Source: an uncultured SAR116 cluster alpha proteobacterium
GTDB taxonomy: Bacteria > Pseudomonadota > Alphaproteobacteria > Puniceispirillales > Marisalimonadaceae
Reading direction: 5' to 3'
Length of the DNA stretch: 64,000 nt
NCBI GenBank assembly: GCA_902619805.1
Contig: CACNGC010000002.1
Coordinates: 83,538 to 147,537, forward strand
Positions 1 to 64,000 of the stretch are shown in pieces (position 1 is the first letter of the stretch; each line of letters begins with the position of its first letter). The notes under the pieces are model-generated. The model did no database searches and had not been told where the DNA came from. It saw only the letters and a list, made by a program, of their open reading frames with translations. A program made the translations under genes and the position numbers.

Positions 1-320
1 ACAGGAATATTGTTAGTTGTTTTTGATTCTCTGTCTTGGATCACAATCCAAAATCCTTTACAAGTTATAAGTAAATTCTTAGGCTTTTCATAATCAATTC
101 TTAATTTCCCTGGTAAATCCAAATATACTTTACCATTACTTACGTTTCCTGAGGGACTTACCTGTATAAAATTTGCTTCTAGTGTAATAAGATTTTCAAA
201 AAATTTTTTAATTTGAATTATTGCTGATTTGTTTTCTTCAACGGCATAGGATGCATGGCAACTTAAAATTATTAAAAAAACATATAAACAAAATTTTATC
301 GTAATTTCTAATTGCTTCAA
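1..320 (-). CDS. lolA: Outer-membrane lipoprotein carrier protein LolA, C-terminally cut by the window edge
   Basis: Periplasmic chaperone that ferries lipoproteins from the LolCDE exporter to the outer membrane. About 106 N-terminal residues are visible and the C-terminus lies outside the window. The start is a hydrophobic signal peptide (KFCLYVFLIILSCHASYA), followed by FIQ, a Gly-rich turn, and the LolA signature around LDLPGKLRIDYEKP. The only usable start is TTG at 318-320, directly after the ftsK stop and in frame with it. No ATG occurs in this frame. A GAGG inside the last ftsK codons lies about 8 nt upstream and can serve as the ribosome site, so translation is probably coupled to ftsK. 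The ftsK-lolA order is common in alphaproteobacteria. The family call rests on the conserved N-terminal motifs alone. Confidence 0.85.
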   Translation of the reverse strand, partial: MKQLEITIKFCLYVFLIILSCHASYAVEENKSAIIQIKKFFENLITLEANFIQVSPSGNVSNGKVYLDLPGKLRIDYEKPKNLLITCKGFWIVIQDRESKTTNNIP

Positions 321-2687
321 TTAAGTATCCTCAATCAAAATATCTCTTTTCCCAGCTCTACCTGGCTTTGACACAACATTATTATCTTCCATTTTTTCAA
401 TTATTGAAGCTGCTCTATTATATCCTATTTTTAAATGTCTTTGAATAAATGAAGTACTTGCTCTTCCTTCTCTAACTACTAAAGCTACAGCTTCGTCGTA
501 TAACTCGTCTCTTGAATTTTTATTGTTATTAAAACTGTTGATATCATTTGGAGAAAAGTGCTCAGGTTCTTCGGTAATACTTTCATCATAATCTGGAATA
601 GATTGATCAGATAAAAATTTTGTTACTTTCTCAACTTCATTATCTTCAACAAAAGGACCATGTACTCGTGTTACTTTACCGCCACCTGCCATATACAACA
701 TGTCTCCCCTTCCAAGCAGCTGTTCAGCACCTTGCTCTCCTAATATTGTTCTACTGTCAATTTTACTTGTAACTTGAAATGAAATTCTGGTTGGAAAATT
801 TGCCTTAATTGTTCCTGTTATAACATCTACAGATGGTCTTTGTGTAGCCATGACAACGTGAATGCCAGCAGCTCTGGCCATTTGAGCTAATCTTTGAACT
901 GTAGCCTCTATATCTTTTCCAGCAACTAACATTAAATCTGCAACTTCATCAATTATTACAACAATATAAGGTAAAGGTGTTAAACTTATTTGTTGATCTT
1001 CAAAAATTGGTTGGCCAGTTTCAGGATCGAAACCAACTTGAATATTTTTTGAGAGAATTTCACCCTTCTTTCTTGCTTGAATTAATCTTTCATTATAACT
1101 GTCAATATTTCGAACACCAAGTTTACTCATGGACATATATCTAGTTTCCATTTCCCTTACAGCCCATTTTAAAGCTATAATTGCTTTATTTGGATCGGTT
1201 ACGACAGGTGTTAGAAGATGAGGAATACCATCATAAACTGATAATTCTAACATTTTAGGATCAATCATAATAAGTCTACAAGTTTCTGGAGTATGTTTAT
1301 ATAATAAAGATAAAATCATTGCATTTATTCCAACCGATTTTCCTGAACCTGTTGTTCCAGCTACAAGTAAATGTGGCATTCTTGCTAAGTCAGCAACAAC
1401 TGGGTATCCTGCTATATTTTTACCAAGACAGACTGGCAGACTAAAATTTGATTTTTGAAATTCCTCGTGTTCTAGGATGTTTCTCAACATCACTGTTTCT
1501 CGTGATTTGTTAGGTAACTCAATACCAATAACATTTTGACCTGGAACCATTGCCACCCTTACAGCCTCAACTGACATTGATCTAGCAATATCATCAGCCA
1601 GTGATATAACCCTTTGACTTCTTAAACCTGGTGCTGGTTGTAAGTCATACCTAGTTACAACTGGACCATACCTAACGGACTCTATATTTCCATTAATTGA
1701 ATAATCTGACAAAACTCCCTCAAGAACTTTTGCATTCATGTCGAGGGTTTCCTTGCTAGGAGGTTTGATATCTTCTGTAAAATCTTTTAGCAAACTTACA
1801 GATGGTAAGATAAATCCACTTTCAGACCCTAATGGTAAGTCATTTTGGTATGAATTGTAATTTTCTTTCTTTTTCTTTAAACTTGGCCCTTTATGGACAT
1901 TTTTAATTAAAATTGGAGTTTTTCTAACTTTTGGTTTTTTTCTACCAATAGAATTTCCTTTAAATTTAAAAAATTTATTTTTAAGCTTATTGAAAAAGCC
2001 AAGCTCATATTTATCCTCTTCTAGTTCACTTTCTCCTTTTTTATAGTTATAAAAAAACAAATTTGAAAACATTGTTAATATCCAAACTAATGGTAAGAAT
2101 ATAGGTCTAAAAATAAATTTAAAAAATTTTATTTCTTTTTCACCGGTAGATAGTATCCAAAAAAATAAAAACAAAGAGATACCTAGGGATGCTAGCCCTA
2201 AAATTGTTTGAGATAAAGTAATGTTAAAAACTATTAGATCAGAGATTTTCCTGGAGAAGGTTAATAATAACCATTCAGATAAACCATTTTGACTAAAGAT
2301 TGGGAAATTAAGACTTAGTTTTTGTATTATATTAGTCTCAAGATAAGTGCCTCCTATTGAACTAAGGAATATCATAAAGATAATTGTAATAATTTTTGTT
2401 TTAAAAAATTTTATATTAGTTTCATTAAATAACTTTAAAGACCATATAAATATAATTGAGGAAAGCAATAATCCAGGTAAAATACCAAACTCTCTTATAA
2501 CTAACCCAGAGATAAATGATCCAATTTTACCAAAAAAATTTTTTGGTATATTCTCGGAGATAATACGCCAGCCAGGATCTTCAGGATGAAATGAAAATAA
2601 AACTAAAAAAAACAAAACAGAACTAAAAAATAAAATTGAAGATAATATTTTATTTATTATTTTAATATAAAAATTACTTTTTTCCAT
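321..2687 (-). CDS. ftsK: DNA translocase FtsK
   Basis: Septum-anchored, hexameric ATP-driven DNA pump that clears and resolves the chromosome terminus at division. The 788 residues hold about four to five N-terminal membrane segments (roughly residues 15-35, 63-83, 95-112, 155-180, 190-213), a short charged linker, then the motor. Walker A AGTTGSGKS lies near residue 446 and a Walker B stretch VVIIDEVADLM near residue 580. The C-terminal winged-helix gamma domain, about residues 720-785 (DELYDEAVALVVREGRAS), is the part that reads KOPS sequences in characterised FtsK. The linker is short compared with E. coli FtsK but typical for alphaproteobacteria. The gene is followed without a gap by lolA and preceded at 31 bp by an aminotransferase on the same strand. 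Confidence 0.97.
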   Translation of the reverse strand: MEKSNFYIKIINKILSSILFFSSVLFFLVLFSFHPEDPGWRIISENIPKNFFGKIGSFISGLVIREFGILPGLLLSSIIFIWSLKLFNETNIKFFKTKIITIIFMIFLSSIGGTYLETNIIQKLSLNFPIFSQNGLSEWLLLTFSRKISDLIVFNITLSQTILGLASLGISLFLFFWILSTGEKEIKFFKFIFRPIFLPLVWILTMFSNLFFYNYKKGESELEEDKYELGFFNKLKNKFFKFKGNSIGRKKPKVRKTPILIKNVHKGPSLKKKKENYNSYQNDLPLGSESGFILPSVSLLKDFTEDIKPPSKETLDMNAKVLEGVLSDYSINGNIESVRYGPVVTRYDLQPAPGLRSQRVISLADDIARSMSVEAVRVAMVPGQNVIGIELPNKSRETVMLRNILEHEEFQKSNFSLPVCLGKNIAGYPVVADLARMPHLLVAGTTGSGKSVGINAMILSLLYKHTPETCRLIMIDPKMLELSVYDGIPHLLTPVVTDPNKAIIALKWAVREMETRYMSMSKLGVRNIDSYNERLIQARKKGEILSKNIQVGFDPETGQPIFEDQQISLTPLPYIVVIIDEVADLMLVAGKDIEATVQRLAQMARAAGIHVVMATQRPSVDVITGTIKANFPTRISFQVTSKIDSRTILGEQGAEQLLGRGDMLYMAGGGKVTRVHGPFVEDNEVEKVTKFLSDQSIPDYDESITEEPEHFSPNDINSFNNNKNSRDELYDEAVALVVREGRASTSFIQRHLKIGYNRAASIIEKMEDNNVVSKPGRAGKRDILIEDT

Positions 2688-2718
2688 ATTTTAATCTTAA
2701 TTATTATTCAAAAAACAT

Positions 2719-3930
2719 TTATTTTTGAGCAATATCCATCTCTAAAAATAAGCAAATACGTTTCATTGTTTCCTCAATAACTTCTTTCTTGTCAACTAAG
2801 GAGATTCTTAAGTATCCTTTACCAGGATTAATACCATTGACAACTTTTGCCATAAAACTTCCTGGCATAACTCTTAAGGAAAATTTTTTCCACAACATTT
2901 TGGCTGCTTTTTTGTCGTCATTGACCTTTAACCAAAGAAAAAAACCTGCATCTGGGATTTTGAAATCTTTATAAAAAGGTTTTAAATATTTTTCTGCAAG
3001 TTCAAAGTTTTGGTCATAATGTAAGCAACCTTCTATTTGATGATTGTCATCGTTATACAATGCGCTTGCAACTTTTTGAACAGGAATAGGAACTGGTGAA
3101 GCACCATTTGAGACCAACAACTTATATTTTTCAATTATAGTTTCGTCTCCAGCTATAAACCCTGCTCTCATTCCACAAGTATTATTTCTTTTTGATAGAG
3201 AATTAAAAATTATTAAATTTTCTAAACTATTGCCTAAACTTGAAGCTGCCTCTAATCCTCCTGGTGGTTTAGATCTGTTCATTCTATAGATATCACTATA
3301 ACATTCATCAATAGCCAAAATGAAATTATATTTTCTAGCAAGTAATATGGCATTTTTTAAATAATCAATGCTAGCAACACTACCATGAGGGTTAGACGGG
3401 GAGCAAATATACATTATTACAGAAGATTTTAATAAATTTTCAGGTAAATTCAAAATATCTGGTAAATAATTATTTTCTGGCAAAGAGTTCAACCAATGTA
3501 CTTTTGATCCACTTGATATACTACCTGCAAACCAAGCATGATAATATGGATTAGTCACAAGGGCGGTAGTTTCTCCAACTTTTAAGTTCTTAGCTAGCAA
3601 GCCTAGGAGATGTAAGGGTTCTCTTGTTCCTGGAACGGGAACTATATTCTTGTTTAATTTTATCAGTTTGTCTGTACCTGGGTATCTTCTTTTTATATAA
3701 TTTAATATGCTATTCCCAAAACTTGGTATTGCTTCACTTGGGGGATATTTTGCCCAATCTTTATAATTCGAGTCTAAAATTTTTTTTGTAAAATCTGGCA
3801 AACCCAATGTAGGTTCACCTAATGACATCTTTATAATTGGATATTTAGGGTTGGGCTCAGTATTTTCTAAAAGAGATGTAAGCCTTCCAAACATCCAGTC
3901 TTTTAAAATATTATAATCTGAGTTTAACAT
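2719..3930 (-). CDS. dapC: Class I/II PLP aminotransferase, DapC-like
   Basis: Fold-type I PLP aminotransferase of 403 residues. Family features visible are SLGEPTLGLPDF at the N-terminus, CSPSNPHGSV, IDECYSDIY, and the PLP-binding lysine in FNSLSKRNN near residue 245, followed by MRAGFIAGD. The layout and motifs match the succinyl-diaminopimelate aminotransferase (DapC) branch, which makes N-succinyl-LL-diaminopimelate for lysine and peptidoglycan synthesis. An aspartate-type aminotransferase with other specificity cannot be excluded from sequence motifs. It lies upstream of ftsK on the same strand with a 31 bp gap, and divergently from the ubiH-like gene across 98 bp. Confidence 0.72.
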   Translation of the reverse strand: MLNSDYNILKDWMFGRLTSLLENTEPNPKYPIIKMSLGEPTLGLPDFTKKILDSNYKDWAKYPPSEAIPSFGNSILNYIKRRYPGTDKLIKLNKNIVPVPGTREPLHLLGLLAKNLKVGETTALVTNPYYHAWFAGSISSGSKVHWLNSLPENNYLPDILNLPENLLKSSVIMYICSPSNPHGSVASIDYLKNAILLARKYNFILAIDECYSDIYRMNRSKPPGGLEAASSLGNSLENLIIFNSLSKRNNTCGMRAGFIAGDETIIEKYKLLVSNGASPVPIPVQKVASALYNDDNHQIEGCLHYDQNFELAEKYLKPFYKDFKIPDAGFFLWLKVNDDKKAAKMLWKKFSLRVMPGSFMAKVVNGINPGKGYLRISLVDKKEVIEETMKRICLFLEMDIAQK

Positions 3931-4028
3931 TTTAAAACCTCAAACAATTTTTACATTTATTTATTTATATTATACTGGTAAATTTTGAAACTAATATAAT
4001 TGTGTTATTTAACTAAATGAGACCATAA

Positions 4029-5231
4029 ATGGCTATTGAAAACATATCGCAAGAAAATTTTCATAAAATATGTGTTGTTGGTGGAGGAATAACAGGGGCT
4101 ATGATGGTCTTACTGTTAAAAAATTCAAAAATGTTCAAGTTGAGTGATATATGTTGGGTTAAACCAAGTTTAAAATTAAAAAATGATTTAAGAACGACGT
4201 TTTTCAACAATACTAGTTTGGAATTGCTAAATAATTTGAATATTTTAGATAAACTAAAAAAAAATGATTATACGCCAGTAAAAAGTATTCAAGTATTTGG
4301 TCCTAATCATAGTTTACCATTAGAATGGGATTATGTTGATACAAAAAGAGAATTTGGTGCAGTAATCAAAAATGCTATTGTTTTAAATATCCTAGAAAAG
4401 GAACTTAAAGACATAAAACAATATGAAAGTTTTGTAAATAATACTAAATCAAACCAATTTGAAAGAACTATATATTTAGAAAATAAAAAATCTATAAATA
4501 CACATTTAGTTTTATCTGCAGATGGTAAGAACTCTTACTTTAGAAAATTACTTTCTATAAATACAATAAACAAAAAAACCAAACACATAGTGATTTCTGG
4601 ATTTTTGAAACAATCAAAAAACCATAACTCAAATGCTATTCAAGCATTTACGAATATAGGACCAGTTGGAATACTTCCATATGAGAATAAAAATCTAGTT
4701 AATTTTGTTCAAAGTATTGAAAAAGTTGAGTGTGAAAAAATTTTATCAAAAGAAAATCCAGAATATTTTATTTGCAGTGAGTTAAATAAATTTTTTTCAC
4801 ATATTGATCTAAATTTTAGTCCTATAAAAAAAATTAATAATATAGAAAACAAATTATCATATTGGGATCTCAACTTAAACCTTGTGTTAAATCCAACATC
4901 CTCAAGAGCAGTCTTAATAGGTGATGCTGCTCATTCGATCCATCCTCTAGCGGGGCAAGGACTAAACCTATCTTTAAGAGATTGTGTTTCTATATTAAAT
5001 GCAATAAAAAATTGTTTGAAATTTGGACGTGATCTTGGTGATGAATCTATTTTAAAATTTTACAAGAAAGAAAGACTTCCACGAACCATTTCTATGACAG
5101 CTTTTACTAACTTTATGTTTTTTGGGTTTACTTCAACTTCAGAGAAAACACAATCATTACTTACAAAAGGCATGGAAAATTTAAATAAAACAAAAATAAA
5201 AAATATATTTAGAGATTTGGCATCACTTTGA
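4029..5231 (+). CDS. FAD-dependent ubiquinone-biosynthesis hydroxylase, UbiH/UbiF/Coq6 family
   Basis: Flavoprotein monooxygenase of 400 residues, probably hydroxylating the ubiquinone ring precursor at the membrane. The N-terminal dinucleotide-binding motif VVGGGITGAMM lies at about residues 16-26. The second FAD motif GDAAHSIHPLAGQGLNLSL lies at about residues 298-316, and that GDAAH.mhP.aGqGlN pattern is diagnostic for this family. The ring position hydroxylated (C5, C6 or C1) cannot be told from sequence here. Its lysine/asparagine content is high, in line with its neighbours. It converges with the DUF971 gene, leaving a single base between their stops. Confidence 0.88.
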   Translation: MAIENISQENFHKICVVGGGITGAMMVLLLKNSKMFKLSDICWVKPSLKLKNDLRTTFFNNTSLELLNNLNILDKLKKNDYTPVKSIQVFGPNHSLPLEWDYVDTKREFGAVIKNAIVLNILEKELKDIKQYESFVNNTKSNQFERTIYLENKKSINTHLVLSADGKNSYFRKLLSINTINKKTKHIVISGFLKQSKNHNSNAIQAFTNIGPVGILPYENKNLVNFVQSIEKVECEKILSKENPEYFICSELNKFFSHIDLNFSPIKKINNIENKLSYWDLNLNLVLNPTSSRAVLIGDAAHSIHPLAGQGLNLSLRDCVSILNAIKNCLKFGRDLGDESILKFYKKERLPRTISMTAFTNFMFFGFTSTSEKTQSLLTKGMENLNKTKIKNIFRDLASL

Positions 5232-5232
5232 T

Positions 5233-5559
5233 TTATAAAGAATTGTAATATTCTTGTAGGTACTTATCATGATTTTTTCCATAATCGTATAATAATCCCC
5301 AACTATAAATCCCTGATGAGTGATTATCAGAAAAAATGATTCTAATAGCATAATTACCAACGGGTTCAATTTGATCAATTAGAATGTTTTCTTTATTTCT
5401 CACAATAATCTTGGGACCTCCATGACCTTGAACGTCAGCAGAGGGACTTTCTACTCTCAATAATTCTGATAAAATATTGAACTTAGTGTTATCATCAAAA
5501 TGAATTGACAAATATTTACCATTATCTTTTCTTTTAATTAAGATTGGAGTAGCTTCCAT
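5233..5559 (-). CDS. DUF971 / gamma-butyrobetaine hydroxylase N-terminal-like protein
   Basis: Small protein of 108 residues formed by one DUF971 domain, recognisable by the run RIIFSDNHSSGIYSWGLLYD near the C-terminus and the L-x-V-ESPSADVQGHG stretch in the middle. The same fold forms the N-terminal domain of gamma-butyrobetaine and trimethyllysine hydroxylases. In bacteria the stand-alone form is linked to iron-sulfur or Mrp-associated functions, but its exact role is not settled. Zinc-binding cysteines found in some homologues are absent. It sits 45 bp downstream of the LON-domain gene on the same strand, so the two may be co-transcribed. Confidence 0.85.
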   Translation of the reverse strand: MEATPILIKRKDNGKYLSIHFDDNTKFNILSELLRVESPSADVQGHGGPKIIVRNKENILIDQIEPVGNYAIRIIFSDNHSSGIYSWGLLYDYGKNHDKYLQEYYNSL

Positions 5560-5603
5560 ATAATTTTCCTTCGATTAACTCAAAATTAACATTTAAAATC
5601 AAT

Positions 5604-6260
5604 TTAATGCTTAATTGTATTAGAAATATTTTCTTCGCTAATATAACTATCTAATATAGTTTGAAGTAATTTTTCTCTTTTTGAAATAGAAGTTGTTTCT
5701 AACAAAAGTTGTTTTTCATTATTGGCTAAAGGACATATCATTGTTATTTGGTCAACAAAATTATAATCATTAAATGTGTCAATTGCATCCGTATTTGCTC
5801 TAATGTTTTTTGATTTAAAATATTTTTTCAAGGTTTTCTTTAAAGTACTAAAATCTGAGGACTTTGCATTTATGTTCAAATCCTTACTAAAATTTTCCCA
5901 AGAAATATTTGCTTCTTTGTAATCTTTTTCATTGGTTTTTTCTGAAATTAAATTAAATCTACTTAAACCTTTGAGAGTAATTAAATATCTATTATCATCA
6001 GTTTCTTCAAATTTAATGATTTTACCAGCACATCCAACTCTGTAAAATGCAGATTTTTCATCACTTTTATTTAAGTTTTTTGGCTGTATCATGCCAATTA
6101 ATCTATTTTTATTTGAGATTGCGTTATCTACCATTTTTAAATAACGAGTTTCAAAAATATTTAATGGAAGATAAGTATCTGGAAACATTACGACACCTAC
6201 CAATGGAAATATTGGAATGATATTTGGTAAATTTATTTCTTTTTCAAAATCGTCAACCAT
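5604..6260 (-). CDS. LON-domain (Lon substrate-binding domain) protein
   Basis: Protein of 218 residues that is almost entirely a LON substrate-recognition domain. It shows NIIPIFPLVGVVMFPDTYLPL and the conserved LNIFETRYLKMV near residues 32-45, plus YRVGCAGKI around residue 75. It lacks the AAA+ and protease domains of Lon itself, so it is not a protease. This stand-alone form is widespread in alphaproteobacteria, usually next to a thioredoxin-TPR gene as here (14 bp upstream on the same strand). A role in protein quality control is an inference from the domain and this neighbour. Confidence 0.9.
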   Translation of the reverse strand: MVDDFEKEINLPNIIPIFPLVGVVMFPDTYLPLNIFETRYLKMVDNAISNKNRLIGMIQPKNLNKSDEKSAFYRVGCAGKIIKFEETDDNRYLITLKGLSRFNLISEKTNEKDYKEANISWENFSKDLNINAKSSDFSTLKKTLKKYFKSKNIRANTDAIDTFNDYNFVDQITMICPLANNEKQLLLETTSISKREKLLQTILDSYISEENISNTIKH

Positions 6261-6274
6261 TTAATTTGTCCTTA

Positions 6275-7177
6275 TTAAGAAAATAATAATGTTGCTAACT
6301 TTTTTCTGGCACTAATTGTCTCTTTTGCTTCAATACCTGCTGATGAAAAAAATTCTAGCAACTGCTTTCTGGCTGCTTGTTCATTCCATTCTTTGTCTAT
6401 TTTAATAGATTTCAATAGCATTTCAAAAGAATCTTCAATCTTACCTATACCAAATAAAGCAATTGCCATTTGTAATAAATAATCTAAATTGTCTGGTTGT
6501 TTTTGTAATTTTTTTTCTAAATCTTTGATACTTCCTTTTGCCATAAAAGCCTTTTCAGAAGTTTCAAGCAATGAAATTGCTTCTTCAACTGGCTTAGAAT
6601 TTTTTATTTCTGGAGCTAAATTATCAATTAATTCTTTTGTTTCGTTAAACTTATCTAACCCAATCATTGATCGAATAAGATTTCCAAAACCAATGTGATT
6701 TTCTGGATCTATAGCTAAAATCTTTTGAGAAATTTCAAAAGACTTACTCCAATCCCTTATTTCTATAAGTTCTTTTGCACTTAAAATTAAATCTTCAACT
6801 TCTTGTCCAGGACCAGATAAACTTGCTGATTTTTTAACAAATTCTATTATTTCACTTTTTGATTTAGCTCCTTGAAATCCGTCAACAACTTTACCTTCAA
6901 AAAAAGTATAGATCGTAGGAATAGATTGAATTCTTAATTGTGCAGCAATATTCTGATTTTGATCAATATCAATTTTAGCTAAAATTAACTCTTGTCCATA
7001 ACCTTTAACAGCATCTTCTAATAAAGGTGTAAGGGTTTTACAAGGTTCACACCATGGAGCCCAAAAATCAACTATGACTGGCTTTGTTTTGGAAAGTTCT
7101 ACAACTTCACTCATAAATGTTTCTTCATTTACATTTATAATATTGCTCGCTGTTGAGATTAAATCATTGTTTTCCAT
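6275..7177 (-). CDS. cnoX: Thioredoxin-domain/TPR chaperedoxin, CnoX (YbbN)-like
   Basis: Two-part protein of 300 residues. Residues about 18-120 are a thioredoxin domain with the active site WAPWCEPCK near residue 42, followed by the cis-proline segment IQSIPTIYTFF. Residues about 125-295 are TPR-like helical repeats. This is the architecture of CnoX/YbbN, a holdase that protects proteins from oxidative aggregation and hands them to GroEL and DnaK. Both active-site cysteines are kept, so unlike E. coli CnoX it could also act as a disulfide reductase. The gene leads a probable unit with the LON-domain and DUF971 genes. It diverges from the Gfo/Idh gene over about 150 bp. Confidence 0.85.
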   Translation of the reverse strand: MENNDLISTASNIINVNEETFMSEVVELSKTKPVIVDFWAPWCEPCKTLTPLLEDAVKGYGQELILAKIDIDQNQNIAAQLRIQSIPTIYTFFEGKVVDGFQGAKSKSEIIEFVKKSASLSGPGQEVEDLILSAKELIEIRDWSKSFEISQKILAIDPENHIGFGNLIRSMIGLDKFNETKELIDNLAPEIKNSKPVEEAISLLETSEKAFMAKGSIKDLEKKLQKQPDNLDYLLQMAIALFGIGKIEDSFEMLLKSIKIDKEWNEQAARKQLLEFFSSAGIEAKETISARKKLATLLFS

Positions 7178-7330
7178 TATTAAGACTCCTGATTATGAAT
7201 TATTGATATGGTTGTCAGCAAATAATATTTCAACAATTTATTACAAAATACTACAATTGACCAATGACTAAAGTGTATGTATCTAAAGAGTTGATAATGA
7301 TTCAACCTAAAATGAAAATTATAACGTAAG

Positions 7331-8281
7331 ATGACAAGAGAATTAAACATTGCTCTGATTGGTTGTGGTAACTGGGGAAAAAATATAGCTAGAAATTTAC
7401 ATCAAATGGGGGTTCTTGCATGTATATGTGACTCAAATACAAAATTATCAGAAAAACTCAGTTATGACTATTCACTACCAAATTTAGAACTAAATAAAAT
7501 TTTTAAAGATCAAAACATCAATGCAATTGTAATTGCTTCACCAGCAATAACACATAAAGATCTAGCAACTGAAGCTCTAAAAAATGATAAAGATGTATTT
7601 ATAGAAAAACCATTTTGTTTGTCATTGCCCGATGCTCAAAAACTTTCAGAATTAGCTACAGATAAAAATAAAGTTTTGATGGTTGGCCATTTACTAAATT
7701 ATCATAACGCTTTTGTAAAAATGAAAGAACTTATCAAAAATGGTAAAATAGGTATTTTACAAAACATTCGAGCTAATCGCCTCGCTCTAGGTGCTATTAG
7801 AACAGAAGAATCTGTGATTTATGATTTATCCGCTCACGACATTTCCATGATACTTTCTATTGTAAAAGAATTACCTATTGGGGTAAATGTTCAATCAATT
7901 CATCATCATAATAATATTGGACCAGACGCAGTCAGTATAAAATTATCATTTTCAAGAGGTGTAACCGCATTGATTAATTCTGATTGGATGTGTCCGTACA
8001 AAGAACATTTATTTTCTGTAATTGGAACAAAAGGATCACTCATTTTTGACGACACAAAAAATTGGTCAGAAAAATTGCTATATAATCCATCATTTGTAAC
8101 AAACAAAAATACAATTAAGACTTTACCAACTGAAAAAATTAAAATCCAAGAAAACGAACCCCTTAAAAGTGAATTAAAAGAATTTTTAAACTGTATATAT
8201 GCAAGAAAAAGCCCTTTAACAGACCATAAAGAAGCTGTAAAAGTTCAAACTGTTATAGATATGATAGACAAAAAAATTTGA
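7331..8281 (+). CDS. Gfo/Idh/MocA-family NAD(P)-dependent oxidoreductase
   Basis: Oxidoreductase of 316 residues with an N-terminal Rossmann domain (IALIGCGNWGKNIARN, residues about 6-21) and the family EKPF motif near residue 92, which places the catalytic lysine. The C-terminal half is the alpha/beta substrate domain, with SAHDISMILSI around residue 165. Family members oxidise or dehydrogenate sugars, inositols or nucleotide-sugars. The next gene, 17 bp downstream, is a sugar aminotransferase. That pairing is typical of nucleotide-sugar pathways in which a 3-keto sugar is made and then aminated (WlbA/WlbE-like), so an activated amino-sugar for surface polysaccharide is the likely product. 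Exact substrate unknown. Confidence 0.85.
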   Translation: MTRELNIALIGCGNWGKNIARNLHQMGVLACICDSNTKLSEKLSYDYSLPNLELNKIFKDQNINAIVIASPAITHKDLATEALKNDKDVFIEKPFCLSLPDAQKLSELATDKNKVLMVGHLLNYHNAFVKMKELIKNGKIGILQNIRANRLALGAIRTEESVIYDLSAHDISMILSIVKELPIGVNVQSIHHHNNIGPDAVSIKLSFSRGVTALINSDWMCPYKEHLFSVIGTKGSLIFDDTKNWSEKLLYNPSFVTNKNTIKTLPTEKIKIQENEPLKSELKEFLNCIYARKSPLTDHKEAVKVQTVIDMIDKKI

Positions 8282-8298
8282 GAGAATAAAATAGACTT

Positions 8299-9438
8299 AT
8301 GATTCCATTTATAGATCTAAATGCTCAACAAAAACTAATTCGTGATAAAATAGATAAGCGTATTAATCAAGTTCTTGATCATGGACAATATATTTTAGGC
8401 CCAGAAGTAAAAGAACTTGAAGATAAACTTAGTTCATTTACAGGCTCTAAGTATGTGTTATGTTGCTCAAGCGGAACAGATGCATTGTTATTATCTTTGC
8501 TTGGCCTAAAAATTAAACCTGGTGATGGTGTTATTGTACCTGCTTTTACTTTCGCTTCGTCTGCTGAGGTTATGCCTTTGCTCGGTGCTATTCCAATTTT
8601 CGTGGATGTTAAGCGTGATACCTTCAATATGGATCCAACTAAACTGCCTGACTCTCTAAATACTGCCAAGGTCTTAGGTATTGATGTAAAAGGGATAATG
8701 CCTATTGGTTTGTTCGGTCAACCAGCGGAGATGGATTTAATAAATGATTTTGCAAAAAGTAATAATTTATGGGTTCTTGATGATGCTGCACAATCATTTG
8801 GAGGTAAATATAAAGACAAAATTGTTGGAAATTTATCTGAAGCAGCTGCAACATCTTTCTTTCCTGCAAAACCGCTAGGTTGTTATGGGGATGGAGGGGC
8901 AGTTTTTACAAATGATAAAAAAATTTATGAAATAGCAAATTCTTCTCATATACATGGTATGGGAAAAAAAAGGTATGAATACGATAGGATAGGAATGAAT
9001 GCTCGTATGTCTACAATTCAAGCTGCCATATTATTAGAAAAACTTGAAATATTTCCAGATGAGTTGCAAAAAAGACAGATAGTAGCAGATAACTATAATA
9101 AAAACTTAAGCTCTCTAAATCTCAGTATTGAATTGCCGGAAATTCACAAAAATTTCAAAAGTAGTTGGGCCCAATATACAATCATACTCCCAAAAAACAT
9201 CAATAGAGACAAACTACAAGAATATTTAAAATCAAAAAACATTCCTACTGCAGTTTATTATCCAATACCTCTAAATGAACACAAACCTTATAATAAATAT
9301 CCAGTATCTAAAAGTGGCCTAGATGTTACATACTATTTATCTAAAAATGTTTTGTCTTTACCCATGCACCCGTATTTAAAGGAAGACGAGATCATTTATA
9401 TTTCTGAGAATATATATAATTTTATAAAAAAACACTAA
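8299..9438 (+). CDS. DegT/DnrJ/EryC1/StrS-family PLP sugar aminotransferase
   Basis: PLP-dependent nucleotide-sugar aminotransferase of 379 residues. It begins with the family start IPFIDLNAQQKLI, then has SSGTDALLLSLLGL (phosphate-binding turn), VPAFTFASSAEVM, the aspartate in VLDDAAQSFGG, and the PLP lysine in SFFPAKPLGCYGDGGA near residue 191. HGMGKKRYEYDRIGMNARMS and the C-terminal YPIPLNEHKPYN are also characteristic. It most likely aminates the keto-sugar made by the preceding Gfo/Idh enzyme, feeding amino-sugar units into LPS or capsule. It ends just upstream of the tRNA-Gly gene that carries the integrated element. Confidence 0.92.
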   Translation: MIPFIDLNAQQKLIRDKIDKRINQVLDHGQYILGPEVKELEDKLSSFTGSKYVLCCSSGTDALLLSLLGLKIKPGDGVIVPAFTFASSAEVMPLLGAIPIFVDVKRDTFNMDPTKLPDSLNTAKVLGIDVKGIMPIGLFGQPAEMDLINDFAKSNNLWVLDDAAQSFGGKYKDKIVGNLSEAAATSFFPAKPLGCYGDGGAVFTNDKKIYEIANSSHIHGMGKKRYEYDRIGMNARMSTIQAAILLEKLEIFPDELQKRQIVADNYNKNLSSLNLSIELPEIHKNFKSSWAQYTIILPKNINRDKLQEYLKSKNIPTAVYYPIPLNEHKPYNKYPVSKSGLDVTYYLSKNVLSLPMHPYLKEDEIIYISENIYNFIKKH

Positions 9439-9462
9439 GATAGATAATTTTTTTGTTTTTCC

Positions 9463-9490
9463 TTGATACTATTGATTAGAATGTTATATT
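9463..9490 (+). promoter_or_regulatory. Probable sigma70-type promoter of tRNA-Gly
   Basis: TTGATA (9463-9468) and TATATT (9485-9490) are separated by 16 bp, placing a start near 9497, about 8 bp before the mature tRNA. Both boxes are close to consensus, but the surrounding DNA is AT-rich, so this is suggestive only. No similar pair precedes the partial tRNA copy near 12030. Confidence 0.45.
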
Positions 9491-9504
9491 TCAAAAAAAA
9501 TTAA

Positions 9505-9579
9505 GCGGGCGTAGCTCAGTGGTAGAGCATCTCGTTGCCAACGAGAATGTCGAGAGTTCGAATCTCTTCGCCCGCTCCA
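9505..9579 (+). tRNA. tRNA-Gly (anticodon GCC)
   Basis: Complete cloverleaf. The 5' acceptor strand GCGGGCG (9505-9511) pairs fully with CGCCCGC (9569-9575), followed by discriminator T and an encoded CCA (9577-9579). The anticodon stem TCTCG/CGAGA encloses the loop TTGCCAA with anticodon GCC at 9537-9539. The T arm carries GTTCGAATC. From base 9511 on, the gene is repeated exactly at 12030-12099, marking it as the attachment site of the downstream element. Confidence 0.97.
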
Positions 9580-9580
9580 A
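9511..9580 (+). repeat. Left copy (attL-type) of 70 bp tRNA-Gly direct repeat
   Basis: Bases 9511-9580 are identical over 70 bp to 12030-12099, in the same orientation. The copy covers the tRNA from acceptor position 7 through CCA plus one extra base. A repeated 3' part of a tRNA gene at both ends of an inserted segment is the usual product of site-specific integration into a tRNA. Confidence 0.9.
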
Positions 9581-9644
9581 TCCGCTTAACTGAGATACCC
9601 ATTCTTACACAAATATTGAACCTTTTAGAAGGGCGGGCTTTAAA

Positions 9645-9674
9645 TGGGTAGACAAAATGGTAGACAAAAGATGA
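9645..9674 (+). repeat. Tandem GGTAGACAAAA repeats, putative integrase arm sites (left)
   Basis: GGTAGACAAAA occurs at 9647-9657 and again at 9659-9669, a 12 bp period. The second copy extends to GTAGACAAAAGATGA, which recurs at the right end of the element. The array lies 66-95 bp from the tRNA 3' end, a usual place for arm-type sites. Confidence 0.5.
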
Positions 9675-9696
9675 AAATTTTTCACTGCTGAACGGT

Positions 9697-10341
9697 TTAA
9701 TTGATTAATCCCATTACCTCAAAAGTCTTTTGAACATAGTCAACTAATTCAGCTTTCTTCTCAATTATTTCAATGTCATAGTTTGTTTTTTCTGTAAATT
9801 CAAAAAATCGTTTTTCATCATTTTTATCAAATTTGAATTTAATTTTTTTAGCAATTTCTTTAATTCTTCTATTAACTAAATTATCTATTCTTTTCAGATC
9901 AATCTTATTTAAACTCTCTTCATTTTTAAAATTTTTAATAGCATCAAATAATCTTTCTTCTTTAGCTATTTTATAATTTTTACTAGATTTATAGCCATTT
10001 ATTTTATTTCCAAAATTATTATTTCTATCATAATTATCGTCTGACGAATTGTTGTTATTGTCATTTGAATATGATTGTTCACTAGAGTTGTCTTGAACAG
10101 ATGGTGTGTCTGCAGTTTTACTAGTAAGTGCATTATCTTTGCTAGAGTTAGTAATATTTTCTATACTTTTACTTGCTGAAGCCTCTGTTTTAACTCCTGC
10201 ACTTGTGTCATCTGATTTATCTGCTTTACTTACAGAAACAGTGACACTTACTTTTCCAGAACTTTTGCTGTAAGAAAATGCTTTGTTTTGGATAAGTAAT
10301 GTAGAAAGTATAAGTATAAATATTTTAAATAAGATTTTCAT
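9697..10341 (-). CDS. Hypothetical secreted Ser/Asn-rich protein with helical C-terminus
   Basis: Not recognised as any named family. The 214 residues begin with a signal peptide (MKILFKIFILILSTLLIQNKAFS), then a Ser/Thr/Lys-rich stretch of short beta-like repeats (KVSVTVSVSKADKS), a low-complexity Asn/Asp/Ser linker at about residues 85-115, and a charged, probably helical or coiled-coil C-terminus (about 125-214) rich in Lys and Glu. It is predicted to be exported to the periplasm or beyond. It is the only minus-strand gene of the element and is divergent from the 114-aa gene over 140 bp in which no clear promoter stands out. Its composition suits an extracellular or cell-surface cargo protein, but no function can be assigned. 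Confidence 0.65.
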   Translation of the reverse strand: MKILFKIFILILSTLLIQNKAFSYSKSSGKVSVTVSVSKADKSDDTSAGVKTEASASKSIENITNSSKDNALTSKTADTPSVQDNSSEQSYSNDNNNNSSDDNYDRNNNFGNKINGYKSSKNYKIAKEERLFDAIKNFKNEESLNKIDLKRIDNLVNRRIKEIAKKIKFKFDKNDEKRFFEFTEKTNYDIEIIEKKAELVDYVQKTFEVMGLIN

Positions 10342-10481
10342 TGTTTTCTGTGTTTCAAATCATGAATTGAGTATTGAATGTATATAATAAATTGGGTAAA
10401 AATTGAAAGAAATAAAATCGTTTATTTGTATTCACACTAATGTTTTTGCATATTTAATTTGCATACTAACAGGTGACATAC

Positions 10482-10826
10482 ATGGTAAAACCAATAACTA
10501 AAGAGACTTTATTCATGAATTGTATGGAGCTAGATTTTGCAACAAAGGTTGAATTAGAGCACTGGATGGCAACTTTTGAAGAAAAAGTATGGACAGAAGA
10601 TATAATGAAAGAACTATCTAAAGCAGGATTAGTAAGAAGAACTGTTGCCCAAGTCTGGAACAAACAAAATCATAGATTAACAAGTACATTTGAGTATGAA
10701 GATGAGAATGCTTACAAGGCGTGTCAAAAGATAATTGAAGAAAAAGTTATGCCTAAAGCACTAGCAAGTTATACCATAAAGTCTAGGAATAATAGGGGGG
10801 TAATTTTTTATGATTATAGAAGTTGA
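10482..10826 (+). CDS. Hypothetical protein of the tRNA-Gly element
   Basis: Not recognised. It is a 114-residue soluble protein without signal peptide or membrane segment. The ATG at 10482 is preferred over the in-frame GTG at 10473 because AGG (10471-10473) then stands 8 nt upstream as a ribosome site. The sequence looks like a compact alpha/beta domain: a helical first half (ELDFATKVELEHWMATFEEK), then TVAQVWNKQNHRLTSTFEYE and a final helix-strand section. The pattern loosely recalls dimeric alpha-beta barrels, but no family residues confirm this. It is transcribed away from the secreted-protein gene and toward the mini-operon at 10981. Confidence 0.65.
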   Translation: MVKPITKETLFMNCMELDFATKVELEHWMATFEEKVWTEDIMKELSKAGLVRRTVAQVWNKQNHRLTSTFEYEDENAYKACQKIIEEKVMPKALASYTIKSRNNRGVIFYDYRS

Positions 10827-10980
10827 TTTATAAATTCTAAATCTATTTTTAAAAATATACAGGAATTGTCAGTCTACCAAATTTTAAATAACTTCTAAAA
10901 TTTTCAACACAACAAACATAAATTTTTTTGATAATATTTAGTGATATTGAATATTATTTAAAAAAGATTAAATAATTACT

Positions 10981-11097
10981 ATGTCAACAATACAAAAAAT
11001 CATAGTTATACCAATATTGAGATCTCAAGTTAGACTTTATGTTTTCTTTGGTATTCTTTTTGGTTTTTATCAATTTATTTCATGGATAGAAAATTAG
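10981..11097 (+). CDS. Small hydrophobic membrane peptide (38 aa)
   Basis: A 38-codon reading frame starting MSTIQKIIVIPILRSQVRL. One hydrophobic segment (YVFFGILFGFYQFISWI) fills the C-terminal half. The stop codon at 11095-11097 is immediately followed by the GGAG ribosome site of the next small gene, which supports co-expression. Such a short frame could be chance in AT-rich DNA. The membrane-like composition and tight placement before another short membrane gene are the only support. No function can be assigned. Confidence 0.4.
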   Translation: MSTIQKIIVIPILRSQVRLYVFFGILFGFYQFISWIEN

Positions 11098-11106
11098 GAG
11101 TTTAAA

Positions 11107-11259
11107 ATGTTTGGATTAGGAATAATTAAAGGCACTATTATAGGTATGGGCGTAGGAGTAATGGCTGGTCTAGCTCTAAAAGAAGTTTGCAAAATGAAAA
11201 AAAAGAAAGATCAAATTAGTAAAACTGAAAGTGATAGTGTTGATCCAGAAAATAGTTAA
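11107..11259 (+). CDS. Small single-pass membrane protein (50 aa)
   Basis: A 50-residue protein with a good ribosome site (GGAG at 11097-11100, 6 nt before ATG). The first 26 residues form a glycine-rich hydrophobic segment (LGIIKGTIIGMGVGVMAG), followed by a very basic patch KMKKKKDQ and an acidic tail ending SDSVDPENS. A single glycine-zipper-like helix with a cytoplasmic basic patch is the expected layout. It lies 10 bp after the 38-aa gene and 17 bp before the DUF4174-like gene, all in one direction, so a three-gene operon inside the element is likely. Function unknown. Confidence 0.55.
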   Translation: MFGLGIIKGTIIGMGVGVMAGLALKEVCKMKKKKDQISKTESDSVDPENS

Positions 11260-11275
11260 TACAAATTAATGAATA

Positions 11276-11821
11276 ATGGATTTAACGAAATACAAATGGA
11301 AATGTAGAATACTTTTGTTATGTACGACTTGCTACAGAGATAATAACTATAAAAAATCTAAAGAACTTTATCAAAAGCATATAAAAGAATTTCATAAAAG
11401 GCATGTCAAATTAATGTCTTTCAGAAAAAAGGGTCTTAAGTTTTCTATCAAACTAATAGGTTACGATGGTACTTTAAAAAAAGAATACTCAACTTTAGAA
11501 CCTGATATTATTTTTGATCTTATAGACACTATGCCAATGAGTAAGCAAGACTATCAGGGAAAGTTAAAGCCTCTTAATCTGTCTCTATATTCAGATTACA
11601 AGCCCGAGACAACTCTAAAAGGACTCGGATTTAAGAATAAAGAAAAAGCAACCTATACAATAGATGCAATAAAAGCTAGAGACAAAAAATATCAGGTTAA
11701 TGTTGTATCCACCATGTTAGGAAGAGCAAAAAAACATCCAAACAAAACTACTGATATGGATGAAGCAATATTAGTTTTTGAGAAATGGATGCTGAATTAC
11801 AAAAAAACTAAAGCAAATTAG
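11276..11821 (+). CDS. DUF4174-like domain protein with an extra C-terminal helical domain
   Basis: A 181-residue protein without a signal peptide. Residues about 5-93 fit the DUF4174 pattern: YKWKCRILLLC at the start, a central helix ending in an Arg/His-rich turn, then IKLIGYDGTLKKEYS and the closing IDTMPMS, matching the family's IDxMPM ending. Residues about 110-178 form a separate, basic, probably helical domain (LGFKNKEKATYTIDAIKARD then VVSTMLGRAKKHPNKT) that I do not recognise. DUF4174 proteins are usually exported and thioredoxin-like in shape with unknown function. A cytosolic form fused to a second domain on a mobile element is unusual. The family call is by motif memory only. Confidence 0.6.
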   Translation: MDLTKYKWKCRILLLCTTCYRDNNYKKSKELYQKHIKEFHKRHVKLMSFRKKGLKFSIKLIGYDGTLKKEYSTLEPDIIFDLIDTMPMSKQDYQGKLKPLNLSLYSDYKPETTLKGLGFKNKEKATYTIDAIKARDKKYQVNVVSTMLGRAKKHPNKTTDMDEAILVFEKWMLNYKKTKAN

Positions 11822-11946
11822 TTACTTGTACAACTAACGTTGCAACATAAAAAGAGATCTAAATTTCGTGCCTATGCATAAACACCCCGGGTGGACCTTG
11901 CATGGGCATTTCTTATCGTTAATTATAAAAGGCAGAATACAAAAAT

Positions 11947-11961
11947 GTAGACAAAAGATGA
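11947..11961 (+). repeat. Right-end copy of GTAGACAAAAGATGA
   Basis: Exact 15 bp match, in the same orientation, to 9660-9674 at the left end of the element. It lies 68 bp before the right tRNA-Gly repeat. Matching short sequences just inside both ends support a common integration system. Confidence 0.5.
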
Positions 11962-12029
11962 GCATCTTTACTCCTTTTTCATTATATTCTATCGTAGTAA
12001 TTGCAGTTGAATACACAGGAATAATGGCA

Positions 12030-12099
12030 GTAGCTCAGTGGTAGAGCATCTCGTTGCCAACGAGAATGTCGAGAGTTCGAATCTCTTCGCCCGCTCCAA
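12030..12099 (+). pseudogene. Truncated tRNA-Gly copy (attR-type repeat)
   Basis: Identical over 70 bp to 9511-9580. The upstream seven bases ATGGCAG replace GCGGGCG, so the acceptor stem pairs at only three positions plus one wobble. The copy therefore cannot form a normal tRNA-Gly and also lacks the promoter seen before the intact gene. It most likely is the displaced 3' part of the original gene at the right boundary of the element. Confidence 0.85.
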
Positions 12100-12116
12100 A
12101 ATTTCTATAAATGTTA

Positions 12117-13217
12117 TTAAGTAATCTCTAATAAATCAAAATTAACTTTATCCAAAATGTAATAATCATTAAGATTGTTAATAATATTTTTTGACGCAAT
12201 GAAGAAACCTACATATTTAGAGTTTTTAGGTGACCAAACAATTGAGGTTGCTCTTCCTATTTCTATATCTTCTTTAAACACTTGGAGATTATTAAAAAAA
12301 ACATGTTTATTTTCACTTTTAAAATCAAAATGAATTTTATATATATCTTTTGAAAACCCATCTTTTTTTTGTTTTAATAAAGCAGATTTTCCAATGAAAT
12401 TATAATCTGTATCAAGATTACAAAATTTTCCTAGCCCACAATCATAAGGTAAGTCTTTATTTGTCATCTCATTTCCATAACTAAGTAGATTATTCTCTAC
12501 CCTTTCAATCATATTTGGACATCCAACCCTTATGTTAAATTCTTTACCTCTTTCTATTATAAGATCCCACAAAAGAGTCCCATTTTTGGGGTTTTTTAGC
12601 AAAATTTCATATCCAGATTGTTTGCTGAAACCAGTTTTTGAAATAATAATACTTTCTTTATTAAAGGAAAATTTTTTAAAATTAAAAAATTTAAGAGATT
12701 TTATTTCCTCACCAAAAATTTTTGAAATAAGTTCTTCAGATTTTGGGCCTTGAACTGCAATAGTTAATATGTCTGTTTCATTTACTTCTGAGTAAAATTC
12801 TTTTGTATGATTTATTGCTGATATCCAATTAAACAAATCTGAATCAGATAAAGAAATTAAGAAATGATCATCAGCCAAGCAAAAAACAACTGGATCATTT
12901 AATAGGCCCCCTTCAAAATTTACTATGGGTGCATAATAAGCTCTGCCAGGAGTAACTTTTGTAAAATCTCTGCAAAATAAATACTTAATTATACCTAGAG
13001 CTTTATTTCCTTTAACTTCTATTACTTTTTGTGCACATACGTCCCATAACTGAACATGTTTTATTAAATGCAAATAGTCACTTTTTAAAGATTTAAATAT
13101 TGTTGGTATTAATGTGTTATTATAAACACTATATTTTTTTACGCCTGCCTTTTCGTTTCTTGAACTAAAGGGGGTACTTTTAATTCTATTTGATGTAGTA
13201 AAAAAATCATTAGACAT
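12117..13217 (-). CDS. dmdA: Dimethylsulfoniopropionate demethylase (DmdA) or close GcvT-family homologue
   Basis: A GcvT-fold protein of 366 residues that resembles DmdA, which moves a methyl group from DMSP to tetrahydrofolate giving methylmercaptopropionate and 5-methyl-THF. DmdA-like stretches occur in order: RIKSTPFSSR near residue 12, HVQLWDVCAQK near 55, CRDF then YYAPIVN near 90-105, GGLLNDPVV, TIAVQGPKSEELISKIFG near 158, GFSKQSGYEILL near 205, VGCPNMIERVE near 247 and LSYGNEM. Classical GcvT lacks several of these. Where DmdA has SGWSKQGG, this protein has TGFSKQSG, so it could be a DmdA paralogue with another methyl donor. A MetF-like gene starts divergently 49 bp away, which fits disposal of 5-methyl-THF. 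Confidence 0.68.
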   Translation of the reverse strand: MSNDFFTTSNRIKSTPFSSRNEKAGVKKYSVYNNTLIPTIFKSLKSDYLHLIKHVQLWDVCAQKVIEVKGNKALGIIKYLFCRDFTKVTPGRAYYAPIVNFEGGLLNDPVVFCLADDHFLISLSDSDLFNWISAINHTKEFYSEVNETDILTIAVQGPKSEELISKIFGEEIKSLKFFNFKKFSFNKESIIISKTGFSKQSGYEILLKNPKNGTLLWDLIIERGKEFNIRVGCPNMIERVENNLLSYGNEMTNKDLPYDCGLGKFCNLDTDYNFIGKSALLKQKKDGFSKDIYKIHFDFKSENKHVFFNNLQVFKEDIEIGRATSIVWSPKNSKYVGFFIASKNIINNLNDYYILDKVNFDLLEIT

Positions 13218-13266
13218 TTTAAAATCCCACCTTTAAATAAAACTAAAACCACTTTGGACATTTTTT

Positions 13267-14157
13267 ATGAAAAGTAAATTAAGAAATTCACTACAGAAAA
13301 ATAAATTTGTTTTTACTGCCGAAACATCTCCTCCAGACTCAGGTAATAAAGATACAGTTATCAATCAAGTCATATGCTTAAAAAATTTAGCTGATGCGGT
13401 TAATGTTACTGATGGCGCCGGTGCTAAGTCTCACATGTCTGCTTTGGCAACAGCTGCTATTCTGGCTCAACATGAAATCGAGCCTGTATTACAATTCACT
13501 ACAAGAGACAGAAATAGAATTGCAATTCAAGGCGATTTACTTGGTGGATGGGCTTTAAATGTTCCTAATATACTTTGTTTATATGGTGATGAAGTCAAAG
13601 GTGGAGATCAGCCAGAGGCAAAAGAAGTTCGAGATTTAGATACAATTAGTCTATTAAAAACTGCACACGATATTAAAATTAACCATAGTTATCCATCTGG
13701 GAGAAAAATTGATGATGCACCTAATTTTTTTATTGGTGGAGCAGACACACCTTTTGAAGTCAAAGATGATTTTGATGCAGCAAATCTAGTAAAAAAAATC
13801 AATTCAGGAGTTGAATTCTTTCAAACTCAATATGCTTTTGATGAAATGATATTGAAAAATTATATGCTCAAATTAAATAAACTTGGTGTAACAGATAAGG
13901 CGTATTTTATTATTGGATTAGGAGTTATTAAATCAGCAAAAAGTGCTAGATGGATGAATAAAAATTTATTTGGTATTAATATTCCTGAGCAAATAATAAA
14001 CAGAATTGAAAATTCTAATAACGAAAAATTAGAAGGTATAAAAATTTGTGTTGAGCTAATTGAAAGATATAAATTAATAAGTGGTGTAAGTGGAATTCAC
14101 TTAATGGGTTATAAACAAGAAGAGGATATAGCCTCTGTAATTTCAAATTTTAAATAA
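13267..14157 (+). CDS. metF: Methylenetetrahydrofolate reductase, MetF-like
   Basis: TIM-barrel flavoprotein of 296 residues. It shows the MetF start FVFTAETSPPDSGN, then AVNVTDGAGAKSHMS near residue 45, the folate/FAD-contact region EPVLQFTTRDRNR near 80, and QTQYAFDE near 195. MetF interconverts 5,10-methylene-THF and 5-methyl-THF with NAD(P)H. Its position, head-to-head with a DmdA-like demethylase over 49 bp, suggests oxidation of 5-methyl-THF released during DMSP breakdown, rather than or in addition to methionine synthesis. That direction is an inference. A DUF1445 gene follows 28 bp downstream of the stop. Confidence 0.85.
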   Translation: MKSKLRNSLQKNKFVFTAETSPPDSGNKDTVINQVICLKNLADAVNVTDGAGAKSHMSALATAAILAQHEIEPVLQFTTRDRNRIAIQGDLLGGWALNVPNILCLYGDEVKGGDQPEAKEVRDLDTISLLKTAHDIKINHSYPSGRKIDDAPNFFIGGADTPFEVKDDFDAANLVKKINSGVEFFQTQYAFDEMILKNYMLKLNKLGVTDKAYFIIGLGVIKSAKSARWMNKNLFGINIPEQIINRIENSNNEKLEGIKICVELIERYKLISGVSGIHLMGYKQEEDIASVISNFK

Positions 14158-14185
14158 TAAATGATAATGTAAATTGGAATTGAAA

Positions 14186-15007
14186 ATGCAAGAACTTACA
14201 AATATTTATAATAAAGCAAAAACATATAGTAATTCGCGATTAAGAGCAGTAATTAGATCAGGAGAATATAAGGGTCAAACGGCTGGTTTATCCCAAAATA
14301 TGCTTCAAACAAATCTCATTATTCTAGAACAAAAATATGCTTTAGATTTTATGATATTTTGTCAAAGAAATCCAAAAGCTTGTCCACTTGTTGGCGTGTC
14401 AGATGTTGGTGTCCCTTTTCTAAAAACATTAGGTAAAAATATAGACGTTAGAACGGACGTCCCATCTTATAATATTTATAGGAATGGAGAACTGCATAGT
14501 GTTGTTCACGAAATTAATAATTTCTGGAATGAAAACCTTGTTGCATTTGCAATTGGTTGTTCATTCACATTTGAACATTCTCTAATTAGGAATGGCTTTA
14601 CAATAGATCATATTAATGAAAATAAAGTTGTTCCTATGTATAAGACAAATATTAAAAATGTAAAAAGTGGACCTTTTGGAAACACAATGGTTGTCTCAAT
14701 GAGAATTTTTAAAAAAATTCATGTTAATAACATTATTAATATTTGTAAATCTTTTCATTGGGCACATGGAAGGCCTGTACATTTTGGGAGCCCAGATGAA
14801 ATTGGCATTTTAAATGTTTTTGAACCTGACTGGGGAGATGTTCCAAGACCCTTGTTAGAAGATGAAGTAAATGTCTTTTGGGCTTGTGGTGTAACTCCCC
14901 AAAATGCAATATTAGATTCTTCGGTTCCGTTTTGTATATCTCATACACCTGGTTATATGCTTATTACTGATATTAAAGAGGATGCTGAAATACCAATTAT
15001 ACAATAA
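14186..15007 (+). CDS. DUF1445 / UPF0317 putative hydro-lyase
   Basis: A DUF1445 protein of 273 residues. Characteristic runs are LRAVIRSGEYKGQTAGLSQN near the start, then FMIFCQRNPKACPLVGVSD, AIGCSFTFEHSL, GNTMVVSMRIF, HGRPVHFGSPDEIGI, and a final VFWACGVTPQNA with SHTPGYMLITD. Family annotation is putative hydro-lyase, and one branch is known as D-glutamate cyclase. The substrate here is unknown. I chose ATG at 14186 because GGA stands 7 nt upstream, although TTG at 14174 is also in frame. Probably co-transcribed with the MetF-like gene. Its stop is two bases from the convergent purT stop. Confidence 0.85.
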   Translation: MQELTNIYNKAKTYSNSRLRAVIRSGEYKGQTAGLSQNMLQTNLIILEQKYALDFMIFCQRNPKACPLVGVSDVGVPFLKTLGKNIDVRTDVPSYNIYRNGELHSVVHEINNFWNENLVAFAIGCSFTFEHSLIRNGFTIDHINENKVVPMYKTNIKNVKSGPFGNTMVVSMRIFKKIHVNNIINICKSFHWAHGRPVHFGSPDEIGILNVFEPDWGDVPRPLLEDEVNVFWACGVTPQNAILDSSVPFCISHTPGYMLITDIKEDAEIPIIQ

Positions 15008-15009
15008 AT

Positions 15010-16152
15010 CTAGAGCTTGGATTTAATTGATATTTTTTTTGCTGCAGCTTTGGCATTTTCTAGATTTTCAGCAAGTATAACTCCCATTCTTCTGTAAGAC
15101 TTTAAATATGGTTTTCCAAAAATTCTAAAATCTATACTTTTATCTTTTAGAGCTTTTTCTACACCCTCTATTAAATAATTCCCTGTTGCATTTTCATCAG
15201 CTAAGATTACATGACTAGCGCCAGATCTATTCAACTTAACTTCTGGCAAAGGTAACCCCAATAAAACTCTAGCGTGAATGTCAAATTGACTATAATTTTG
15301 GGTATACATTGTCACCATCCCAGTATCATGTGGGCGAGGGCTTAATTCACTAAAAATAACTCTACTTTTTTTGTCAATAAAGAACTCAACTCCAAAAATT
15401 CCAGATCCTCCTAGGTCTAAGACCATTTTTCTTGCTGCGTTCTGTGCATTTCTAATTACGTCCTTTGAACAATCAGCAGGCTGCCAGCTATACTGATAAT
15501 CACCCCTTTTTTGAAAATGTCCGATAGGGTTACAAAATGTAACTTTTCCTGATTTTTCTAAAATTGTTAAAAGAGTGATTTCATACTCAAAATCAATAAA
15601 CTCTTCAACTATTACACGTTTTCTGTTTCCTCTCATACCTTCGAGTGCAAATTTCCAAGATATTTTTAATTCATCTTCTGAATTTGCATAACTCTGACCC
15701 TTTCCAGAAGAGCTCATAACAGGTTTAACTGCTACCTTTGTGCCAATTTTATTAGCCTCTAAAATTAATTCCTCTTCAGTTTCTGCATACGCAAAATTAG
15801 CAGTTTTTAATCCTAAATGTTTTGCTCTATCACGTATTCTATCTCTATTCATTGTTAAATTCACAGCTTTTGCTGAAGGTATAACGTTATAGCCATTTTT
15901 TTCAGCATCAATTAAAACACTTGTGTCAATTGCCTCAACCTCCGGAACGATAAAATCTGGTTTATGTTTATTTATAACTGCGTTTAACTTTTCTTTATCA
16001 AGCATATTAAAAACTTCATTTTTATCACTAACTTGCATAGCAGGCGCATTTTCATATGCATCACACGCTATCACATTACATCCAATTCTTTTGAGGCTAA
16101 TTGTTAATTCTTTACCTAACTCACCACTACCCAACAGTAATATTTTTTTCAT
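15010..16152 (-). CDS. purT: Formate-dependent phosphoribosylglycinamide formyltransferase PurT
   Basis: ATP-grasp enzyme of 380 residues that makes formyl-GAR from GAR, ATP and formate, the folate-independent route for the third step of purine synthesis. Visible are ILLLGSGELGKELTISLKR at the N-terminus, the PurT-specific PDFIVPEVEAIDT near residue 68, the ATP-grasp loop KPVMSSSGKGQSY near 145, GHFQKRGDYQYSWQP near 215, FGVEFF and SELSPRPHDTGMVT near 270. Length and motifs agree with the family. It converges on the DUF1445 gene. Its use of formate fits a neighbourhood of one-carbon metabolism. Confidence 0.93.
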   Translation of the reverse strand: MKKILLLGSGELGKELTISLKRIGCNVIACDAYENAPAMQVSDKNEVFNMLDKEKLNAVINKHKPDFIVPEVEAIDTSVLIDAEKNGYNVIPSAKAVNLTMNRDRIRDRAKHLGLKTANFAYAETEEELILEANKIGTKVAVKPVMSSSGKGQSYANSEDELKISWKFALEGMRGNRKRVIVEEFIDFEYEITLLTILEKSGKVTFCNPIGHFQKRGDYQYSWQPADCSKDVIRNAQNAARKMVLDLGGSGIFGVEFFIDKKSRVIFSELSPRPHDTGMVTMYTQNYSQFDIHARVLLGLPLPEVKLNRSGASHVILADENATGNYLIEGVEKALKDKSIDFRIFGKPYLKSYRRMGVILAENLENAKAAAKKISIKSKL

Positions 16153-16204
16153 GTAATGACCCTTTTAAGTTTAAATTGCACATATTATAGCTTAATATTA
16201 TTGG

Positions 16205-16858
16205 ATGAACTTTATAAAAACACTTATTTATAAGTTACTAAATAAACAAATATCTAATATTTATAATAAACGTTTTAATAATTATAATAATACCCCTAAA
16301 GGAGTATTTTGGAATAGTAAATTATCACAGGACCTTAGATTGAATATAATTTTAGATAAAATATTAAAAATTGCAAAAAGTGAAGAATTCTCAATTGCGG
16401 ATATTGGTTGCGGTTATGGTAGATTATATGAAGTTATTAAAGAAAGAAACTTAGATGGCAAAGTTCAATATTATGGGTTTGATATAAATCAGAAGTTAAT
16501 AAATTTTTGCACAAACAATAAAAATTTTAAAAATGTTGAATTTGCAATAAGTGCATTACCTTTTAAAAAAACTGATTATGTCGTTATGTCAGGCACATAT
16601 AACCTTACACCAACAAATAATATCCCTTTATGGGAAGATTATATAATTAAAAATCTTACAAGTAATTGGAAATTAGTAAAAAAAGCTATGATTTTTAACT
16701 GCTTGATAAAAGAAGAAAAGGAAATAAGTAAAGCATTATATTATACAGAATTATCCTGGATAAAAAGGGTTTGTGAGAATAACTTCGGAAAGATACAAAT
16801 TTTCAAAAATCAACTTTTAAAAGATGATGTTACAATTGTTATAAAAAAATCAGCTTAA
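16205..16858 (+). CDS. Class I SAM-dependent methyltransferase
   Basis: Protein of 217 residues with a Rossmann-type SAM-binding motif IADIGCGYGRLYEVI at about residues 62-76 and an acidic residue at the end of the next strand (YYGFDINQKLI). The target is not evident. The catalytic pocket segment YVVMSGTYNLT does not match the common DPPY/NPPY nucleobase type, so a small-molecule, lipid or protein target is more likely. It overlaps the convergent alpha/beta hydrolase gene by 9 bp. Composition is strongly Lys/Asn/Ile-rich like its neighbours. Confidence 0.75.
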   Translation: MNFIKTLIYKLLNKQISNIYNKRFNNYNNTPKGVFWNSKLSQDLRLNIILDKILKIAKSEEFSIADIGCGYGRLYEVIKERNLDGKVQYYGFDINQKLINFCTNNKNFKNVEFAISALPFKKTDYVVMSGTYNLTPTNNIPLWEDYIIKNLTSNWKLVKKAMIFNCLIKEEKEISKALYYTELSWIKRVCENNFGKIQIFKNQLLKDDVTIVIKKSA

Positions 16859-17659
16859 CTTTTTCACAAATTGATTTAGATGCGTTGCAAACTCATTTGG
16901 ATTTTCTAAAGGTATTAGATGTCCACAATCAGGAAATTCTATTCTTTGTACATTTTTCATAGAGTTTGCAATCTGATCAATATCATCCGGAATTCTAAAA
17001 ACTTTATCATAATGACCCGTCATAATTAAAACTGGTACTTCAATTTTAGACCAGTCAATATCCCAATTAGCTGTTAGTGATCCCTTCATAAGTTTGAAAA
17101 TACCGGAGTTTTCATCTAATCCTTTATAATTATTAGGATTAAGTGCGTTTGGTTTCATTTTGTTTAAAAACGATGGTGAAGCAATTACAGGCATATTCAT
17201 ATCCATTAATAGTGATGTACCACCATAGCGTGCAACATTAACCATAGTCTCGTTAATCCATTTTAACCTGGAGTTGTTTTTCCTAAGTGTGTTTATTAAA
17301 ACTAAACCATTAGACTTAACTCCCTTTTCAAGAGTAAGTAACGCATACAATCCACCAATGGACAAACCTACTAAAATTATATTTTTAAGTTTTAATATTT
17401 CTATCAAAAGACACAAATCAGAAACTATTAAATCTGTGTCTAAATTAAGCTCCTCACTAAACTTACTATTATCCTGTCCTCTAAAATTATAAGCAAGAAA
17501 ACCATTCCCATCTTCAGTAATTCTATCTCCAATGACACCATTCCAAGTTGCTGTACTACCCGTTAAAGCATTAACAAAAACAAAAGTGTGTCCATCACCT
17601 TTTGGTTCTACATATTCATAATAAATTTCATTTTGATCATCAATTTTTAACATATACAT
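16850..17659 (-). CDS. Alpha/beta-hydrolase fold protein
   Basis: Hydrolase of 269 residues. The nucleophile elbow is GLSIGG near residue 97 (Ser nucleophile). The acid is probably the Asp in TGHYDKVFRIP, and the catalytic His the one in FPDCGHLIPLENP near residue 248, giving a complete Ser-Asp-His triad. An oxyanion-hole region lies at FVNALTGSTATWNG. Substrates of such enzymes range from esters to C-C bonds and cannot be deduced. The start at 17659 shares a base with the stop of the upstream 185-aa gene, so translation of the two is probably coupled. Confidence 0.82.
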   Translation of the reverse strand: MYMLKIDDQNEIYYEYVEPKGDGHTFVFVNALTGSTATWNGVIGDRITEDGNGFLAYNFRGQDNSKFSEELNLDTDLIVSDLCLLIEILKLKNIILVGLSIGGLYALLTLEKGVKSNGLVLINTLRKNNSRLKWINETMVNVARYGGTSLLMDMNMPVIASPSFLNKMKPNALNPNNYKGLDENSGIFKLMKGSLTANWDIDWSKIEVPVLIMTGHYDKVFRIPDDIDQIANSMKNVQRIEFPDCGHLIPLENPNEFATHLNQFVKKLS

Positions 17660-18216
17660 TATAAATCCTGTTCTTCTGCAGTTTCTATTTTTAAATGTTG
17701 AAAATGTGTCTCTAATTCCTTGTCTCTTAAAACAGAAAATCTTTGAAATTCATTTTCGCTTAAAATATTGACATTAGATGGATCAAGGGTGTTTGTCATG
17801 CTTTCTTCAGAATTAGGTATGGTTAGATTTTTTTCGATTTCTGACATTTCCTTTTTGATGGGTAACTCACCAACTCTTTCCTGAAATCTAACAATGGCTC
17901 TAAGACCCCTTTCAATAGCTGATTTCTCATCGTCATTTTCACTTTCATCAAAACCGACGTAAAGAGCATGTATTATATGTTGTTTTGGGTCTGGTAAAAG
18001 GTCAATATCAAAAATCATTTCTTCTTCAGTATTTAAATTCATATAGAACTCACTAAATCGTGCAAGAATTTCTCTAGTTCTTGATGGACCTGGTTCTATT
18101 GGGGGTGCTTTTTCGGGAGGTTGGGGAGCATTTATACTATTCCATATAGCAACACATATCATAAAGCTGAATGTTACAACTAAAGCTATTATGAATGGTG
18201 TAAAATTTTCAAACAT
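17659..18216 (-). CDS. Hypothetical membrane-anchored protein
   Basis: Not recognised. The 185 residues start with one hydrophobic segment (about residues 8-26, FIIALVVTFSFMICVAIW), then a proline-rich hinge (APQPPEKAPPIEPGPSR) and a largely acidic, helical domain with the sequence FDIDLLPDPKQHIIHALYVG in its middle. The single N-terminal helix suggests an inner-membrane anchor with the domain on one side. Its stop shares a base with the start of the alpha/beta hydrolase, so the two are probably one operon. The divergent neighbour across 268 bp is the betaine-type transporter operon. Confidence 0.7.
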   Translation of the reverse strand: MFENFTPFIIALVVTFSFMICVAIWNSINAPQPPEKAPPIEPGPSRTREILARFSEFYMNLNTEEEMIFDIDLLPDPKQHIIHALYVGFDESENDDEKSAIERGLRAIVRFQERVGELPIKKEMSEIEKNLTIPNSEESMTNTLDPSNVNILSENEFQRFSVLRDKELETHFQHLKIETAEEQDL

Positions 18217-18372
18217 TTATTACATATAATAATAAAAATAAAGAAATGTAAGTAAATAAATAATAAATTTCAATAAATAATTATAGATATAAAATCAAAG
18301 TTTTTAAAAAAATATTATCTATATATATCATATACTTACAGTATTTTAACAGTTATTTTCAATTATAGTGAT

Positions 18373-18402
18373 TTGCAATTAGTGCAGTTTTCTTGTTATT
18401 AT
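18373..18402 (+). promoter_or_regulatory. Candidate promoter of the betaine-type ABC transporter operon
   Basis: TTGCAA (18373-18378) and TATTAT (18397-18402) with 18 bp spacing would start transcription near 18409. In such AT-rich DNA many near-matches occur, so the support is mainly position in the 268 bp gap and nearness to two inverted repeats. Confidence 0.35.
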
Positions 18403-18407
18403 GATTC

Positions 18408-18424
18408 TTGAATTTTTAATTCAA
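18408..18424. promoter_or_regulatory. Inverted repeat at the predicted transcript start
   Basis: TTGAAT and ATTCAA, a perfect 6 bp inverted repeat with a 5 bp spacer, overlaps the predicted start site of the transporter operon. It could be an operator, but short AT-rich palindromes arise often by chance. Confidence 0.25.
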
Positions 18425-18450
18425 TTTACTTTAATTTAATTAATCAAGGT

Positions 18451-18465
18451 TTGTAATTATTACAA
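18451..18465. promoter_or_regulatory. Inverted repeat TTGTAAT-T-ATTACAA in the leader of the transporter operon
   Basis: A perfect 15 bp palindrome (7 bp arms, 1 bp centre) ends 19 bp before the first ATG and just before the AGGAG ribosome site. A repressor bound here would block both transcription and start-site access. No cognate regulator is encoded nearby. Confidence 0.35.
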
Positions 18466-18484
18466 GCGGAAACAGGAGAATAAA

Positions 18485-19501
18485 ATGAAAAGGGTATTCG
18501 GAGCTGCATTTACTATGGCAGCAACCCTAGCCGTAGGCCTTAGTTGGGCTACAATTGGTAACGCTGCATGTGGTAAAGTAACTATTGCAGAAATGAATTG
18601 GGCATCTGCTGAATTAATGGCCAATGTAGATAAGATAATATTAGAAAAAGGTTATGGATGTGAAGTTGAACTGGTTTCAGGTGCTACCATGCCTACTTTT
18701 ACTTCAATGAACGAAAAAGGATCACCTGATGTTGCTCCAGAGCTTTGGGCTAATGCAGTTGCAGTTCCATTAAAAAAAGCTGTTGGTGAAAACAGATTAA
18801 TTGTTGCTAACAAAGGTCCAATTACTGGTTTAGGTGAAGGTTGGTGGCTTCCACCTCACACTATTAAAAAACACCCAGAGCTAAAAACAGCTTTAGATGT
18901 TTTAAATAGACCCGATCTTTTTCCATATTCTGAAGACAAATCTAAGGGAGCTTTTGTTGGATGTCCCGCAGGTTGGGGGTGCCAATTAGCTAATGCTAAC
19001 CTTTTTAGAGCTTTTGAAATGGAGAAAAAAGGATGGGTTCTTGTTGATCCAGGAAGTGCTGCTGGTTTAGATGGCTCAATGGCGAAGGCTGTTGAGAGAG
19101 GTGAAAATTGGTTTGGTTATTACTGGTCACCAACATCTATGATTGGAAAATATAAAATGCACAAGTTAGACTTTGGTGTACCTTTTGGTGGCAAAGATAA
19201 CTGGGATAACTGCATTGTGAAGCCAGAGAAAGACTGTGCAAATCCAAAAAAATCTTCTTGGGTAAAGTCTGAAGTTAATAGTGTAGTATCAGCAAACTTT
19301 AAAAAGAATGCCGGTGTCGCTATGAATTACATTACAAACAGAGTTTATCCAGGCGAAATAATGAATGGAATGCTTGTTTTTATGACTGAGCAAAAAGCAT
19401 CTGGAAAAGATGCGGCTTTCGAGTTTTTAGAAAAGCACGGAAGCGTTTGGGAAAAATGGGTTTCTGCAGACGTAGCGAAAAAAGTTAAAGCTGGTCTTTA
19501 A
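18485..19501 (+). CDS. proX: Glycine betaine/proline-type ABC transporter substrate-binding protein (OpuAC/ProX-like)
   Basis: Periplasmic binding protein of 338 residues with a signal peptide cleaved after about residue 27 (GLSWATIGNA|ACG). The mature part has the OpuAC fold signature KVTIAEMNWASAELMANVD and aromatic residues (ELWANAV, GWWLPPH, WFGYYWSP) of the kind that form the cation-binding cage for quaternary amines. Ligands could be glycine betaine, choline, proline betaine or DMSP. A clear AGGAG stands 7 nt before ATG. The gene is richer in Gly, Ala and G+C than its neighbours, consistent with high expression. A terminator-like hairpin follows the stop, so it is probably made in excess over the permease and ATPase. 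Confidence 0.9.
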   Translation: MKRVFGAAFTMAATLAVGLSWATIGNAACGKVTIAEMNWASAELMANVDKIILEKGYGCEVELVSGATMPTFTSMNEKGSPDVAPELWANAVAVPLKKAVGENRLIVANKGPITGLGEGWWLPPHTIKKHPELKTALDVLNRPDLFPYSEDKSKGAFVGCPAGWGCQLANANLFRAFEMEKKGWVLVDPGSAAGLDGSMAKAVERGENWFGYYWSPTSMIGKYKMHKLDFGVPFGGKDNWDNCIVKPEKDCANPKKSSWVKSEVNSVVSANFKKNAGVAMNYITNRVYPGEIMNGMLVFMTEQKASGKDAAFEFLEKHGSVWEKWVSADVAKKVKAGL

Positions 19502-19516
19502 TTAAAACTAAATTTC

Positions 19517-19558
19517 ATAATCACTACCTTTAAATAGAGGTAGTGATTATTTTTTTTA
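19517..19558 (+). terminator. Intra-operon hairpin plus T-tract after the binding-protein gene
   Basis: ATAATCACTACCT (19517-19529) pairs perfectly over 13 bp with AGGTAGTGATTAT (19538-19550) around an 8 nt loop, followed by a run of T to 19557. It lies between the binding-protein and permease genes of one operon, so it probably acts as a partial terminator or 3' stabiliser that raises binding-protein mRNA relative to the other subunits. Confidence 0.8.
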
Positions 19559-19573
19559 ACTTAGGAATGCATA

Positions 19574-20461
19574 ATGGATTGGTTCTTTAATTTCCCTGAC
19601 ATGAGCAGATCTGATCTAAGAGAGTTTAAAAAAACTGTAGATTTTGCATTCACTGATTTTTCAAGAACTTATGGCCAAGGTATTGAAGAATTTTTTGAGC
19701 CATTACTGATGTTCTTAGTATGGTTTGAGAAGCTTTTTATTAACACCCCTTGGCCAATTATAATATTTAGTATTCTTTTACTTGCTTGGATAGGCTCAAG
19801 ATCCATATTAATTGTTGTTGGAACTTTTTTGAGTTTTATGTTGATAGGATATTTCGGTATGTGGGAAGACACAATGTCAACATTAGCCATTATACTCGTT
19901 GCCACATTCCTATGCATAGCAATTGGTATACCACTTGGTATTGCTATGGCAAGAAGTAATAAAGTCCAAGCTGCAATAGTTCCTGTTTTAGACGTCATGC
20001 AAACAATCCCTAGTTTTGTGTATTTGATACCAGTTGTGATGCTTTTAGGTATTGGAAAGGTTCCCGGTTTAATTGCAGTATGTATTTATGCTATTCCACC
20101 AATTGTTCGCTTAACAAATTTAGGCATTAGGTTGGTAGATAAAGACGTGTTAGAAGCAGCTGATTCTTTTGGAGCAAATTATTGGCAGAAATTATTTGGA
20201 GTTCAAATGCCATTGGCCTTACCAACTATATTTGCTGGTGTAAATCAAACAATAATGATGGCCCTAGCAATGGTGGTAATAGCATCTATGATTGGAGTTA
20301 AAGGTCTTGGCCTTCCAGTTTTAAGAGCAATTTCAAATCAGTATTTAGCTCTAGGATTAATGAATGGTCTTGCTATTGTTATATTAGCAATTATTTTTGA
20401 CCGTGTTACCCAAAAATTTGGACTGAGAATGCAAAAATATAGGAACGAAGGTAAGGATTAA
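19574..20461 (+). CDS. proW: Glycine betaine/proline-type ABC transporter permease (ProW/OpuAB-like)
   Basis: Inner-membrane permease of 295 residues with about six or seven hydrophobic segments: two or three before residue 100, then the BPD-transport core. The ATPase-coupling loop reads AADSFGANYWQKLFGVQMPLA near residue 200, matching the EAA motif G-x9-hxxP. ILVATFLCIAIGIPLGIAMA and MQTIPSFVYLIPVVMLLGIG are family-typical. It pairs with the binding protein upstream, past the hairpin, and the ATPase 4 bp downstream. The soluble N-terminal stretch of about 50 residues is common in ProW-type permeases. Confidence 0.92.
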   Translation: MDWFFNFPDMSRSDLREFKKTVDFAFTDFSRTYGQGIEEFFEPLLMFLVWFEKLFINTPWPIIIFSILLLAWIGSRSILIVVGTFLSFMLIGYFGMWEDTMSTLAIILVATFLCIAIGIPLGIAMARSNKVQAAIVPVLDVMQTIPSFVYLIPVVMLLGIGKVPGLIAVCIYAIPPIVRLTNLGIRLVDKDVLEAADSFGANYWQKLFGVQMPLALPTIFAGVNQTIMMALAMVVIASMIGVKGLGLPVLRAISNQYLALGLMNGLAIVILAIIFDRVTQKFGLRMQKYRNEGKD

Positions 20462-20465
20462 TATA

Positions 20466-21518
20466 ATGAATTCAAAAAATATATTAATCAAAGTAAATCA
20501 ACTTTATAAGATTTTTGGAGATGGTGATAAAAGTGCACTTGATCTGGTGAAAAATGGAATGGGTAAAGACGAACTCCTTGAGAAGTCAAACTGTGTTCTC
20601 GGATTAAATAATATAAATCTAAATATTAATAGAGGGAAGATACAAGTTGTTATGGGACTTTCTGGTTCAGGCAAGTCAACTCTAATAAGACATCTAAATA
20701 GATTAATAGAGCCAACAAGTGGTGAAATACTGTTTAATGATACAAATATCCTAAATTTAACTTCTAAAGAACTCATTCAATTCAGACAAAATAATATGTC
20801 TATGGTTTTTCAAAAATTTGCTTTATTTCCACATAAAACAGTTCTACAAAATGTTGGTTACGGACTTGCAATTCAAAATATTTCTAAAGATGAATGGTCA
20901 GAAAAAGCTCAAAAATGGATAAAAAGAGTTGGCTTAGATGGTTACGAAACATATTATCCAGGCCAGTTGTCAGGTGGGATGCAACAAAGAGTGGGGCTTG
21001 CAAGAGCACTAGCAACAGATGCAGAAATCCTTCTAATGGATGAAGCTTTTTCCGCATTAGATCCATTAATTCGATCAGAAATGCAAAACATACTTTTAGA
21101 TCTTCAAAGTGAATTACATAAAACTATAATTTTTATTACACATGATCTCGATGAAGCTCTAAAAATTGGGGATAGAATAGCTATTCTTCGTGATGGAAGC
21201 ATGGTTCAAGACAGTGATCCTCAAGAAATAATTATGAATCCTGCAGATGAATATGTTTCAGATTTTATAAAAGATATTAACAGAGCTAGAGTGATACAAG
21301 CAAAATCAATAATGACACCAACAAATACTAAAAGCTCAGGAGCCACTGTAAAAGAGGACATGGTGTTAGAGGATATACTTCAGATAATGTCAGATGCACC
21401 TTCAAAGCCAGTATCAATAGAAAACTCAAAAGGTAAAATAACTGGAAAAATTGAAATGGTTAATTTAATTGAGGGAATGAAAAGACCTAAATCATTTGGA
21501 ACAAATATTACTGGCTAG
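20466..21518 (+). CDS. proV: Glycine betaine/proline-type ABC transporter ATPase (ProV/OpuAA-like)
   Basis: ATP-binding subunit of 350 residues. Walker A GLSGSGKST lies near residue 64, the Q-loop in MVFQKFALFPHKTV, the signature QLSGGMQQRVGLARAL near 165, Walker B ILLMDEAFSALD near 185 and the switch His in IFITHDLDEAL. About 70 C-terminal residues (from RARVIQAKS) look like a shortened CBS region, the part that senses ionic strength in OpuA-type transporters. The long N-terminal extension before Walker A is typical for ProV. Its end overlaps the convergent ugd gene by 11 bp. Confidence 0.94.
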   Translation: MNSKNILIKVNQLYKIFGDGDKSALDLVKNGMGKDELLEKSNCVLGLNNINLNINRGKIQVVMGLSGSGKSTLIRHLNRLIEPTSGEILFNDTNILNLTSKELIQFRQNNMSMVFQKFALFPHKTVLQNVGYGLAIQNISKDEWSEKAQKWIKRVGLDGYETYYPGQLSGGMQQRVGLARALATDAEILLMDEAFSALDPLIRSEMQNILLDLQSELHKTIIFITHDLDEALKIGDRIAILRDGSMVQDSDPQEIIMNPADEYVSDFIKDINRARVIQAKSIMTPTNTKSSGATVKEDMVLEDILQIMSDAPSKPVSIENSKGKITGKIEMVNLIEGMKRPKSFGTNITG

Positions 21519-22824
21519 GAGTTGGTCTTCCTACTTGAATAAGATTGAAACCACTTTCAAGAAAACTATCTGGGTTGAGGGCATTCCTTAAATCGATTAG
21601 AATATTTCCTTTCATATATTGTTTTAATCTTTCCGGTGACAAACTCCTGAATTCATTCCATTCAGTTAAAATTACAAGTGCATCACTATTATTAATGCAA
21701 TCTTCAATACTTTCTGCAAATTGTATATTTTGTAATAATTTTTTTGCTTCATCCATGGCTACTGGGTCATAGGCAGATATTTGTAAATTCTTTTCTTGAA
21801 GTTGGGGGATAATATCAAGACACGGACTTTCTCTCATATCATCCGTTTCTGGTTTAAATGCCAGCCCTAAGATAGATATTTTCTTATTTTTATAATTTTC
21901 TCCTAAGGCAGAAACTATTTTTTCAGCCATATCTATTTTTCTTTGAGAGTTATAATTGATCACATTTTCTACAATAGAAATATTGGAGTTATAATAATTA
22001 GCAGTTTTTACAAGAGCTTGAGTGTCTTTTGGAAAACAAGATCCACCATAACCTGGTCCAGGATGCAAGAATTTACTACCAATTCTTTTGTCTAGACCAA
22101 TCCCTCGTGAAATATCATGAACATCCGCCCCAACTTTTTCACATAAATCTGCCATCTGATTAATATAAGAAATTTTAACTGCTAAGAATGCATTACCAGC
22201 ATACTTAATTAACTCCGCTGTTTTTAAATCAGTAAATAAAATTGGCGTTTCAATTAGATATAACGGTTTATAAATTTTTGAAATTATTTCTTTGGCTTTT
22301 TCAGTTTCACATCCAACAACAACCCTGTCAGGTCTCATAAAATCCTCAACAGCATTACCTTCTCTCAAAAATTCTGGATTTGAAACCACATCAAATTTAG
22401 CTTTGGGATTTGTTTTTTTTATAATTTTTTTAATTTCGTTTCCTGTTCCAACAGGTACCGTAGACTTAGTAACAATTAATGTATAGCTCATTAAATTATT
22501 TGCTATTTCTTCTGCGGCTTCATAAACATATGATAAATCAGCATGACCGTCACCACGTCTTGCTGGTGTTCCCACTGCAATAAAGACAATGTCAGCGTCT
22601 ACTATATTTTTTTTTACATCATTACTAAAAGTGAGCCGTTTAGCATCTTTGTTTTTTTTTACTAAATTCTCAAGACCAGGTTCATATATAGGTATAATAT
22701 TTTGTTTTAAATTTGTGATTTTGTCTTTATCTTTGTCTACACAGCATACATCAAAACCAAACTCAGAAAAACAGGTTCCAGACACTAATCCAACGTAGCC
22801 AGTTCCTAACATTGTTATTTTCAT
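21508..22824 (-). CDS. ugd: UDP-glucose 6-dehydrogenase
   Basis: NAD-dependent enzyme of 438 residues that oxidises UDP-glucose twice to UDP-glucuronate. N-terminal GTGYVGLVSGTCFSEFG (residues 6-22) binds NAD. VAVGTPAR and TVPVGTGNEI follow. The catalytic cysteine lies in YGGSCFPKDTQAL near residue 260, and the C-terminal domain has LGLAFKPETDDMRESP near 320. Length and motifs are complete. It is divergent from galU over 101 bp, and galU makes its substrate, so these two and the following phosphohexomutase form a nucleotide-sugar locus for exopolysaccharide or LPS. Confidence 0.97.
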   Translation of the reverse strand: MKITMLGTGYVGLVSGTCFSEFGFDVCCVDKDKDKITNLKQNIIPIYEPGLENLVKKNKDAKRLTFSNDVKKNIVDADIVFIAVGTPARRGDGHADLSYVYEAAEEIANNLMSYTLIVTKSTVPVGTGNEIKKIIKKTNPKAKFDVVSNPEFLREGNAVEDFMRPDRVVVGCETEKAKEIISKIYKPLYLIETPILFTDLKTAELIKYAGNAFLAVKISYINQMADLCEKVGADVHDISRGIGLDKRIGSKFLHPGPGYGGSCFPKDTQALVKTANYYNSNISIVENVINYNSQRKIDMAEKIVSALGENYKNKKISILGLAFKPETDDMRESPCLDIIPQLQEKNLQISAYDPVAMDEAKKLLQNIQFAESIEDCINNSDALVILTEWNEFRSLSPERLKQYMKGNILIDLRNALNPDSFLESGFNLIQVGRPTPSQ

Positions 22825-22925
22825 GACATATCCTCTTATATATGAAAAACGATAAGTTATTTACCGATTGAAAATAAAAAAATAATAACCATATCAACTA
22901 CTATACTAATTTATAGGATTTGTGA

Positions 22926-23795
22926 ATGAAAATTAAGAAAGCAATATTTCCAGTGGGTGGATTAGGTACAAGATTTCTTCCTGCTACCAAGTCAATGCCT
23001 AAAGAAATGCTTCCAATTGTTGACAAGCCCCTTATACAATATGCAGTCGAAGAAGCGGCTAATGCAGATATTGACCAATTTATTTTTGTTACTAGTCGAG
23101 GAAAATCTGCCATTGAAAATCATTTTGATCATTCTTTTGAACTAGAAAATAACTTACTTTCAAAAGGAAAAAGACAAACCCTTAAAACTGCTCAAGAAAT
23201 GCTCAAAATCCCTGGATCATTTGCTTATGTCAGACAACAAGAACCTGCTGGCCTAGGCCATGCTGTTTGGTGTGCTAGACATTTAATTGGAGATGAGCCA
23301 GTTGCCATAATTCTTGCGGATGACTTAATTTATGGTGGAAACACAATTAAAGAAATGATTTCTAGGTATAATTCCGGTAATATGCTTGCTGTAATGGATG
23401 TAGACAGAAAAGACGTATCATCATATGGAGTAATATCTCCTGGAAAATCGGTAGACAAAAATGTTACTGAAATTTTAGGCCTTGTAGAAAAACCATCCAC
23501 AGAAAATACGCCTAGCAATATGGCTGTTGTCGGTAGATATATTATAGAGCCAGCCGTTTTTGAGGTTTTGGAACAACAAAATAGAGGTGCTAGCAATGAA
23601 ATTCAACTTACTGACGCAATAGCAAGTAGAATAGGTGCGTCAAATTGTATAGGATATAAATTCTCAGAGGAACGATTTGATTGTGGGTCTAAATTAGGAT
23701 TTATACAAGCTAACATTCGTTTTTCTATTGAGAGGCCAGAGATGAAAAAAAACCTTAAAAATTGGCTAAAAAATGAAATTGTTAGTAAAGATTGA
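22926..23795 (+). CDS. galU: UTP-glucose-1-phosphate uridylyltransferase
   Basis: Nucleotidyltransferase of 289 residues making UDP-glucose. The N-terminal pyrophosphorylase signature FPVGGLGTRFLPATKSMPKE (residues 8-27) is complete. KPLIQYAVEEA follows, then LGHAVWCARH near 108, ILADDLI near 128 and VVGRYI near 200. EERFDCGSKLGF near 255 is GalU-specific. Its stop overlaps by one base the ATG of the next gene, so translation is probably coupled. Functionally it links the phosphohexomutase (glucose-1-P supply) to ugd on the opposite strand. Confidence 0.97.
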   Translation: MKIKKAIFPVGGLGTRFLPATKSMPKEMLPIVDKPLIQYAVEEAANADIDQFIFVTSRGKSAIENHFDHSFELENNLLSKGKRQTLKTAQEMLKIPGSFAYVRQQEPAGLGHAVWCARHLIGDEPVAIILADDLIYGGNTIKEMISRYNSGNMLAVMDVDRKDVSSYGVISPGKSVDKNVTEILGLVEKPSTENTPSNMAVVGRYIIEPAVFEVLEQQNRGASNEIQLTDAIASRIGASNCIGYKFSEERFDCGSKLGFIQANIRFSIERPEMKKNLKNWLKNEIVSKD

Positions 23796-25204
23796 TGTTT
23801 AAGCATACTTTTAACGACACAATTCTGCGATCATACGATATTAGGGGTATTTATGAGAAAACCTTAACAGAAAAAGACGCCTTCATGCTTGGTTTTTTCT
23901 TTGGCATTACAGTAAGAGAAAAAAATCCAGAAAAAAAGCATCCATTAATTGTTGTTGGAATGGATGGAAGGTTATCTAGCCCATTGTTAGAAGAAAAACT
24001 GACTGAGGGACTTGAAAATTCTGGTTGCGAAATTTATAGAATTGGGCTGGGCCCAACACCAATGCTTTATTTTGCAAGTAATTATTATAAGGCAGATGGA
24101 GCAATACAAGTCACTGGAAGTCATAATCCAAAGGATTATAATGGTTTTAAAATAGTTTTAAATCAAAATTCTTTCTTTGGAGACGATATTCAAAAACTAG
24201 GTCATTTTGCAAGTAAAGGTTATTCAAGAACCTTTGATGGTTTTTCTAAATTTGTTGCAATAAACACTCACTATGTTGATGAAATTATTAAACCTATCCA
24301 AAATATTAAAAGACAACTTGATGATAAAACTATTGTTTGGGATTGTGGTAATGGCGCATCTGGTCCTTCACTTGAAATGATAACAACAAAAATTCCTGGA
24401 AAACATATTGTCTTATATTCTAAAGTTGATGGCAATTTTCCAAATCATCATCCTGATCCTACTGATGAGACTACTCTAAAAATTTTGAGAGATAAAATGA
24501 AAGAGGTTGATGCTGAACTTGGAATAGCATTTGATGGAGATGGTGACAGAATTGGAGTTGTTGACAAGCAAGGAAGGCTAATTCCTGGTGATTTATTAAC
24601 TGCATTTCTTGCAAACTCAATAGCTACAAATAATAAAAATATTCAAACAATAATTTTAGATATTAAGTCAAGTTATGTTGCATATGAAAATATAATATCT
24701 CTAGGTTTTAAAGCAGAAATTGGAAAAACAGGACATTCAAACATCAAAAAAAGAATTAAAGAAATAAAATCCCCATTAGCAGGTGAAATGTCTGGTCACA
24801 TTTTTTTTGGTGACACCTATTTTGGTTATGATGATGCACTTTATACAGCTATAAGACTACTTACCTTAACGGCAAATAATTTTGTATTAGAAAAATATAT
24901 ATCAACTTTGCCTAAAACATTTGTCTCACCTGAAATTAAAGTTTTTTGTTCTGATGTAATTAAATTTTTAACTATAGATAATATATCTAAAAAAGTGTTT
25001 GAAAAATATAATTCCAATGATGTAATTACCTTAGATGGCTTAAGAGTTAAAAATAATCACGGTTGGTATTTAATACGCGCAAGTAACACTGAAGAAGCAC
25101 TGGTAATTAGGTTTGAAGGTAAGTCTGAAAAAGATAAAAAAGAACTGTCTTTTGAGGTTAAAAATCTTCTCAAAAATGAAGGATTAACTTTAGATAATTT
25201 CTAA
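23795..25204 (+). CDS. Phosphomannomutase/phosphoglucomutase (AlgC-type)
   Basis: Alpha-D-phosphohexomutase of 469 residues. Its four domains show YDIRGIYEKTLTEKDA near the start, the phosphoserine loop VTGSHNPKDYNGFK near residue 108, the metal loop AFDGDGDRIGVVD near 250 and the sugar-specificity loop AGEMSGHIFF near 330. The phosphate-binding C-terminal segment LIRASNTEEALVIRFEG near 430 completes the family. The GEMSGH form is typical of bifunctional mannose/glucose mutases. ATG at 23795 is preferred to the in-frame TTG at 23792. It supplies glucose-1-P to GalU or mannose-1-P for GDP-mannose. Confidence 0.92.
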   Translation: MFKHTFNDTILRSYDIRGIYEKTLTEKDAFMLGFFFGITVREKNPEKKHPLIVVGMDGRLSSPLLEEKLTEGLENSGCEIYRIGLGPTPMLYFASNYYKADGAIQVTGSHNPKDYNGFKIVLNQNSFFGDDIQKLGHFASKGYSRTFDGFSKFVAINTHYVDEIIKPIQNIKRQLDDKTIVWDCGNGASGPSLEMITTKIPGKHIVLYSKVDGNFPNHHPDPTDETTLKILRDKMKEVDAELGIAFDGDGDRIGVVDKQGRLIPGDLLTAFLANSIATNNKNIQTIILDIKSSYVAYENIISLGFKAEIGKTGHSNIKKRIKEIKSPLAGEMSGHIFFGDTYFGYDDALYTAIRLLTLTANNFVLEKYISTLPKTFVSPEIKVFCSDVIKFLTIDNISKKVFEKYNSNDVITLDGLRVKNNHGWYLIRASNTEEALVIRFEGKSEKDKKELSFEVKNLLKNEGLTLDNF

Positions 25205-25249
25205 AAAATGATATTAATTTTTTGAATAATACTCTGATTGGGGATAAAA

Positions 25250-28556
<3,307 letters not shown>

Positions 28557-28562
28557 TTACTT

Positions 28563-28580
28563 AGTTAAATTTATTTAACT
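28563..28580. promoter_or_regulatory. Perfect palindrome AGTTAAAT-TT-ATTTAACT between rnhB and ccrM
   Basis: Eight-base arms with a 2 bp centre, containing two TTAA half-sites separated by 6 bp. CtrA sites are TTAA-N7-TTAA, so the spacing is one base short. Lies 79-96 bp before the ccrM start. It has no T-tract on the minus strand and so does not look like a terminator of rnhB. Confidence 0.35.
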
Positions 28581-28598
28581 TATACAATATGTGTATAT

Positions 28599-29297
28599 TT
28601 ATTTATTTATTTTACCATATGTAGTAGCAATAGGTTTGAATGATTTTCTATGTAAATCTAAAATACCATTTTTTAAAATTGCATTTATATGATTTTTGGT
28701 CCCATATCCAAAATTTCTGTCAAACAGGTAAACTGGGTGTTTTTTTGACCATTGCCTCATTATAGTATCTCTTGTTTCTTTAGAAATGATACTTGCTAAA
28801 GCAATAGTTTTGCAAAGACTATCACCCTTAACAAGAGCTTTAATTGAATATTTATCTAAATGTAATTTGTTTCGTTGTAAAAAATTATCCAAATTTTCAA
28901 AATCTGGTTTAAATTTACCATCGACATAAATACAAAAATTTTTATTTCTATATATTTGTGAATGTTTTTTTAATTGATGAGTTAGTGAAAAAACAGACCT
29001 CTTCATAGCAATTGAATTTGCATATGAAAGACCATACTTATCAATTTCCACTACACTAGCAATAGAAGAAGAATATTTAACAAAATTATCTAATGATAAT
29101 ATTATTTCTCTTCTTTTAGACGATTTTAATTTCTTGCTATCATTAATTCCTGAATGCAAAGATTTATATTTGGTAAAATCAAACCAACATGCAGTCGATA
29201 CTAATGGACCAGCCCATGAACCTCTACCAGCTTCATCAACTCCTATCATAATTATATTTTTTTTATATAAGTCTCTTTCAATATCAAAACTTATCAT
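28599..29297 (-). CDS. rnhB: Ribonuclease HII
   Basis: Endonuclease of 232 residues cutting the RNA strand of RNA/DNA hybrids and single ribonucleotides in DNA. The motif GVDEAGRGSWAGPLV (residues about 18-32) carries the first two metal-binding acids (D and E). YVDGKFKPD near residue 123 gives the third Asp and ALASIISKETRD near 165 the last part of the active site. The usual GPLAGPV is altered to SWAGPLV, a common alphaproteobacterial variant. Its start overlaps the moaB stop by one base, so both may be co-transcribed, with ccrM downstream. Confidence 0.95.
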   Translation of the reverse strand: MISFDIERDLYKKNIIMIGVDEAGRGSWAGPLVSTACWFDFTKYKSLHSGINDSKKLKSSKRREIILSLDNFVKYSSSIASVVEIDKYGLSYANSIAMKRSVFSLTHQLKKHSQIYRNKNFCIYVDGKFKPDFENLDNFLQRNKLHLDKYSIKALVKGDSLCKTIALASIISKETRDTIMRQWSKKHPVYLFDRNFGYGTKNHINAILKNGILDLHRKSFKPIATTYGKINK

Positions 29298-29836
29298 TAA
29301 TTCTTTGAGCGAAAAAATTTATGCTCTTGCAGTCGAGGCATAATTTCTACAAAGTTACATGGTTTATGTCTTATATCCAATTGATATTTCAATATTTCAT
29401 CCCATCCATCTTTACACGCAGAAGGAGAGCCAGGTAAACAGAAAATGTATTTACCAAATGCAACTCCAGCAATTGCTCGTGATTGCAATGCTGATGTATT
29501 AATTTTTTTAAATGATAACCAACGAAACATTTCTCCAAAACCATCTATTGTTTTTTCAAAAAGTGTTTCCATTACTTCAGGTGTAATATCTCTTCCTGTT
29601 AGTCCAGTGCCACCTGTAGAAATTATGACATCTATATCTTTATTTTGGAGTAACTTTTTAAATAAATCAGAAATTTTATTAAAATCGTCTTTTACTATAT
29701 CTCTTACTGTTACTTTGTGCCCAAATTGTGTAATTCTATTATATAAAGTATCACCTGACTTGTCGTTTTTTAATTCCCTTGTGTCAGAAATAGTCACAAC
29801 TGCAATATTTATAGAAATAAATTTATTTTCAACCAT
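29297..29836 (-). CDS. moaB: Molybdenum cofactor biosynthesis protein MoaB/MogA family
   Basis: Protein of 179 residues with the MoaB/Mog molybdopterin-binding fold. VVTISDTRELKNDKSGD lies at the start, IISTGGTGLTGRDITPEV near residue 72 is the substrate-binding loop, and FCLPGSPSACKDGWDEIL near 140 closes the site. The family binds molybdopterin and adenylylates it before metal insertion. Length and motifs fit MoaB. No other molybdenum-cofactor genes are in this window. It lies between the lytic transglycosylase gene and rnhB on the same strand. Confidence 0.92.
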   Translation of the reverse strand: MVENKFISINIAVVTISDTRELKNDKSGDTLYNRITQFGHKVTVRDIVKDDFNKISDLFKKLLQNKDIDVIISTGGTGLTGRDITPEVMETLFEKTIDGFGEMFRWLSFKKINTSALQSRAIAGVAFGKYIFCLPGSPSACKDGWDEILKYQLDIRHKPCNFVEIMPRLQEHKFFRSKN

Positions 29837-29844
29837 TATTAATT

Positions 29845-31620
29845 TTAACTTCCTGTATTTTTGAAAAACAGTTTTGAATCTATAGATTTTCCAGATGCAA
29901 GTGAAAGCAGTACTGTGTTATCTTGATTAAATCTGGCCTTATATACCCATAAATTTGTAAGTACTAATTTTATATAATTCCTAGTTTCTCTAGCAGGCAA
30001 ACTTTCTAACATTAATAGAGTATCTTTGTATTTGTAATTTCTATATTTTGTCCATTTTTCAAAATTTCCTGGACCGGCATTGTAGCTTGCTAACACCCAC
30101 ATTAAGTCGTTATTTACGATAGGTAAACTAAAGAGAAATTTTATATATTTAGAACCAATTGAAATATTGTGAAGGGGATTATAAAGCAAGTGATTTTTGC
30201 TTCTTCTAAGTCTATATTCTCTATTTTTCATTATAAATGCTGCTGTCGAAGGAATTATTTGAAGAACACCCATAGCCTTTGATGAGCTTTTAGCCCTTGG
30301 ATTAAAACCTGATTCTTGTCGAGCTATAGCATATAAAAGTGCCTTATCTTTCAGGTTTGATGTATCTATGTTCCAAGTTGGCACAGGATACAAACCTCCT
30401 AACAATATTTTATTATGATCATTTCTTAAAATAGCAGCTAACCTAAAAGTTAATCCAGGCATATTGTTTTTTGATGTGAATGATAATAATTGAGGATAAT
30501 CCTTTATGTCAAATTTAGGAATAATTTTTCTGAATTCTCTTGCTGCTTTATGGAATTCATTTACTTCTATTAATGCTAAAGCCCTAATACCACCCTTATG
30601 TTTTAAAATTTTGTTTATAAAATTATTATCATAGCTGGGCAAATCGAAATTAGGCTTATATTTATACCCTAAAGAAGCCATTGCCAATGACCCATAAAAA
30701 GTACGTTCATTTGTAGCTGCTTTTTTTAAAAAATAATTTGCCTCTTTAGCATTTCCTAACAAAAATGAAATTCTCGATGACCAATAAGCTCCACCAGCAA
30801 TTATTCCTTCAGGACCCTGAATTTCTGATAATTTATTAAAGAAATATTTCGATAATTTAATATCTTTTATTCTCCATGACGCCAATCCACCAGCCCATAA
30901 AGCTAGAGGGTTCGGTTTATCTGATAAACTTACTGAAAGTCTAGCTTGTCTTATAGATTTGTAATCCTCTTCAAAAATAAATAATGCATGCGATAATTCT
31001 GATCGTAGTTGTGATAATTCATTTTTAGTAAGATACTTTTTTGTTTTTTTACTTTTTAATAAATTTTCAGCATATGACGTTTTTCTTTTATTAATTGCTC
31101 TTCTAAATTTGATTGAAGTAGAATAAGAAAAACTTTTATATTTGTAATTATCAATAGGAAATTTTGGTTTTAATACATTTTCTTTGAATGTGCCATACCC
31201 ATTTAAAAAACCAGGTGTTGGTTTTTTTGGACTCTTAAAATTATTTGGTTTTCTCTTTAGAGCTATCCTTGTTATTCTGGTAGCATCTGGATGATCATTA
31301 TAATTATCAAGCCATTTTTTTAAATCTGTATATGAGCTTCTCCATCCAGTAGGATGTAAAAATCTTTCAGCATATACATTGCCTAATAATATTCTATTAT
31401 TTAAACCCTTAATTAAATCATCAACTTTTTTCCATTCCTTAGATTTTTTACTTTTAATTGGAAGTTTTTGAATTTCAAAAATTTTTTTATAAATTTTTAT
31501 ATCATCTAACGATAATATTTTTTTCATATTGTCATTATTTGCGAATGAAATATTAGAAAAGATTAGAGAACTTAAAAAAATAAGTGGAACAATTATTTTT
31601 GTATTTTTTAGAATTATCAT
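29845..31620 (-). CDS. slt: Soluble lytic murein transglycosylase
   Basis: Periplasmic enzyme of 591 residues that cleaves peptidoglycan with formation of 1,6-anhydro-muramic acid. It begins with a signal peptide (IIVPLIFLSSLIFSNISFA). Residues about 60-420 form an all-helical superhelix (U- and L-domain type), and the C-terminal goose-lysozyme-like catalytic domain starts near 425: ALLYAIARQESGFNPRAKSS, with the catalytic Glu in RQESGF, then AMGVLQIIPSTA and VLASYNAGPGNFEKW. These are diagnostic SLT motifs. It is one of a minus-strand run with the uracil-DNA glycosylase gene 7 bp upstream. Confidence 0.93.
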   Translation of the reverse strand: MIILKNTKIIVPLIFLSSLIFSNISFANNDNMKKILSLDDIKIYKKIFEIQKLPIKSKKSKEWKKVDDLIKGLNNRILLGNVYAERFLHPTGWRSSYTDLKKWLDNYNDHPDATRITRIALKRKPNNFKSPKKPTPGFLNGYGTFKENVLKPKFPIDNYKYKSFSYSTSIKFRRAINKRKTSYAENLLKSKKTKKYLTKNELSQLRSELSHALFIFEEDYKSIRQARLSVSLSDKPNPLALWAGGLASWRIKDIKLSKYFFNKLSEIQGPEGIIAGGAYWSSRISFLLGNAKEANYFLKKAATNERTFYGSLAMASLGYKYKPNFDLPSYDNNFINKILKHKGGIRALALIEVNEFHKAAREFRKIIPKFDIKDYPQLLSFTSKNNMPGLTFRLAAILRNDHNKILLGGLYPVPTWNIDTSNLKDKALLYAIARQESGFNPRAKSSSKAMGVLQIIPSTAAFIMKNREYRLRRSKNHLLYNPLHNISIGSKYIKFLFSLPIVNNDLMWVLASYNAGPGNFEKWTKYRNYKYKDTLLMLESLPARETRNYIKLVLTNLWVYKARFNQDNTVLLSLASGKSIDSKLFFKNTGS

Positions 31621-31627
31621 AACGCAA

Positions 31628-32374
31628 CTAAATTTCTTTGATACTGGCTCTTAGTAATTTCATATCCTCCCAAGCATATTTTTTTAAATCTGGTCTATTT
31701 AACAAATGTGAAATACTAAAAGTTGGTAGAACAGAAAATTCACAACTAGATTGATTAGATTTTAATGTTCGCCATTTTCCCCTTATTTTTATGATACTCT
31801 CGTTCAATTCTAAAATTTGATAGGTGGGAACTTCACCTAAGCATAGAATGATTTTAGGCTCTAATATATTTATCAAATTAAGAATAAAGGGTCTACAAGT
31901 TTTTATTTCATCAGCACTTGGGTATCTGTTACCTGGTGGTCTCCAAGGTATACCTTTTACAATGAAAGTTTCATCTATCTTCAAATCAATAGCATTAAGC
32001 ATTTTTTCAAACAATAATCCTTTATTTGAAACAAAAGATAGTCCCTTTTTATCTTCTTCCTCATCTGGTGGTCCGTCAATAATTAATATTTTTGAATCTA
32101 TATTTCCATAAAATTTAACAAAATTTGTAGATGTTTTTTTTAATTTGCAACCTTCAAAGTTTTCGAATAAGTGTTCCAATTCTCTAATTTTAAAATCTTT
32201 ATTTTTTTGTATATTATAATTTTTATTAAGTTTTATATTTTTTTTGTTGCCTTTAAATAAAACAGGTTCGTTATAAAAAAATTTGTTAGAAACTGTAATG
32301 TCGATTCCAATTTCTCTGTAAAGATTTAAAACATTTGTTATTATTTTTTGGTTTTTAATTTCAGTGTGATCCAA
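31628..32374 (-). CDS. Uracil-DNA glycosylase, family 4/5-like alphaproteobacterial type
   Basis: DNA-repair glycosylase of 248 residues removing uracil from DNA. After about 65 variable N-terminal residues comes FENFEGCKLKKTS, then the active-site-like motif IDGPPDEEEDKKGLSF near residue 110, KGIPWRPPGNRYPSADEI near 150, and the second motif LPTFSISHLLNRPDLKK near 225. The WRPPGNR form and the single cysteine at the usual Fe-S position (EGCKL) match the alphaproteobacterial branch. Motif 1 normally reads GEAPG-x-x-ED, and IDGPPDEEED is a noticeable change. Iron-sulfur binding cannot be judged from sequence. Confidence 0.85.
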   Translation of the reverse strand: MDHTEIKNQKIITNVLNLYREIGIDITVSNKFFYNEPVLFKGNKKNIKLNKNYNIQKNKDFKIRELEHLFENFEGCKLKKTSTNFVKFYGNIDSKILIIDGPPDEEEDKKGLSFVSNKGLLFEKMLNAIDLKIDETFIVKGIPWRPPGNRYPSADEIKTCRPFILNLINILEPKIILCLGEVPTYQILELNESIIKIRGKWRTLKSNQSSCEFSVLPTFSISHLLNRPDLKKYAWEDMKLLRASIKEI

Positions 32375-32463
32375 TTAAAATTTCCTATTAAATTTTATTT
32401 AATAATATAAGATAATTTGTATTAATTTTATATTAAAAAAAACAATAACTTTTGGTAAATTTT

Positions 32464-34095
32464 ATGTTAAAACTTACATTAATTTTTTTTGTTATGCTAA
32501 ATTTGGTAAGTTGTAATACTAAAACCAAACTCTTAAATACATCCAAGAGTTTTAACTATAAAGTAAATAATGCATCGTATGCTAGCAATTATCTCACTGC
32601 CAATTATTCAATAATAAAAGGGGATGCTTATACCACCAGTCGGATACTAGATGGTAATTTTAGCCCTGAACTTCTAGAAATAAAGTTTTTATCTAACCTT
32701 GTTAGTGGAAAATTTGATATAGCAGATAAAGTTTCAAAAAAATTAAAAATTAATAAAAAAAATAAAATTTTGTATGATTTGCCTGACTATATTTTAAAAA
32801 TTAAAAATAATGATTTTAAAGGCAGTTTAGATGTTTTTGAAAATGAAAAATTATTTTTCAAATTAGATGATTTGAATGATTTAATAAAATTTTGGATTAA
32901 AGAAAAAGAAAACACAAAAAAATATTTGTCAGAAAATTATTTTTCTAATTCATCAATACATAAGTTGCTTATTTTAGAAAATTTTTATAATTCTAATGAA
33001 CTCATTAAAATTGCTGACTTAATTTCTAAACAAAATACTTTAAATAGTCATGAATTATTGTTGTTAGCAGGGTTCTACTTCAGAGTAGATGATACCAAAA
33101 AATTAAAAGAAATTATAAAAACCAAACTACCAAGCCAATTTGATAAAAGCAGTATAATAAATAATTTTTCCAAACAAAATAACATCTATAATCAAATCCA
33201 AAAACTAAATTTTATTTTAGCCTCAAAGATTTATAATTGGATAAACGAAGATAGCTTGAAAAATAATTCTTACTCCTATAAAAAAATATTTTTAGAATTC
33301 AGTCTTTTTCTAGAACCAAAAATGGATATTTCTAGATATGCTTTAGCAGAAATCTATACCTTTGAAAAAACATATGAAACATCATTTAGAATTTTAGACA
33401 CCATACCTAAAAATTCATTCTTTTATTTAGCATCAAATCTTAAAAAATTATCCATAATTAAATCTTCTGGAATGGATGCAGAATATAAAACATTACTCTT
33501 CAAAATTATGGATATATGGCCTGATAATAAACTCGTCTTATATAGGCTTGCAAATTTCTATAAATCTAAATCATCATATCAGAAGTCTCTGAAAATTTAT
33601 AAAAAGATTTTAGATCACTATGATTCGAATGACCGTGATTTATTTTTATATGCTTCCAATTTAGATAAAATAGGTAAATGGAAAGAAGCAAGAGTTTTAT
33701 TCTTAGAACTTTTGAAAAAAAATCCAAGTGATACTTTCACATTAAATTATATTTCTTATAAATTAGCTTTAAAAAATCAAGAATTAGAACTTGCTTTAGA
33801 TTTAATTAAAAAAGCTTTAGAAATAGATCCTAATAATGGATATTTTTTGGACACTCTTGGTTGGGTGGAGTATAAGAGAAATAATTTTAATTCAGCAGTT
33901 TACTTTTTAGAAAAATCTGTTTCTATCCTTCCAAGAAGTGCTGAGGTTATAGATCACCTTGGTGATTGTTATTTTATGTTAAATAGAAAAAAAGAAGCTA
34001 TTTTTGAGTGGAATAAAGCTCTTAAATATGAAACTAACACGAATATAATTAAAAAAATCAAAGAAAAAATAAGACAACATGACCGTCTATTATAA
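32464..34095 (+). CDS. Tetratricopeptide-repeat lipoprotein
   Basis: Lipoprotein of 543 residues. The signal peptide ends in the lipobox LVSC with the cysteine near residue 17, so the mature protein is membrane-anchored in the periplasm. The rest is helical, and from about residue 340 clear TPR motifs appear, e.g. NKLVLYRLANFYKSKSSYQ, then ALDLIKKALEIDPNNGYFLD and LGDCYFMLNRKKEAIFEWNK. It occupies the usual alphaproteobacterial place between the uracil-DNA glycosylase and ispE. It probably acts as a scaffold, with unknown partners. ATG at 32464 is preferred to TTG at 32452 because it gives a proper signal peptide. It overlaps ispE by 17 bp. Confidence 0.88.
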   Translation: MLKLTLIFFVMLNLVSCNTKTKLLNTSKSFNYKVNNASYASNYLTANYSIIKGDAYTTSRILDGNFSPELLEIKFLSNLVSGKFDIADKVSKKLKINKKNKILYDLPDYILKIKNNDFKGSLDVFENEKLFFKLDDLNDLIKFWIKEKENTKKYLSENYFSNSSIHKLLILENFYNSNELIKIADLISKQNTLNSHELLLLAGFYFRVDDTKKLKEIIKTKLPSQFDKSSIINNFSKQNNIYNQIQKLNFILASKIYNWINEDSLKNNSYSYKKIFLEFSLFLEPKMDISRYALAEIYTFEKTYETSFRILDTIPKNSFFYLASNLKKLSIIKSSGMDAEYKTLLFKIMDIWPDNKLVLYRLANFYKSKSSYQKSLKIYKKILDHYDSNDRDLFLYASNLDKIGKWKEARVLFLELLKKNPSDTFTLNYISYKLALKNQELELALDLIKKALEIDPNNGYFLDTLGWVEYKRNNFNSAVYFLEKSVSILPRSAEVIDHLGDCYFMLNRKKEAIFEWNKALKYETNTNIIKKIKEKIRQHDRLL

Positions 34096-34972
34096 AATTT
34101 CTGCACCCGCAAAACTTAATTTAAATTTATTTGTTAAAGCTAAATCTGAAAATGGACTTCATTTTCTAGAGAGTGATATATGCTTTTTAGAATTGATTGA
34201 TAAAATTTATTTAAAATTCAGTCAAGATGATACTTTTCATCAAAATAAGAAAAATTCATTTCTTATTAACCCAAAAAAAAATTTAATTCTGCAAGCAATC
34301 AACCAATTCAGATTTCATACAAACTGGGACAAAAAATTTGAAATTTACGTGGATAAAAATATTCCAATTGGATCAGGTTTAGGAGGAGGTTCGGCAAATG
34401 CTGCAGCAACCCTTGTACTTCTACGTACACTTTTTAACAAAAATAAGAATAATAGTAAAATGCCTATATCTAAAATATTACAAATTGGAAGTGAATTAGG
34501 ATCTGACGTACCTTCATGTATTATCAGTAAAGATTTAAGGTTAAGTGGTTATGGCAAAGAAATAAAAAGAAAAAAATTCCCAAGTAATTATTATTTTTTT
34601 ATAATTTATCCAAATATCGAACTATCAACTAAATCTGTATTTCAACATTACTCTGTTTTTAAAAATTTAAATCATAAATCAAAAAAAATACTTTTTGAAA
34701 ACATAATAATTCATAATTCTCTTTTACTTCCAGCAACTAGTCTGGCACCGAAAATTAAAGATGTTTTAATTATTTTAAGAAAAATTCCTAATATTGTTGC
34801 TTATGGTATGACAGGAAGCGGGTCTACATGCTTTGGTATAGTAAAATGTTCAAAAGATATACCTAATTTAGGTAAGCTCTTTAATAATGAATATTTTATT
34901 TGGTTTGGACAAAAAGCTAATTTCAACTTGAATAGGGTAAGTTTCTCTAAAGTTCTTGAAAATAAATTTTAA
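34079..34972 (+). CDS. ispE: 4-diphosphocytidyl-2-C-methyl-D-erythritol kinase
   Basis: GHMP-family kinase of 297 residues for the fourth step of the MEP isoprenoid pathway. It has ISAPAKLNLNLFVKAKSENG at the N-terminus (substrate lysine in PAKLNL), the ATP-binding glycine-rich loop IPIGSGLGGGSANAAATL near residue 95, ELGSDVPSCI near 140 and the C-terminal GMTGSGSTCFGI near 243. All three GHMP motifs are intact. Its start lies inside the end of the TPR lipoprotein gene, so translational coupling is likely. tRNA-Gln follows 21 bp downstream. Confidence 0.95.
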   Translation: MTVYYKISAPAKLNLNLFVKAKSENGLHFLESDICFLELIDKIYLKFSQDDTFHQNKKNSFLINPKKNLILQAINQFRFHTNWDKKFEIYVDKNIPIGSGLGGGSANAAATLVLLRTLFNKNKNNSKMPISKILQIGSELGSDVPSCIISKDLRLSGYGKEIKRKKFPSNYYFFIIYPNIELSTKSVFQHYSVFKNLNHKSKKILFENIIIHNSLLLPATSLAPKIKDVLIILRKIPNIVAYGMTGSGSTCFGIVKCSKDIPNLGKLFNNEYFIWFGQKANFNLNRVSFSKVLENKF

Positions 34973-34993
34973 ATAATGTAATTCAATTGTCAA

Positions 34994-35068
34994 TGGGGCG
35001 TAGCCAAGTGGTAAGGCATCGGGTTTTGATCTCGTGTACCGTAGGTTCGAATCCTACCGCCCCAGCCA
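34994..35068 (+). tRNA. tRNA-Gln (anticodon TTG)
   Basis: Acceptor strand TGGGGCG (34994-35000) pairs completely with CGCCCCA (35058-35064), followed by discriminator G and encoded CCA (35066-35068). The anticodon loop TTTTGAT carries TTG at its centre, and the T arm has GTTCGAATC. The lowest anticodon-stem pair is T-T, otherwise the cloverleaf is regular. No repeat of its 3' end is seen nearby. Confidence 0.95.
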
Positions 35069-35117
35069 TAGTCTAAATAGTTAAATACTTTTTTATGTTT
35101 CGCATGAGAAACAAAAT

Positions 35118-35901
35118 TTACTTTAACACCTTCATATTAGTTAGATTTTCTATACATTCTGTAATAATTTCTTTCGATGTATTCTTAAATTCTGTTGAAA
35201 TAAGTCTATCCGTTACAAATTCTCTATCAAGAATGTATTGTGTCAAATCACAATATTGTTTTGGAACTTCTACAGATTTTTTGCCACTTATTAAAAACGA
35301 TTATCATCCTTCTTCTCAAATCTGACTGATTTGTCAACATCATATCTAATACCCACTAAAACTAAACTTTTTATAGAATATTCTTTGATCTTATAAGGCC
35401 AATTGTCAATATTTGTATTTAGAATTTCAAGTGTATCTTCAGAAGTTATAATATCAGCTATTTCTTTTAAATCATTTTTATTCGGGTTTAGCTGGATATC
35501 TTGTCTCATAAAATCGTTTAAAATAAATTTCTCCCATAAACTTGACATCAAATCTATTGGCTTAAAATAAGTAAGGCCAAATGCTACATGAATTGCACCA
35601 TTTTTTGAAGCTAATGCGTCATGATATTGGCCCCTTGGAATATATAATAGATCGCCAGGTTTTGATGTAACTTGTTCAACAAGTTTTCCAGCTCCTTAAT
35701 TTAATGTTTTTTGATCCAACATCCTTTTAAAATTTTTATTATTCCAAATATTAGATTTTGAGAGCATATCATCAAGAATTTCAAGACTGACAACGCTGTT
35801 AGCATCATTTATAAATTCTCTTTTATGTAAATATTTCTTTCTAAAATTATTTGAAAAAAATGATTATTACCCAATGGTTCTTTGAAAATTTCTTTACTCA
35901 A
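35118..35901 (-). pseudogene. Decayed JmjC/cupin_4 (RoxA-like) oxygenase gene
   Basis: Minus-strand remnant recognisable in pieces. From a TTG at 35901 (GGAG 6 nt upstream) the frame gives a cupin_4-type N-terminus (EPLGNNHFFSNNFRKKYLHK, later SVVSLEILDDMLSK) and then stops at TAA 35696-35698. The same frame continues with GAGKLVEQVTSKPGDLLYIP and RGQYHDALASKNGAIHVAFG, the family's C-terminal JmjC strand, up to a stop at 35291. A one-base shift in a T-run there opens a further frame (LISGKKSVEVPKQYCDL) to 35118. The central segment that should carry the HxD iron ligands is missing. An in-frame stop, a deletion and a frameshift together argue for a true pseudogene. Living homologues hydroxylate ribosomal proteins. 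Confidence 0.8.
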
Positions 35902-35930
35902 TTAATACTCCAACTTTTTAAAAATTAATT

Positions 35931-36632
35931 TTAATCTTTATATTTCATACAGTATAGACCATTTTTATTGACTAATGAAAACGATAAATTTGATTCTAAT
36001 TTCAATAATTTTTGCTTCAATCTATAAATGAGCGTTTCGAGTCTGTGTGTGTTAATATCGTTCGAAACTCCCCATATATTTGTTAATAAATCTTTCTTTA
36101 ATAACTCTGTATTCTTTTTATTAAAGAAATAAATTAACAAATTATTTTCTTTTTCAGTTAAATGTTCTGTAATACCTGTCTGAGCGTTTGAAATAATTTT
36201 TTTAGATGGCGAAAAAATTATATGATTCATTAAATATTTATTTGTGTTATCCAATGTATTATTTCTTTTAATATTATCTAAATGATTTAAAAGAGAAGTT
36301 AATCTGAATGGCTTCTTTAACAAAAATATTTTATCTTTAACAAAAAATAAGTTTTCAAAATTATGTTCGTAATAGCCGATGATATTATTGTGATTGTTGT
36401 TAATTTCAAAAATATCATAAAAATTTTTTAGATCTTCATTGAGAAAATTTAAATTTATGATGCAGGTATCAAAATTTTTTCTATTTAAAACTTCAAACAT
36501 TTCTGAATTATTATCTTTAACAGAAACTTTAAAATCATTATGATTAGATATTTGATAATAAAGAATTGAGTTTAAAAGTTTTTCTTTTTCATATATTAAT
36601 ATTGAAAATTCTTTTTTCAATGAAGTCACCAT
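35931..36632 (-). CDS. OmpR-like response regulator with degenerate receiver domain
   Basis: Protein of 233 residues. The C-terminal 85 residues form an OmpR-type winged helix (LTEKENNLLIYFFN, then LLTNIWGVSNDINTHRLETL and IYRLKQKLLKLE), a DNA-binding domain. The first 120 residues have the length of a receiver domain and keep the lysine (LLKKPFRL near residue 105), but the acidic pair after the first strand is absent (SILIYEKEKLL). The phospho-acceptor position reads CIINLNF instead of x-x-D, so phosphorylation is unlikely. No histidine kinase is adjacent. The JmjC pseudogene begins 30 bp downstream on the same strand, possibly a former operon partner. It is divergent from ribA over 26 bp. 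Confidence 0.82.
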   Translation of the reverse strand: MVTSLKKEFSILIYEKEKLLNSILYYQISNHNDFKVSVKDNNSEMFEVLNRKNFDTCIINLNFLNEDLKNFYDIFEINNNHNNIIGYYEHNFENLFFVKDKIFLLKKPFRLTSLLNHLDNIKRNNTLDNTNKYLMNHIIFSPSKKIISNAQTGITEHLTEKENNLLIYFFNKKNTELLKKDLLTNIWGVSNDINTHRLETLIYRLKQKLLKLESNLSFSLVNKNGLYCMKYKD

Positions 36633-36658
36633 TAATTAAAAAATAGAAAAAATATTTC

Positions 36659-37771
36659 ATGAATAATATAACTTTAACAGTTAAAATAGAAAGAGCAATA
36701 TCTGAACTCAGAAGAGGTGGGATGCTTGTAGTTACTGATAATTATTCCGGGATTTCTGTTTTACTTTTTGCTGCTGAATTAATTGATAATGAAACAATTG
36801 AACAATTGAGTAACATAGCCTTATCGAGACCAAATATTATAGTATCCAAAAATCGTTGTAATGCTATTGGGATTAAAAATGCAAGTGGTCCTTGTTCAAT
36901 TTTAATAAATAATACTTGGACTTTAAATGACATTTTATCGCTTTGCATGCCACTCTCCGGACACTTAATACCAAAGATTGAAGGCGCGTTAACCGAAAGT
37001 AATGAAGGAATTGTTTCTTCTTGTATTCTATTATTAAGACAATCAAGACTTCTTCCTGCAGGCTTAATGACACTAATCTCAAATGTTTCAGTAGAAAATA
37101 TTAATAAATGGGCATTCAATAAAAATCTTATTAATGTGGATATGTCTGATATAAGATCCTACGAAAAAATAAAAGCTAATAATTTAAATATGGATGTCAA
37201 AGTAAAAGTACCTCTTTCATATACTGAAAATTGTGAAATTATCATTTTCAGACCTAAAGATGGTGGTAACGAACATTTTTGTTTAGTTTTTGGAAAAAAC
37301 AGGACATTAACAAAAAATAATGCTTTACTCAGAATTCATAGTCAATGTATTACTGGTGATGTGCTTGATAGTCTTAAATGTGATTGTGGTCAACAACTAA
37401 AAGAATCTATTAAAATTATGGCTGAGGCTGATGAAGGTGTTTTGATTTACTTAGCTCAAGAAGGAAGAGATATTGGACTATTAAATAAACTTCGTGCCTA
37501 CTCCCTACAAGCTAATGGAATGGATACAGTTGAAGCTAATGAAGACTTAGGGTTCAACGACGATGAAAGATTATATTATCCTGCCAAAGAAATTTTATCT
37601 CAACTTAATATTAAGAATGTTGAACTAATTACAAATAATCCGAAAAAAGTTGAACATTTAAAAAATCTTGGAATTAATGTGACTAAGCGAATACCTATAA
37701 AGATTAATCCCAATAAACATAATGAAAAATATCTTGAGACTAAGAAAAAAAAATCTGGTCATATACTCTAA
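36659..37771 (+). CDS. ribA: GTP cyclohydrolase II with degenerate DHBP-synthase-like N-terminal domain
   Basis: Riboflavin-pathway enzyme of 370 residues. The C-terminal half (about 195-360) is a complete GTP cyclohydrolase II. LRIHSQCITGDVLDSLKCDC near residue 228 includes the three zinc cysteines (C-x10-C-x-C), and IYLAQEGRDIGLLNKLRAY near 262 the catalytic region. The N-terminal half resembles RibB in overall order (GGMLVVTDNYSGISVLLFAA). The acidic REN/EGD motif that holds magnesium in DHBP synthase is absent, so only RibA activity is expected, with the lost domain as scaffold. A separate ribB is not in this window. It converges with the YggS gene with no intervening bases. Confidence 0.9.
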   Translation: MNNITLTVKIERAISELRRGGMLVVTDNYSGISVLLFAAELIDNETIEQLSNIALSRPNIIVSKNRCNAIGIKNASGPCSILINNTWTLNDILSLCMPLSGHLIPKIEGALTESNEGIVSSCILLLRQSRLLPAGLMTLISNVSVENINKWAFNKNLINVDMSDIRSYEKIKANNLNMDVKVKVPLSYTENCEIIIFRPKDGGNEHFCLVFGKNRTLTKNNALLRIHSQCITGDVLDSLKCDCGQQLKESIKIMAEADEGVLIYLAQEGRDIGLLNKLRAYSLQANGMDTVEANEDLGFNDDERLYYPAKEILSQLNIKNVELITNNPKKVEHLKNLGINVTKRIPIKINPNKHNEKYLETKKKKSGHIL

Positions 37772-38443
37772 TCAAACTTGTCTTTCACCAAATAATAGTG
37801 AGCCAATTCTAACTGAGGTCGCTCCAAACTTTATTGCGTCTTCATAGTCACTACTCATACCCATAGATAATTCTGACAAATTATTCCTACATGCTATTTT
37901 CTGCAATAAAAGGAAGTGCATTGATGGTTCTTCGAATATCGGTGGTATACACATTAATCCGACTATAGGTAAATTTAAGTCTTTAATACAATAATTTATA
38001 AATCTGTCTGCTTGCAAGGGATCTATTCCACTTTTTTGTGTTTCATTGCCAGTATTGACTTGAATATAAAAACTTTTAGTTTTAACTTTGTCATGAAAGT
38101 TTTTGGCTATTTCTATTGCTATTTTTTCTCTATCGATTGTTTCAATAACATCAAAGAATTTGAGAGATTGTTTAACCTTATTAGTTTGAAGTGGTCCTAT
38201 TAGCCTTAATTCTAGTTCTATATTAGTGTCTAGTCTTTTTTGCCATCGATTAATCGCTTCTTGCACTCTATTTTCACCAAAAATTTTTTGTCCACATGCA
38301 AGTGCCGCGTCAATCTTATAATTATCCTGTTTTTTTGAAACCGCTACCAACTTAGGTGTTATGTGTTTTGAAAACAAGCTAGCTTTGTGTATGTTGTTTA
38401 TTTTAGTTAATATTAACTCATAGTTTTTTTTTATATTTTCCAA
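37772..38443 (-). CDS. yggS: YggS/PROSC-family PLP homeostasis protein
   Basis: PLP-binding protein of 223 residues with the alanine-racemase-like barrel but no second domain. The PLP lysine lies in KLVAVSKKQDNYKIDAAL near residue 33. FGENRVQEA, LRLIGPLQTNKVKQ, YIQVNTGNETQKSG and GLMCIPP follow, and LSMGMSSDYEDAIKFGATSV with RIGSLLFGER ends the protein. Members control free PLP and amino-acid balance and are not racemases. The order YggS - (porin) - DUF3576 - leuS is close to that of other alphaproteobacteria, with the porin as an insertion. Confidence 0.93.
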   Translation of the reverse strand: MENIKKNYELILTKINNIHKASLFSKHITPKLVAVSKKQDNYKIDAALACGQKIFGENRVQEAINRWQKRLDTNIELELRLIGPLQTNKVKQSLKFFDVIETIDREKIAIEIAKNFHDKVKTKSFYIQVNTGNETQKSGIDPLQADRFINYCIKDLNLPIVGLMCIPPIFEEPSMHFLLLQKIACRNNLSELSMGMSSDYEDAIKFGATSVRIGSLLFGERQV

Positions 38444-38510
38444 GATAATAAGTCCCTAAATTATAGTTTTAATGAAATTTAAATGTTATATATTACATAA
38501 TGTTGTATAA

Positions 38511-38538
38511 ATGTCACATTAAAAGAAAAAAGTGACAT
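38511..38538. promoter_or_regulatory. Inverted repeat ATGTCAC / GTGACAT upstream of porin
   Basis: Seven-base perfect inverted repeat (38511-38517 and 38532-38538) with a 14 bp spacer. TTGTCAT (38541-38547) and ATGTC-ATTA-GACAT (38585-38598) share the TGTCA core, giving several copies of one motif in about 90 bp. A cooperative regulator site before a highly expressed outer-membrane gene is plausible. Confidence 0.4.
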
Positions 38539-38624
38539 ATTTGTCATTACACACTAGTTTTTAAAGTAACTTTGGTATAGTTATATGTCATTAGACATTC
38601 CTGTGGTAGGAGTGTAATCAAACC

Positions 38625-38641
38625 GTTTTCTTAAAGAAAAC
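38625..38641 (+). promoter_or_regulatory. Hairpin GTTTTCTT-A-AAGAAAAC in the porin leader
   Basis: A perfect 17 bp palindrome with 8 bp arms lies just 5' of the ribosome site AAGGGGA (38649-38655) and 20 bp before ATG. It may stabilise the 5' end of the mRNA or serve as an operator. Confidence 0.4.
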
Positions 38642-38661
38642 ATATTATAAGGGGATACGCA

Positions 38662-39660
38662 ATGCGTAAATTACTTTTAGGTACTACAGCACTAGCTGCT
38701 GCAGCCACATTTTCAGCTAATGTTGCATTAGCTGATATTAGCATATCTGGTTACTATGAGTGGAGATATGAATCAAGAAGTTCAAACATAACTGCTAAAG
38801 ACGGTACACAATTCGCTTCCGACTCAGAAATTAAATTTCTATTTTCAGACAAAACAGACAATGGTCTTGATGTTTCTTTGAAAACTGAAGTTTTAAATGA
38901 TGGCGGTGATTCTGCTGTTCAAGAAAGTGCCATTTACATATCTGGCGGTTTTGGTAAAATACAATTAGGTAGTGATGACGGAATAAACGATGGAAGTATT
39001 CCTATTGCTTCTAATGATTTAATTTCAGAAGAAATGTTGTCAACTTCAACACTTAGCGCATCTGATACAACTAGTGCACAACTTGGTATTAAAGATGGTG
39101 ATATGGCTAATTTAGCTGGAAATGACAATAAGATAGCTTATTATCTTCCTGCTATGGGCGGTTTAACTGCAGGTGCTTCATTTGCCGACGGTGGTGAAGA
39201 AGGTAATGCTGATACTACTGAATTTGGTGCCGGTTATTCTATGGAAGCTGCAGGTGCATCAATCTACTTATCTTATGTAACTGGTACAACTGAAAACTCA
39301 ACCAAAGACATTGATTCTTCAGCATTTGGTGTTAAAATTGCAACAGGTGACGTAACATTTGTTATTGGTCAGTCACAGTATGAAGCTCAGAACGATGATG
39401 AGCAAGGTACAAGTGCAGCTGTTAAATTTAATGTTAATGATGCAATGACGCTTGCAGCTTACACTGGTGAAGTTGAAGATGATATTTCGGGCGAGGAGTA
39501 CACAAACACTGGTGCTGAATTAGTTTACACAATAGGATCAGGGCTAAAAGCAATCGTAACTATAGAAGATTATGATTATAAAAAGGGAACTGGATCAGGT
39601 GCAGGTACTGTAGATGATTCTGGAACACATTCAAAGTTAACAATGAAAGCATCATTCTAA
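38662..39660 (+). CDS. Outer-membrane porin (alphaproteobacterial general porin)
   Basis: Porin of 332 residues. The signal peptide LLLGTTALAAAATFSANVALA is cleaved after about residue 24. The mature part alternates short polar/hydrophobic strands rich in Gly, Ser, Thr and Asp with the opening ISISGYYEWRYESRS, the loop LQLGSDDGIN-like stretch (IQLGSDDGINDG), and a terminal aromatic TMKASF, the C-terminal phenylalanine expected for Bam insertion. A strong ribosome site (AAGGGG), a rich leader and a good terminator suggest high expression. Its composition (more Gly/Ala/Asp, fewer Lys/Asn) contrasts with neighbouring genes. Substrate specificity cannot be inferred. Confidence 0.9.
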   Translation: MRKLLLGTTALAAAATFSANVALADISISGYYEWRYESRSSNITAKDGTQFASDSEIKFLFSDKTDNGLDVSLKTEVLNDGGDSAVQESAIYISGGFGKIQLGSDDGINDGSIPIASNDLISEEMLSTSTLSASDTTSAQLGIKDGDMANLAGNDNKIAYYLPAMGGLTAGASFADGGEEGNADTTEFGAGYSMEAAGASIYLSYVTGTTENSTKDIDSSAFGVKIATGDVTFVIGQSQYEAQNDDEQGTSAAVKFNVNDAMTLAAYTGEVEDDISGEEYTNTGAELVYTIGSGLKAIVTIEDYDYKKGTGSGAGTVDDSGTHSKLTMKASF

Positions 39661-39683
39661 TTGCTTTTTTACTAAATATGAAG

Positions 39684-39719
39684 AAGGCGACTTCGGTCGC
39701 CTTTTTTGTTTTTTTTTAT
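39684..39719 (+). terminator. Rho-independent terminator of the porin gene
   Basis: AAGGCGAC (39684-39691) and GTCGCCTT (39696-39703) form an 8 bp stem closed by a TTCG tetraloop of the very stable C(TTCG)G type, followed by TTTTTGTTTTTTTTT. It begins 24 bp after the porin stop. Confidence 0.93.
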
Positions 39720-39769
39720 GATAAATTTATTGTATTATAGATGCTTAATTAAAATTTAGAGGATATTTT

Positions 39770-40270
39770 ATGTTTAGATATATTCTATTAACATATATTT
39801 TAATTTTTATTGTATCTTGCTCAACAAATAATTCAGTTGTTCAAAACCCTATCACTAACGAAAAGCCAAAACCTGGTTTGTTTTCTAAGGATTCAGAAAA
39901 AGGTATTTCATTGTCTAAAATTCTAGATCTAGGAAAGTCTTCTGAAAGTAGTATTAATGTAAATGCATATTTATGGCGAGCATCTTTAAATATATTGTCT
40001 ATTGCACCACTAACTTCTACAGACGCATTAGGTGGAACTATTATAACTGATTGGTATACAAAAAAGAATATTAAAGATAAAAGAATAAAAATTACGGCTT
40101 ATATAAAAACAAGTGAACTGAGATCGTATGGTATAGAAGTAAAAGTTCATGTGCAAAACTTTAAAAACAATTTTTGGACTGACACATATCTTGATAAAAA
40201 TCTTGCCAGAAAAATTGAAGAAAACATCTTAAACGAAGCTAGAAATTTAAGAATTAAATCGACAAAATAA
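39770..40270 (+). CDS. DUF3576 lipoprotein
   Basis: Lipoprotein of 166 residues with a signal peptide ending in the lipobox IVSC (cysteine near residue 17). The DUF3576 core starts near residue 65 with AYLWRASLNILSIAPLTSTD, followed by GGTIITDWYT near 88. The rest is basic and helical. In alphaproteobacteria the gene regularly stands directly upstream of leuS, as here (8 bp). An envelope role is inferred from the lipobox, and from lptE lying downstream of leuS. The precise function is unknown. Confidence 0.88.
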   Translation: MFRYILLTYILIFIVSCSTNNSVVQNPITNEKPKPGLFSKDSEKGISLSKILDLGKSSESSINVNAYLWRASLNILSIAPLTSTDALGGTIITDWYTKKNIKDKRIKITAYIKTSELRSYGIEVKVHVQNFKNNFWTDTYLDKNLARKIEENILNEARNLRIKSTK

Positions 40271-40278
40271 AACTAATA

Positions 40279-42801
40279 ATGAAATATAATCCCTCTGTAA
40301 TTGAGAAAAAATGGCAAAAGAAATGGTCTGAGCTTAATAGTTTTAAGGCTAAAATTGATTATAACAAGCCTAAATATTATGTATTAGAAATGTTTCCATA
40401 TCCTTCTGGTGCCATACATATGGGACATGTAAGAAATTATACTTTAGGTGATCTGGTTGCTCGGTATAAAAAAGCACAAGGGTTTAATGTTTTGCATCCT
40501 ATGGGTTGGGACTCATTTGGACTGCCAGCAGAAAATGCAGCTATAGAAAATAAAACCCACCCCTCTAAATGGACCAATTCAAACATTGAAAATATGAAGA
40601 TACAGTTAAAGCAAATGGGCTTATCTTATGATTGGGAAAGAGAATTAAGCACATGTGATCCAGGTTACTATAAATTTGAACAAAAAATGTTTTTAGATTT
40701 CTATAAATCTGGAATTGCTTATAAAAAAGAAACCTTGGTTAATTGGGATCCTGTTGAAAATACAGTTTTAGCGAACGAACAAGTTGTTGATGGTCGGGGC
40801 TGGAGATCTGGGGCTGAGGTTGAAAAGAAAAAAATGAAGGGATGGTTTCTCAAAATTTCAGATTTTGCAAATGAATTACTTAATGAAATTAATAATTTGA
40901 ATGGTTGGCCTGAAAAAGTAAAAACAATGCAAAAAAATTGGATTGGAAAAAGTAATGGGGCTTTAATTAAATTTTCGTTAGAAAATTCATCTGAAAAAAT
41001 ATCTGTTTTCACAACGAGACCCGACACAATTTTTGGAGCAACTTTTATTGCGATATCACCTCAACATCCACTTACAAAAAAAATTTGCATCAGAGATTTA
41101 AAAGCGGCTGACTTCATAAAATTTTGTGAGAAAATTTCAACCAAAGAGGCTGATTTAGAAAAGGCTGAAAAATATGGATACGACACAAATCTCTCTGTAT
41201 CTCATCCTTTTAAAAAAGATGTTAAGTTAAAAATTTTTATAGCTAACTTTATTTTGATGGATTACGGCACTGGAGCAATTTTTGGTTGTCCTGCACATGA
41301 TCAAAGAGATTATGATTTTGCAGTGAAATATTCCTTAGATATTATACCTGTTATAAAAACTACAGAAAGTCTTCCTTTTATAGGTGATGGAATTCATATC
41401 AATTCAGATTTTTTGGATGGTTTAAATACTGATGATGCAATCAAATCATGCATTAAAAAACTAAATGAATTAGAAATTGGCGAAGAAAAAATAACTTTTA
41501 GAATACGCGATTGGGGTGTTTCTCGGCAGAGATATTGGGGATGTCCTATACCTATAATATATTGCAATAGTTGTGGTGAGGTGCCAGTACCAGAAGATAA
41601 TTTACCAATTACACTACCAGAAGATACTAATTTTGACATGAGGGGAAATCCATTGGATAATCATCCAACTTGGAAATACACTCAATGCCCTAAATGCAAT
41701 AAAAATGCTATTAGAGAAACAGATACATTCGATACCTTTTTTGAATCTAGTTGGTACTTTGCAAGATTTACTGATTTAAATCCTTCAAGTGCTTTTACCA
41801 AAGAAGCAGTCAAATACTGGATGCCTGTTGATCAATATATTGGTGGAGTTGAACATGCAGTCATGCATCTTCTGTATTCAAGGTTTTTTATGAGAGCTTT
41901 AAAACATGTAAACACCCTAGATATTGAAGAACCTTTTACCTCTCTCCAAACACAAGGAATGGTATGTCACCAAACCTTTAAAACGAAAGAAGAAAAATGG
42001 GTTTTTCCTAGCGATATAGTTAAAAAAGGTAATGAACACTTTCATTTAAATACAAAAGAGCCTGTTATTGCTGGAAGAGTAGAGAAGATGAGCAAATCAA
42101 AAAAAAATGTGGTTGACCCTCAACAAATAATTGAGGACTTTGGCGCAGACACCGCACGCTTTTTTGTGTTATCTGATTCTCCACCTAATAGAGATATGGA
42201 GTGGTCTGACTCAGGAGTAGAGGGTTCTTGGCGTTTTTTAAATAAGCTATGGAAATTTGTAAAAAGTTTACCTAATAAAAACAATCTAAACAAACTGCCT
42301 AAAAATATTTCTTTACATAATAAAGAACTATTATCAGTTATGCATGCTACAATTAAAGATGTTACAAAAGCAATTGAAGACTTTCACTTCAACATTGCTA
42401 TAGCTCAAATTAGAAATTTATTTAACGTAGTTTTTGCTCATAAAGTTGAAAATGATGATGATGCTAAAGTTGTTCTTTTTGTAATAAGTAGACTTCTTGT
42501 TTTAATTAATCCAATGGTTCCCCATATTTCAGAAGAATTATGGTATGGTTTAGGTAATAAAAACTCAATTTCAAATGAAAGTTGGCCAAAAGTTGATTTA
42601 AACTACATTAAAAAGAGTAATGTAAAAATACCTATTCAAGTAAACGGAAAAGTACGAGCAGTTGTTGAAGTACCTATAGACTTAGATAAAAATGACATTG
42701 AAGAAATGGCTTTGAAAGAAGAAAATGTTTTAAAATTTTTGAATAAAAAACCAAAAAAAGTTATTATTATACCTAATCGTATTGTTAATTTTGTGATTTG
42801 A
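40279..42801 (+). CDS. leuS: Leucyl-tRNA synthetase
   Basis: Class Ia synthetase of 840 residues. The HIGH motif appears as PYPSGAIHMGHVRNY near residue 40. The CP1 editing domain spans about 220-415 with TTRPDTIFGATF, and CGEVP...CPKCN near 435-475 is a zinc-finger-like insertion with four cysteines. QYIGGVEHAVMHLLYSRFF lies near 530 and the KMSKS loop is VEKMSKSKKN near 610. The C-terminal anticodon and tail domains end in VNGKVRAVVEVP. All active-site motifs are complete. It is transcribed with DUF3576, lptE and holA. Confidence 0.98.
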   Translation: MKYNPSVIEKKWQKKWSELNSFKAKIDYNKPKYYVLEMFPYPSGAIHMGHVRNYTLGDLVARYKKAQGFNVLHPMGWDSFGLPAENAAIENKTHPSKWTNSNIENMKIQLKQMGLSYDWERELSTCDPGYYKFEQKMFLDFYKSGIAYKKETLVNWDPVENTVLANEQVVDGRGWRSGAEVEKKKMKGWFLKISDFANELLNEINNLNGWPEKVKTMQKNWIGKSNGALIKFSLENSSEKISVFTTRPDTIFGATFIAISPQHPLTKKICIRDLKAADFIKFCEKISTKEADLEKAEKYGYDTNLSVSHPFKKDVKLKIFIANFILMDYGTGAIFGCPAHDQRDYDFAVKYSLDIIPVIKTTESLPFIGDGIHINSDFLDGLNTDDAIKSCIKKLNELEIGEEKITFRIRDWGVSRQRYWGCPIPIIYCNSCGEVPVPEDNLPITLPEDTNFDMRGNPLDNHPTWKYTQCPKCNKNAIRETDTFDTFFESSWYFARFTDLNPSSAFTKEAVKYWMPVDQYIGGVEHAVMHLLYSRFFMRALKHVNTLDIEEPFTSLQTQGMVCHQTFKTKEEKWVFPSDIVKKGNEHFHLNTKEPVIAGRVEKMSKSKKNVVDPQQIIEDFGADTARFFVLSDSPPNRDMEWSDSGVEGSWRFLNKLWKFVKSLPNKNNLNKLPKNISLHNKELLSVMHATIKDVTKAIEDFHFNIAIAQIRNLFNVVFAHKVENDDDAKVVLFVISRLLVLINPMVPHISEELWYGLGNKNSISNESWPKVDLNYIKKSNVKIPIQVNGKVRAVVEVPIDLDKNDIEEMALKEENVLKFLNKKPKKVIIIPNRIVNFVI

Positions 42802-42813
42802 ATTGAGCATAAA

Positions 42814-43290
42814 ATGTTTGTTTTTAAAAAATTATTTTTTACTATTTTAATCATATTAATTACTAGCTGTACTTTAAAAAATTTTGAAAGTACTCAAAAG
42901 ATTAATAACTATTCAATTGAAATTGAAACACCCAATGATAAATATAACTTGTATTTTAAAGAAAGTTTAAGACGTTATTTTCAGATTAGTAATAATAAAA
43001 AAAGATACATACTTAATACAACAATAACATTTGAAACTACAAAGACATTATCCGTTGGTGGTCAAAATATTCTAAAATCAACAAAAGCTAAAATTGACTA
43101 TAAATTAATAAATAAAGATACAAATGTCGTCAAAACTGGTTCTATAAATACTTTTCCAGCTTTGAGCTCTTCATCAAATTCTCTTTATACTCAGGAAAAA
43201 AGCATGAATCACATTAAGGAAAGATTAACAAAAAGCTCGGCAGAATCTCTTTATAGACATATTAAAATTATTATAAGAAGATTAAGTTGA
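42814..43290 (+). CDS. lptE: LPS-assembly lipoprotein LptE-like
   Basis: Protein of 158 residues with a signal peptide ending in LITSC (lipobox cysteine near residue 19). The rest has the LptE pattern: short strands with YKLINKDTNVVKTGSI and a C-terminal helix KERLTKSSAESLYRHIKII. LptE plugs LptD in the outer membrane and helps insert LPS. Sequence conservation in the family is low, so the call rests mainly on lipobox, length and the invariant position between leuS and holA. Its stop overlaps the TTG start of holA. Confidence 0.8.
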   Translation: MFVFKKLFFTILIILITSCTLKNFESTQKINNYSIEIETPNDKYNLYFKESLRRYFQISNNKKRYILNTTITFETTKTLSVGGQNILKSTKAKIDYKLINKDTNVVKTGSINTFPALSSSSNSLYTQEKSMNHIKERLTKSSAESLYRHIKIIIRRLS

Positions 43291-44327
43291 AAATAGATCC
43301 TTCTTTTTATGAATATAATTTAAAAAACAACCTTGAAAAAATAAACATAATTTTTTTGCATGGTACTAACATTGGCTTAGTTGACCTTTTATATAAAAAA
43401 ACTTTAGAATTTCTTAAAATAAATATAAATGATCCTTTCAGTGTCTCAAAGATAGATGGTAGTGAATTTAAAGATAATCCCATAGTACTTCATGACAATA
43501 TAAATACCTTGAGTGTTTTTTCGGAAAAAAGATACATACTTTTGGATCTAATGCACATTTCTATGAACAAAAACTTAGAAGGTATCATTTTAGAAACCGT
43601 CAAGACTGAGAATGAAAATTATTTACTTTTAATAAAAGCCACACACTTAAAGATAGGTTATTTTGTAAAATACTTTCAAAATATAAAGAATGCTTTTTTA
43701 GTTCCTTGTTATGAAGAAAAAATAAATTCTATTCACTCTAAATTATCTGAATTGTTTTCTAAACATAAAATTAATTTTAAAGTAGATTTTATAAAAAATT
43801 TAACTCTTAACCTTAGTGCAAATTCACTAAGTAATGAAATGGAAATTGAAAAACTAGATATTTTTTTAACAAACAATAAAAACGTTACGAAAGAAATGAT
43901 TTTTGCTCTTATTTCAAGAAATGATGATATTAATTTTAATAAAATTATTGAAAATTGCTCAAATGGTAATCCCAAAGAAGCAATAACAAATTTCGAAAAT
44001 ATTTATGAAAATCAAACAACAAGCATGACTCTAATAAGTATGTTCTTAAATCACTTTAAATTAATTGAAAAAATTTTATTACTCTATGAGAATAACAAAA
44101 ATTTAATCAATGTTATTGAAAATATTAAACCTCCAATTTTTTTTAAAAAAAAAGAGTTTGTAATTTTTCAATGCAAGTTGTGGAATTTAAAATTAATTAA
44201 TATTATACTAGCTCGCTTAATTGAACTTGAACTGAAATGTAAATTAAATCAAAGAATAGAAAAAACTCTTTTATCACAGTTCATATTATCAACCTCTGTT
44301 CTTGCTAGAAATAGAATTAATTCTTAA
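43287..44327 (+). CDS. holA: DNA polymerase III delta subunit
   Basis: Clamp-loader subunit of 346 residues that opens the beta clamp. The N-terminal domain reads KINIIFLHGTNIGLVDLLYK (Walker-A-like but without the lysine, as usual in delta), then DPFSVSKIDGSEFKDNPIVL and SVFSEKRYILLD near residue 75. The C-terminal collar helices are poorly conserved. The start is TTG at 43287, overlapping the lptE stop. No in-frame ATG lies close, and this start gives the family N-terminus. It follows lptE as in most proteobacteria and converges on parB with an 11 bp overlap. Confidence 0.88.
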   Translation: MKIDPSFYEYNLKNNLEKINIIFLHGTNIGLVDLLYKKTLEFLKININDPFSVSKIDGSEFKDNPIVLHDNINTLSVFSEKRYILLDLMHISMNKNLEGIILETVKTENENYLLLIKATHLKIGYFVKYFQNIKNAFLVPCYEEKINSIHSKLSELFSKHKINFKVDFIKNLTLNLSANSLSNEMEIEKLDIFLTNNKNVTKEMIFALISRNDDINFNKIIENCSNGNPKEAITNFENIYENQTTSMTLISMFLNHFKLIEKILLLYENNKNLINVIENIKPPIFFKKKEFVIFQCKLWNLKLINIILARLIELELKCKLNQRIEKTLLSQFILSTSVLARNRINS

Positions 44328-45174
44328 ATTTTTCAATTATAAAGTTAAATTCTTCTAAATTTTTACATATTAGCTTTATAGTTCCAGTTTTTTTTAAATT
44401 ATCAAAATCAATATTTATGCCTAATCCTGTTATTTCTGCTAATTCTTTTTCTAAATTAATAATATCTATATTTTTAACTTTATTTTTAGGAGACTTTATA
44501 TTTCCTTTTTTTATAAGTTCTTCAACATCTCTAGAATTAAGTCTTTTCTTTAATATTATATCTAAATAAATGTCAGCATCTGTATGACCTATAAGTGGGC
44601 GGACTTGACCAATAGAAAGTTTCTTTTCTAATAATAATTCTTTGGCTTTAACTGACAATGATAATAATCTAATAATATTACCAATATAAGACCGAGATTT
44701 TCCAACTGCTTTTGAAATATCTTCTTGAGTATAATTATATTTGCTAAGAAGAGACTGGTACCCCTCTGCTTCTTCAATAGGATTTAATTCAGATCTTTGA
44801 ATATTTTCAACTAAAGATAATTCAGCAATTTTTTCATCACTTATGTCATTTCTTATAATGGCAGGAATTTCATGTGTTTTTGCTAGTTGACATGCCCTCC
44901 ACCTTCTTTCGCCAGCAATTATAAAATATTCATTTTTAACACTATCGTTAGATTTAAGGATTACTGGTTGAATTATACCCTGTTTTTTTATTGAATTTGA
45001 TAAAGACTCTAGTTCATCTTTATCAAAAATTTTTCTTGGTTGCCATGGCCCAGGTTTGATAAACTCTAATGGTATCAATTTATAATTATCACTATTTTTT
45101 TCTACTTCAGCGCCTAAAAGACTTGAAAGACCACTTCCAAGTCCTATGGGTCTACCATTTTTCTTTTGTTTCAT
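44317..45174 (-). CDS. parB: Chromosome-partitioning protein ParB
   Basis: CTP-dependent DNA clamp of 285 residues that loads at parS. It starts GRPIGLGSGLSSLLGAE, then IPLEFIKPGPWQPRKIFD, with the CTP-binding motif AGERRWRACQLAK near residue 90 and LVENIQRSELNPIEEAEGY near 118. The helix-turn-helix that reads parS is around YTQEDISKAVGKSRSYIGNI near 145, and the C-terminal dimer domain follows. Two perfect parS sites lie 1.4 and 4.6 kb away. It overlaps parA by 4 bp. Confidence 0.97.
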   Translation of the reverse strand: MKQKKNGRPIGLGSGLSSLLGAEVEKNSDNYKLIPLEFIKPGPWQPRKIFDKDELESLSNSIKKQGIIQPVILKSNDSVKNEYFIIAGERRWRACQLAKTHEIPAIIRNDISDEKIAELSLVENIQRSELNPIEEAEGYQSLLSKYNYTQEDISKAVGKSRSYIGNIIRLLSLSVKAKELLLEKKLSIGQVRPLIGHTDADIYLDIILKKRLNSRDVEELIKKGNIKSPKNKVKNIDIINLEKELAEITGLGINIDFDNLKKTGTIKLICKNLEEFNFIIEKFKN

Positions 45175-45962
45175 TTCAGTTCTTTCTCTTGATTAATGAT
45201 TTCACCTGCCAATGAAGCATATGCTTGAGATCCTGGACATGAAATATCATACATCAATACTGGTTGACCATAACTCGGTGCCTCAGAAATTCTAACGTTT
45301 CTTGGAATTATAGTTTTAAAAACTTTATCATTAAAATGATTTTTAACGTCATTTGATACCATTTCACATATTTTATTTCTTTTGTCATACATAGTTAAGA
45401 GTATACCTTGGAGGGTAATTTTATTATTAAAATTACTTTTGATCGACTCTAGTGTTTTCATGAGTTGAGTTAAGCCTTCTAAAGCATAAAATTCCGTTTG
45501 AAGAGGTACAATTAAACTTCTTGCTGCACATAAAGCATTCAATGTAAGCAAACCTAGAGAAGGTGGACAATCAATGAATATGTAATCGTAAAACTCACCA
45601 ATTTCTCTAATTAAATCACGAATTTTAAATTCTCTATTTTTTACATCAACTAATTCTTGTTCAAGCACAGAAAGATCTGGTGAAGTTGGAATAATATCTA
45701 ATTTTGGAATCATAGTTTTTTTAATTGAAACATTAATATTTTCCTTACCACAAATTATAGAATATAAATCTTTATCTCTTTGATCATATTTTATGCCAAA
45801 ACCAGTACTGGCATTTCCTTGTGGATCAGCATCAATGATGAGTGTTTTTTTATCACAGGCTGCCATGGCTGTAGCTAAATTTATTACAGTAGTAGTTTTT
45901 CCTACACCACCTTTCTGATTTGCTATGGCAATTATCTGTGTGACTTTATCAATCATTTTCAA
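45171..45962 (-). CDS. parA: Chromosome-partitioning ATPase ParA
   Basis: Deviant-Walker ATPase of 263 residues that drives origin segregation with ParB. The P-loop KGGVGKTTTVINLA (residues 18-31) has the signature lysine of the family. DADPQGNASTGFG near 43 and FIDCPPSLGLLTLNAL near 130 follow. Size and motifs are complete. It lies in the conserved order rsmG-parA-parB, overlapping rsmG by 14 bp and parB by 4 bp, so all three are translationally linked. Confidence 0.98.
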   Translation of the reverse strand: MKMIDKVTQIIAIANQKGGVGKTTTVINLATAMAACDKKTLIIDADPQGNASTGFGIKYDQRDKDLYSIICGKENINVSIKKTMIPKLDIIPTSPDLSVLEQELVDVKNREFKIRDLIREIGEFYDYIFIDCPPSLGLLTLNALCAARSLIVPLQTEFYALEGLTQLMKTLESIKSNFNNKITLQGILLTMYDKRNKICEMVSNDVKNHFNDKVFKTIIPRNVRISEAPSYGQPVLMYDISCPGSQAYASLAGEIINQEKELK

Positions 45963-46605
45963 TATTTAACTTATCAACTTTACTTATATATAAAATTCTA
46001 CCATCTTTGTCTGTTATCGAAGGATATTCTTCGAAACTAATTTTTTTAATTTTACTCAACTCTATAATCTCCGAAAAATATGATTTTCCCTTTAAAAACA
46101 GTAGCTTAGGATATTGTTGTCTTGCTCCCAATGATTTGTTTATGAAGACCTCTACATAATGAATTAGATTTTTCAATGAAGCTAATGCTCTACAAGTAAC
46201 TAAGTCAACATTTATAAAGTTCAATTCTTCAATTCTACAGTTATGAATAGTTATATCTGTTTCTGTTAACATTGCAATTTCTTTTAAAAAAACACATTTC
46301 TTATAATCTGATTCAACTAAATGAATGTTTTTTTTTCCCATTATTGCAAGCACCATACCTGGAAATCCTGCCCCAGAACCAAAATCTATTATGTTTCCTT
46401 CTATATCTCGAACAAACTTGTACAACTGAGCTGAGTCTAAGAAATGTCTTTCCCAAGTGTTTTCAATAGTATTTCTACTTATTAAATTGATTGACTTTTG
46501 CCATTTAATAAGAATTTTCTGAAATAAACATAATCTGTCATATGTTTCACGTGAAACAAATACATGCGAACTAAATTTTTCATATGTATTAATATTCGTT
46601 AACAA
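45949..46605 (-). CDS. rsmG: 16S rRNA m7G527 methyltransferase RsmG
   Basis: SAM-dependent methyltransferase of 218 residues acting on 16S rRNA G527. [21 protein letters not shown] leads to [18 protein letters not shown] near residue 72, the SAM loop, then [24 protein letters not shown] is near 135. The N-terminal segment [11 protein letters not shown] encodes a parS site (46543-46558) within the gene, a known feature of gidB/rsmG genes near origins. It overlaps mnmG by 17 bp. Confidence 0.96.
46543..46558. promoter_or_regulatory. parS: parS site within rsmG
   Basis: TGTTTCACGTGAAACA, an exact match to the 16 bp bacterial parS palindrome bound by ParB. It lies inside the rsmG coding region, where it spells VSRET, and 1.4 kb from parB. 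Confidence 0.95.
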
Positions 46606-48475
46606 CTTTGTGTTTTATCTCTCTTTTTAAATGTCTAAGAAGCAACAAGGTGGCAGTTGGTGTAAATCCTGAAAGTTTTGATGCTTGCGCAACAGTTACT
46701 GGTTTGTTTTGTTTTAGAATATCCTTTATCTCATTGGAAAGTCCTTTGATAAGGTTGAAATCAAAATCTAGAGGAATCTTCATTTTGTTTTCTTGCCTAT
46801 ACATTTTTATGTCTTCTTTTTGTCTTTTTAGATAGACATTATATATTGAATCTGTTTCTATTTGTGAGTGTAATTCCTTCGGGATTTTTTTTAAATCCGG
46901 CCATATTTCAAATAGATCTTTTATGTGATATTTGCCAGACGATAAAATATCCTTTGGTGATCTTGGATTTCCAGTCCTTGTGCTTGGTAAATTATACTTT
47001 TTTAACAAGCTTGGCTTTGCGCTTAAGTTATCTATAATTCTATATGATTTTCGTAAATTATTTTTCTTTGTTTTCCAAAGCTTTTCTCTTTTTTGGCCAA
47101 TAATGCCGAATTTTAATCCTTTATCTGTTAACCTCTGGTCAGCATTGTCAGACCTTAAAAGAAGCCTAAATTCTGCCCTAGATGTAAACATTCTGTAAGG
47201 CTCTGGCGCTCCTCTGTTTATCAAATCGTCAATCATAACTCCGATGTATGCCTCTGATCTATCAAGAGCAAACCATTTAGGATGGCTGTTAAGGTTTATT
47301 GAAGCATTTATTCCTGCAATTAAACCTTGAGCAGCTGCTTCTTCATATCCTGTGGTACCGTTTATCTGGCCAGCAAAAAAAAGCCCTTTAATCTTTTTTG
47401 TCTCCAAAGTGTTCTTTAGGGCTCTTGGATCCATATAATCATATTCTATTGCATAACCGTGCTGTTCAACAATGGCATTTTCTAACCCAGAAATTGTTTT
47501 TAAAAATTTATTCTGAATTTTCTTTGGCAAACTAGTTGATATCCCATTTGGATAAACTAAAGGGCTATCCAAACCTTCTGGCTCAAGAAAAATTTGATGA
47601 GAATCCTTTTCGAAAAATCTACTAACTTTGTCTTCTATGCTCGGACAATATCTTGGACCAGACCCTTGAATTGACCCTGAATAAACCGGAGACAATTTTA
47701 TATTATCAGATATTATTTTATGAGTTTTAAAATTAGTTCTTGTTATGCCACATTGAATTTGTTGAACTAATATTTTCTTAGTCATATATGAGAAAGGTAT
47801 TGGATACTTGTCTGCTGACTGCATTTCCACTTTATTCCAATTAATACTAGATTTAAGCAATCTAGGTGGTGTACCAGTTTTCAGCCTACCAATTGGTAAA
47901 TTTAATTTTCTAATTTTTTCTGACAGTTGATTTGATGGCTTATCTCCTATTCTGCCTGCTTGTATTCTTTCATTTCCAATATGTATAACCCCCCCTAAAA
48001 AAGTTCCTGTTGTTAATACTACTGATTTGGTTTTTATAGATATATCATTGTCTAAAACAACATTTTTAATAACATCATCTACAATTGTAAAATCTTTTAC
48101 AGTTCCCTCTAGGATTGTTAAGTTTTCTTGAGATTCCAAGAAATTTGAAATAGCTTTTTTGTATAACTTTCGATCTGCCTGTGATCTTGGTCCATGTACC
48201 GCTGGTCCTCTAGAGCGATTAAGCATTCTAAATTGAATTCCAGAAACGTCTATTGCCCTAGCCATTAATCCGTCAAGTGCATCAATTTCTCTAACTAAGT
48301 GTCCCTTACCTAAACCACCTATGGCTGGATTACAGGACATTTCACCAATAGTCTCAATTTTCATAGTTATTAAAGCAGTTTTAGCGCCCATTCTAGATGA
48401 GGCAGAAGCAGCTTCAACACCAGCATGCCCCCCTCCAATTACTACTACATCAAAATTTTTTATGTTTGTTATCAA
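46589..48475 (-). CDS. mnmG: tRNA U34 modification enzyme MnmG (GidA)
   Basis: FAD protein of 628 residues that works with MnmE to make 5-carboxymethylaminomethyl-uridine at the tRNA wobble position. [20 protein letters not shown] at the start binds [20 protein letters not shown] near residue 45, LKTGTPPRL near 200, [11 protein letters not shown] near 275, and [18 protein letters not shown] near 370 are family hallmarks. The C-terminal helical domain that meets MnmE and tRNA is complete. It lies directly downstream of mnmE (3 bp). Confidence 0.98.
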
Positions 48476-48478
48476 AAT

Positions 48479-49777
48479 TTATTTACCAATACAAAAACTA
48501 CTGAATATATCATCTAAAATTTCATCTACGTCAATGATATTTGTCATACTTCCAATTTCTTTCGCAACTATTCTTAAATTCTCAGATGCTATTTCGGGAT
48601 TAATGTTTAGATCAAATTTCTGCATATCATTTAAAGCATATATCGATCTTTTTATTGCCTCTATATGCCTTTTTCTTGTAAATAACGCATCTTGTTTTGG
48701 GGCTAAGGACTTTAAATGGCTAACAATTGCGTTAGTTAGTTTGTCAATCCCTATATTATCTTTAACAGAAATATTATGAATACCTTTATTAGGTAATATT
48801 TTTAAATCCGATTTTGTGTGTACTAAAATTTTTTTACATGTTGATTTAAGTTCTGGATAAGCAAAATCTTCATTATCAGACAAAATAAGAATTATATCAG
48901 ATAATTCTGCTTTTTCTAAGGCTTTCTCAACTCCAATTTTTTCTACTTCAGATTTTGTTTTTCTAATGCCCGCTGTATCATTTAAAACAACAGGAAACCC
49001 TTCAAAATCCATAATAACTTCTATAATATCCCTTGTCGTTCCAGCTTCATCGGTTACGATGGAGGCCCTTCTATCTGATAAATAATTTATAAGAGAGCTT
49101 TTTCCTACATTAGGACGGCCTACTAGAGTAATTATAAACCCATTTCTGATTCTTTCTCCATATCTGCTATATTTCAAAGAATTTTTCATATCTTCTAATA
49201 TTTTTAATACTTTAAAGTTAAAAGTTTGTTCTAATTCCATCGGAAGTTCTTCGTCTGAAAAGTCAATAAGAGCCTCTAACTTTGAGAGTAACCAGATGAC
49301 CTCTTCTCTCCATGAATATATTTTGCTAGATAAAGCCCCCTCATACTGAGACATAGATATCTTGAATTGATTTTCGGTTTCTGAGTCTATTAAATCATTT
49401 AAACCCTCTGCTTGAGTAAGATCTAAAATTCCATTTAAAAATGCTCTTTTTGTAAATTCACCCCTGTCAGCTATTCGAAATCTTTTAATTCTAGAAAGAA
49501 TATTGTATATTTTTTTCTCAATGACCGAGCTTCCATGAATATGAAGTTCTATGATGTCCTCACCAGTTACAGTGTTTGGGCCAGGAAAGAATATTATTAG
49601 AGCATTATCAATAATATTGTTATTTTGATCATAAATTTTTCTCAGAGAAGCAACACGTGGTTGTGTTGGTTTAAATGAAAAGATTTTTGGTAATTTCTTT
49701 GTTTCGCTTCCTGAAACTCTGATAATTTTAATTGCACTTTTTTGTGGACTTGAAGCCGAGGAAAAGATTGTATCCAA
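48479..49777 (-). CDS. mnmE: tRNA modification GTPase MnmE (TrmE)
   Basis: GTPase of 432 residues. The N-terminal tetrahydrofolate-binding domain has PGPNTVTGEDIIELHIHG near residue 66. The G domain shows GRPNVGKSSLINYL near 213, DEAGTTRD near 238 and NDTAGIRKT near 258. The C-terminus SFCIGK carries the essential CxGK motif with its cysteine. The protein is complete. The start lies 20 bp from a parS site in the rho-mnmE gap. Confidence 0.97.
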   Translation of the reverse strand: MDTIFSSASSPQKSAIKIIRVSGSETKKLPKIFSFKPTQPRVASLRKIYDQNNNIIDNALIIFFPGPNTVTGEDIIELHIHGSSVIEKKIYNILSRIKRFRIADRGEFTKRAFLNGILDLTQAEGLNDLIDSETENQFKISMSQYEGALSSKIYSWREEVIWLLSKLEALIDFSDEELPMELEQTFNFKVLKILEDMKNSLKYSRYGERIRNGFIITLVGRPNVGKSSLINYLSDRRASIVTDEAGTTRDIIEVIMDFEGFPVVLNDTAGIRKTKSEVEKIGVEKALEKAELSDIILILSDNEDFAYPELKSTCKKILVHTKSDLKILPNKGIHNISVKDNIGIDKLTNAIVSHLKSLAPKQDALFTRKRHIEAIKRSIYALNDMQKFDLNINPEIASENLRIVAKEIGSMTNIIDVDEILDDIFSSFCIGK

Positions 49778-49797
49778 ATTTTCTCTCTTTTTAAAAA

Positions 49798-49813
49798 TGT
49801 TTCACGTGAAACA
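49798..49813. promoter_or_regulatory. parS: parS site between rho and mnmE
   Basis: A second exact TGTTTCACGTGAAACA, in the 38 bp gap between the rho stop and the mnmE start. With the copy in rsmG it brackets mnmG/mnmE, about 3 kb from the putative origin. Confidence 0.95.
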
Positions 49814-49815
49814 TG

Positions 49816-51075
49816 TTATTTATTCATAGCTCTAAAGAAATCCTCGTTAGATTTACTTTGTTTTAGTTTATCTGACAGAAAATCCATAGCGTCTACCGGC
49901 CCCATTTGCATCAAAATTCTTCTTAAAACCCACATTCTAGACAATGTGTCTTTCTCAACCAAAAGCTCTTCTTTTCTTGTACCTGACTTAGTAACATCAA
50001 TGGCTGGAAAAGTGCGTTTATCTGACAATTTTCTATCAAGTATCACTTCACTGTTTCCTGTACCTTTAAATTCTTCGAAAATCACCTCATCCATTCTTGA
50101 CCCTGTTTCAACTAGTGCAGTAGCAATAATAGTTAAAGAACCTCCATCTTCAATATTTCTTGCTGCACCAAAAAATCTTTTTGGCCTCTGAAGCGCATTT
50201 GCATCAACGCCACCAGTCAACACTTTACCGCTTGACGGTATAACAGTGTTATATGCTCTAGCCAACCTCGTAATAGAATCTAATAAAATTACTACATCCC
50301 GTTTATGTTCAACCAATCTTTTTGCCTTTTCAATAACCATATCTGTTACTTGTACATGTCGCGAAGCAGGTTCATCAAATGTAGAGCTAATAACTTCTCC
50401 ATTAACAGATCTTTGCATATCTGTTACTTCTTCGGGTCTTTCATCAATTAACAAAACTATCAAATAAATCTCAGGATGATTTTTGGATATAGCTTGAGCT
50501 ATCGATTGTAACATCATAGTCTTACCTGTTCTCGGTGGTGCGACAATTAACCCTCGCTGCCCTTTTCCCATAGGGGCAACCATTTCTACAACTCTGGTAG
50601 TTATATCTTTATTGTTTGGATCAAATTCGGTTTCGAAATTAATTTTAGCTTGAGGATAAAGAGGTGTTAAATTATCAAAATTTATTCTATGACGAACAGA
50701 TTCTGGTGTCTCAAAATTTATATTTTCAACTTTTAGTAATGCAAAATATCTTTCACCGTCTTTAGGTGCTCTTATTTGACCCTCTACGGTATCGCCTGTA
50801 CGAAGTCCAAATTTTCTAACTTGGTTGGGGGAAATATAAATATCATCTGGACCAGCGAGATAATTAGATTCTGGTGACCTCAAGAAACCAAATCCATCAG
50901 ATAAAACTTCAAGTACTCCTTCTCCATATATAGCTATTTCATTGTCTGCTAGTTTTTTCAAACAAGCAAACATCATATCTTGTTTTCTTAAAGTGCTTGC
51001 GTTTTCTATTTCTAAACTTTCAGCATAGGTTAATAAATCTGATGGGTTTTTTGCTTTAAGATCTTTTAAATGCAT
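49816..51075 (-). CDS. rho: Transcription termination factor Rho
   Basis: Hexameric RNA helicase of 419 residues. The N-terminal RNA-binding domain has [20 protein letters not shown] near residue 55 with the DGFGFLR ribonucleoprotein motif. [20 protein letters not shown] near 175 holds the Walker [27 protein letters not shown] near 210 and [13 protein letters not shown] near 265 hold the Walker B and Q-loop. The protein has no unusual insertion. It stands upstream of mnmE and downstream of hemJ on the minus strand. Confidence 0.98.
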
Positions 51076-51096
51076 TTAATTCTCTTTAGTAGGAAT

Positions 51097-51537
51097 TTAG
51101 ATTATTTGGAGGTTTGGTTTGACTATTATTAATAGAATAATAAAAATCATTAATAATGTAGGAATTTCGTTTATTATTCTGTAAAATTTTGTTTTTTTGA
51201 ATCTATAACCTTTTTTAAAATCTTTGTAAAGAATATATAGATAGTAATGAAATAAAGTTAGACAAAAAACCAAGAATAATTTAATTAAAAAATAATTTTC
51301 ACTTAAAAAATAAGTATTGTCGTATAATAAAACTAAACCTAAAAAATAAGTTACAAAAAGCGCAGGTGTCATGATATAATTCAACAGCCTATACTCCATT
51401 TTTTTAAAAGTATTATGCATCTCACTTAAATTTTCAGTATCATTATGATACACAAAAAGTCTAGGTAAATATAATAATCCCACCATCCAAGATATTACTG
51501 AAATAAGGTGAAAAGATTTAATTATTTCATAAAACAA
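51097..51537 (-). CDS. hemJ: HemJ-type protoporphyrinogen oxidase
   Basis: Membrane protein of 146 residues with four hydrophobic segments. The N-terminal KSFHLISVISWMVGLLYLPR carries the heme-ligand-like histidine of the family, and the second conserved region is RLLNYIMTPALFVTYFLGL. HemJ oxidises protoporphyrinogen IX to protoporphyrin IX with a bound heme. It is located between hemE and rho, the usual alphaproteobacterial place, so the heme role is supported by context. Its stop is followed 21 bp later by the rho start. Confidence 0.88.
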   Translation of the reverse strand: MFYEIIKSFHLISVISWMVGLLYLPRLFVYHNDTENLSEMHNTFKKMEYRLLNYIMTPALFVTYFLGLVLLYDNTYFLSENYFLIKLFLVFCLTLFHYYLYILYKDFKKGYRFKKTKFYRIINEIPTLLMIFIILLIIVKPNLQII

Positions 51538-51540
51538 ATA

Positions 51541-52578
51541 TTAAACTTTCTTGTTATAATTTCTTACAATACTAATAACTTCTTTTACGTTATCAATTTT
51601 ACAATCTGGAGTTAAACCGTGACCAACATTAAATATAAATCTTCTATCTTTCATTTTATCTAAAATAGTTAATACATTCTCTCTTAAGTAATCACTTTCA
51701 GACGGAATGAGGGAAGCTGGATCAAGATTACCTTGTAAAGCAACTTCTTTGTTAAGATTCTTTATAGCCCAACTTAAATTTACAGACCAATCCAATGCAA
51801 TACAATCAACTTTACTTTCAAAAGAATATTTTACAATAGATGCACCTGCTTTAAATGGAAATCCAATTACAGGTACAAATATTTTTCTAGATCTTAAAAT
51901 ATCTACTATTTTAGCCGTTGGATTTATAGCACAATCATCAAAAAAATTATTAGGTATCATATGAGACCAAGAGTCAAAAATCATTAAAATGTCGGCCCCA
52001 GCTCTAGCTTGTATTTCTAACTTATCAGCAACATAAATAATAAGAGTTTCAATTAGTTCCATAAACCACTTAAATGAACTCCAAAGAGCCTTTCTAGTGT
52101 TAATGAAATCTTTACTTCCCGTTCCTTCGATCATATAACAAGCTAAAGTCCAAGGAGCCCCAGCAAAACCAATTAAACTTAAAGATTTTGGTAAATTATC
52201 TCGCAGAAAACTTATTGAATTTTTAAGAGGTTCAAGTTTAGAACTTAGAGATATATTTTTAAGAAATTTAGTTTCATTAGGGATCAGAGGTTTTAAAGAA
52301 GGACCAAAATTTTTAGTAAATTTGACATTTCTATCCATAGCCCAGGGTATCATTAAGATATCAGAAAATATAATAGCAGCATCAAGATCATAATACTTCA
52401 ATGGTAAGGTTGTACTTCTAATAATTAAATCTTCGTTTAAACAAAAATTGATAAAATTTTTTTCATTTTCTCTAATTTGAAAATATTCGGGTATGTGCCT
52501 TCCAGCCTGGCGTAAAAACCAAATTGGAATGGAAGAGTTTTTATTTTGAAAAACTTGATTTATTAAAGTATCTGACAC
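51541..52578 (-). CDS. hemE: Uroporphyrinogen decarboxylase
   Basis: TIM-barrel enzyme of 345 residues that removes four carboxyls from uroporphyrinogen III to give coproporphyrinogen III. The signature IPIWFLRQAGRHIPEY lies at residues 18-33, with the Arg of RQAGR contacting the substrate. DAAIIFSDILMIPWAMD near 70, GFAGAPWTLACYMIEG near 140, GADILMIFDSWS near 205 and FNVGHGLTPD near 318 follow. It marks one edge of the putative replication origin, as in Caulobacter and Rickettsia, and is transcribed away from it. Confidence 0.97.
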   Translation of the reverse strand: MSDTLINQVFQNKNSSIPIWFLRQAGRHIPEYFQIRENEKNFINFCLNEDLIIRSTTLPLKYYDLDAAIIFSDILMIPWAMDRNVKFTKNFGPSLKPLIPNETKFLKNISLSSKLEPLKNSISFLRDNLPKSLSLIGFAGAPWTLACYMIEGTGSKDFINTRKALWSSFKWFMELIETLIIYVADKLEIQARAGADILMIFDSWSHMIPNNFFDDCAINPTAKIVDILRSRKIFVPVIGFPFKAGASIVKYSFESKVDCIALDWSVNLSWAIKNLNKEVALQGNLDPASLIPSESDYLRENVLTILDKMKDRRFIFNVGHGLTPDCKIDNVKEVISIVRNYNKKV

Positions 52579-52853
52579 AATAGTAATATTTAACTTAATT
52601 TTAAAATGTTGTTGTTGTTTTTTGTAAAGTTGTTAGTAAAAAAAAACTAAATTTTTTATCCACATTTTATTAAAAAAAATGTTATTGAATTATATAAGCA
52701 ATTAAAGTTATTCACAAATTTTAATTTTTAAATTTCAAAATTACTAACATGTAAGTAAGTTAAGGATAAATATAACTGTTGAAAAACAAACATCGAATAT
52801 ACAAAGATAAAGTAACGGTTATCAACAATTTATTCACTAAAAGAAAATTATAG
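52579..52853. other. oriC: Putative chromosomal replication origin oriC
   Basis: A 275 bp, very AT-rich gene-free stretch between divergent hemE and coaE. It holds one consensus DnaA box TTATCCACA (52656-52664) and variants TTATTCACA (52708-52716), TTATCAACA (52819-52827) and TTATTCACT (52830-52838), all on the plus strand, plus a reverse TTATCCTTA (52761-52769). Runs of A/T between them can act as unwinding element. The hemE-oriC arrangement is that of Caulobacter and Rickettsia. parS sites and parAB lie 3 to 8 kb away. No GANTC methylation site occurs in it. Confidence 0.75.
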
Positions 52854-53456
52854 ATGATAATAATCGGTATAACAGGATCAATAGGCACAGGGAAAACAAC
52901 TGTATCTAAAATGTTAAAAATATTAAAAATACCGATTTTCGATTCAGATAAAAAGGTAAGGGAAATACTAGATGAAAATCAAATTGTTATAGAAAAGATA
53001 TTGCAAATATGGCCTGATACAGTGTCATCTAATCTAATACAAAAAAAAATTGATAAAGTAATTTTAAGCAATAAAATATTTAACAATAAGAAAGAAAGAA
53101 AAAAACTTGAAGATATAATTCACCCGCTTATAGAAAAAGAAAGAAAAACATTTTTACAAAATTTTGAAAATTTTAATATAGTGGGACTAGATGTTCCCTT
53201 ATTATATGAGACAGGAAAAGATAAAGAATGTGATTATATTTTTCTAATGAATACTTCAAAAAAGATTCAAAAAGAAAGAGTCTTAAAAAGACCAAACATG
53301 ACAGAAAAAAAATTTGAGCTTATCAACAACGCACAATGGAGTTTTGAAAGGAAAAAAAAAGAAAAACCTTTTATAATCAATACATCATTTGGCAAAATAA
53401 TAACATTCTTTATAGTTTTATTTTATTTATTAAAAATTAAGTTTAGTTTTAAATAA
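52854..53456 (+). CDS. coaE: Dephospho-CoA kinase
   Basis: P-loop kinase of 200 residues for the last step of coenzyme A synthesis. IIGITGSIGTGKTTVSKML at residues 3-21 contains the Walker A, IFDSDKKVREIL near 36 is the substrate Asp region, and VGLDVPLLYETGKDKECDYI near 110 is the signature. The lid helix KKIQKERVLKRPNMTEKKF follows. The tail is hydrophobic (IITFFIVLFYLLKIKFSF), less usual and perhaps a short C-terminal extension. It diverges from hemE and precedes dnaQ by 1 bp. Confidence 0.94.
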   Translation: MIIIGITGSIGTGKTTVSKMLKILKIPIFDSDKKVREILDENQIVIEKILQIWPDTVSSNLIQKKIDKVILSNKIFNNKKERKKLEDIIHPLIEKERKTFLQNFENFNIVGLDVPLLYETGKDKECDYIFLMNTSKKIQKERVLKRPNMTEKKFELINNAQWSFERKKKEKPFIINTSFGKIITFFIVLFYLLKIKFSFK

Positions 53457-53457
53457 A

Positions 53458-54168
53458 ATGGCTAGAGAGTTAGTAATAGACACAGAAACCACTGGTTTAG
53501 ACTACGAAAATGGTCACAGAATAATTGAAATTGGCATAGTTGAGCTAGAAAACCATTTGCCAACTGGGGGTTTTTTTCATTATTATTTAAACCCAGAAAG
53601 GGATTCAGATAAAAGAGCAGAAGAAGTTCATGGTTTAAGTCGAGAATTCTTAAATGACAAACTAAAATTCTCGGATATAGCAAACGAATTTATCGAATAT
53701 ATATCTGATAGTAAAATAATAATTCATAATGCTGCATTTGATGTTGGTTTTATAAACGCGGAATTAACTAGATGTAATAAGAAAACTTTGAACGATGACA
53801 TGATTATAGACACATTAATTCTAGCTAAGAAAAAATTTCTGGGCCAATCAGTCAGCTTAGATTCCCTTTGTAGAAAATACAATATTGACCTAACTGGAAG
53901 AGAAATTCACGGTGCTTTAAAAGACGCAAAGCTTCTAGCTTCTGTATATTTAGAATTAATAGGAGGAAGACAGTCTAGGCTAGACTTTGAAATTGAAACT
54001 GAAAATAATAACCTTCCAGAAGATCAAATTTTTAATTTAAATGATTATAATAAAAGGAAAAATTTAAAAAATAAAAAAAATCTAGAAGTAAATGAAATAG
54101 ATTATAAATTACATTTGGATAAAGTTCTTTCAATAAAGAATAGTATATGGAAAAGAATAAAGAATTAG
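53458..54168 (+). CDS. dnaQ: DNA polymerase III epsilon subunit (3'-5' exonuclease)
   Basis: Proofreading exonuclease of 236 residues, DEDDh type. LVIDTETTGLDYENGHRIIE at the start gives the first two acids, IIHNAAFDVGFINAEL near residue 90 the third, and HGALKDAKLLASVYLELIGG near 155 the His and last Asp. The C-terminal part (about 185-236), which binds the polymerase alpha subunit in other bacteria, is charged and less conserved. The coaE-dnaQ-secB neighbourhood is conserved in alphaproteobacteria. It overlaps the secB end by 4 bp. Confidence 0.95.
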   Translation: MARELVIDTETTGLDYENGHRIIEIGIVELENHLPTGGFFHYYLNPERDSDKRAEEVHGLSREFLNDKLKFSDIANEFIEYISDSKIIIHNAAFDVGFINAELTRCNKKTLNDDMIIDTLILAKKKFLGQSVSLDSLCRKYNIDLTGREIHGALKDAKLLASVYLELIGGRQSRLDFEIETENNNLPEDQIFNLNDYNKRKNLKNKKNLEVNEIDYKLHLDKVLSIKNSIWKRIKN

Positions 54169-54596
54169 TTTTTAATTAAATTGAAGTCTACCTCGTTTAA
54201 CGAAACAGGAAAACTCCCACCTCTTCTAGTTATATCTTCAACTATTTCTTTGACAAAAGGAAATAAAACCTTAGTGCCACTCTCAGTTAATTCTTTTTGA
54301 TCATAATTTTTTTGTTTTAAAATTTCAAAAAAACCAAAATAATCCAACTCAAGGTTAAATAAATTTCTTTTTTTCTCTTTTGAAAAACATTCAAGATTAA
54401 ATCTAAGTAGTAAACTGAAAAAATTATTATTATTGTAAGGTCTATAAAAAACGTTCATGTTGAAATTAAGATCACTATTGCTAATTTGGAAAACATTATT
54501 TTCTTCAATATTTTGAGGATTCTCAAAAGATAAGTCTTTAATGAAGTATTTTAATAATTTAATACTATCGTCTTTATTTATATTTACATTATTCAT
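54165..54596 (-). CDS. secB: Protein-export chaperone SecB
   Basis: Export chaperone of 143 residues that keeps preproteins unfolded for SecA. Family features are KYFIKDLSFENPQN at the start, then LELDYFGFFEIL in the middle and the C-terminal LFPFVKEIVEDITRRGGSF with PVSLNEVDFNLI. All core strands are represented. It is convergent with dnaQ and precedes the Tim44-like gene divergently over 125 bp. In this gap I see no promoter that stands out. Confidence 0.93.
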   Translation of the reverse strand: MNNVNINKDDSIKLLKYFIKDLSFENPQNIEENNVFQISNSDLNFNMNVFYRPYNNNNFFSLLLRFNLECFSKEKKRNLFNLELDYFGFFEILKQKNYDQKELTESGTKVLFPFVKEIVEDITRRGGSFPVSLNEVDFNLIKN

Positions 54597-54721
54597 ATAA
54601 TTCTCTAAATAAATAGTTATTCATATATATATATATGAAATAAGTGATAATGAATATTAATTATTCTTTTTTTTAAGTATAATAAAATACGTTTCATCAT
54701 ACAATAAGGATGGCTTAAAAG

Positions 54722-55351
54722 ATGCAGAACAATCTCCCGTACATTGATATTTTGATTTTTGGAATAATAGCAGTTTTTCTGATTTATAGACTTAAAAATA
54801 TTTTGGGTACAAAAACAGGTTTTGAGAAATCTAATATAAATGAAAAAACACAGGATAAACAATTTAATAATGTTGTCTCTCTGAAATCTGAAAAAAATGA
54901 TCTAAACAACAAAGAATTAAATGATATTCTAAATGTTGATCCTAATTTCAATATCAATGATTTTCTTTCTGGATCAAAAAATTTTTTTAAAATGGTCTTA
55001 GAAAGCTTTGTAAGTGGTAATCTAGAAAACATAAAAGATTTCATCAAGCCCTCTGTCCTAAAAAGTTTCAAAACTGCTATTGATGAAAGAAATAGTGATC
55101 AAGAAACACTTATTATTGACTTGAAATCTATAAAAGAAAATAAAATCACCAAAGCAAAAACAACAAAATCATCTATAAAATTAAATGTAATCTTTGAAAC
55201 TTTCCAAGTTAGAGCGTTATTGGACAAAAATGATAAAATAATCGATGGTGATAATGAAAATGAAATCCTCGTAAAAGATGAGTGGGTTTTTGAAAGAAAA
55301 GTAAATGATAATAATCCTAATTGGACGCTTATAGAAACTAAAAGTAATTAG
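54722..55351 (+). CDS. Tim44/TimA-like membrane-associated protein
   Basis: Protein of 209 residues with one N-terminal membrane segment (IDILIFGIIAVFLIYRL, about residues 8-24), a charged linker, and a Tim44-like C-terminal domain from about residue 75: DFLSGSKNFFKMVLESFVSG then FIKPSVLKSFKTAIDER and WVFERKVNDNNPNWTLIET. Bacterial homologues of mitochondrial Tim44 are typical of alphaproteobacteria and are placed at the inner membrane, probably in membrane-protein handling. In many relatives a mltA gene stands between this gene and the Smr gene. Here they are 4 bp apart. Confidence 0.88.
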   Translation: MQNNLPYIDILIFGIIAVFLIYRLKNILGTKTGFEKSNINEKTQDKQFNNVVSLKSEKNDLNNKELNDILNVDPNFNINDFLSGSKNFFKMVLESFVSGNLENIKDFIKPSVLKSFKTAIDERNSDQETLIIDLKSIKENKITKAKTTKSSIKLNVIFETFQVRALLDKNDKIIDGDNENEILVKDEWVFERKVNDNNPNWTLIETKSN

Positions 55352-55355
55352 AACT

Positions 55356-55820
55356 ATGACTTCGATTTCAAAAGACGATAAAAGAATATGGGAAAATTAT
55401 GTATCCAACTTAGAAAATTATATTTTATTTCCTAAAAATGATGGCCTATTAAAAAATAAAATAGTAAACAGCAATCATGTTATCAGAAACAAATCATCAA
55501 ATAGTGTTAGAAGTTTAAAGAAAAAAAAGTTAGAACCAGATACAATTTTAGATCTTCATGGACAAACGCTTTATTCTGCAAAATTATTATTGCATAAATT
55601 TATGTCTAATTGTTATGAAAAAAATATACGAAATATATTAATTATTACTGGTAAAGGACAAAATAACAAAGGAGTTTTAAAGGAGGAAGTGCCGAAATGG
55701 TTAAATGACAATCTTCTCAATAAATTTCTTGTAAATTTCAACGTGGCACCTAAACATTTTGGTGGTGAAGGTGCTTTACTAGTAAGGCTTAAAAATAGAT
55801 TCAAAACAAATTATCAATAA
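55356..55820 (+). CDS. Smr-domain protein
   Basis: Protein of 154 residues. After a basic N-terminal part comes a Smr domain from about residue 62: DTILDLHGQTLYSAKLLLHK with the LDLHG motif, then NILIITGKGQNNKGVLKEEV holding the TGKG motif, and VNFNVAPKHFGGEGALLVRL at the end. Smr domains are nucleases related to MutS2 C-termini, and small stand-alone forms act in ribosome rescue (SmrB) or DNA cutting in other bacteria. Which applies here is unknown. The gene follows the Tim44-like gene and precedes hisB by 13 bp. Confidence 0.9.
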   Translation: MTSISKDDKRIWENYVSNLENYILFPKNDGLLKNKIVNSNHVIRNKSSNSVRSLKKKKLEPDTILDLHGQTLYSAKLLLHKFMSNCYEKNIRNILIITGKGQNNKGVLKEEVPKWLNDNLLNKFLVNFNVAPKHFGGEGALLVRLKNRFKTNYQ

Positions 55821-55821
55821 T

Positions 55822-55830
55822 TGTGGATAA
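55822..55830 (-). promoter_or_regulatory. DnaA-box-like sequence at the hisB ribosome site
   Basis: TGTGGATAA (minus TTATCCACA) directly before the hisB ATG. GTGGA here can also act as a weak ribosome site, so the match may reflect translation signals. It is noted only because it is a perfect consensus about 3 kb from the putative origin. Confidence 0.25.
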
Positions 55831-55833
55831 AAA

Positions 55834-56451
55834 ATGACTAAAACAACTCATCAAAGAGTTTCGTCTGTTGATAGAAAAACTAATGAAACTCAGATTAAGG
55901 TTAGTGTAAATTTAGATGGTATTGGCAAAAATGCAATAACAACTGGGTTACCATTCTTTGATCATATGATCCAACAACTATCAAAACATAGCTTAATTGA
56001 CATTGATATAAAATGTAATGGCGATCTTGAAATTGATTCACACCATACGATGGAAGATGTGGGTTGGGCACTTGGCAAGGCAATTAAAGAAGCATTAGGT
56101 AATAAGCAAGGCATAAAAAGATACAGTTTTAGCTATTTACCTATGGATGAGTGTCTAACAAGATGTTGCGTTGACATATCTGGACGTCCTTGGTTAGTTT
56201 GGAATGTTTTCCTACCAAACATAACAATAAAAAATATTGAAACTGAGATATTCAGAGAGTTTTTTCAATCTTTTTCGCAATCTGCAGAATTTACACTTCA
56301 CATTGAAAATATTTATGGTCAAAACACACATCATATTATAGAATCATGTTTTAAGTCTATGGCTATTTCTCTTAGAAATGCAATTAATCTTGATCTTAGA
56401 AACTTAGACAATGTTCCATCTACAAAAGGAACTCTAACTGGAAATATGTAA
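55834..56451 (+). CDS. hisB: Imidazoleglycerol-phosphate dehydratase
   Basis: Manganese enzyme of 205 residues for the sixth step of histidine synthesis. RKTNETQIKVSVNLDGIGK at the start, then GLPFFDHMIQQLSKHSLIDI near residue 38, DSHHTMEDVGWALGKAI near 68 with metal-binding histidines, and GQNTHHIIESCFKSMAISLR near 168. It is monofunctional, without a HisN phosphatase domain. It opens a compact his operon hisB-hisH-GNAT-hisA-hisF-hisE-HIT. Confidence 0.98.
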   Translation: MTKTTHQRVSSVDRKTNETQIKVSVNLDGIGKNAITTGLPFFDHMIQQLSKHSLIDIDIKCNGDLEIDSHHTMEDVGWALGKAIKEALGNKQGIKRYSFSYLPMDECLTRCCVDISGRPWLVWNVFLPNITIKNIETEIFREFFQSFSQSAEFTLHIENIYGQNTHHIIESCFKSMAISLRNAINLDLRNLDNVPSTKGTLTGNM

Positions 56452-56452
56452 C

Positions 56453-57112
56453 ATGAACCTAACTATAATTGATTATGGTTCTGGTAATTTAAGGTCAGTA
56501 GAAAACGCTTTTAAAAATTCTGTTAAAAAAAATAAATTAAAATTTAATATTCAAGTTACTAACAAATTAGATTTAATTTCTAAGGCTGATCACTTGGTCT
56601 TACCTGGTGTTGGGTCATTTCCAGACTGCAAAAAAGGTTTAGAAGATATAGAGGGCTTAATAGAACTATTAAAAAGTGAAGTTATTAACAAAAGAAAAAA
56701 ATTTTTAGGAATTTGTGTGGGCATGCAACTTATGGTCGATTTTAGCTTAGAAAAACAAAGAACTGTAGGTTTCTGTTGGCTTGACGGTTATTTTAAAAAA
56801 ATTAAAACAAAAGGTTTAGATTACCTAGGTAGGAAATATAAAATTCCACATATGGGATGGAATAATCTACAAATCGAGTATAATAATCATCCAGTTTTAG
56901 ATAATATCAGTGAAAGCGAACAATTTTATTTTGTTCATTCTTACGCTTTGGAGTGTAAACAAACTGACCAAATAATAGCTAACACTAACTACAGTCAAAA
57001 AATTCCAGCAATAATTGGAAAAGAAAATTATATAGGAGTTCAATTTCACCCAGAAAAGAGTGGTAATTCTGGACAAAAATTTATATATAACTGGCTAAAA
57101 TGGAGACTTTAA
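56453..57112 (+). CDS. hisH: Imidazole glycerol-phosphate synthase, glutaminase subunit
   Basis: Class I glutamine amidotransferase of 219 residues that feeds ammonia to HisF. NLTIIDYGSGNLRSVENAF at the start, then HLVLPGVGSFPDCKKGL near residue 47, and the catalytic cysteine in FLGICVGMQLM near 84. Catalytic His and Glu are in GVQFHPEKSG near 198. The triad is complete. The elbow reads GICVG, not the common GICLG. It follows hisB by 1 bp. The cognate hisF is two genes downstream. Confidence 0.97.
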   Translation: MNLTIIDYGSGNLRSVENAFKNSVKKNKLKFNIQVTNKLDLISKADHLVLPGVGSFPDCKKGLEDIEGLIELLKSEVINKRKKFLGICVGMQLMVDFSLEKQRTVGFCWLDGYFKKIKTKGLDYLGRKYKIPHMGWNNLQIEYNNHPVLDNISESEQFYFVHSYALECKQTDQIIANTNYSQKIPAIIGKENYIGVQFHPEKSGNSGQKFIYNWLKWRL

Positions 57113-57128
57113 TACATGAAGAGATTAA

Positions 57129-57665
57129 ATGGAAAAGAAATTTAAAAAATATAATGTAAAAGCAGAATTATGTAAAAGTTTAAGTAAAATTGATTTACAA
57201 GAATTATGCGATGCAACTGAAGAGGCAATTTTAGCTGGGGGAGGTTTTGGATGGATTTCACCGCCATCACTAAAAACACTTCAAGATTACTGGAAAGGGG
57301 TTTTGCTTATTCCAGAAAGAATTTTGATTGTTGGGAAATTAGATAATGTTGTGGCAGGTTCTGCTCAGCTAATTAAACCAACTAAAAATAATGAAGCTCA
57401 ATCTCATTCTTGCACATTAAGTACTTTTTTCTTTGCATCTTGGGCAAGAGGATTTGGTCTTGCCAAAGCTGTTTTTGAAAAAGCTGAATTGAAAGCAAAA
57501 CAAGATGGTTTTAAAATTATTAATTTAGAAGTAAGAGAAACTCAATTACGAGCAATTCAATTGTATGAACAGGCTGGATATGTTAGGTCTGGTATTAATC
57601 CTAAGTCAGTTTTATTAGATGGAAAATATATAGCTGGTTACTATTATTATAAAGAACTAAAATAA
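57129..57665 (+). CDS. GNAT-family N-acetyltransferase inside the histidine operon
   Basis: Acetyltransferase of 178 residues. The acetyl-CoA loop is WARGFGLAKAVFEKAELKA near residue 105 (R-x-x-G-x-A type), then FKIINLEVRETQLRAIQLYE and the closing AGYVRSGINPKSV, the usual GNAT end. It lies 16 bp after hisH, and its stop shares one base with the hisA start, so it is translationally embedded between hisH and hisA. The substrate is unknown. Acetylation of an amino acid, an aminoglycoside or a protein are all possible. Its place suggests regulation or a linked metabolic step, which is an inference. Confidence 0.85.
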   Translation: MEKKFKKYNVKAELCKSLSKIDLQELCDATEEAILAGGGFGWISPPSLKTLQDYWKGVLLIPERILIVGKLDNVVAGSAQLIKPTKNNEAQSHSCTLSTFFFASWARGFGLAKAVFEKAELKAKQDGFKIINLEVRETQLRAIQLYEQAGYVRSGINPKSVLLDGKYIAGYYYYKELK

Positions 57666-58420
57666 TGAATGATAAAGTTTTCACATTATATCCTGCCATT
57701 GATATAAAAGATGGCAAATGTGTTAGGCTTCTTTTTGGAAATATGGAAAAAGACACAGTTTATAACAATAGCCCGTTAGATCAAGCTATGTGGTTTGTTG
57801 ATCAAGGTGCAGAGTGGTTGCACATTGTAGATTTAGATGGTGCAGTTACTGGTAAGAATGTAAATAAAAGAGTAATTGAGAAAATTTTATATAAGCTTCA
57901 TAACAGAGTGAAAATTCAATTAGGCGGGGGCATAAGAAATATTAATGATATAGATTTTTGGATAAAGAACTCAGTAAATCGAGTGATTTTGGGCACATTA
58001 GCACTTGAAGATCCAAATTTTATTAACCAACTCAGCAGAGAATATTTCAAAAAAATAGTTGTAGGTGCAGATGTTAGAAACGGAATGATTGCTTCTCACG
58101 GTTGGAAAAAACAATCCGATATAATTGCTGTAGATTTAATTAAAGGTCTTAATTCTTCTATTGTTAGTTCTGTTATTTATACTGACATAACTAAAGATGG
58201 TAGTTTAAAAGGTGTAAGCTTAGAACAAACAACTAAATTTGCCAAATCAATCCCACATTCAGTTATTGCCTCAGGGGGAGTTGCTTCATTAAATGATATT
58301 TCAAGATTAGCAAAACAATTTTCAAATGGAGTTAAAGGAGTAATAGTTGGACGGGCATTATATGATAAAAAATTTTCATTCTCAGAAGCGTTAAAAATAA
58401 TTAAAGAGACAAAAGTCTAA
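57665..58420 (+). CDS. hisA: ProFAR isomerase (HisA)
   Basis: TIM-barrel isomerase of 251 residues for the fourth step of histidine synthesis. YPAIDIKDGKCVRL near residue 9 carries the first catalytic Asp, LHIVDLDGA near 56 follows, then VKIQLGGGIRN near 81, NRVILGT near 105 and YTDITKDGSLKG near 177 with the second catalytic Asp. VIASGGVASLNDI near 198 binds phosphate. The start overlaps the GNAT stop by one base and the stop overlaps hisF by one base. Confidence 0.98.
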   Translation: MNDKVFTLYPAIDIKDGKCVRLLFGNMEKDTVYNNSPLDQAMWFVDQGAEWLHIVDLDGAVTGKNVNKRVIEKILYKLHNRVKIQLGGGIRNINDIDFWIKNSVNRVILGTLALEDPNFINQLSREYFKKIVVGADVRNGMIASHGWKKQSDIIAVDLIKGLNSSIVSSVIYTDITKDGSLKGVSLEQTTKFAKSIPHSVIASGGVASLNDISRLAKQFSNGVKGVIVGRALYDKKFSFSEALKIIKETKV

Positions 58421-59199
58421 TGCTTTCCACAAGAGTTATAGCGTGTCTAGATGTACACAATGGTAGAACGGTAAAAGGGATAAATTTTATTAATTTAAAA
58501 GATGCTGGTGATCCAGTTGAGCAAGCAAAGAAATATAGCATAATAGGTGCTGATGAGATTTGTTTCTTAGATATTTCTGCTACTCATGAAAAAAGAAGAG
58601 CAATGTTTAATGTAATTTCTAAAACTGCCGAATCTTGCTTTGTTCCACTTACTGTTGGAGGAGGTGTAAAAAATATTAGTGATTTTAGAGATCTATTAAA
58701 CTCAGGAGCTGATAAAGTATCAATTAATTCATCTGCAGTTTATAATCCAAAGTTAATAAAACAATCGTCAGACAAATTTGGAAATCAGTGCGTTGTTTTA
58801 GCAATTGATGCGATAGAAAACATAAATATGCCCAGCGGATACGAGATAACTACTCATGGAGGAAGAAAAAAGACAAATTTAGATGCTCTTAAATGGGCAA
58901 AGCAGGGAGAAAAGAATGGAGCTGGTGAAATCTTATTGACATCAATGGGATCAGATGGAACAAAAAAAGGTTATAATTTAAAACTTACAAAATTAATTGC
59001 AGAGAATGTTTCTGTTCCAGTAATTGCATCCGGTGGAGCTGGAAGACCAATAGATATGGTTGAGGTTGTTTTAAAAGCTGGAGCATCAGCAGTTCTTGCT
59101 GCATCAATTTTTCATTATGGTATCCATACAATACATTCGGTTAAAAAACAAATGTTTGAAAATGGGATACTGGTAAGGGATTGCGATCAAAATGAATGA
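58420..59199 (+). CDS. hisF: Imidazole glycerol-phosphate synthase, cyclase subunit
   Basis: TIM-barrel cyclase of 259 residues partnering HisH. RVIACLDVHNGRTVKGINF at the start includes the catalytic Asp, then EICFLDISATHEKR near residue 46, PLTVGGGVKN near 76, ADKVSINSSAV near 97, LLTSMGSDGTKKGYNLKLT near 168 with the second Asp, and VIASGGAGRP near 199. The usual ACLDV-K-DGRVVKGV is slightly changed but catalytic residues remain. It overlaps hisE by 8 bp. Confidence 0.98.
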   Translation: MLSTRVIACLDVHNGRTVKGINFINLKDAGDPVEQAKKYSIIGADEICFLDISATHEKRRAMFNVISKTAESCFVPLTVGGGVKNISDFRDLLNSGADKVSINSSAVYNPKLIKQSSDKFGNQCVVLAIDAIENINMPSGYEITTHGGRKKTNLDALKWAKQGEKNGAGEILLTSMGSDGTKKGYNLKLTKLIAENVSVPVIASGGAGRPIDMVEVVLKAGASAVLAASIFHYGIHTIHSVKKQMFENGILVRDCDQNE

Positions 59200-59512
59200 A
59201 CAAACAATAAAAGAATTATACAGTGTTTTAAAGCAAAGAAAAAATTCTAGTGAAGAACAATCATATACCTCGCATTTGATAAAAAATCCTGAACTACTAG
59301 CAAAAAAAATTGGTGAAGAATCATCAGAACTGATTATAGATTTAATTAAAAAAAATAAACAAGGTGCAATAAAAGAATCTGCAGATTTAATTTATCATGT
59401 TTTAGTTGTCTGGGTTTCTTTGGGTATTGATCCTGGTGAAATTTGGAACGAATTATCTTCTAGAAAGACAAAATCTGGGATTGAAGAAAAAAAAAATAGA
59501 GGAGTAAAATGA
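59192..59512 (+). CDS. hisE: Phosphoribosyl-ATP pyrophosphatase
   Basis: All-helical MazG-like enzyme of 106 residues removing pyrophosphate from PR-ATP (second step of histidine synthesis). LAKKIGEESSELIIDLIKKN (about residues 34-53) carries the EExxE metal motif, and KESADLIYHVLVVWVSLGID (about 60-79) the second motif with its acidic residue. It is a stand-alone HisE without a HisI domain. It overlaps the next gene by 4 bp. Confidence 0.96.
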   Translation: MNEQTIKELYSVLKQRKNSSEEQSYTSHLIKNPELLAKKIGEESSELIIDLIKKNKQGAIKESADLIYHVLVVWVSLGIDPGEIWNELSSRKTKSGIEEKKNRGVK

Positions 59513-59871
59513 ATAATTTATATGATGTAAACAATATATTTGCCAAAATATTAAGATCTGAAGTTCCTTGTAATAAAATATTAGAAAACGAATATGCCTT
59601 AGCTTTTTCTGATATTAACCCTCAAGCACCAATACATACACTAGTAATTCCTAAAAACCCTTATATTAATTTTCACGACTTTACAAAAAACGCTTCAACG
59701 AAAGAACATGAAAGTTTTTGGACACTGGTTAATGCAGTTATTGAACATTATAAAGTTGAAGTAGAGGGTTTTAGAATTATTACAAATTCAGGAAACAATG
59801 GTAATCAAGATGTACCCCACTTTCATATTCATCTTTTAGCTGGAGTAAATTTAGGAAGAATGATGAATTAA
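59509..59871 (+). CDS. HIT-family (HINT-like) nucleotide-binding protein
   Basis: Protein of 120 residues. NIFAKILRSEVPCNKILENE at the start, then ALAFSDINPQAPIHTLVIPK near residue 30, and the catalytic HIT motif in VPHFHIHLLAG near 106 (His-x-His-x-His). Enzymes of this branch cleave purine nucleoside phosphoramidates, AMP-lysine or adenylates. It closes the histidine operon and overlaps hisE by 4 bp, a common alphaproteobacterial arrangement. The physiological substrate is unknown. Confidence 0.93.
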   Translation: MNNLYDVNNIFAKILRSEVPCNKILENEYALAFSDINPQAPIHTLVIPKNPYINFHDFTKNASTKEHESFWTLVNAVIEHYKVEVEGFRIITNSGNNGNQDVPHFHIHLLAGVNLGRMMN

Positions 59872-59874
59872 AAG

Positions 59875-60828
59875 CTAGATTTCTAATTTATTCTCTATGA
59901 AATCCCAGAACATTTCCTCAATCGCTATTGAATCTAGATTTTTTATTTCTCTTATCCCAGTTGGAGAAGTTACGTTTATTTCAGTGATATAATCACCAAT
60001 TATGTCTATTCCAACAAAATATAGTCCTTTTTTTATCAAAGAAGGTGAAATTTCGTTACATATAATCCTATCTCTTTTTGTTAATTCTGTTTTCTCAGGC
60101 TTTCCTCCAACATGCATGTTTGATCTACTTTCACCTAATTTTGGAATTCTATTTATTGCTCCAACGGCTTCTCCATTCAACAAAATAATTCTTTTGTCAC
60201 CGTTCCTTACATCTTTTAAATATTCTTGTACCATTAAAGGTTCTTTATTTTGACTAAAAAACATCTCTAAGATTGAATTTAAATTTTCATCTTCAGGAAG
60301 AATATGAAATACACCTTGTCCGCCATTTCCATAAAGTGGCTTTATGATTATGTTTTTGAACTTTTTTCTAAATTCTTTGATAGCATCAATGTTTCGACTT
60401 ATTAATGTCTTTGGCATTAAATGTGAGAAATTTGTAACAAAGATTTTTTCTGGCGAATTTCTAACTTCAAAAGGGTTGTTTACTACTAATGTTGAACTTG
60501 GTAGTTTTTCAAGAATATGAGTTGCACTTATATAAGCCATATTAAAGGGAGGATCTTGTCTCATCATAATCACATCATATTTTGATAGTGGTTTTATAAA
60601 AGTATCGTGATATTTAAACTCATATAAATTATTTGATGAAGATAACTCTAATTCACAGATGTTTGCTAAAACATCATTGTTACTAAATATCAAATCCTCA
60701 GGTTTAAAAAAACTTACGCAATGTTTTCTTCTTTGAGCCTCCAAAGCAAGAGCAAAAGTTGTATCACCTTTGAGATCCAATGTTTCTAAGGGATCCATTA
60801 AGAATGCTATGTTCAGCTTACGATTCAT
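59875..60828 (-). CDS. gshB: Glutathione synthetase
   Basis: ATP-grasp enzyme of 317 residues joining glutamylcysteine and glycine. LNIAFLMDPLETLDLKGDTT at the start is the family N-terminus (DPL-E), VIMMRQDPPFNMAYI near residue 87 follows, then IIKPLYGNGGQGVF near 158 (glycine-rich ATP loop), YLKDVRNGDKRIILLNGEAV near 200 and ITEINVTSPTGIREI near 277. All metal-binding residues appear present. It overlaps the BON gene by 4 bp and converges on the HIT gene. Confidence 0.97.
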   Translation of the reverse strand: MNRKLNIAFLMDPLETLDLKGDTTFALALEAQRRKHCVSFFKPEDLIFSNNDVLANICELELSSSNNLYEFKYHDTFIKPLSKYDVIMMRQDPPFNMAYISATHILEKLPSSTLVVNNPFEVRNSPEKIFVTNFSHLMPKTLISRNIDAIKEFRKKFKNIIIKPLYGNGGQGVFHILPEDENLNSILEMFFSQNKEPLMVQEYLKDVRNGDKRIILLNGEAVGAINRIPKLGESRSNMHVGGKPEKTELTKRDRIICNEISPSLIKKGLYFVGIDIIGDYITEINVTSPTGIREIKNLDSIAIEEMFWDFIENKLEI

Positions 60829-61400
60829 CTTGTATCTTTATTTAGTATAATATAATTGTAAACTTCTTTAATAAATCTTGCACTTGAAGCATGGCTTTTT
60901 ACAAGATTCATCTCAAGTTCGTCATTTGCAACACCGCTAATATAAGCTTTATCGTTAACCACATCTATTGAAAAATTAAGACTGTTAATTGATATATCTG
61001 ACATTATTCGAGCTCTTATTTCGCCTAATGAAGCTATGTCTCTTGCAATATTTTTTATAGAAGATATATCAGTCACTTGAATTTCGTTATTAACTTCTTT
61101 AACACCTTTTATATTCCAAGCTAACTTCGAGAATTCAATTTTATCATTTGGATTATTTAATTTTCCTGTAAATAAAACTGAACCATTATTAACAAAAACT
61201 TTAGTATCTGCTATCAAATCTTCATTATGTTTATAAATCAGATTAGATATCTTTGTTTTAATAAGGTTATCGTTTATTGATGTGCCCAACCCTTTTTCTT
61301 TAGATGCAGCCCCTAAAGAAACCATTCCAATAGTCCCAACAATTGGAGCACATGACTGCAGAAAGAAAGTAATAATTGATATAAATAATAAATTTCTCAT
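60825..61400 (-). CDS. BON-domain lipoprotein (OsmY/DolP-like)
   Basis: Protein of 191 residues. Starting at the ATG at 61400, the signal peptide LLFISIITFFLQSCAPI has a lipobox (LQSC). An in-frame upstream ATG at 61451 adds 17 residues and would bury the signal, so it is not favoured. Two BON domains follow: residues about 45-115 (NDNLIKTKISNLIYKHNED) and 120-185 (GEIRARIMSDISINS). BON domains bind phospholipid, and DolP-type lipoproteins guard the outer membrane. The gene lies between gshB and rsmI, as often in this group. Confidence 0.86.
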   Translation of the reverse strand: MRNLLFISIITFFLQSCAPIVGTIGMVSLGAASKEKGLGTSINDNLIKTKISNLIYKHNEDLIADTKVFVNNGSVLFTGKLNNPNDKIEFSKLAWNIKGVKEVNNEIQVTDISSIKNIARDIASLGEIRARIMSDISINSLNFSIDVVNDKAYISGVANDELEMNLVKSHASSARFIKEVYNYIILNKDTR

Positions 61401-61453
61401 GCCTAACCCTTTCTCATAAGAAAACATTAAATTAAAAAAAAAAATTGTCATCG

Positions 61454-62356
61454 TTAAATTTTTCTATGTAGATCATTCCTTATCTTTATTGCTTCATTAT
61501 ATATCACTCTTCGAGGTAATTTTGTCTCTGTAATTACTTCTTTTACAGTGTCACGAAAAGATAGCCTTTCAAGTTTGTTTTTTATAATTACACTCAATGT
61601 TTCAATATCAAATTTTTTTTTAACATAACCATCAATTATTAAAATAACTTCTCCTTTTAAAGGGTTATTATTTTCTTCTCTTTCATCAACAATTTTTATG
61701 ACACTATTTAAATCACTAGTAATAATTTCTTCATAGGTCTTTGTTAGTTCTCTTGCAATTGAAATTTTTCTATTTCCAAAAACTTCTAGCATAACAGCAA
61801 GTGTATTATTAATTCTCAAACAAGTGTCAAACCATATTCCTGTCATGTTATATGTTTGAGTGGCTATAAATTGTTTTTTCTTTAAATTTTTTTTCGAAGA
61901 AACAAATCCACCAAAATAAAATTGATTTGTGGGAAGGCCTGATAATATTAAACCATTAATAACAGAAGAAGGACCTGGTGCATGAGTTACTTTAATATTA
62001 TTTAAATGACAGTCTTTGACAAGTTTATAACCAGGATCAGATATTAATGGTGTTCCCGCATCACTTACCATTCCAATGTTTATTTTTGAAAGGAGTTTAT
62101 TAATAATCTCTGGTCTCTTGTTTGAAGCATTATTGTCGTTATACGAAACAAGGTTTTTGCGCCTAATGTTGAGATGTGAAAGTAATTTCTTTGTTTTTCT
62201 GGTATCCTCACAAAGCAAAATTTCTACAGTCTCTAATAGTTTGATTGCTCTTAAGCTAATATCATCAAAATTACCTATCGGAGTAGAAATTAAATATAAA
62301 CAGCCATTTAAGTTTTTATCATATTGTCTTGGTTCTTCTTTACTTACTTTTTTCAA
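61454..62356 (-). CDS. rsmI: 16S rRNA 2'-O-ribose C1402 methyltransferase RsmI
   Basis: Tetrapyrrole-methylase-fold enzyme of 300 residues. LYLISTPIGNFDDISLRAIK near residue 21, ILLCEDTRKTKKLLSHL near 46, and GMVSDAGTPLISDPGYKLVK near 95 with the SAM-binding region are diagnostic. HAPGPSSVINGLILSGLPT near 125 follows. It pairs with RsmH in dimethylating C1402 of 16S rRNA. The C-terminal tail is basic. It lies head-to-head with the LppC-like gene over 40 bp. Confidence 0.96.
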   Translation of the reverse strand: MKKVSKEEPRQYDKNLNGCLYLISTPIGNFDDISLRAIKLLETVEILLCEDTRKTKKLLSHLNIRRKNLVSYNDNNASNKRPEIINKLLSKINIGMVSDAGTPLISDPGYKLVKDCHLNNIKVTHAPGPSSVINGLILSGLPTNQFYFGGFVSSKKNLKKKQFIATQTYNMTGIWFDTCLRINNTLAVMLEVFGNRKISIARELTKTYEEIITSDLNSVIKIVDEREENNNPLKGEVILIIDGYVKKKFDIETLSVIIKNKLERLSFRDTVKEVITETKLPRRVIYNEAIKIRNDLHRKI

Positions 62357-62396
62357 TATATTACCTTAAATTTATTTAAATTATCAGCGAGTTCTT

Positions 62397-63854
62397 ATGT
62401 TTTTTGATAATATTAAACATAATCTTATTATAATTCTTTGTATATTATTAATGATAAATGGATGTAATGACGAAAACAGTAAATTAATAATTGAAAATAA
62501 TTATAAAGCAGAAAAAACAAATAAAACATTTTTTAATAAAAACAATTTAAAGAAAGAAATATTAGGAAATAGAATAACAGAAAAAAATAACACTAAACTA
62601 AAAGAAGAAAATAATAATATTATTTTTGAATTTAGAAATGAGAGATTACTTCAAGGTAGAAATATTACTAATAATATTAAAGAAGAAAAAACGAGGTTGG
62701 CATTATCGGCTGTTCAAAAAATGTTTAAAAAAAATTTAAGTTCAAGTGATAATGAAATTAATCTAAAAAACAATGATAAAATTTCCACTTTGGATAGGTA
62801 TAATTTTGAAAAAAGTAAGTCTATAAATTATCAAAATATTATAGTTTTTCTACCATTAACAGGAAAGTATTCAAATTTTGGAAATAAAATAAGAAAATCA
62901 CTAGATTTAAGTATACTAAACTTTGGTAACAATGAAATAAAATTAATTTACTTTGATACTGGGAAAATTATTGATCAAGGACTCATTGCAAGTTTATTTA
63001 ATGAACTAAGACCGAAATTTATAATTGGTCCATTTACAAGGGAAGTATTAATAAAAATTAAGCCATTTGCAAAGAAGGACAATATTCCAATCCTCACGTT
63101 TTCAAATGACATTGCAATGGTGGAAAACAATGTATGGTCCTTAGGTTTCTCTCCGGAAGAGCAGATACAAAGTGTAATTTCGTGTGCCATAATGCATGGA
63201 TATAGTAAATTTGGTATTATAGCTCCTGATAACTTGTATGGGAAAATAATTTCTAGAGAAGCAATAGATTTAATTTCAATAAATGAAAAAAATTCTTATA
63301 GCTCACTTTTTCTTTCAAATGAAAACTTGAATAATAAAACAAATCTTTACTCAACTTTAAGAAGATACTTACAGTATTCTGAAACAGAAGAAACACATAC
63401 AAAATTTGAAACCATTCTTATAGGAGGAAAAAAAGAATTCATACTAGAAATAGCACCATTATTAGCTTTTTTTAATGTAGATTCAAAATTTGTGAAAATT
63501 TTAGGTACTGAAACATTTAATAGTAAAGAAATTAAAAATGAACCATCATTAGAAAAATCATGGTTTCCTCTAATATTAAGTAAGAAAAATGAACAATTTA
63601 AATTCCTTTGGAAGGCTGTGTGGGGAGGTACTAATGATTATTTTTCTAATGCAGGTTTTGATGCAGGTATAATAGGTATTAACTATATCAATAATTTACA
63701 AAAAAATCTTCTGTATTTTAATAATATTGAAGGCCCAGTAACTGGATTAATTATTGACAGAAATAGTTATGTAAAAAAACCTATTCAAGTAATGCAAATA
63801 GAGGATTTAGGAAATTTAACCAAAATTAAAAAATGCAGTAAGTCTAAGGATTAA
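62397..63854 (+). CDS. Penicillin-binding-protein activator, LppC/LpoA-like lipoprotein
   Basis: Protein of 485 residues. The signal segment IIILCILLMINGCN ends in a probable lipobox cysteine near residue 23. A long low-complexity Asn/Lys/Glu linker runs to about residue 140. The rest is a type-I periplasmic-binding fold: IIVFLPLTGKYSNFGNKIRK near 147, KFIIGPFTREVLIKIKPFA near 210, ILTFSNDIAM near 235, and VWGGTNDYFSNAGFDAG near 405. LppC/LpoA activates peptidoglycan synthases from the outer membrane. The linker is much less ordered than in E. coli LpoA. Position beside rsmI fits the alphaproteobacterial order. Confidence 0.85.
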   Translation: MFFDNIKHNLIIILCILLMINGCNDENSKLIIENNYKAEKTNKTFFNKNNLKKEILGNRITEKNNTKLKEENNNIIFEFRNERLLQGRNITNNIKEEKTRLALSAVQKMFKKNLSSSDNEINLKNNDKISTLDRYNFEKSKSINYQNIIVFLPLTGKYSNFGNKIRKSLDLSILNFGNNEIKLIYFDTGKIIDQGLIASLFNELRPKFIIGPFTREVLIKIKPFAKKDNIPILTFSNDIAMVENNVWSLGFSPEEQIQSVISCAIMHGYSKFGIIAPDNLYGKIISREAIDLISINEKNSYSSLFLSNENLNNKTNLYSTLRRYLQYSETEETHTKFETILIGGKKEFILEIAPLLAFFNVDSKFVKILGTETFNSKEIKNEPSLEKSWFPLILSKKNEQFKFLWKAVWGGTNDYFSNAGFDAGIIGINYINNLQKNLLYFNNIEGPVTGLIIDRNSYVKKPIQVMQIEDLGNLTKIKKCSKSKD

Positions 63855-64000
63855 TTAGATAATCTAAAATACTATTTAGTTTTATCATATGTTTCTTGTT
63901 TACTTTTAAGGTGTCGTCTTTAAACGATATTATTTTTTTATTTTGTAATTCTTTAAGAGACTTAAAATTAATAATAGATAAATTATTTATTTTAGAAACT
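63844..64000 (-). CDS. hemW: HemW-like radical-SAM protein, C-terminal end only
   Basis: The last 51 codons before a stop at 63844-63846 are visible, and the rest lies beyond the window. The sequence contains FKSLKELQNKKIISFKDDTL then KVNKKHMIKLNSILDYLI, which resembles the winged C-terminal end of HemW/HemN-type coproporphyrinogen oxidase-like proteins (l-T-x-x-G-x-x-x-l-N-x-I-L-x-x-L). The order hemW-LppC-rsmI-gshB is common in alphaproteobacteria and supports the call. It overlaps the LppC-like gene by 11 bp. The radical-SAM core cannot be checked here. Confidence 0.5.
   Translation of the reverse strand, partial: VSKINNLSIINFKSLKELQNKKIISFKDDTLKVNKKHMIKLNSILDYLINP

Follow-up and report, generated by a model that had tools for sequence, protein, structure and literature searches.

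The window, a 64,000-nucleotide stretch of DNA, comes from the SAR116 genus that includes SCGC AAA536-G10. It contains an intact plus-strand tRNA-Gly(GCC) gene (9505–9579), called by ARAGORN and scoring 73.4 bits with Rfam, on the attL side of an integration site. The longest direct repeat within positions 7000–15000 is exact and 70 bp long, with a left copy at 9511–9580 and a right copy at 12030–12099 (both plus strand; spacing 2519). The right copy is a tRNA without its 5′ acceptor strand, followed by native 3′ flank; ARAGORN calls no tRNA there, and Rfam finds a partial one (12030–12088, 51.8 bits). These searches confirm the direct repeat, intact on the left and acceptor-less on the right, that had been noticed in a preliminary description of the locus. 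An assembly artefact is unlikely, because the same arrangement is also found in three other genomes (G002, G022, and G036).

Between the repeat copies lie five short conserved genes, here called the block, all of which have homologs at the tRNA-Gly locus of relatives. The leftmost (9697–10341, minus strand) encodes a 214-aa protein modeled with an N-terminal helix, a low-confidence middle, and a helical C-terminus; a structure search with this model was dropped, its mean pLDDT of 48.5 being too poor. The plus-strand genes that follow encode a DUF6974 protein (10482–10826; Pfam E 4.6e-19) whose model resembles dimeric ferredoxin-like marine proteins (PDB 2OP5; Foldseek E 6.8e-07, 37% identity), a 38-aa hydrophobic protein (10981–11097) with homologs here in 25 genomes including the window's own, a 50-aa protein with a hydrophobic N-terminus (11107–11259) and homologs at the same locus in relatives, and a 181-aa DUF4174-like protein (11276–11821; Pfam E 1e-13). 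Because this cargo comprises small hydrophobic proteins and a ferredoxin-like protein, it suggests use by the host rather than a role in mobility. The best PADLOC match among four cargo proteins (E 0.0073) was not credited as a defence system.

No recombinase family in Pfam matches any of the five proteins, and a six-frame Phage_integrase search of the window's own genome hits eight places, none of them inside 9505–12099. Both the earlier count of five short genes with no recombinase among them and the absence of an integrase from the unit are thus upheld.

Ends of the unit and a parent-type island

Sister genomes supply both an empty site and an intact island. In G030 the next gene begins ∼25 bp past the tRNA, and over 35 bp this empty site is 66% identical to the flank of the window's right repeat copy, as against 50% for that of the left copy. 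The G062 island measures 12.5 kb from tRNA to tRNA copy, has an attL with two arms, and encodes a 385-aa integrase free of stops (Phage_integrase E 9.3e-16, DUF6538 E 2.4e-15). From the empty site and the island ends, the ends of the window's unit can be recognized as the attL and attR sites of an island family with a tyrosine integrase, which supports the type of insertion proposed in the preliminary description. The repeat had also been remarked on as unusually long; its 70 bp are explained by the right end of the G062 island, which itself includes 69 nt of the tRNA.

At the left end, an inner attL segment (9580–9645, plus strand) is element-derived: it is 67% identical to its counterpart in the G062 island, against a mean of 49% and a maximum of 57% for shuffled controls, and 88% identical to that of G010. 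Beyond it, two arm-type repeats GGTAGACAAAA at 9647 and 9659 (9647–9669, plus strand) are presumed integrase binding sites. The doubled arm motif has 37 matches in 23 of the 40 genus genomes and none in a reversed control, and within the window's genome it occurs only inside the window. From left arm to tRNA end the distance is mostly 78–82 bp across genomes; it is 91 bp in G021 and 93 bp in G013, in both of which the second arm alone matches exactly.

The inner attL of the window is the odd one out, since 14 other compared genomes are 73–95% identical to G062 over this segment. It is also only 64–68% identical to those of G022, G002, G036, and G008, whose blocks differ from the window's by only 0.04–0.06. 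With inner attL diverged and blocks so little diverged, the latest move was therefore not a plain left-side crossover in the tRNA; the left junction of the unit falls at the arm repeats and not at the tRNA core.

The right-end (attR) segment (11821–12029, plus strand) starts at the palindrome GTTACTTGTACAACTAAC and extends for 209 bp as far as the tRNA copy. It matches the G062 island's right end at 85.2% identity, G002 and G022 at 94–95%, and G036 at 90.5%. It holds the right arm-type site TGTAGACAAAA (11946–11956, plus strand), which lies within a repeat from the direct-repeat search; right arms stand 113–116 or 139–140 bp from the tRNA end. A related module recurs in tandem every 0.7–4 kb at several loci, as might be expected of an integron cassette array in which this module is the attC site. 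Yet none of the 40 genomes (many assemblies being incomplete) has an integron integrase above the TIGR02249 cut-off, in six cases the module leads into sequence matching the final 18 nt of the tRNA next to it, and 23 of the 24 module matches in tRNA-bearing loci share the orientation of the tRNA, so that we give an integron almost no credence.

G022 retains an integrase with one or more stops. The window's genome (91% complete) encodes a single homolog of the tRNA-Gly integrase, at 61% identity and adjoining tRNA-Arg(TCG), and no cognate helper was found in it; this, like the confinement of the doubled arm motif to the window, weighs against the explanation proposed below. Among twelve island-related proteins, Pfam detected no conjugation family, and most had no match above the cut-off.

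Small size, a tRNA site, and the lack of a recombinase would also suit a phage satellite that is non-autonomous and depends on a helper phage for packaging, and the preliminary description had raised a satellite-like element. This idea is not supported: IMG/VR scans, in which only close relatives are detectable, found none of the DUF6974, DUF4174-like, and 214-aa proteins or of two integrases; DNA searches of phage and plasmid records gave no match; and the best PHROGs match for four cargo proteins was only E 0.015. A satellite is accordingly very unlikely. The arm pattern did match two viral contigs, in whose examined stretches ARAGORN called no tRNAs; we took it for a generic motif and did not count it as a phage link. 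On one of these contigs, by reading, similar arm repeats adjoin an apparent integrase start.

Distribution and divergence of the block

The block is present, whole or partial, at the tRNA-Gly locus of 28 of the 40 genus genomes, or 28 of 30 resolvable loci; eight genomes have no readable tRNA-Gly(GCC) locus (G006, G009, G015, G024, G027, G028, G029, and G061), and in G034 and G063 the locus breaks off after the tRNA. Several of the 28 copies are partial or at contig ends (e.g. G018, G023, and G003), the G016 block has no 214-aa gene, and the DUF6974 gene is broken in G014. Thirteen copies are oriented as in the window and 15 are inverted, with a minimum of 3 to 5 orientation changes depending on the tree. 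Inverted copies break close to the stop codon of the gene for the 214-aa protein and shortly after the DUF4174-like gene; inspection by eye showed no inverted repeat that would explain the inversions. Nor is the block always joined to the same right end. The boundaries of the window's unit do not hold for the cargo generally: most relatives have other ends, and the block is often inverted.

The preliminary description had set mobility against the case in which the gene content at this place is the same, and unvarying, in every relative. The genes do recur in the 28 genomes; the lack of variation does not, given two orientations, different ends, and block copies that are mostly far less diverged than core genes. 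Mobility is further supported by the horizontal spread of the block and by four genomes (G017, G019, G022, and G031) in which different DNA fills the interval from this tRNA to the following gene.

Synonymous divergence is lower in the block than in rpoB in 117 of 120 genome pairs, which are not independent (medians 0.175 and 0.46), at equal expected saturation (0.61 and 0.62). Between the window's genome (G000) and G022, fourfold divergence is 0.04 in the block, 0.40 in rpoB, 0.29 in the left flank, and 0.50 in the right. Block rows exclude DUF6974 matches below 84% identity, avoiding a second, paralogous copy; left-flank rows exclude aminotransferase matches below 50%. The rpoB data cover 20 genomes, 16 of them common to the block tree; early quick trees of block and rpoB were replaced by the later ones used for AU tests. 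In these tests the block rejects the rpoB pair {G000, G003} (p 2.6e-6) and rpoB rejects the block pair {G000, G022} (p 2.5e-8), while a deep rpoB clade of six genomes survives the test on the block (p 0.475). The test of {G012, G016, G020} on rpoB (p 5.9e-50) was set aside, this group being no clade of the block tree either. From the lower divergence and the mutual rejection of several groupings we infer horizontal spread: the sequences suggest that the block passed between sister species far more recently than the species split, and divergence and tree conflict support its repeated transfer from one species of the genus to another, in either orientation.

These data bear on whether the block is a fixed relic, integrated once, decayed, and then inherited vertically as ordinary genes. 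Its presence at nearly all resolvable loci would fit, as would the decay of the right tRNA copy in G022 (94%), G036 (96%), and G035 (85%) and the partial agreement of deep clades in the two trees. Against it stand the low block divergence and the conflict of the tested shallow groupings; moreover, in five comparisons the block shows 91–97% identity over two 150-bp stretches that are mostly intergenic, when right-flank stretches are 72–92% and left-flank stretches 83–98%. A relic is improbable, and for the genus as a whole it is already contradicted.

The flanks bring in another explanation, ordinary homologous recombination, in which DNA uptake and double crossovers move the block with no integrase acting today, the tRNA and att repeats serving only as anchors. 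The block falls below both flanks by more than 0.1 in only 166 of 276 pairs (again not independent), and in some pairs the right flank is the closer: 0.16 against 0.27 for the block in G000–G012, 0.08 against 0.26 in G016–G003, and 0.01 against 0.10 in G021–G012. The flanks therefore recombine as well. The window's locus is itself a mosaic, its left flank nearest G010 and G019 (0.19) and its right flank nearest G012 and G021 (0.16), and a left junction at the arm repeats would agree with such exchange. However, in G002, G022, and G036 identity falls just past the right tRNA copy, from 93–97% to 85–90%, and inversion of the whole block requires an extra step. We hold this explanation to be a possible one, less probable than that given below.

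Proposed explanation and comparison with known systems

We propose, with a probability of about 0.75, that the segment is an integrase-less cargo unit, formally like a CIME (cis-mobilizable element), in a tRNA-Gly(GCC) hotspot, bounded by attL and attR, whose block has spread horizontally. Its ends are those of a tyrosine-integrase (DUF6538-type) island family whose att site carries 69 nt of the tRNA; comparison with the empty site and the island shows that integration restored a complete tRNA at the left end, while the copy at the right end lacks the acceptor strand. Judging from relatives, the unit probably once had an integrase that has since been lost. The likeliest route is that the block rides islands that integrate at tRNA-Gly and whose integrase excises it in trans or in cis; recombination among the repeated att and arm sequences would afterwards trim and rearrange it. 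At present it may either be carried by tRNA-Gly islands or recombine at the repeated arm sites.

A fixed attL–cargo–attR unit does not account for the other right ends or the inverted blocks. Tentatively, the block might have swept the whole genus by changing ends, taking over attL and attR modules from resident islands through exchange at their repeated arm sites. It could then, on the same speculative footing, dock at one tRNA in either orientation, with cargo and mobility modules evolving independently.

The proposed cargo unit suggests how cargo without a mobility gene moves between uncultured ocean species at one chromosomal address. Within a single genus, an empty site and an intact island of the parent type occur alongside decayed intermediate and inverted forms, which makes the persistence and spread of integrase-less islands testable with single-cell genomes. 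The locus also carries a warning: vertical inheritance cannot be assumed for hotspot genes, even when almost every member of a genus has them.

By description, the unit is like the tycheposons of Prochlorococcus, tRNA-bounded marine cargo elements linked to tyrosine recombinases; these are given as 4–200 kb in the parts of PMC10872708 and PMC11389934 drawn on here, compared with 2.5 kb for the SAR116 unit. The additive flexible genomic islands fGI-2 of the Methylophilaceae likewise belong to streamlined aquatic bacteria, and in the account of them in PMC10872708 the last 20 nt of a tRNA recur and the units, most with no assigned function, range from 330 bp to 42 kb; that part of the source gives no parent island or cargo phylogeny, whereas both are given here for SAR116. 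The Dehalococcoides ssrA islands, as outlined in PMC3146451, also lie in tandem downstream of a single small RNA gene, whose 3′ end bounds them, with an integration module in only some and with cargo-only units proposed to be cis-mobilizable. Their recombinase is of the serine type and their repeat 20 bp long, in contrast to SAR116, with its tyrosine integrase, a repeat that reaches 70 bp, and a single conserved block of cargo.

A formal parallel is the CIME, which the definition in PMC5704250 describes as having no integration gene and keeping attL and attR, with tandem accretion at the att site. On the sequence side of that definition, the window's unit shares these features, and tandem islands at the same tRNA, with units beside decayed ones (G036, G022, and G019), resemble accretion; the earlier suggestion that the family could be undescribed is not borne out in the sense of a wholly new kind of element. 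Unlike a CIME, the SAR116 unit has no recognised conjugative parent, and its cargo is inverted in about half of the genomes and occurs with more than one right end. The kind of element is already known; its genus-wide spread and its inversions are the new part.

Ends of the unit and the intact island of G062

The exact 70-bp direct repeat (9511-9580 and 12030-12099) consists of an intact tRNA-Gly(GCC) on the left and, on the right, a partial tRNA without the 5′ acceptor strand. Relatives carry homologs of the five short genes between the copies at the corresponding locus. The host is a member of the SAR116 cluster: a scan of named genomes gave as relatives single-cell genomes and MAGs that are either SAR116 or alphaproteobacterial. 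None of the five cargo proteins matches a recombinase family in Pfam, and none of the eight Phage_integrase places in the window's own genome (G000) lies inside the segment. The preliminary description, which had recorded this repeat, the intact and acceptor-less tRNAs, the five genes and the lack of a recombinase, was right in these observations.

Other genomes of this SAR116 genus (G001-G036 and G061-G063) supply both an empty site and an intact island. In G030 the next gene starts ∼25 bp past the tRNA, with nothing between, and over 35 bp the post-tRNA sequence is 66% identical to the window's right flank versus 50% to the flank of its left copy; the right copy therefore carries the native 3′ flank, and element DNA follows the left copy. 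This arrangement is the one expected of attL and attR. At the same tRNA, G062 holds an intact island spanning 12.5 kb: behind the tRNA come two GGTAGACAA arms and a 385-aa integrase that is free of stops and matches Phage_integrase and DUF6538, then further genes, and last a right end in which the palindrome GTTACTTGTACAACTAAC and an arm precede a tRNA copy of 69 nt. The unusual length of the repeat is explained by the island's own attachment site, which carries nearly the whole tRNA. The window's 209-bp right end (11821-12029) is 85.2% identical to that of G062. The inner attL (9580-9645) is only 67% identical between the two (shuffled controls: mean 49%, maximum 57%), the window's value being the lowest, as all 14 other genomes compared give 73-95%. 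The doubled arm motif has 37 matches in 23 of 40 genus genomes; the reversed control has none.

Junctions, helper integrase and related modules

Identity between the window and G002, G022 and G036 falls from 93-97% to 85-90% beyond the right tRNA copy; against G008 and G010, both without that right end, the drop comes where the DUF4174-like gene ends. The window's left-hand switch is at the arms: the 66 bp preceding them share 64-68% identity with G022, G002, G036 and G008 but 88% with G010. As the latest event, a simple crossover within the tRNA does not fit this left junction, which points to recombination at the arm repeats, perhaps following integration.

In the window's own genome, a single homolog of the tRNA-Gly integrase of G031 (61% identity) adjoins tRNA-Arg(TCG), and there is no second doubled arm motif, so no cognate helper is seen in this 91% complete assembly; G062 does carry an intact one. 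Elsewhere in G000 (contig C6), tRNA-Val(GAC) at L062:3164-3235 is followed by an integrase, behind which a 52-bp stretch at about 4420-4472, in reverse orientation and including the right-end palindrome, matches the right end of the window's unit with 83% identity.

Depending on the genome, members of the integrase family neighbour tRNA-Gly(GCC), Gly(TCC), Arg(TCG) or Leu(GAG). A related right-end module of ∼220-330 bp occurs in tandem copies downstream of several tRNAs (loci L131, L133, L135, L138, L139, L142, L147 and L148; tRNA-Arg, tRNA-Gly(TCC) and tRNA-Leu), and 23 of its 24 matches point the same way as the tRNA. It combines a common part with target-specific arm repeats and tRNA ends. 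Many of these units were not matched by the integrase query, and the module differs in type from the right end in the window. At the tRNA-Gly(TCC) of L135, two nearly identical modules (5190-5416 and 7747-7973) lie in opposite orientations ∼2.5 kb apart, which could allow inversion.

Distribution and horizontal spread of the cargo block

The block (9697-11821) is present at the tRNA-Gly locus, whole or in part, in 28 of 40 genus genomes. Thirteen have the window's orientation (G000, G002, G003, G005, G008, G010, G011, G018, G019, G022, G026, G035 and G036) and 15 have it inverted (G001, G004, G007, G012, G013, G014, G016, G020, G021, G023, G025, G031, G032, G033 and G062), with breakpoints close to the 214-aa gene's stop codon and just beyond the DUF4174-like gene. 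It is absent from two resolved loci (G017 and G030); in two more the sequence ends after the tRNA (G034 and G063), and eight genomes have no readable locus. The block lies inside a full-length right tRNA copy in G000, G002, G022 and G036; this copy is degenerate in G035, a short repeat of the tRNA end is present in G016, and elsewhere the corresponding stretch is decayed or unrecognisable. Extra DNA separates the tRNA from the block in several genomes, among them G022 (∼15 kb), G031 (∼18 kb) and G019 (∼18 kb), and mini-units flanked by tRNA ends occur in G036 (∼1.1 kb) and G021 (∼1.9 kb), neither matched by the integrase query. The G019 insert (L036/L037), bounded by tRNA-Gly and a further, incomplete tRNA copy, resembles surface-polysaccharide genes on a gene reading by eye; the hotspot may thus also take up cell-surface genes.

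At fourfold sites, G000 and G022 differ by 0.04 in the block, 0.40 in rpoB, 0.29 in the left flank and 0.50 in the right; G002 and G004, with opposite block orientations, differ by 0.06 in the block versus 0.39 and 0.29. The block lies below both flanks by >0.1 in 166 of 276 pairs and does not in the other 110; in some pairs one flank is closer (e.g. G000-G012: right flank 0.16, block 0.27). With all synonymous codons counted, divergence is lower for the block than for rpoB in 117 of 120 pairs (medians 0.175 and 0.46, respectively), and the saturation predicted from base composition is the same for both (0.61 and 0.62). In five comparisons, two mostly intergenic block stretches share 91-97% identity, an argument against protein constraint as the cause of the low divergence.

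When groups from one tree were tested on the other, the block rejected {G000, G003, G016, G022} (p 1.6e-4) and {G000, G003} (p 2.6e-6), and rpoB rejected {G000, G022} (p 2.5e-8) and {G003, G018} (p 1.1e-5); the block did not reject the deep six-genome clade (p 0.475). Our reading is that the block combines an old association with the genus and repeated later transfer. The window's left flank (7331-9438) is nearest to G010 and G019 (0.19 at fourfold sites) and its right flank (12117-14157) to G012 and G021 (0.16), which makes the locus a recombination mosaic in its own right.

Cargo proteins and comparison with known elements

The DUF6974 model (mean pLDDT 71.8) is similar to PDB 2OP5, a structure of dimeric ferredoxin-like marine proteins (E 6.8e-07, 37% identity); the structure prediction for the 214-aa protein is poor. 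A 454-aa ORF of the G022 island (L149:8780-10144) matches no Pfam family above cut-off; it contains the stretches DYSQLNPN and IHDSF, which may resemble family-A polymerase motifs.

In a limited literature search, no paper was found on SAR116, tRNA-Gly and mobile elements, and none by title on SAR116, genomic islands, tRNA and integrases; a term search of a SAR116 phylogenomic study (PMC8547437) found neither 'genomic island' nor 'integrase'. The preliminary description had proposed a decayed island or a non-autonomous element mobilised in trans, perhaps of an undescribed family, and was half right: judged from sequence, the unit appears to derive from a tRNA-Gly island family, with att ends but without an integrase, and is formally CIME-like; its cargo has passed between species and is found in both orientations. 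The literature used for comparison comprised the CIME definition and accretion model (PMC5704250), Dehalococcoides ssrA islands (PMC3146451), and Methylophilaceae islands and tycheposons (PMC10872708 and PMC11389934). This kind of element is already known; the present one is a useful variant because of the intact parent-type island, the empty site and a cargo that spreads independently of the ends.
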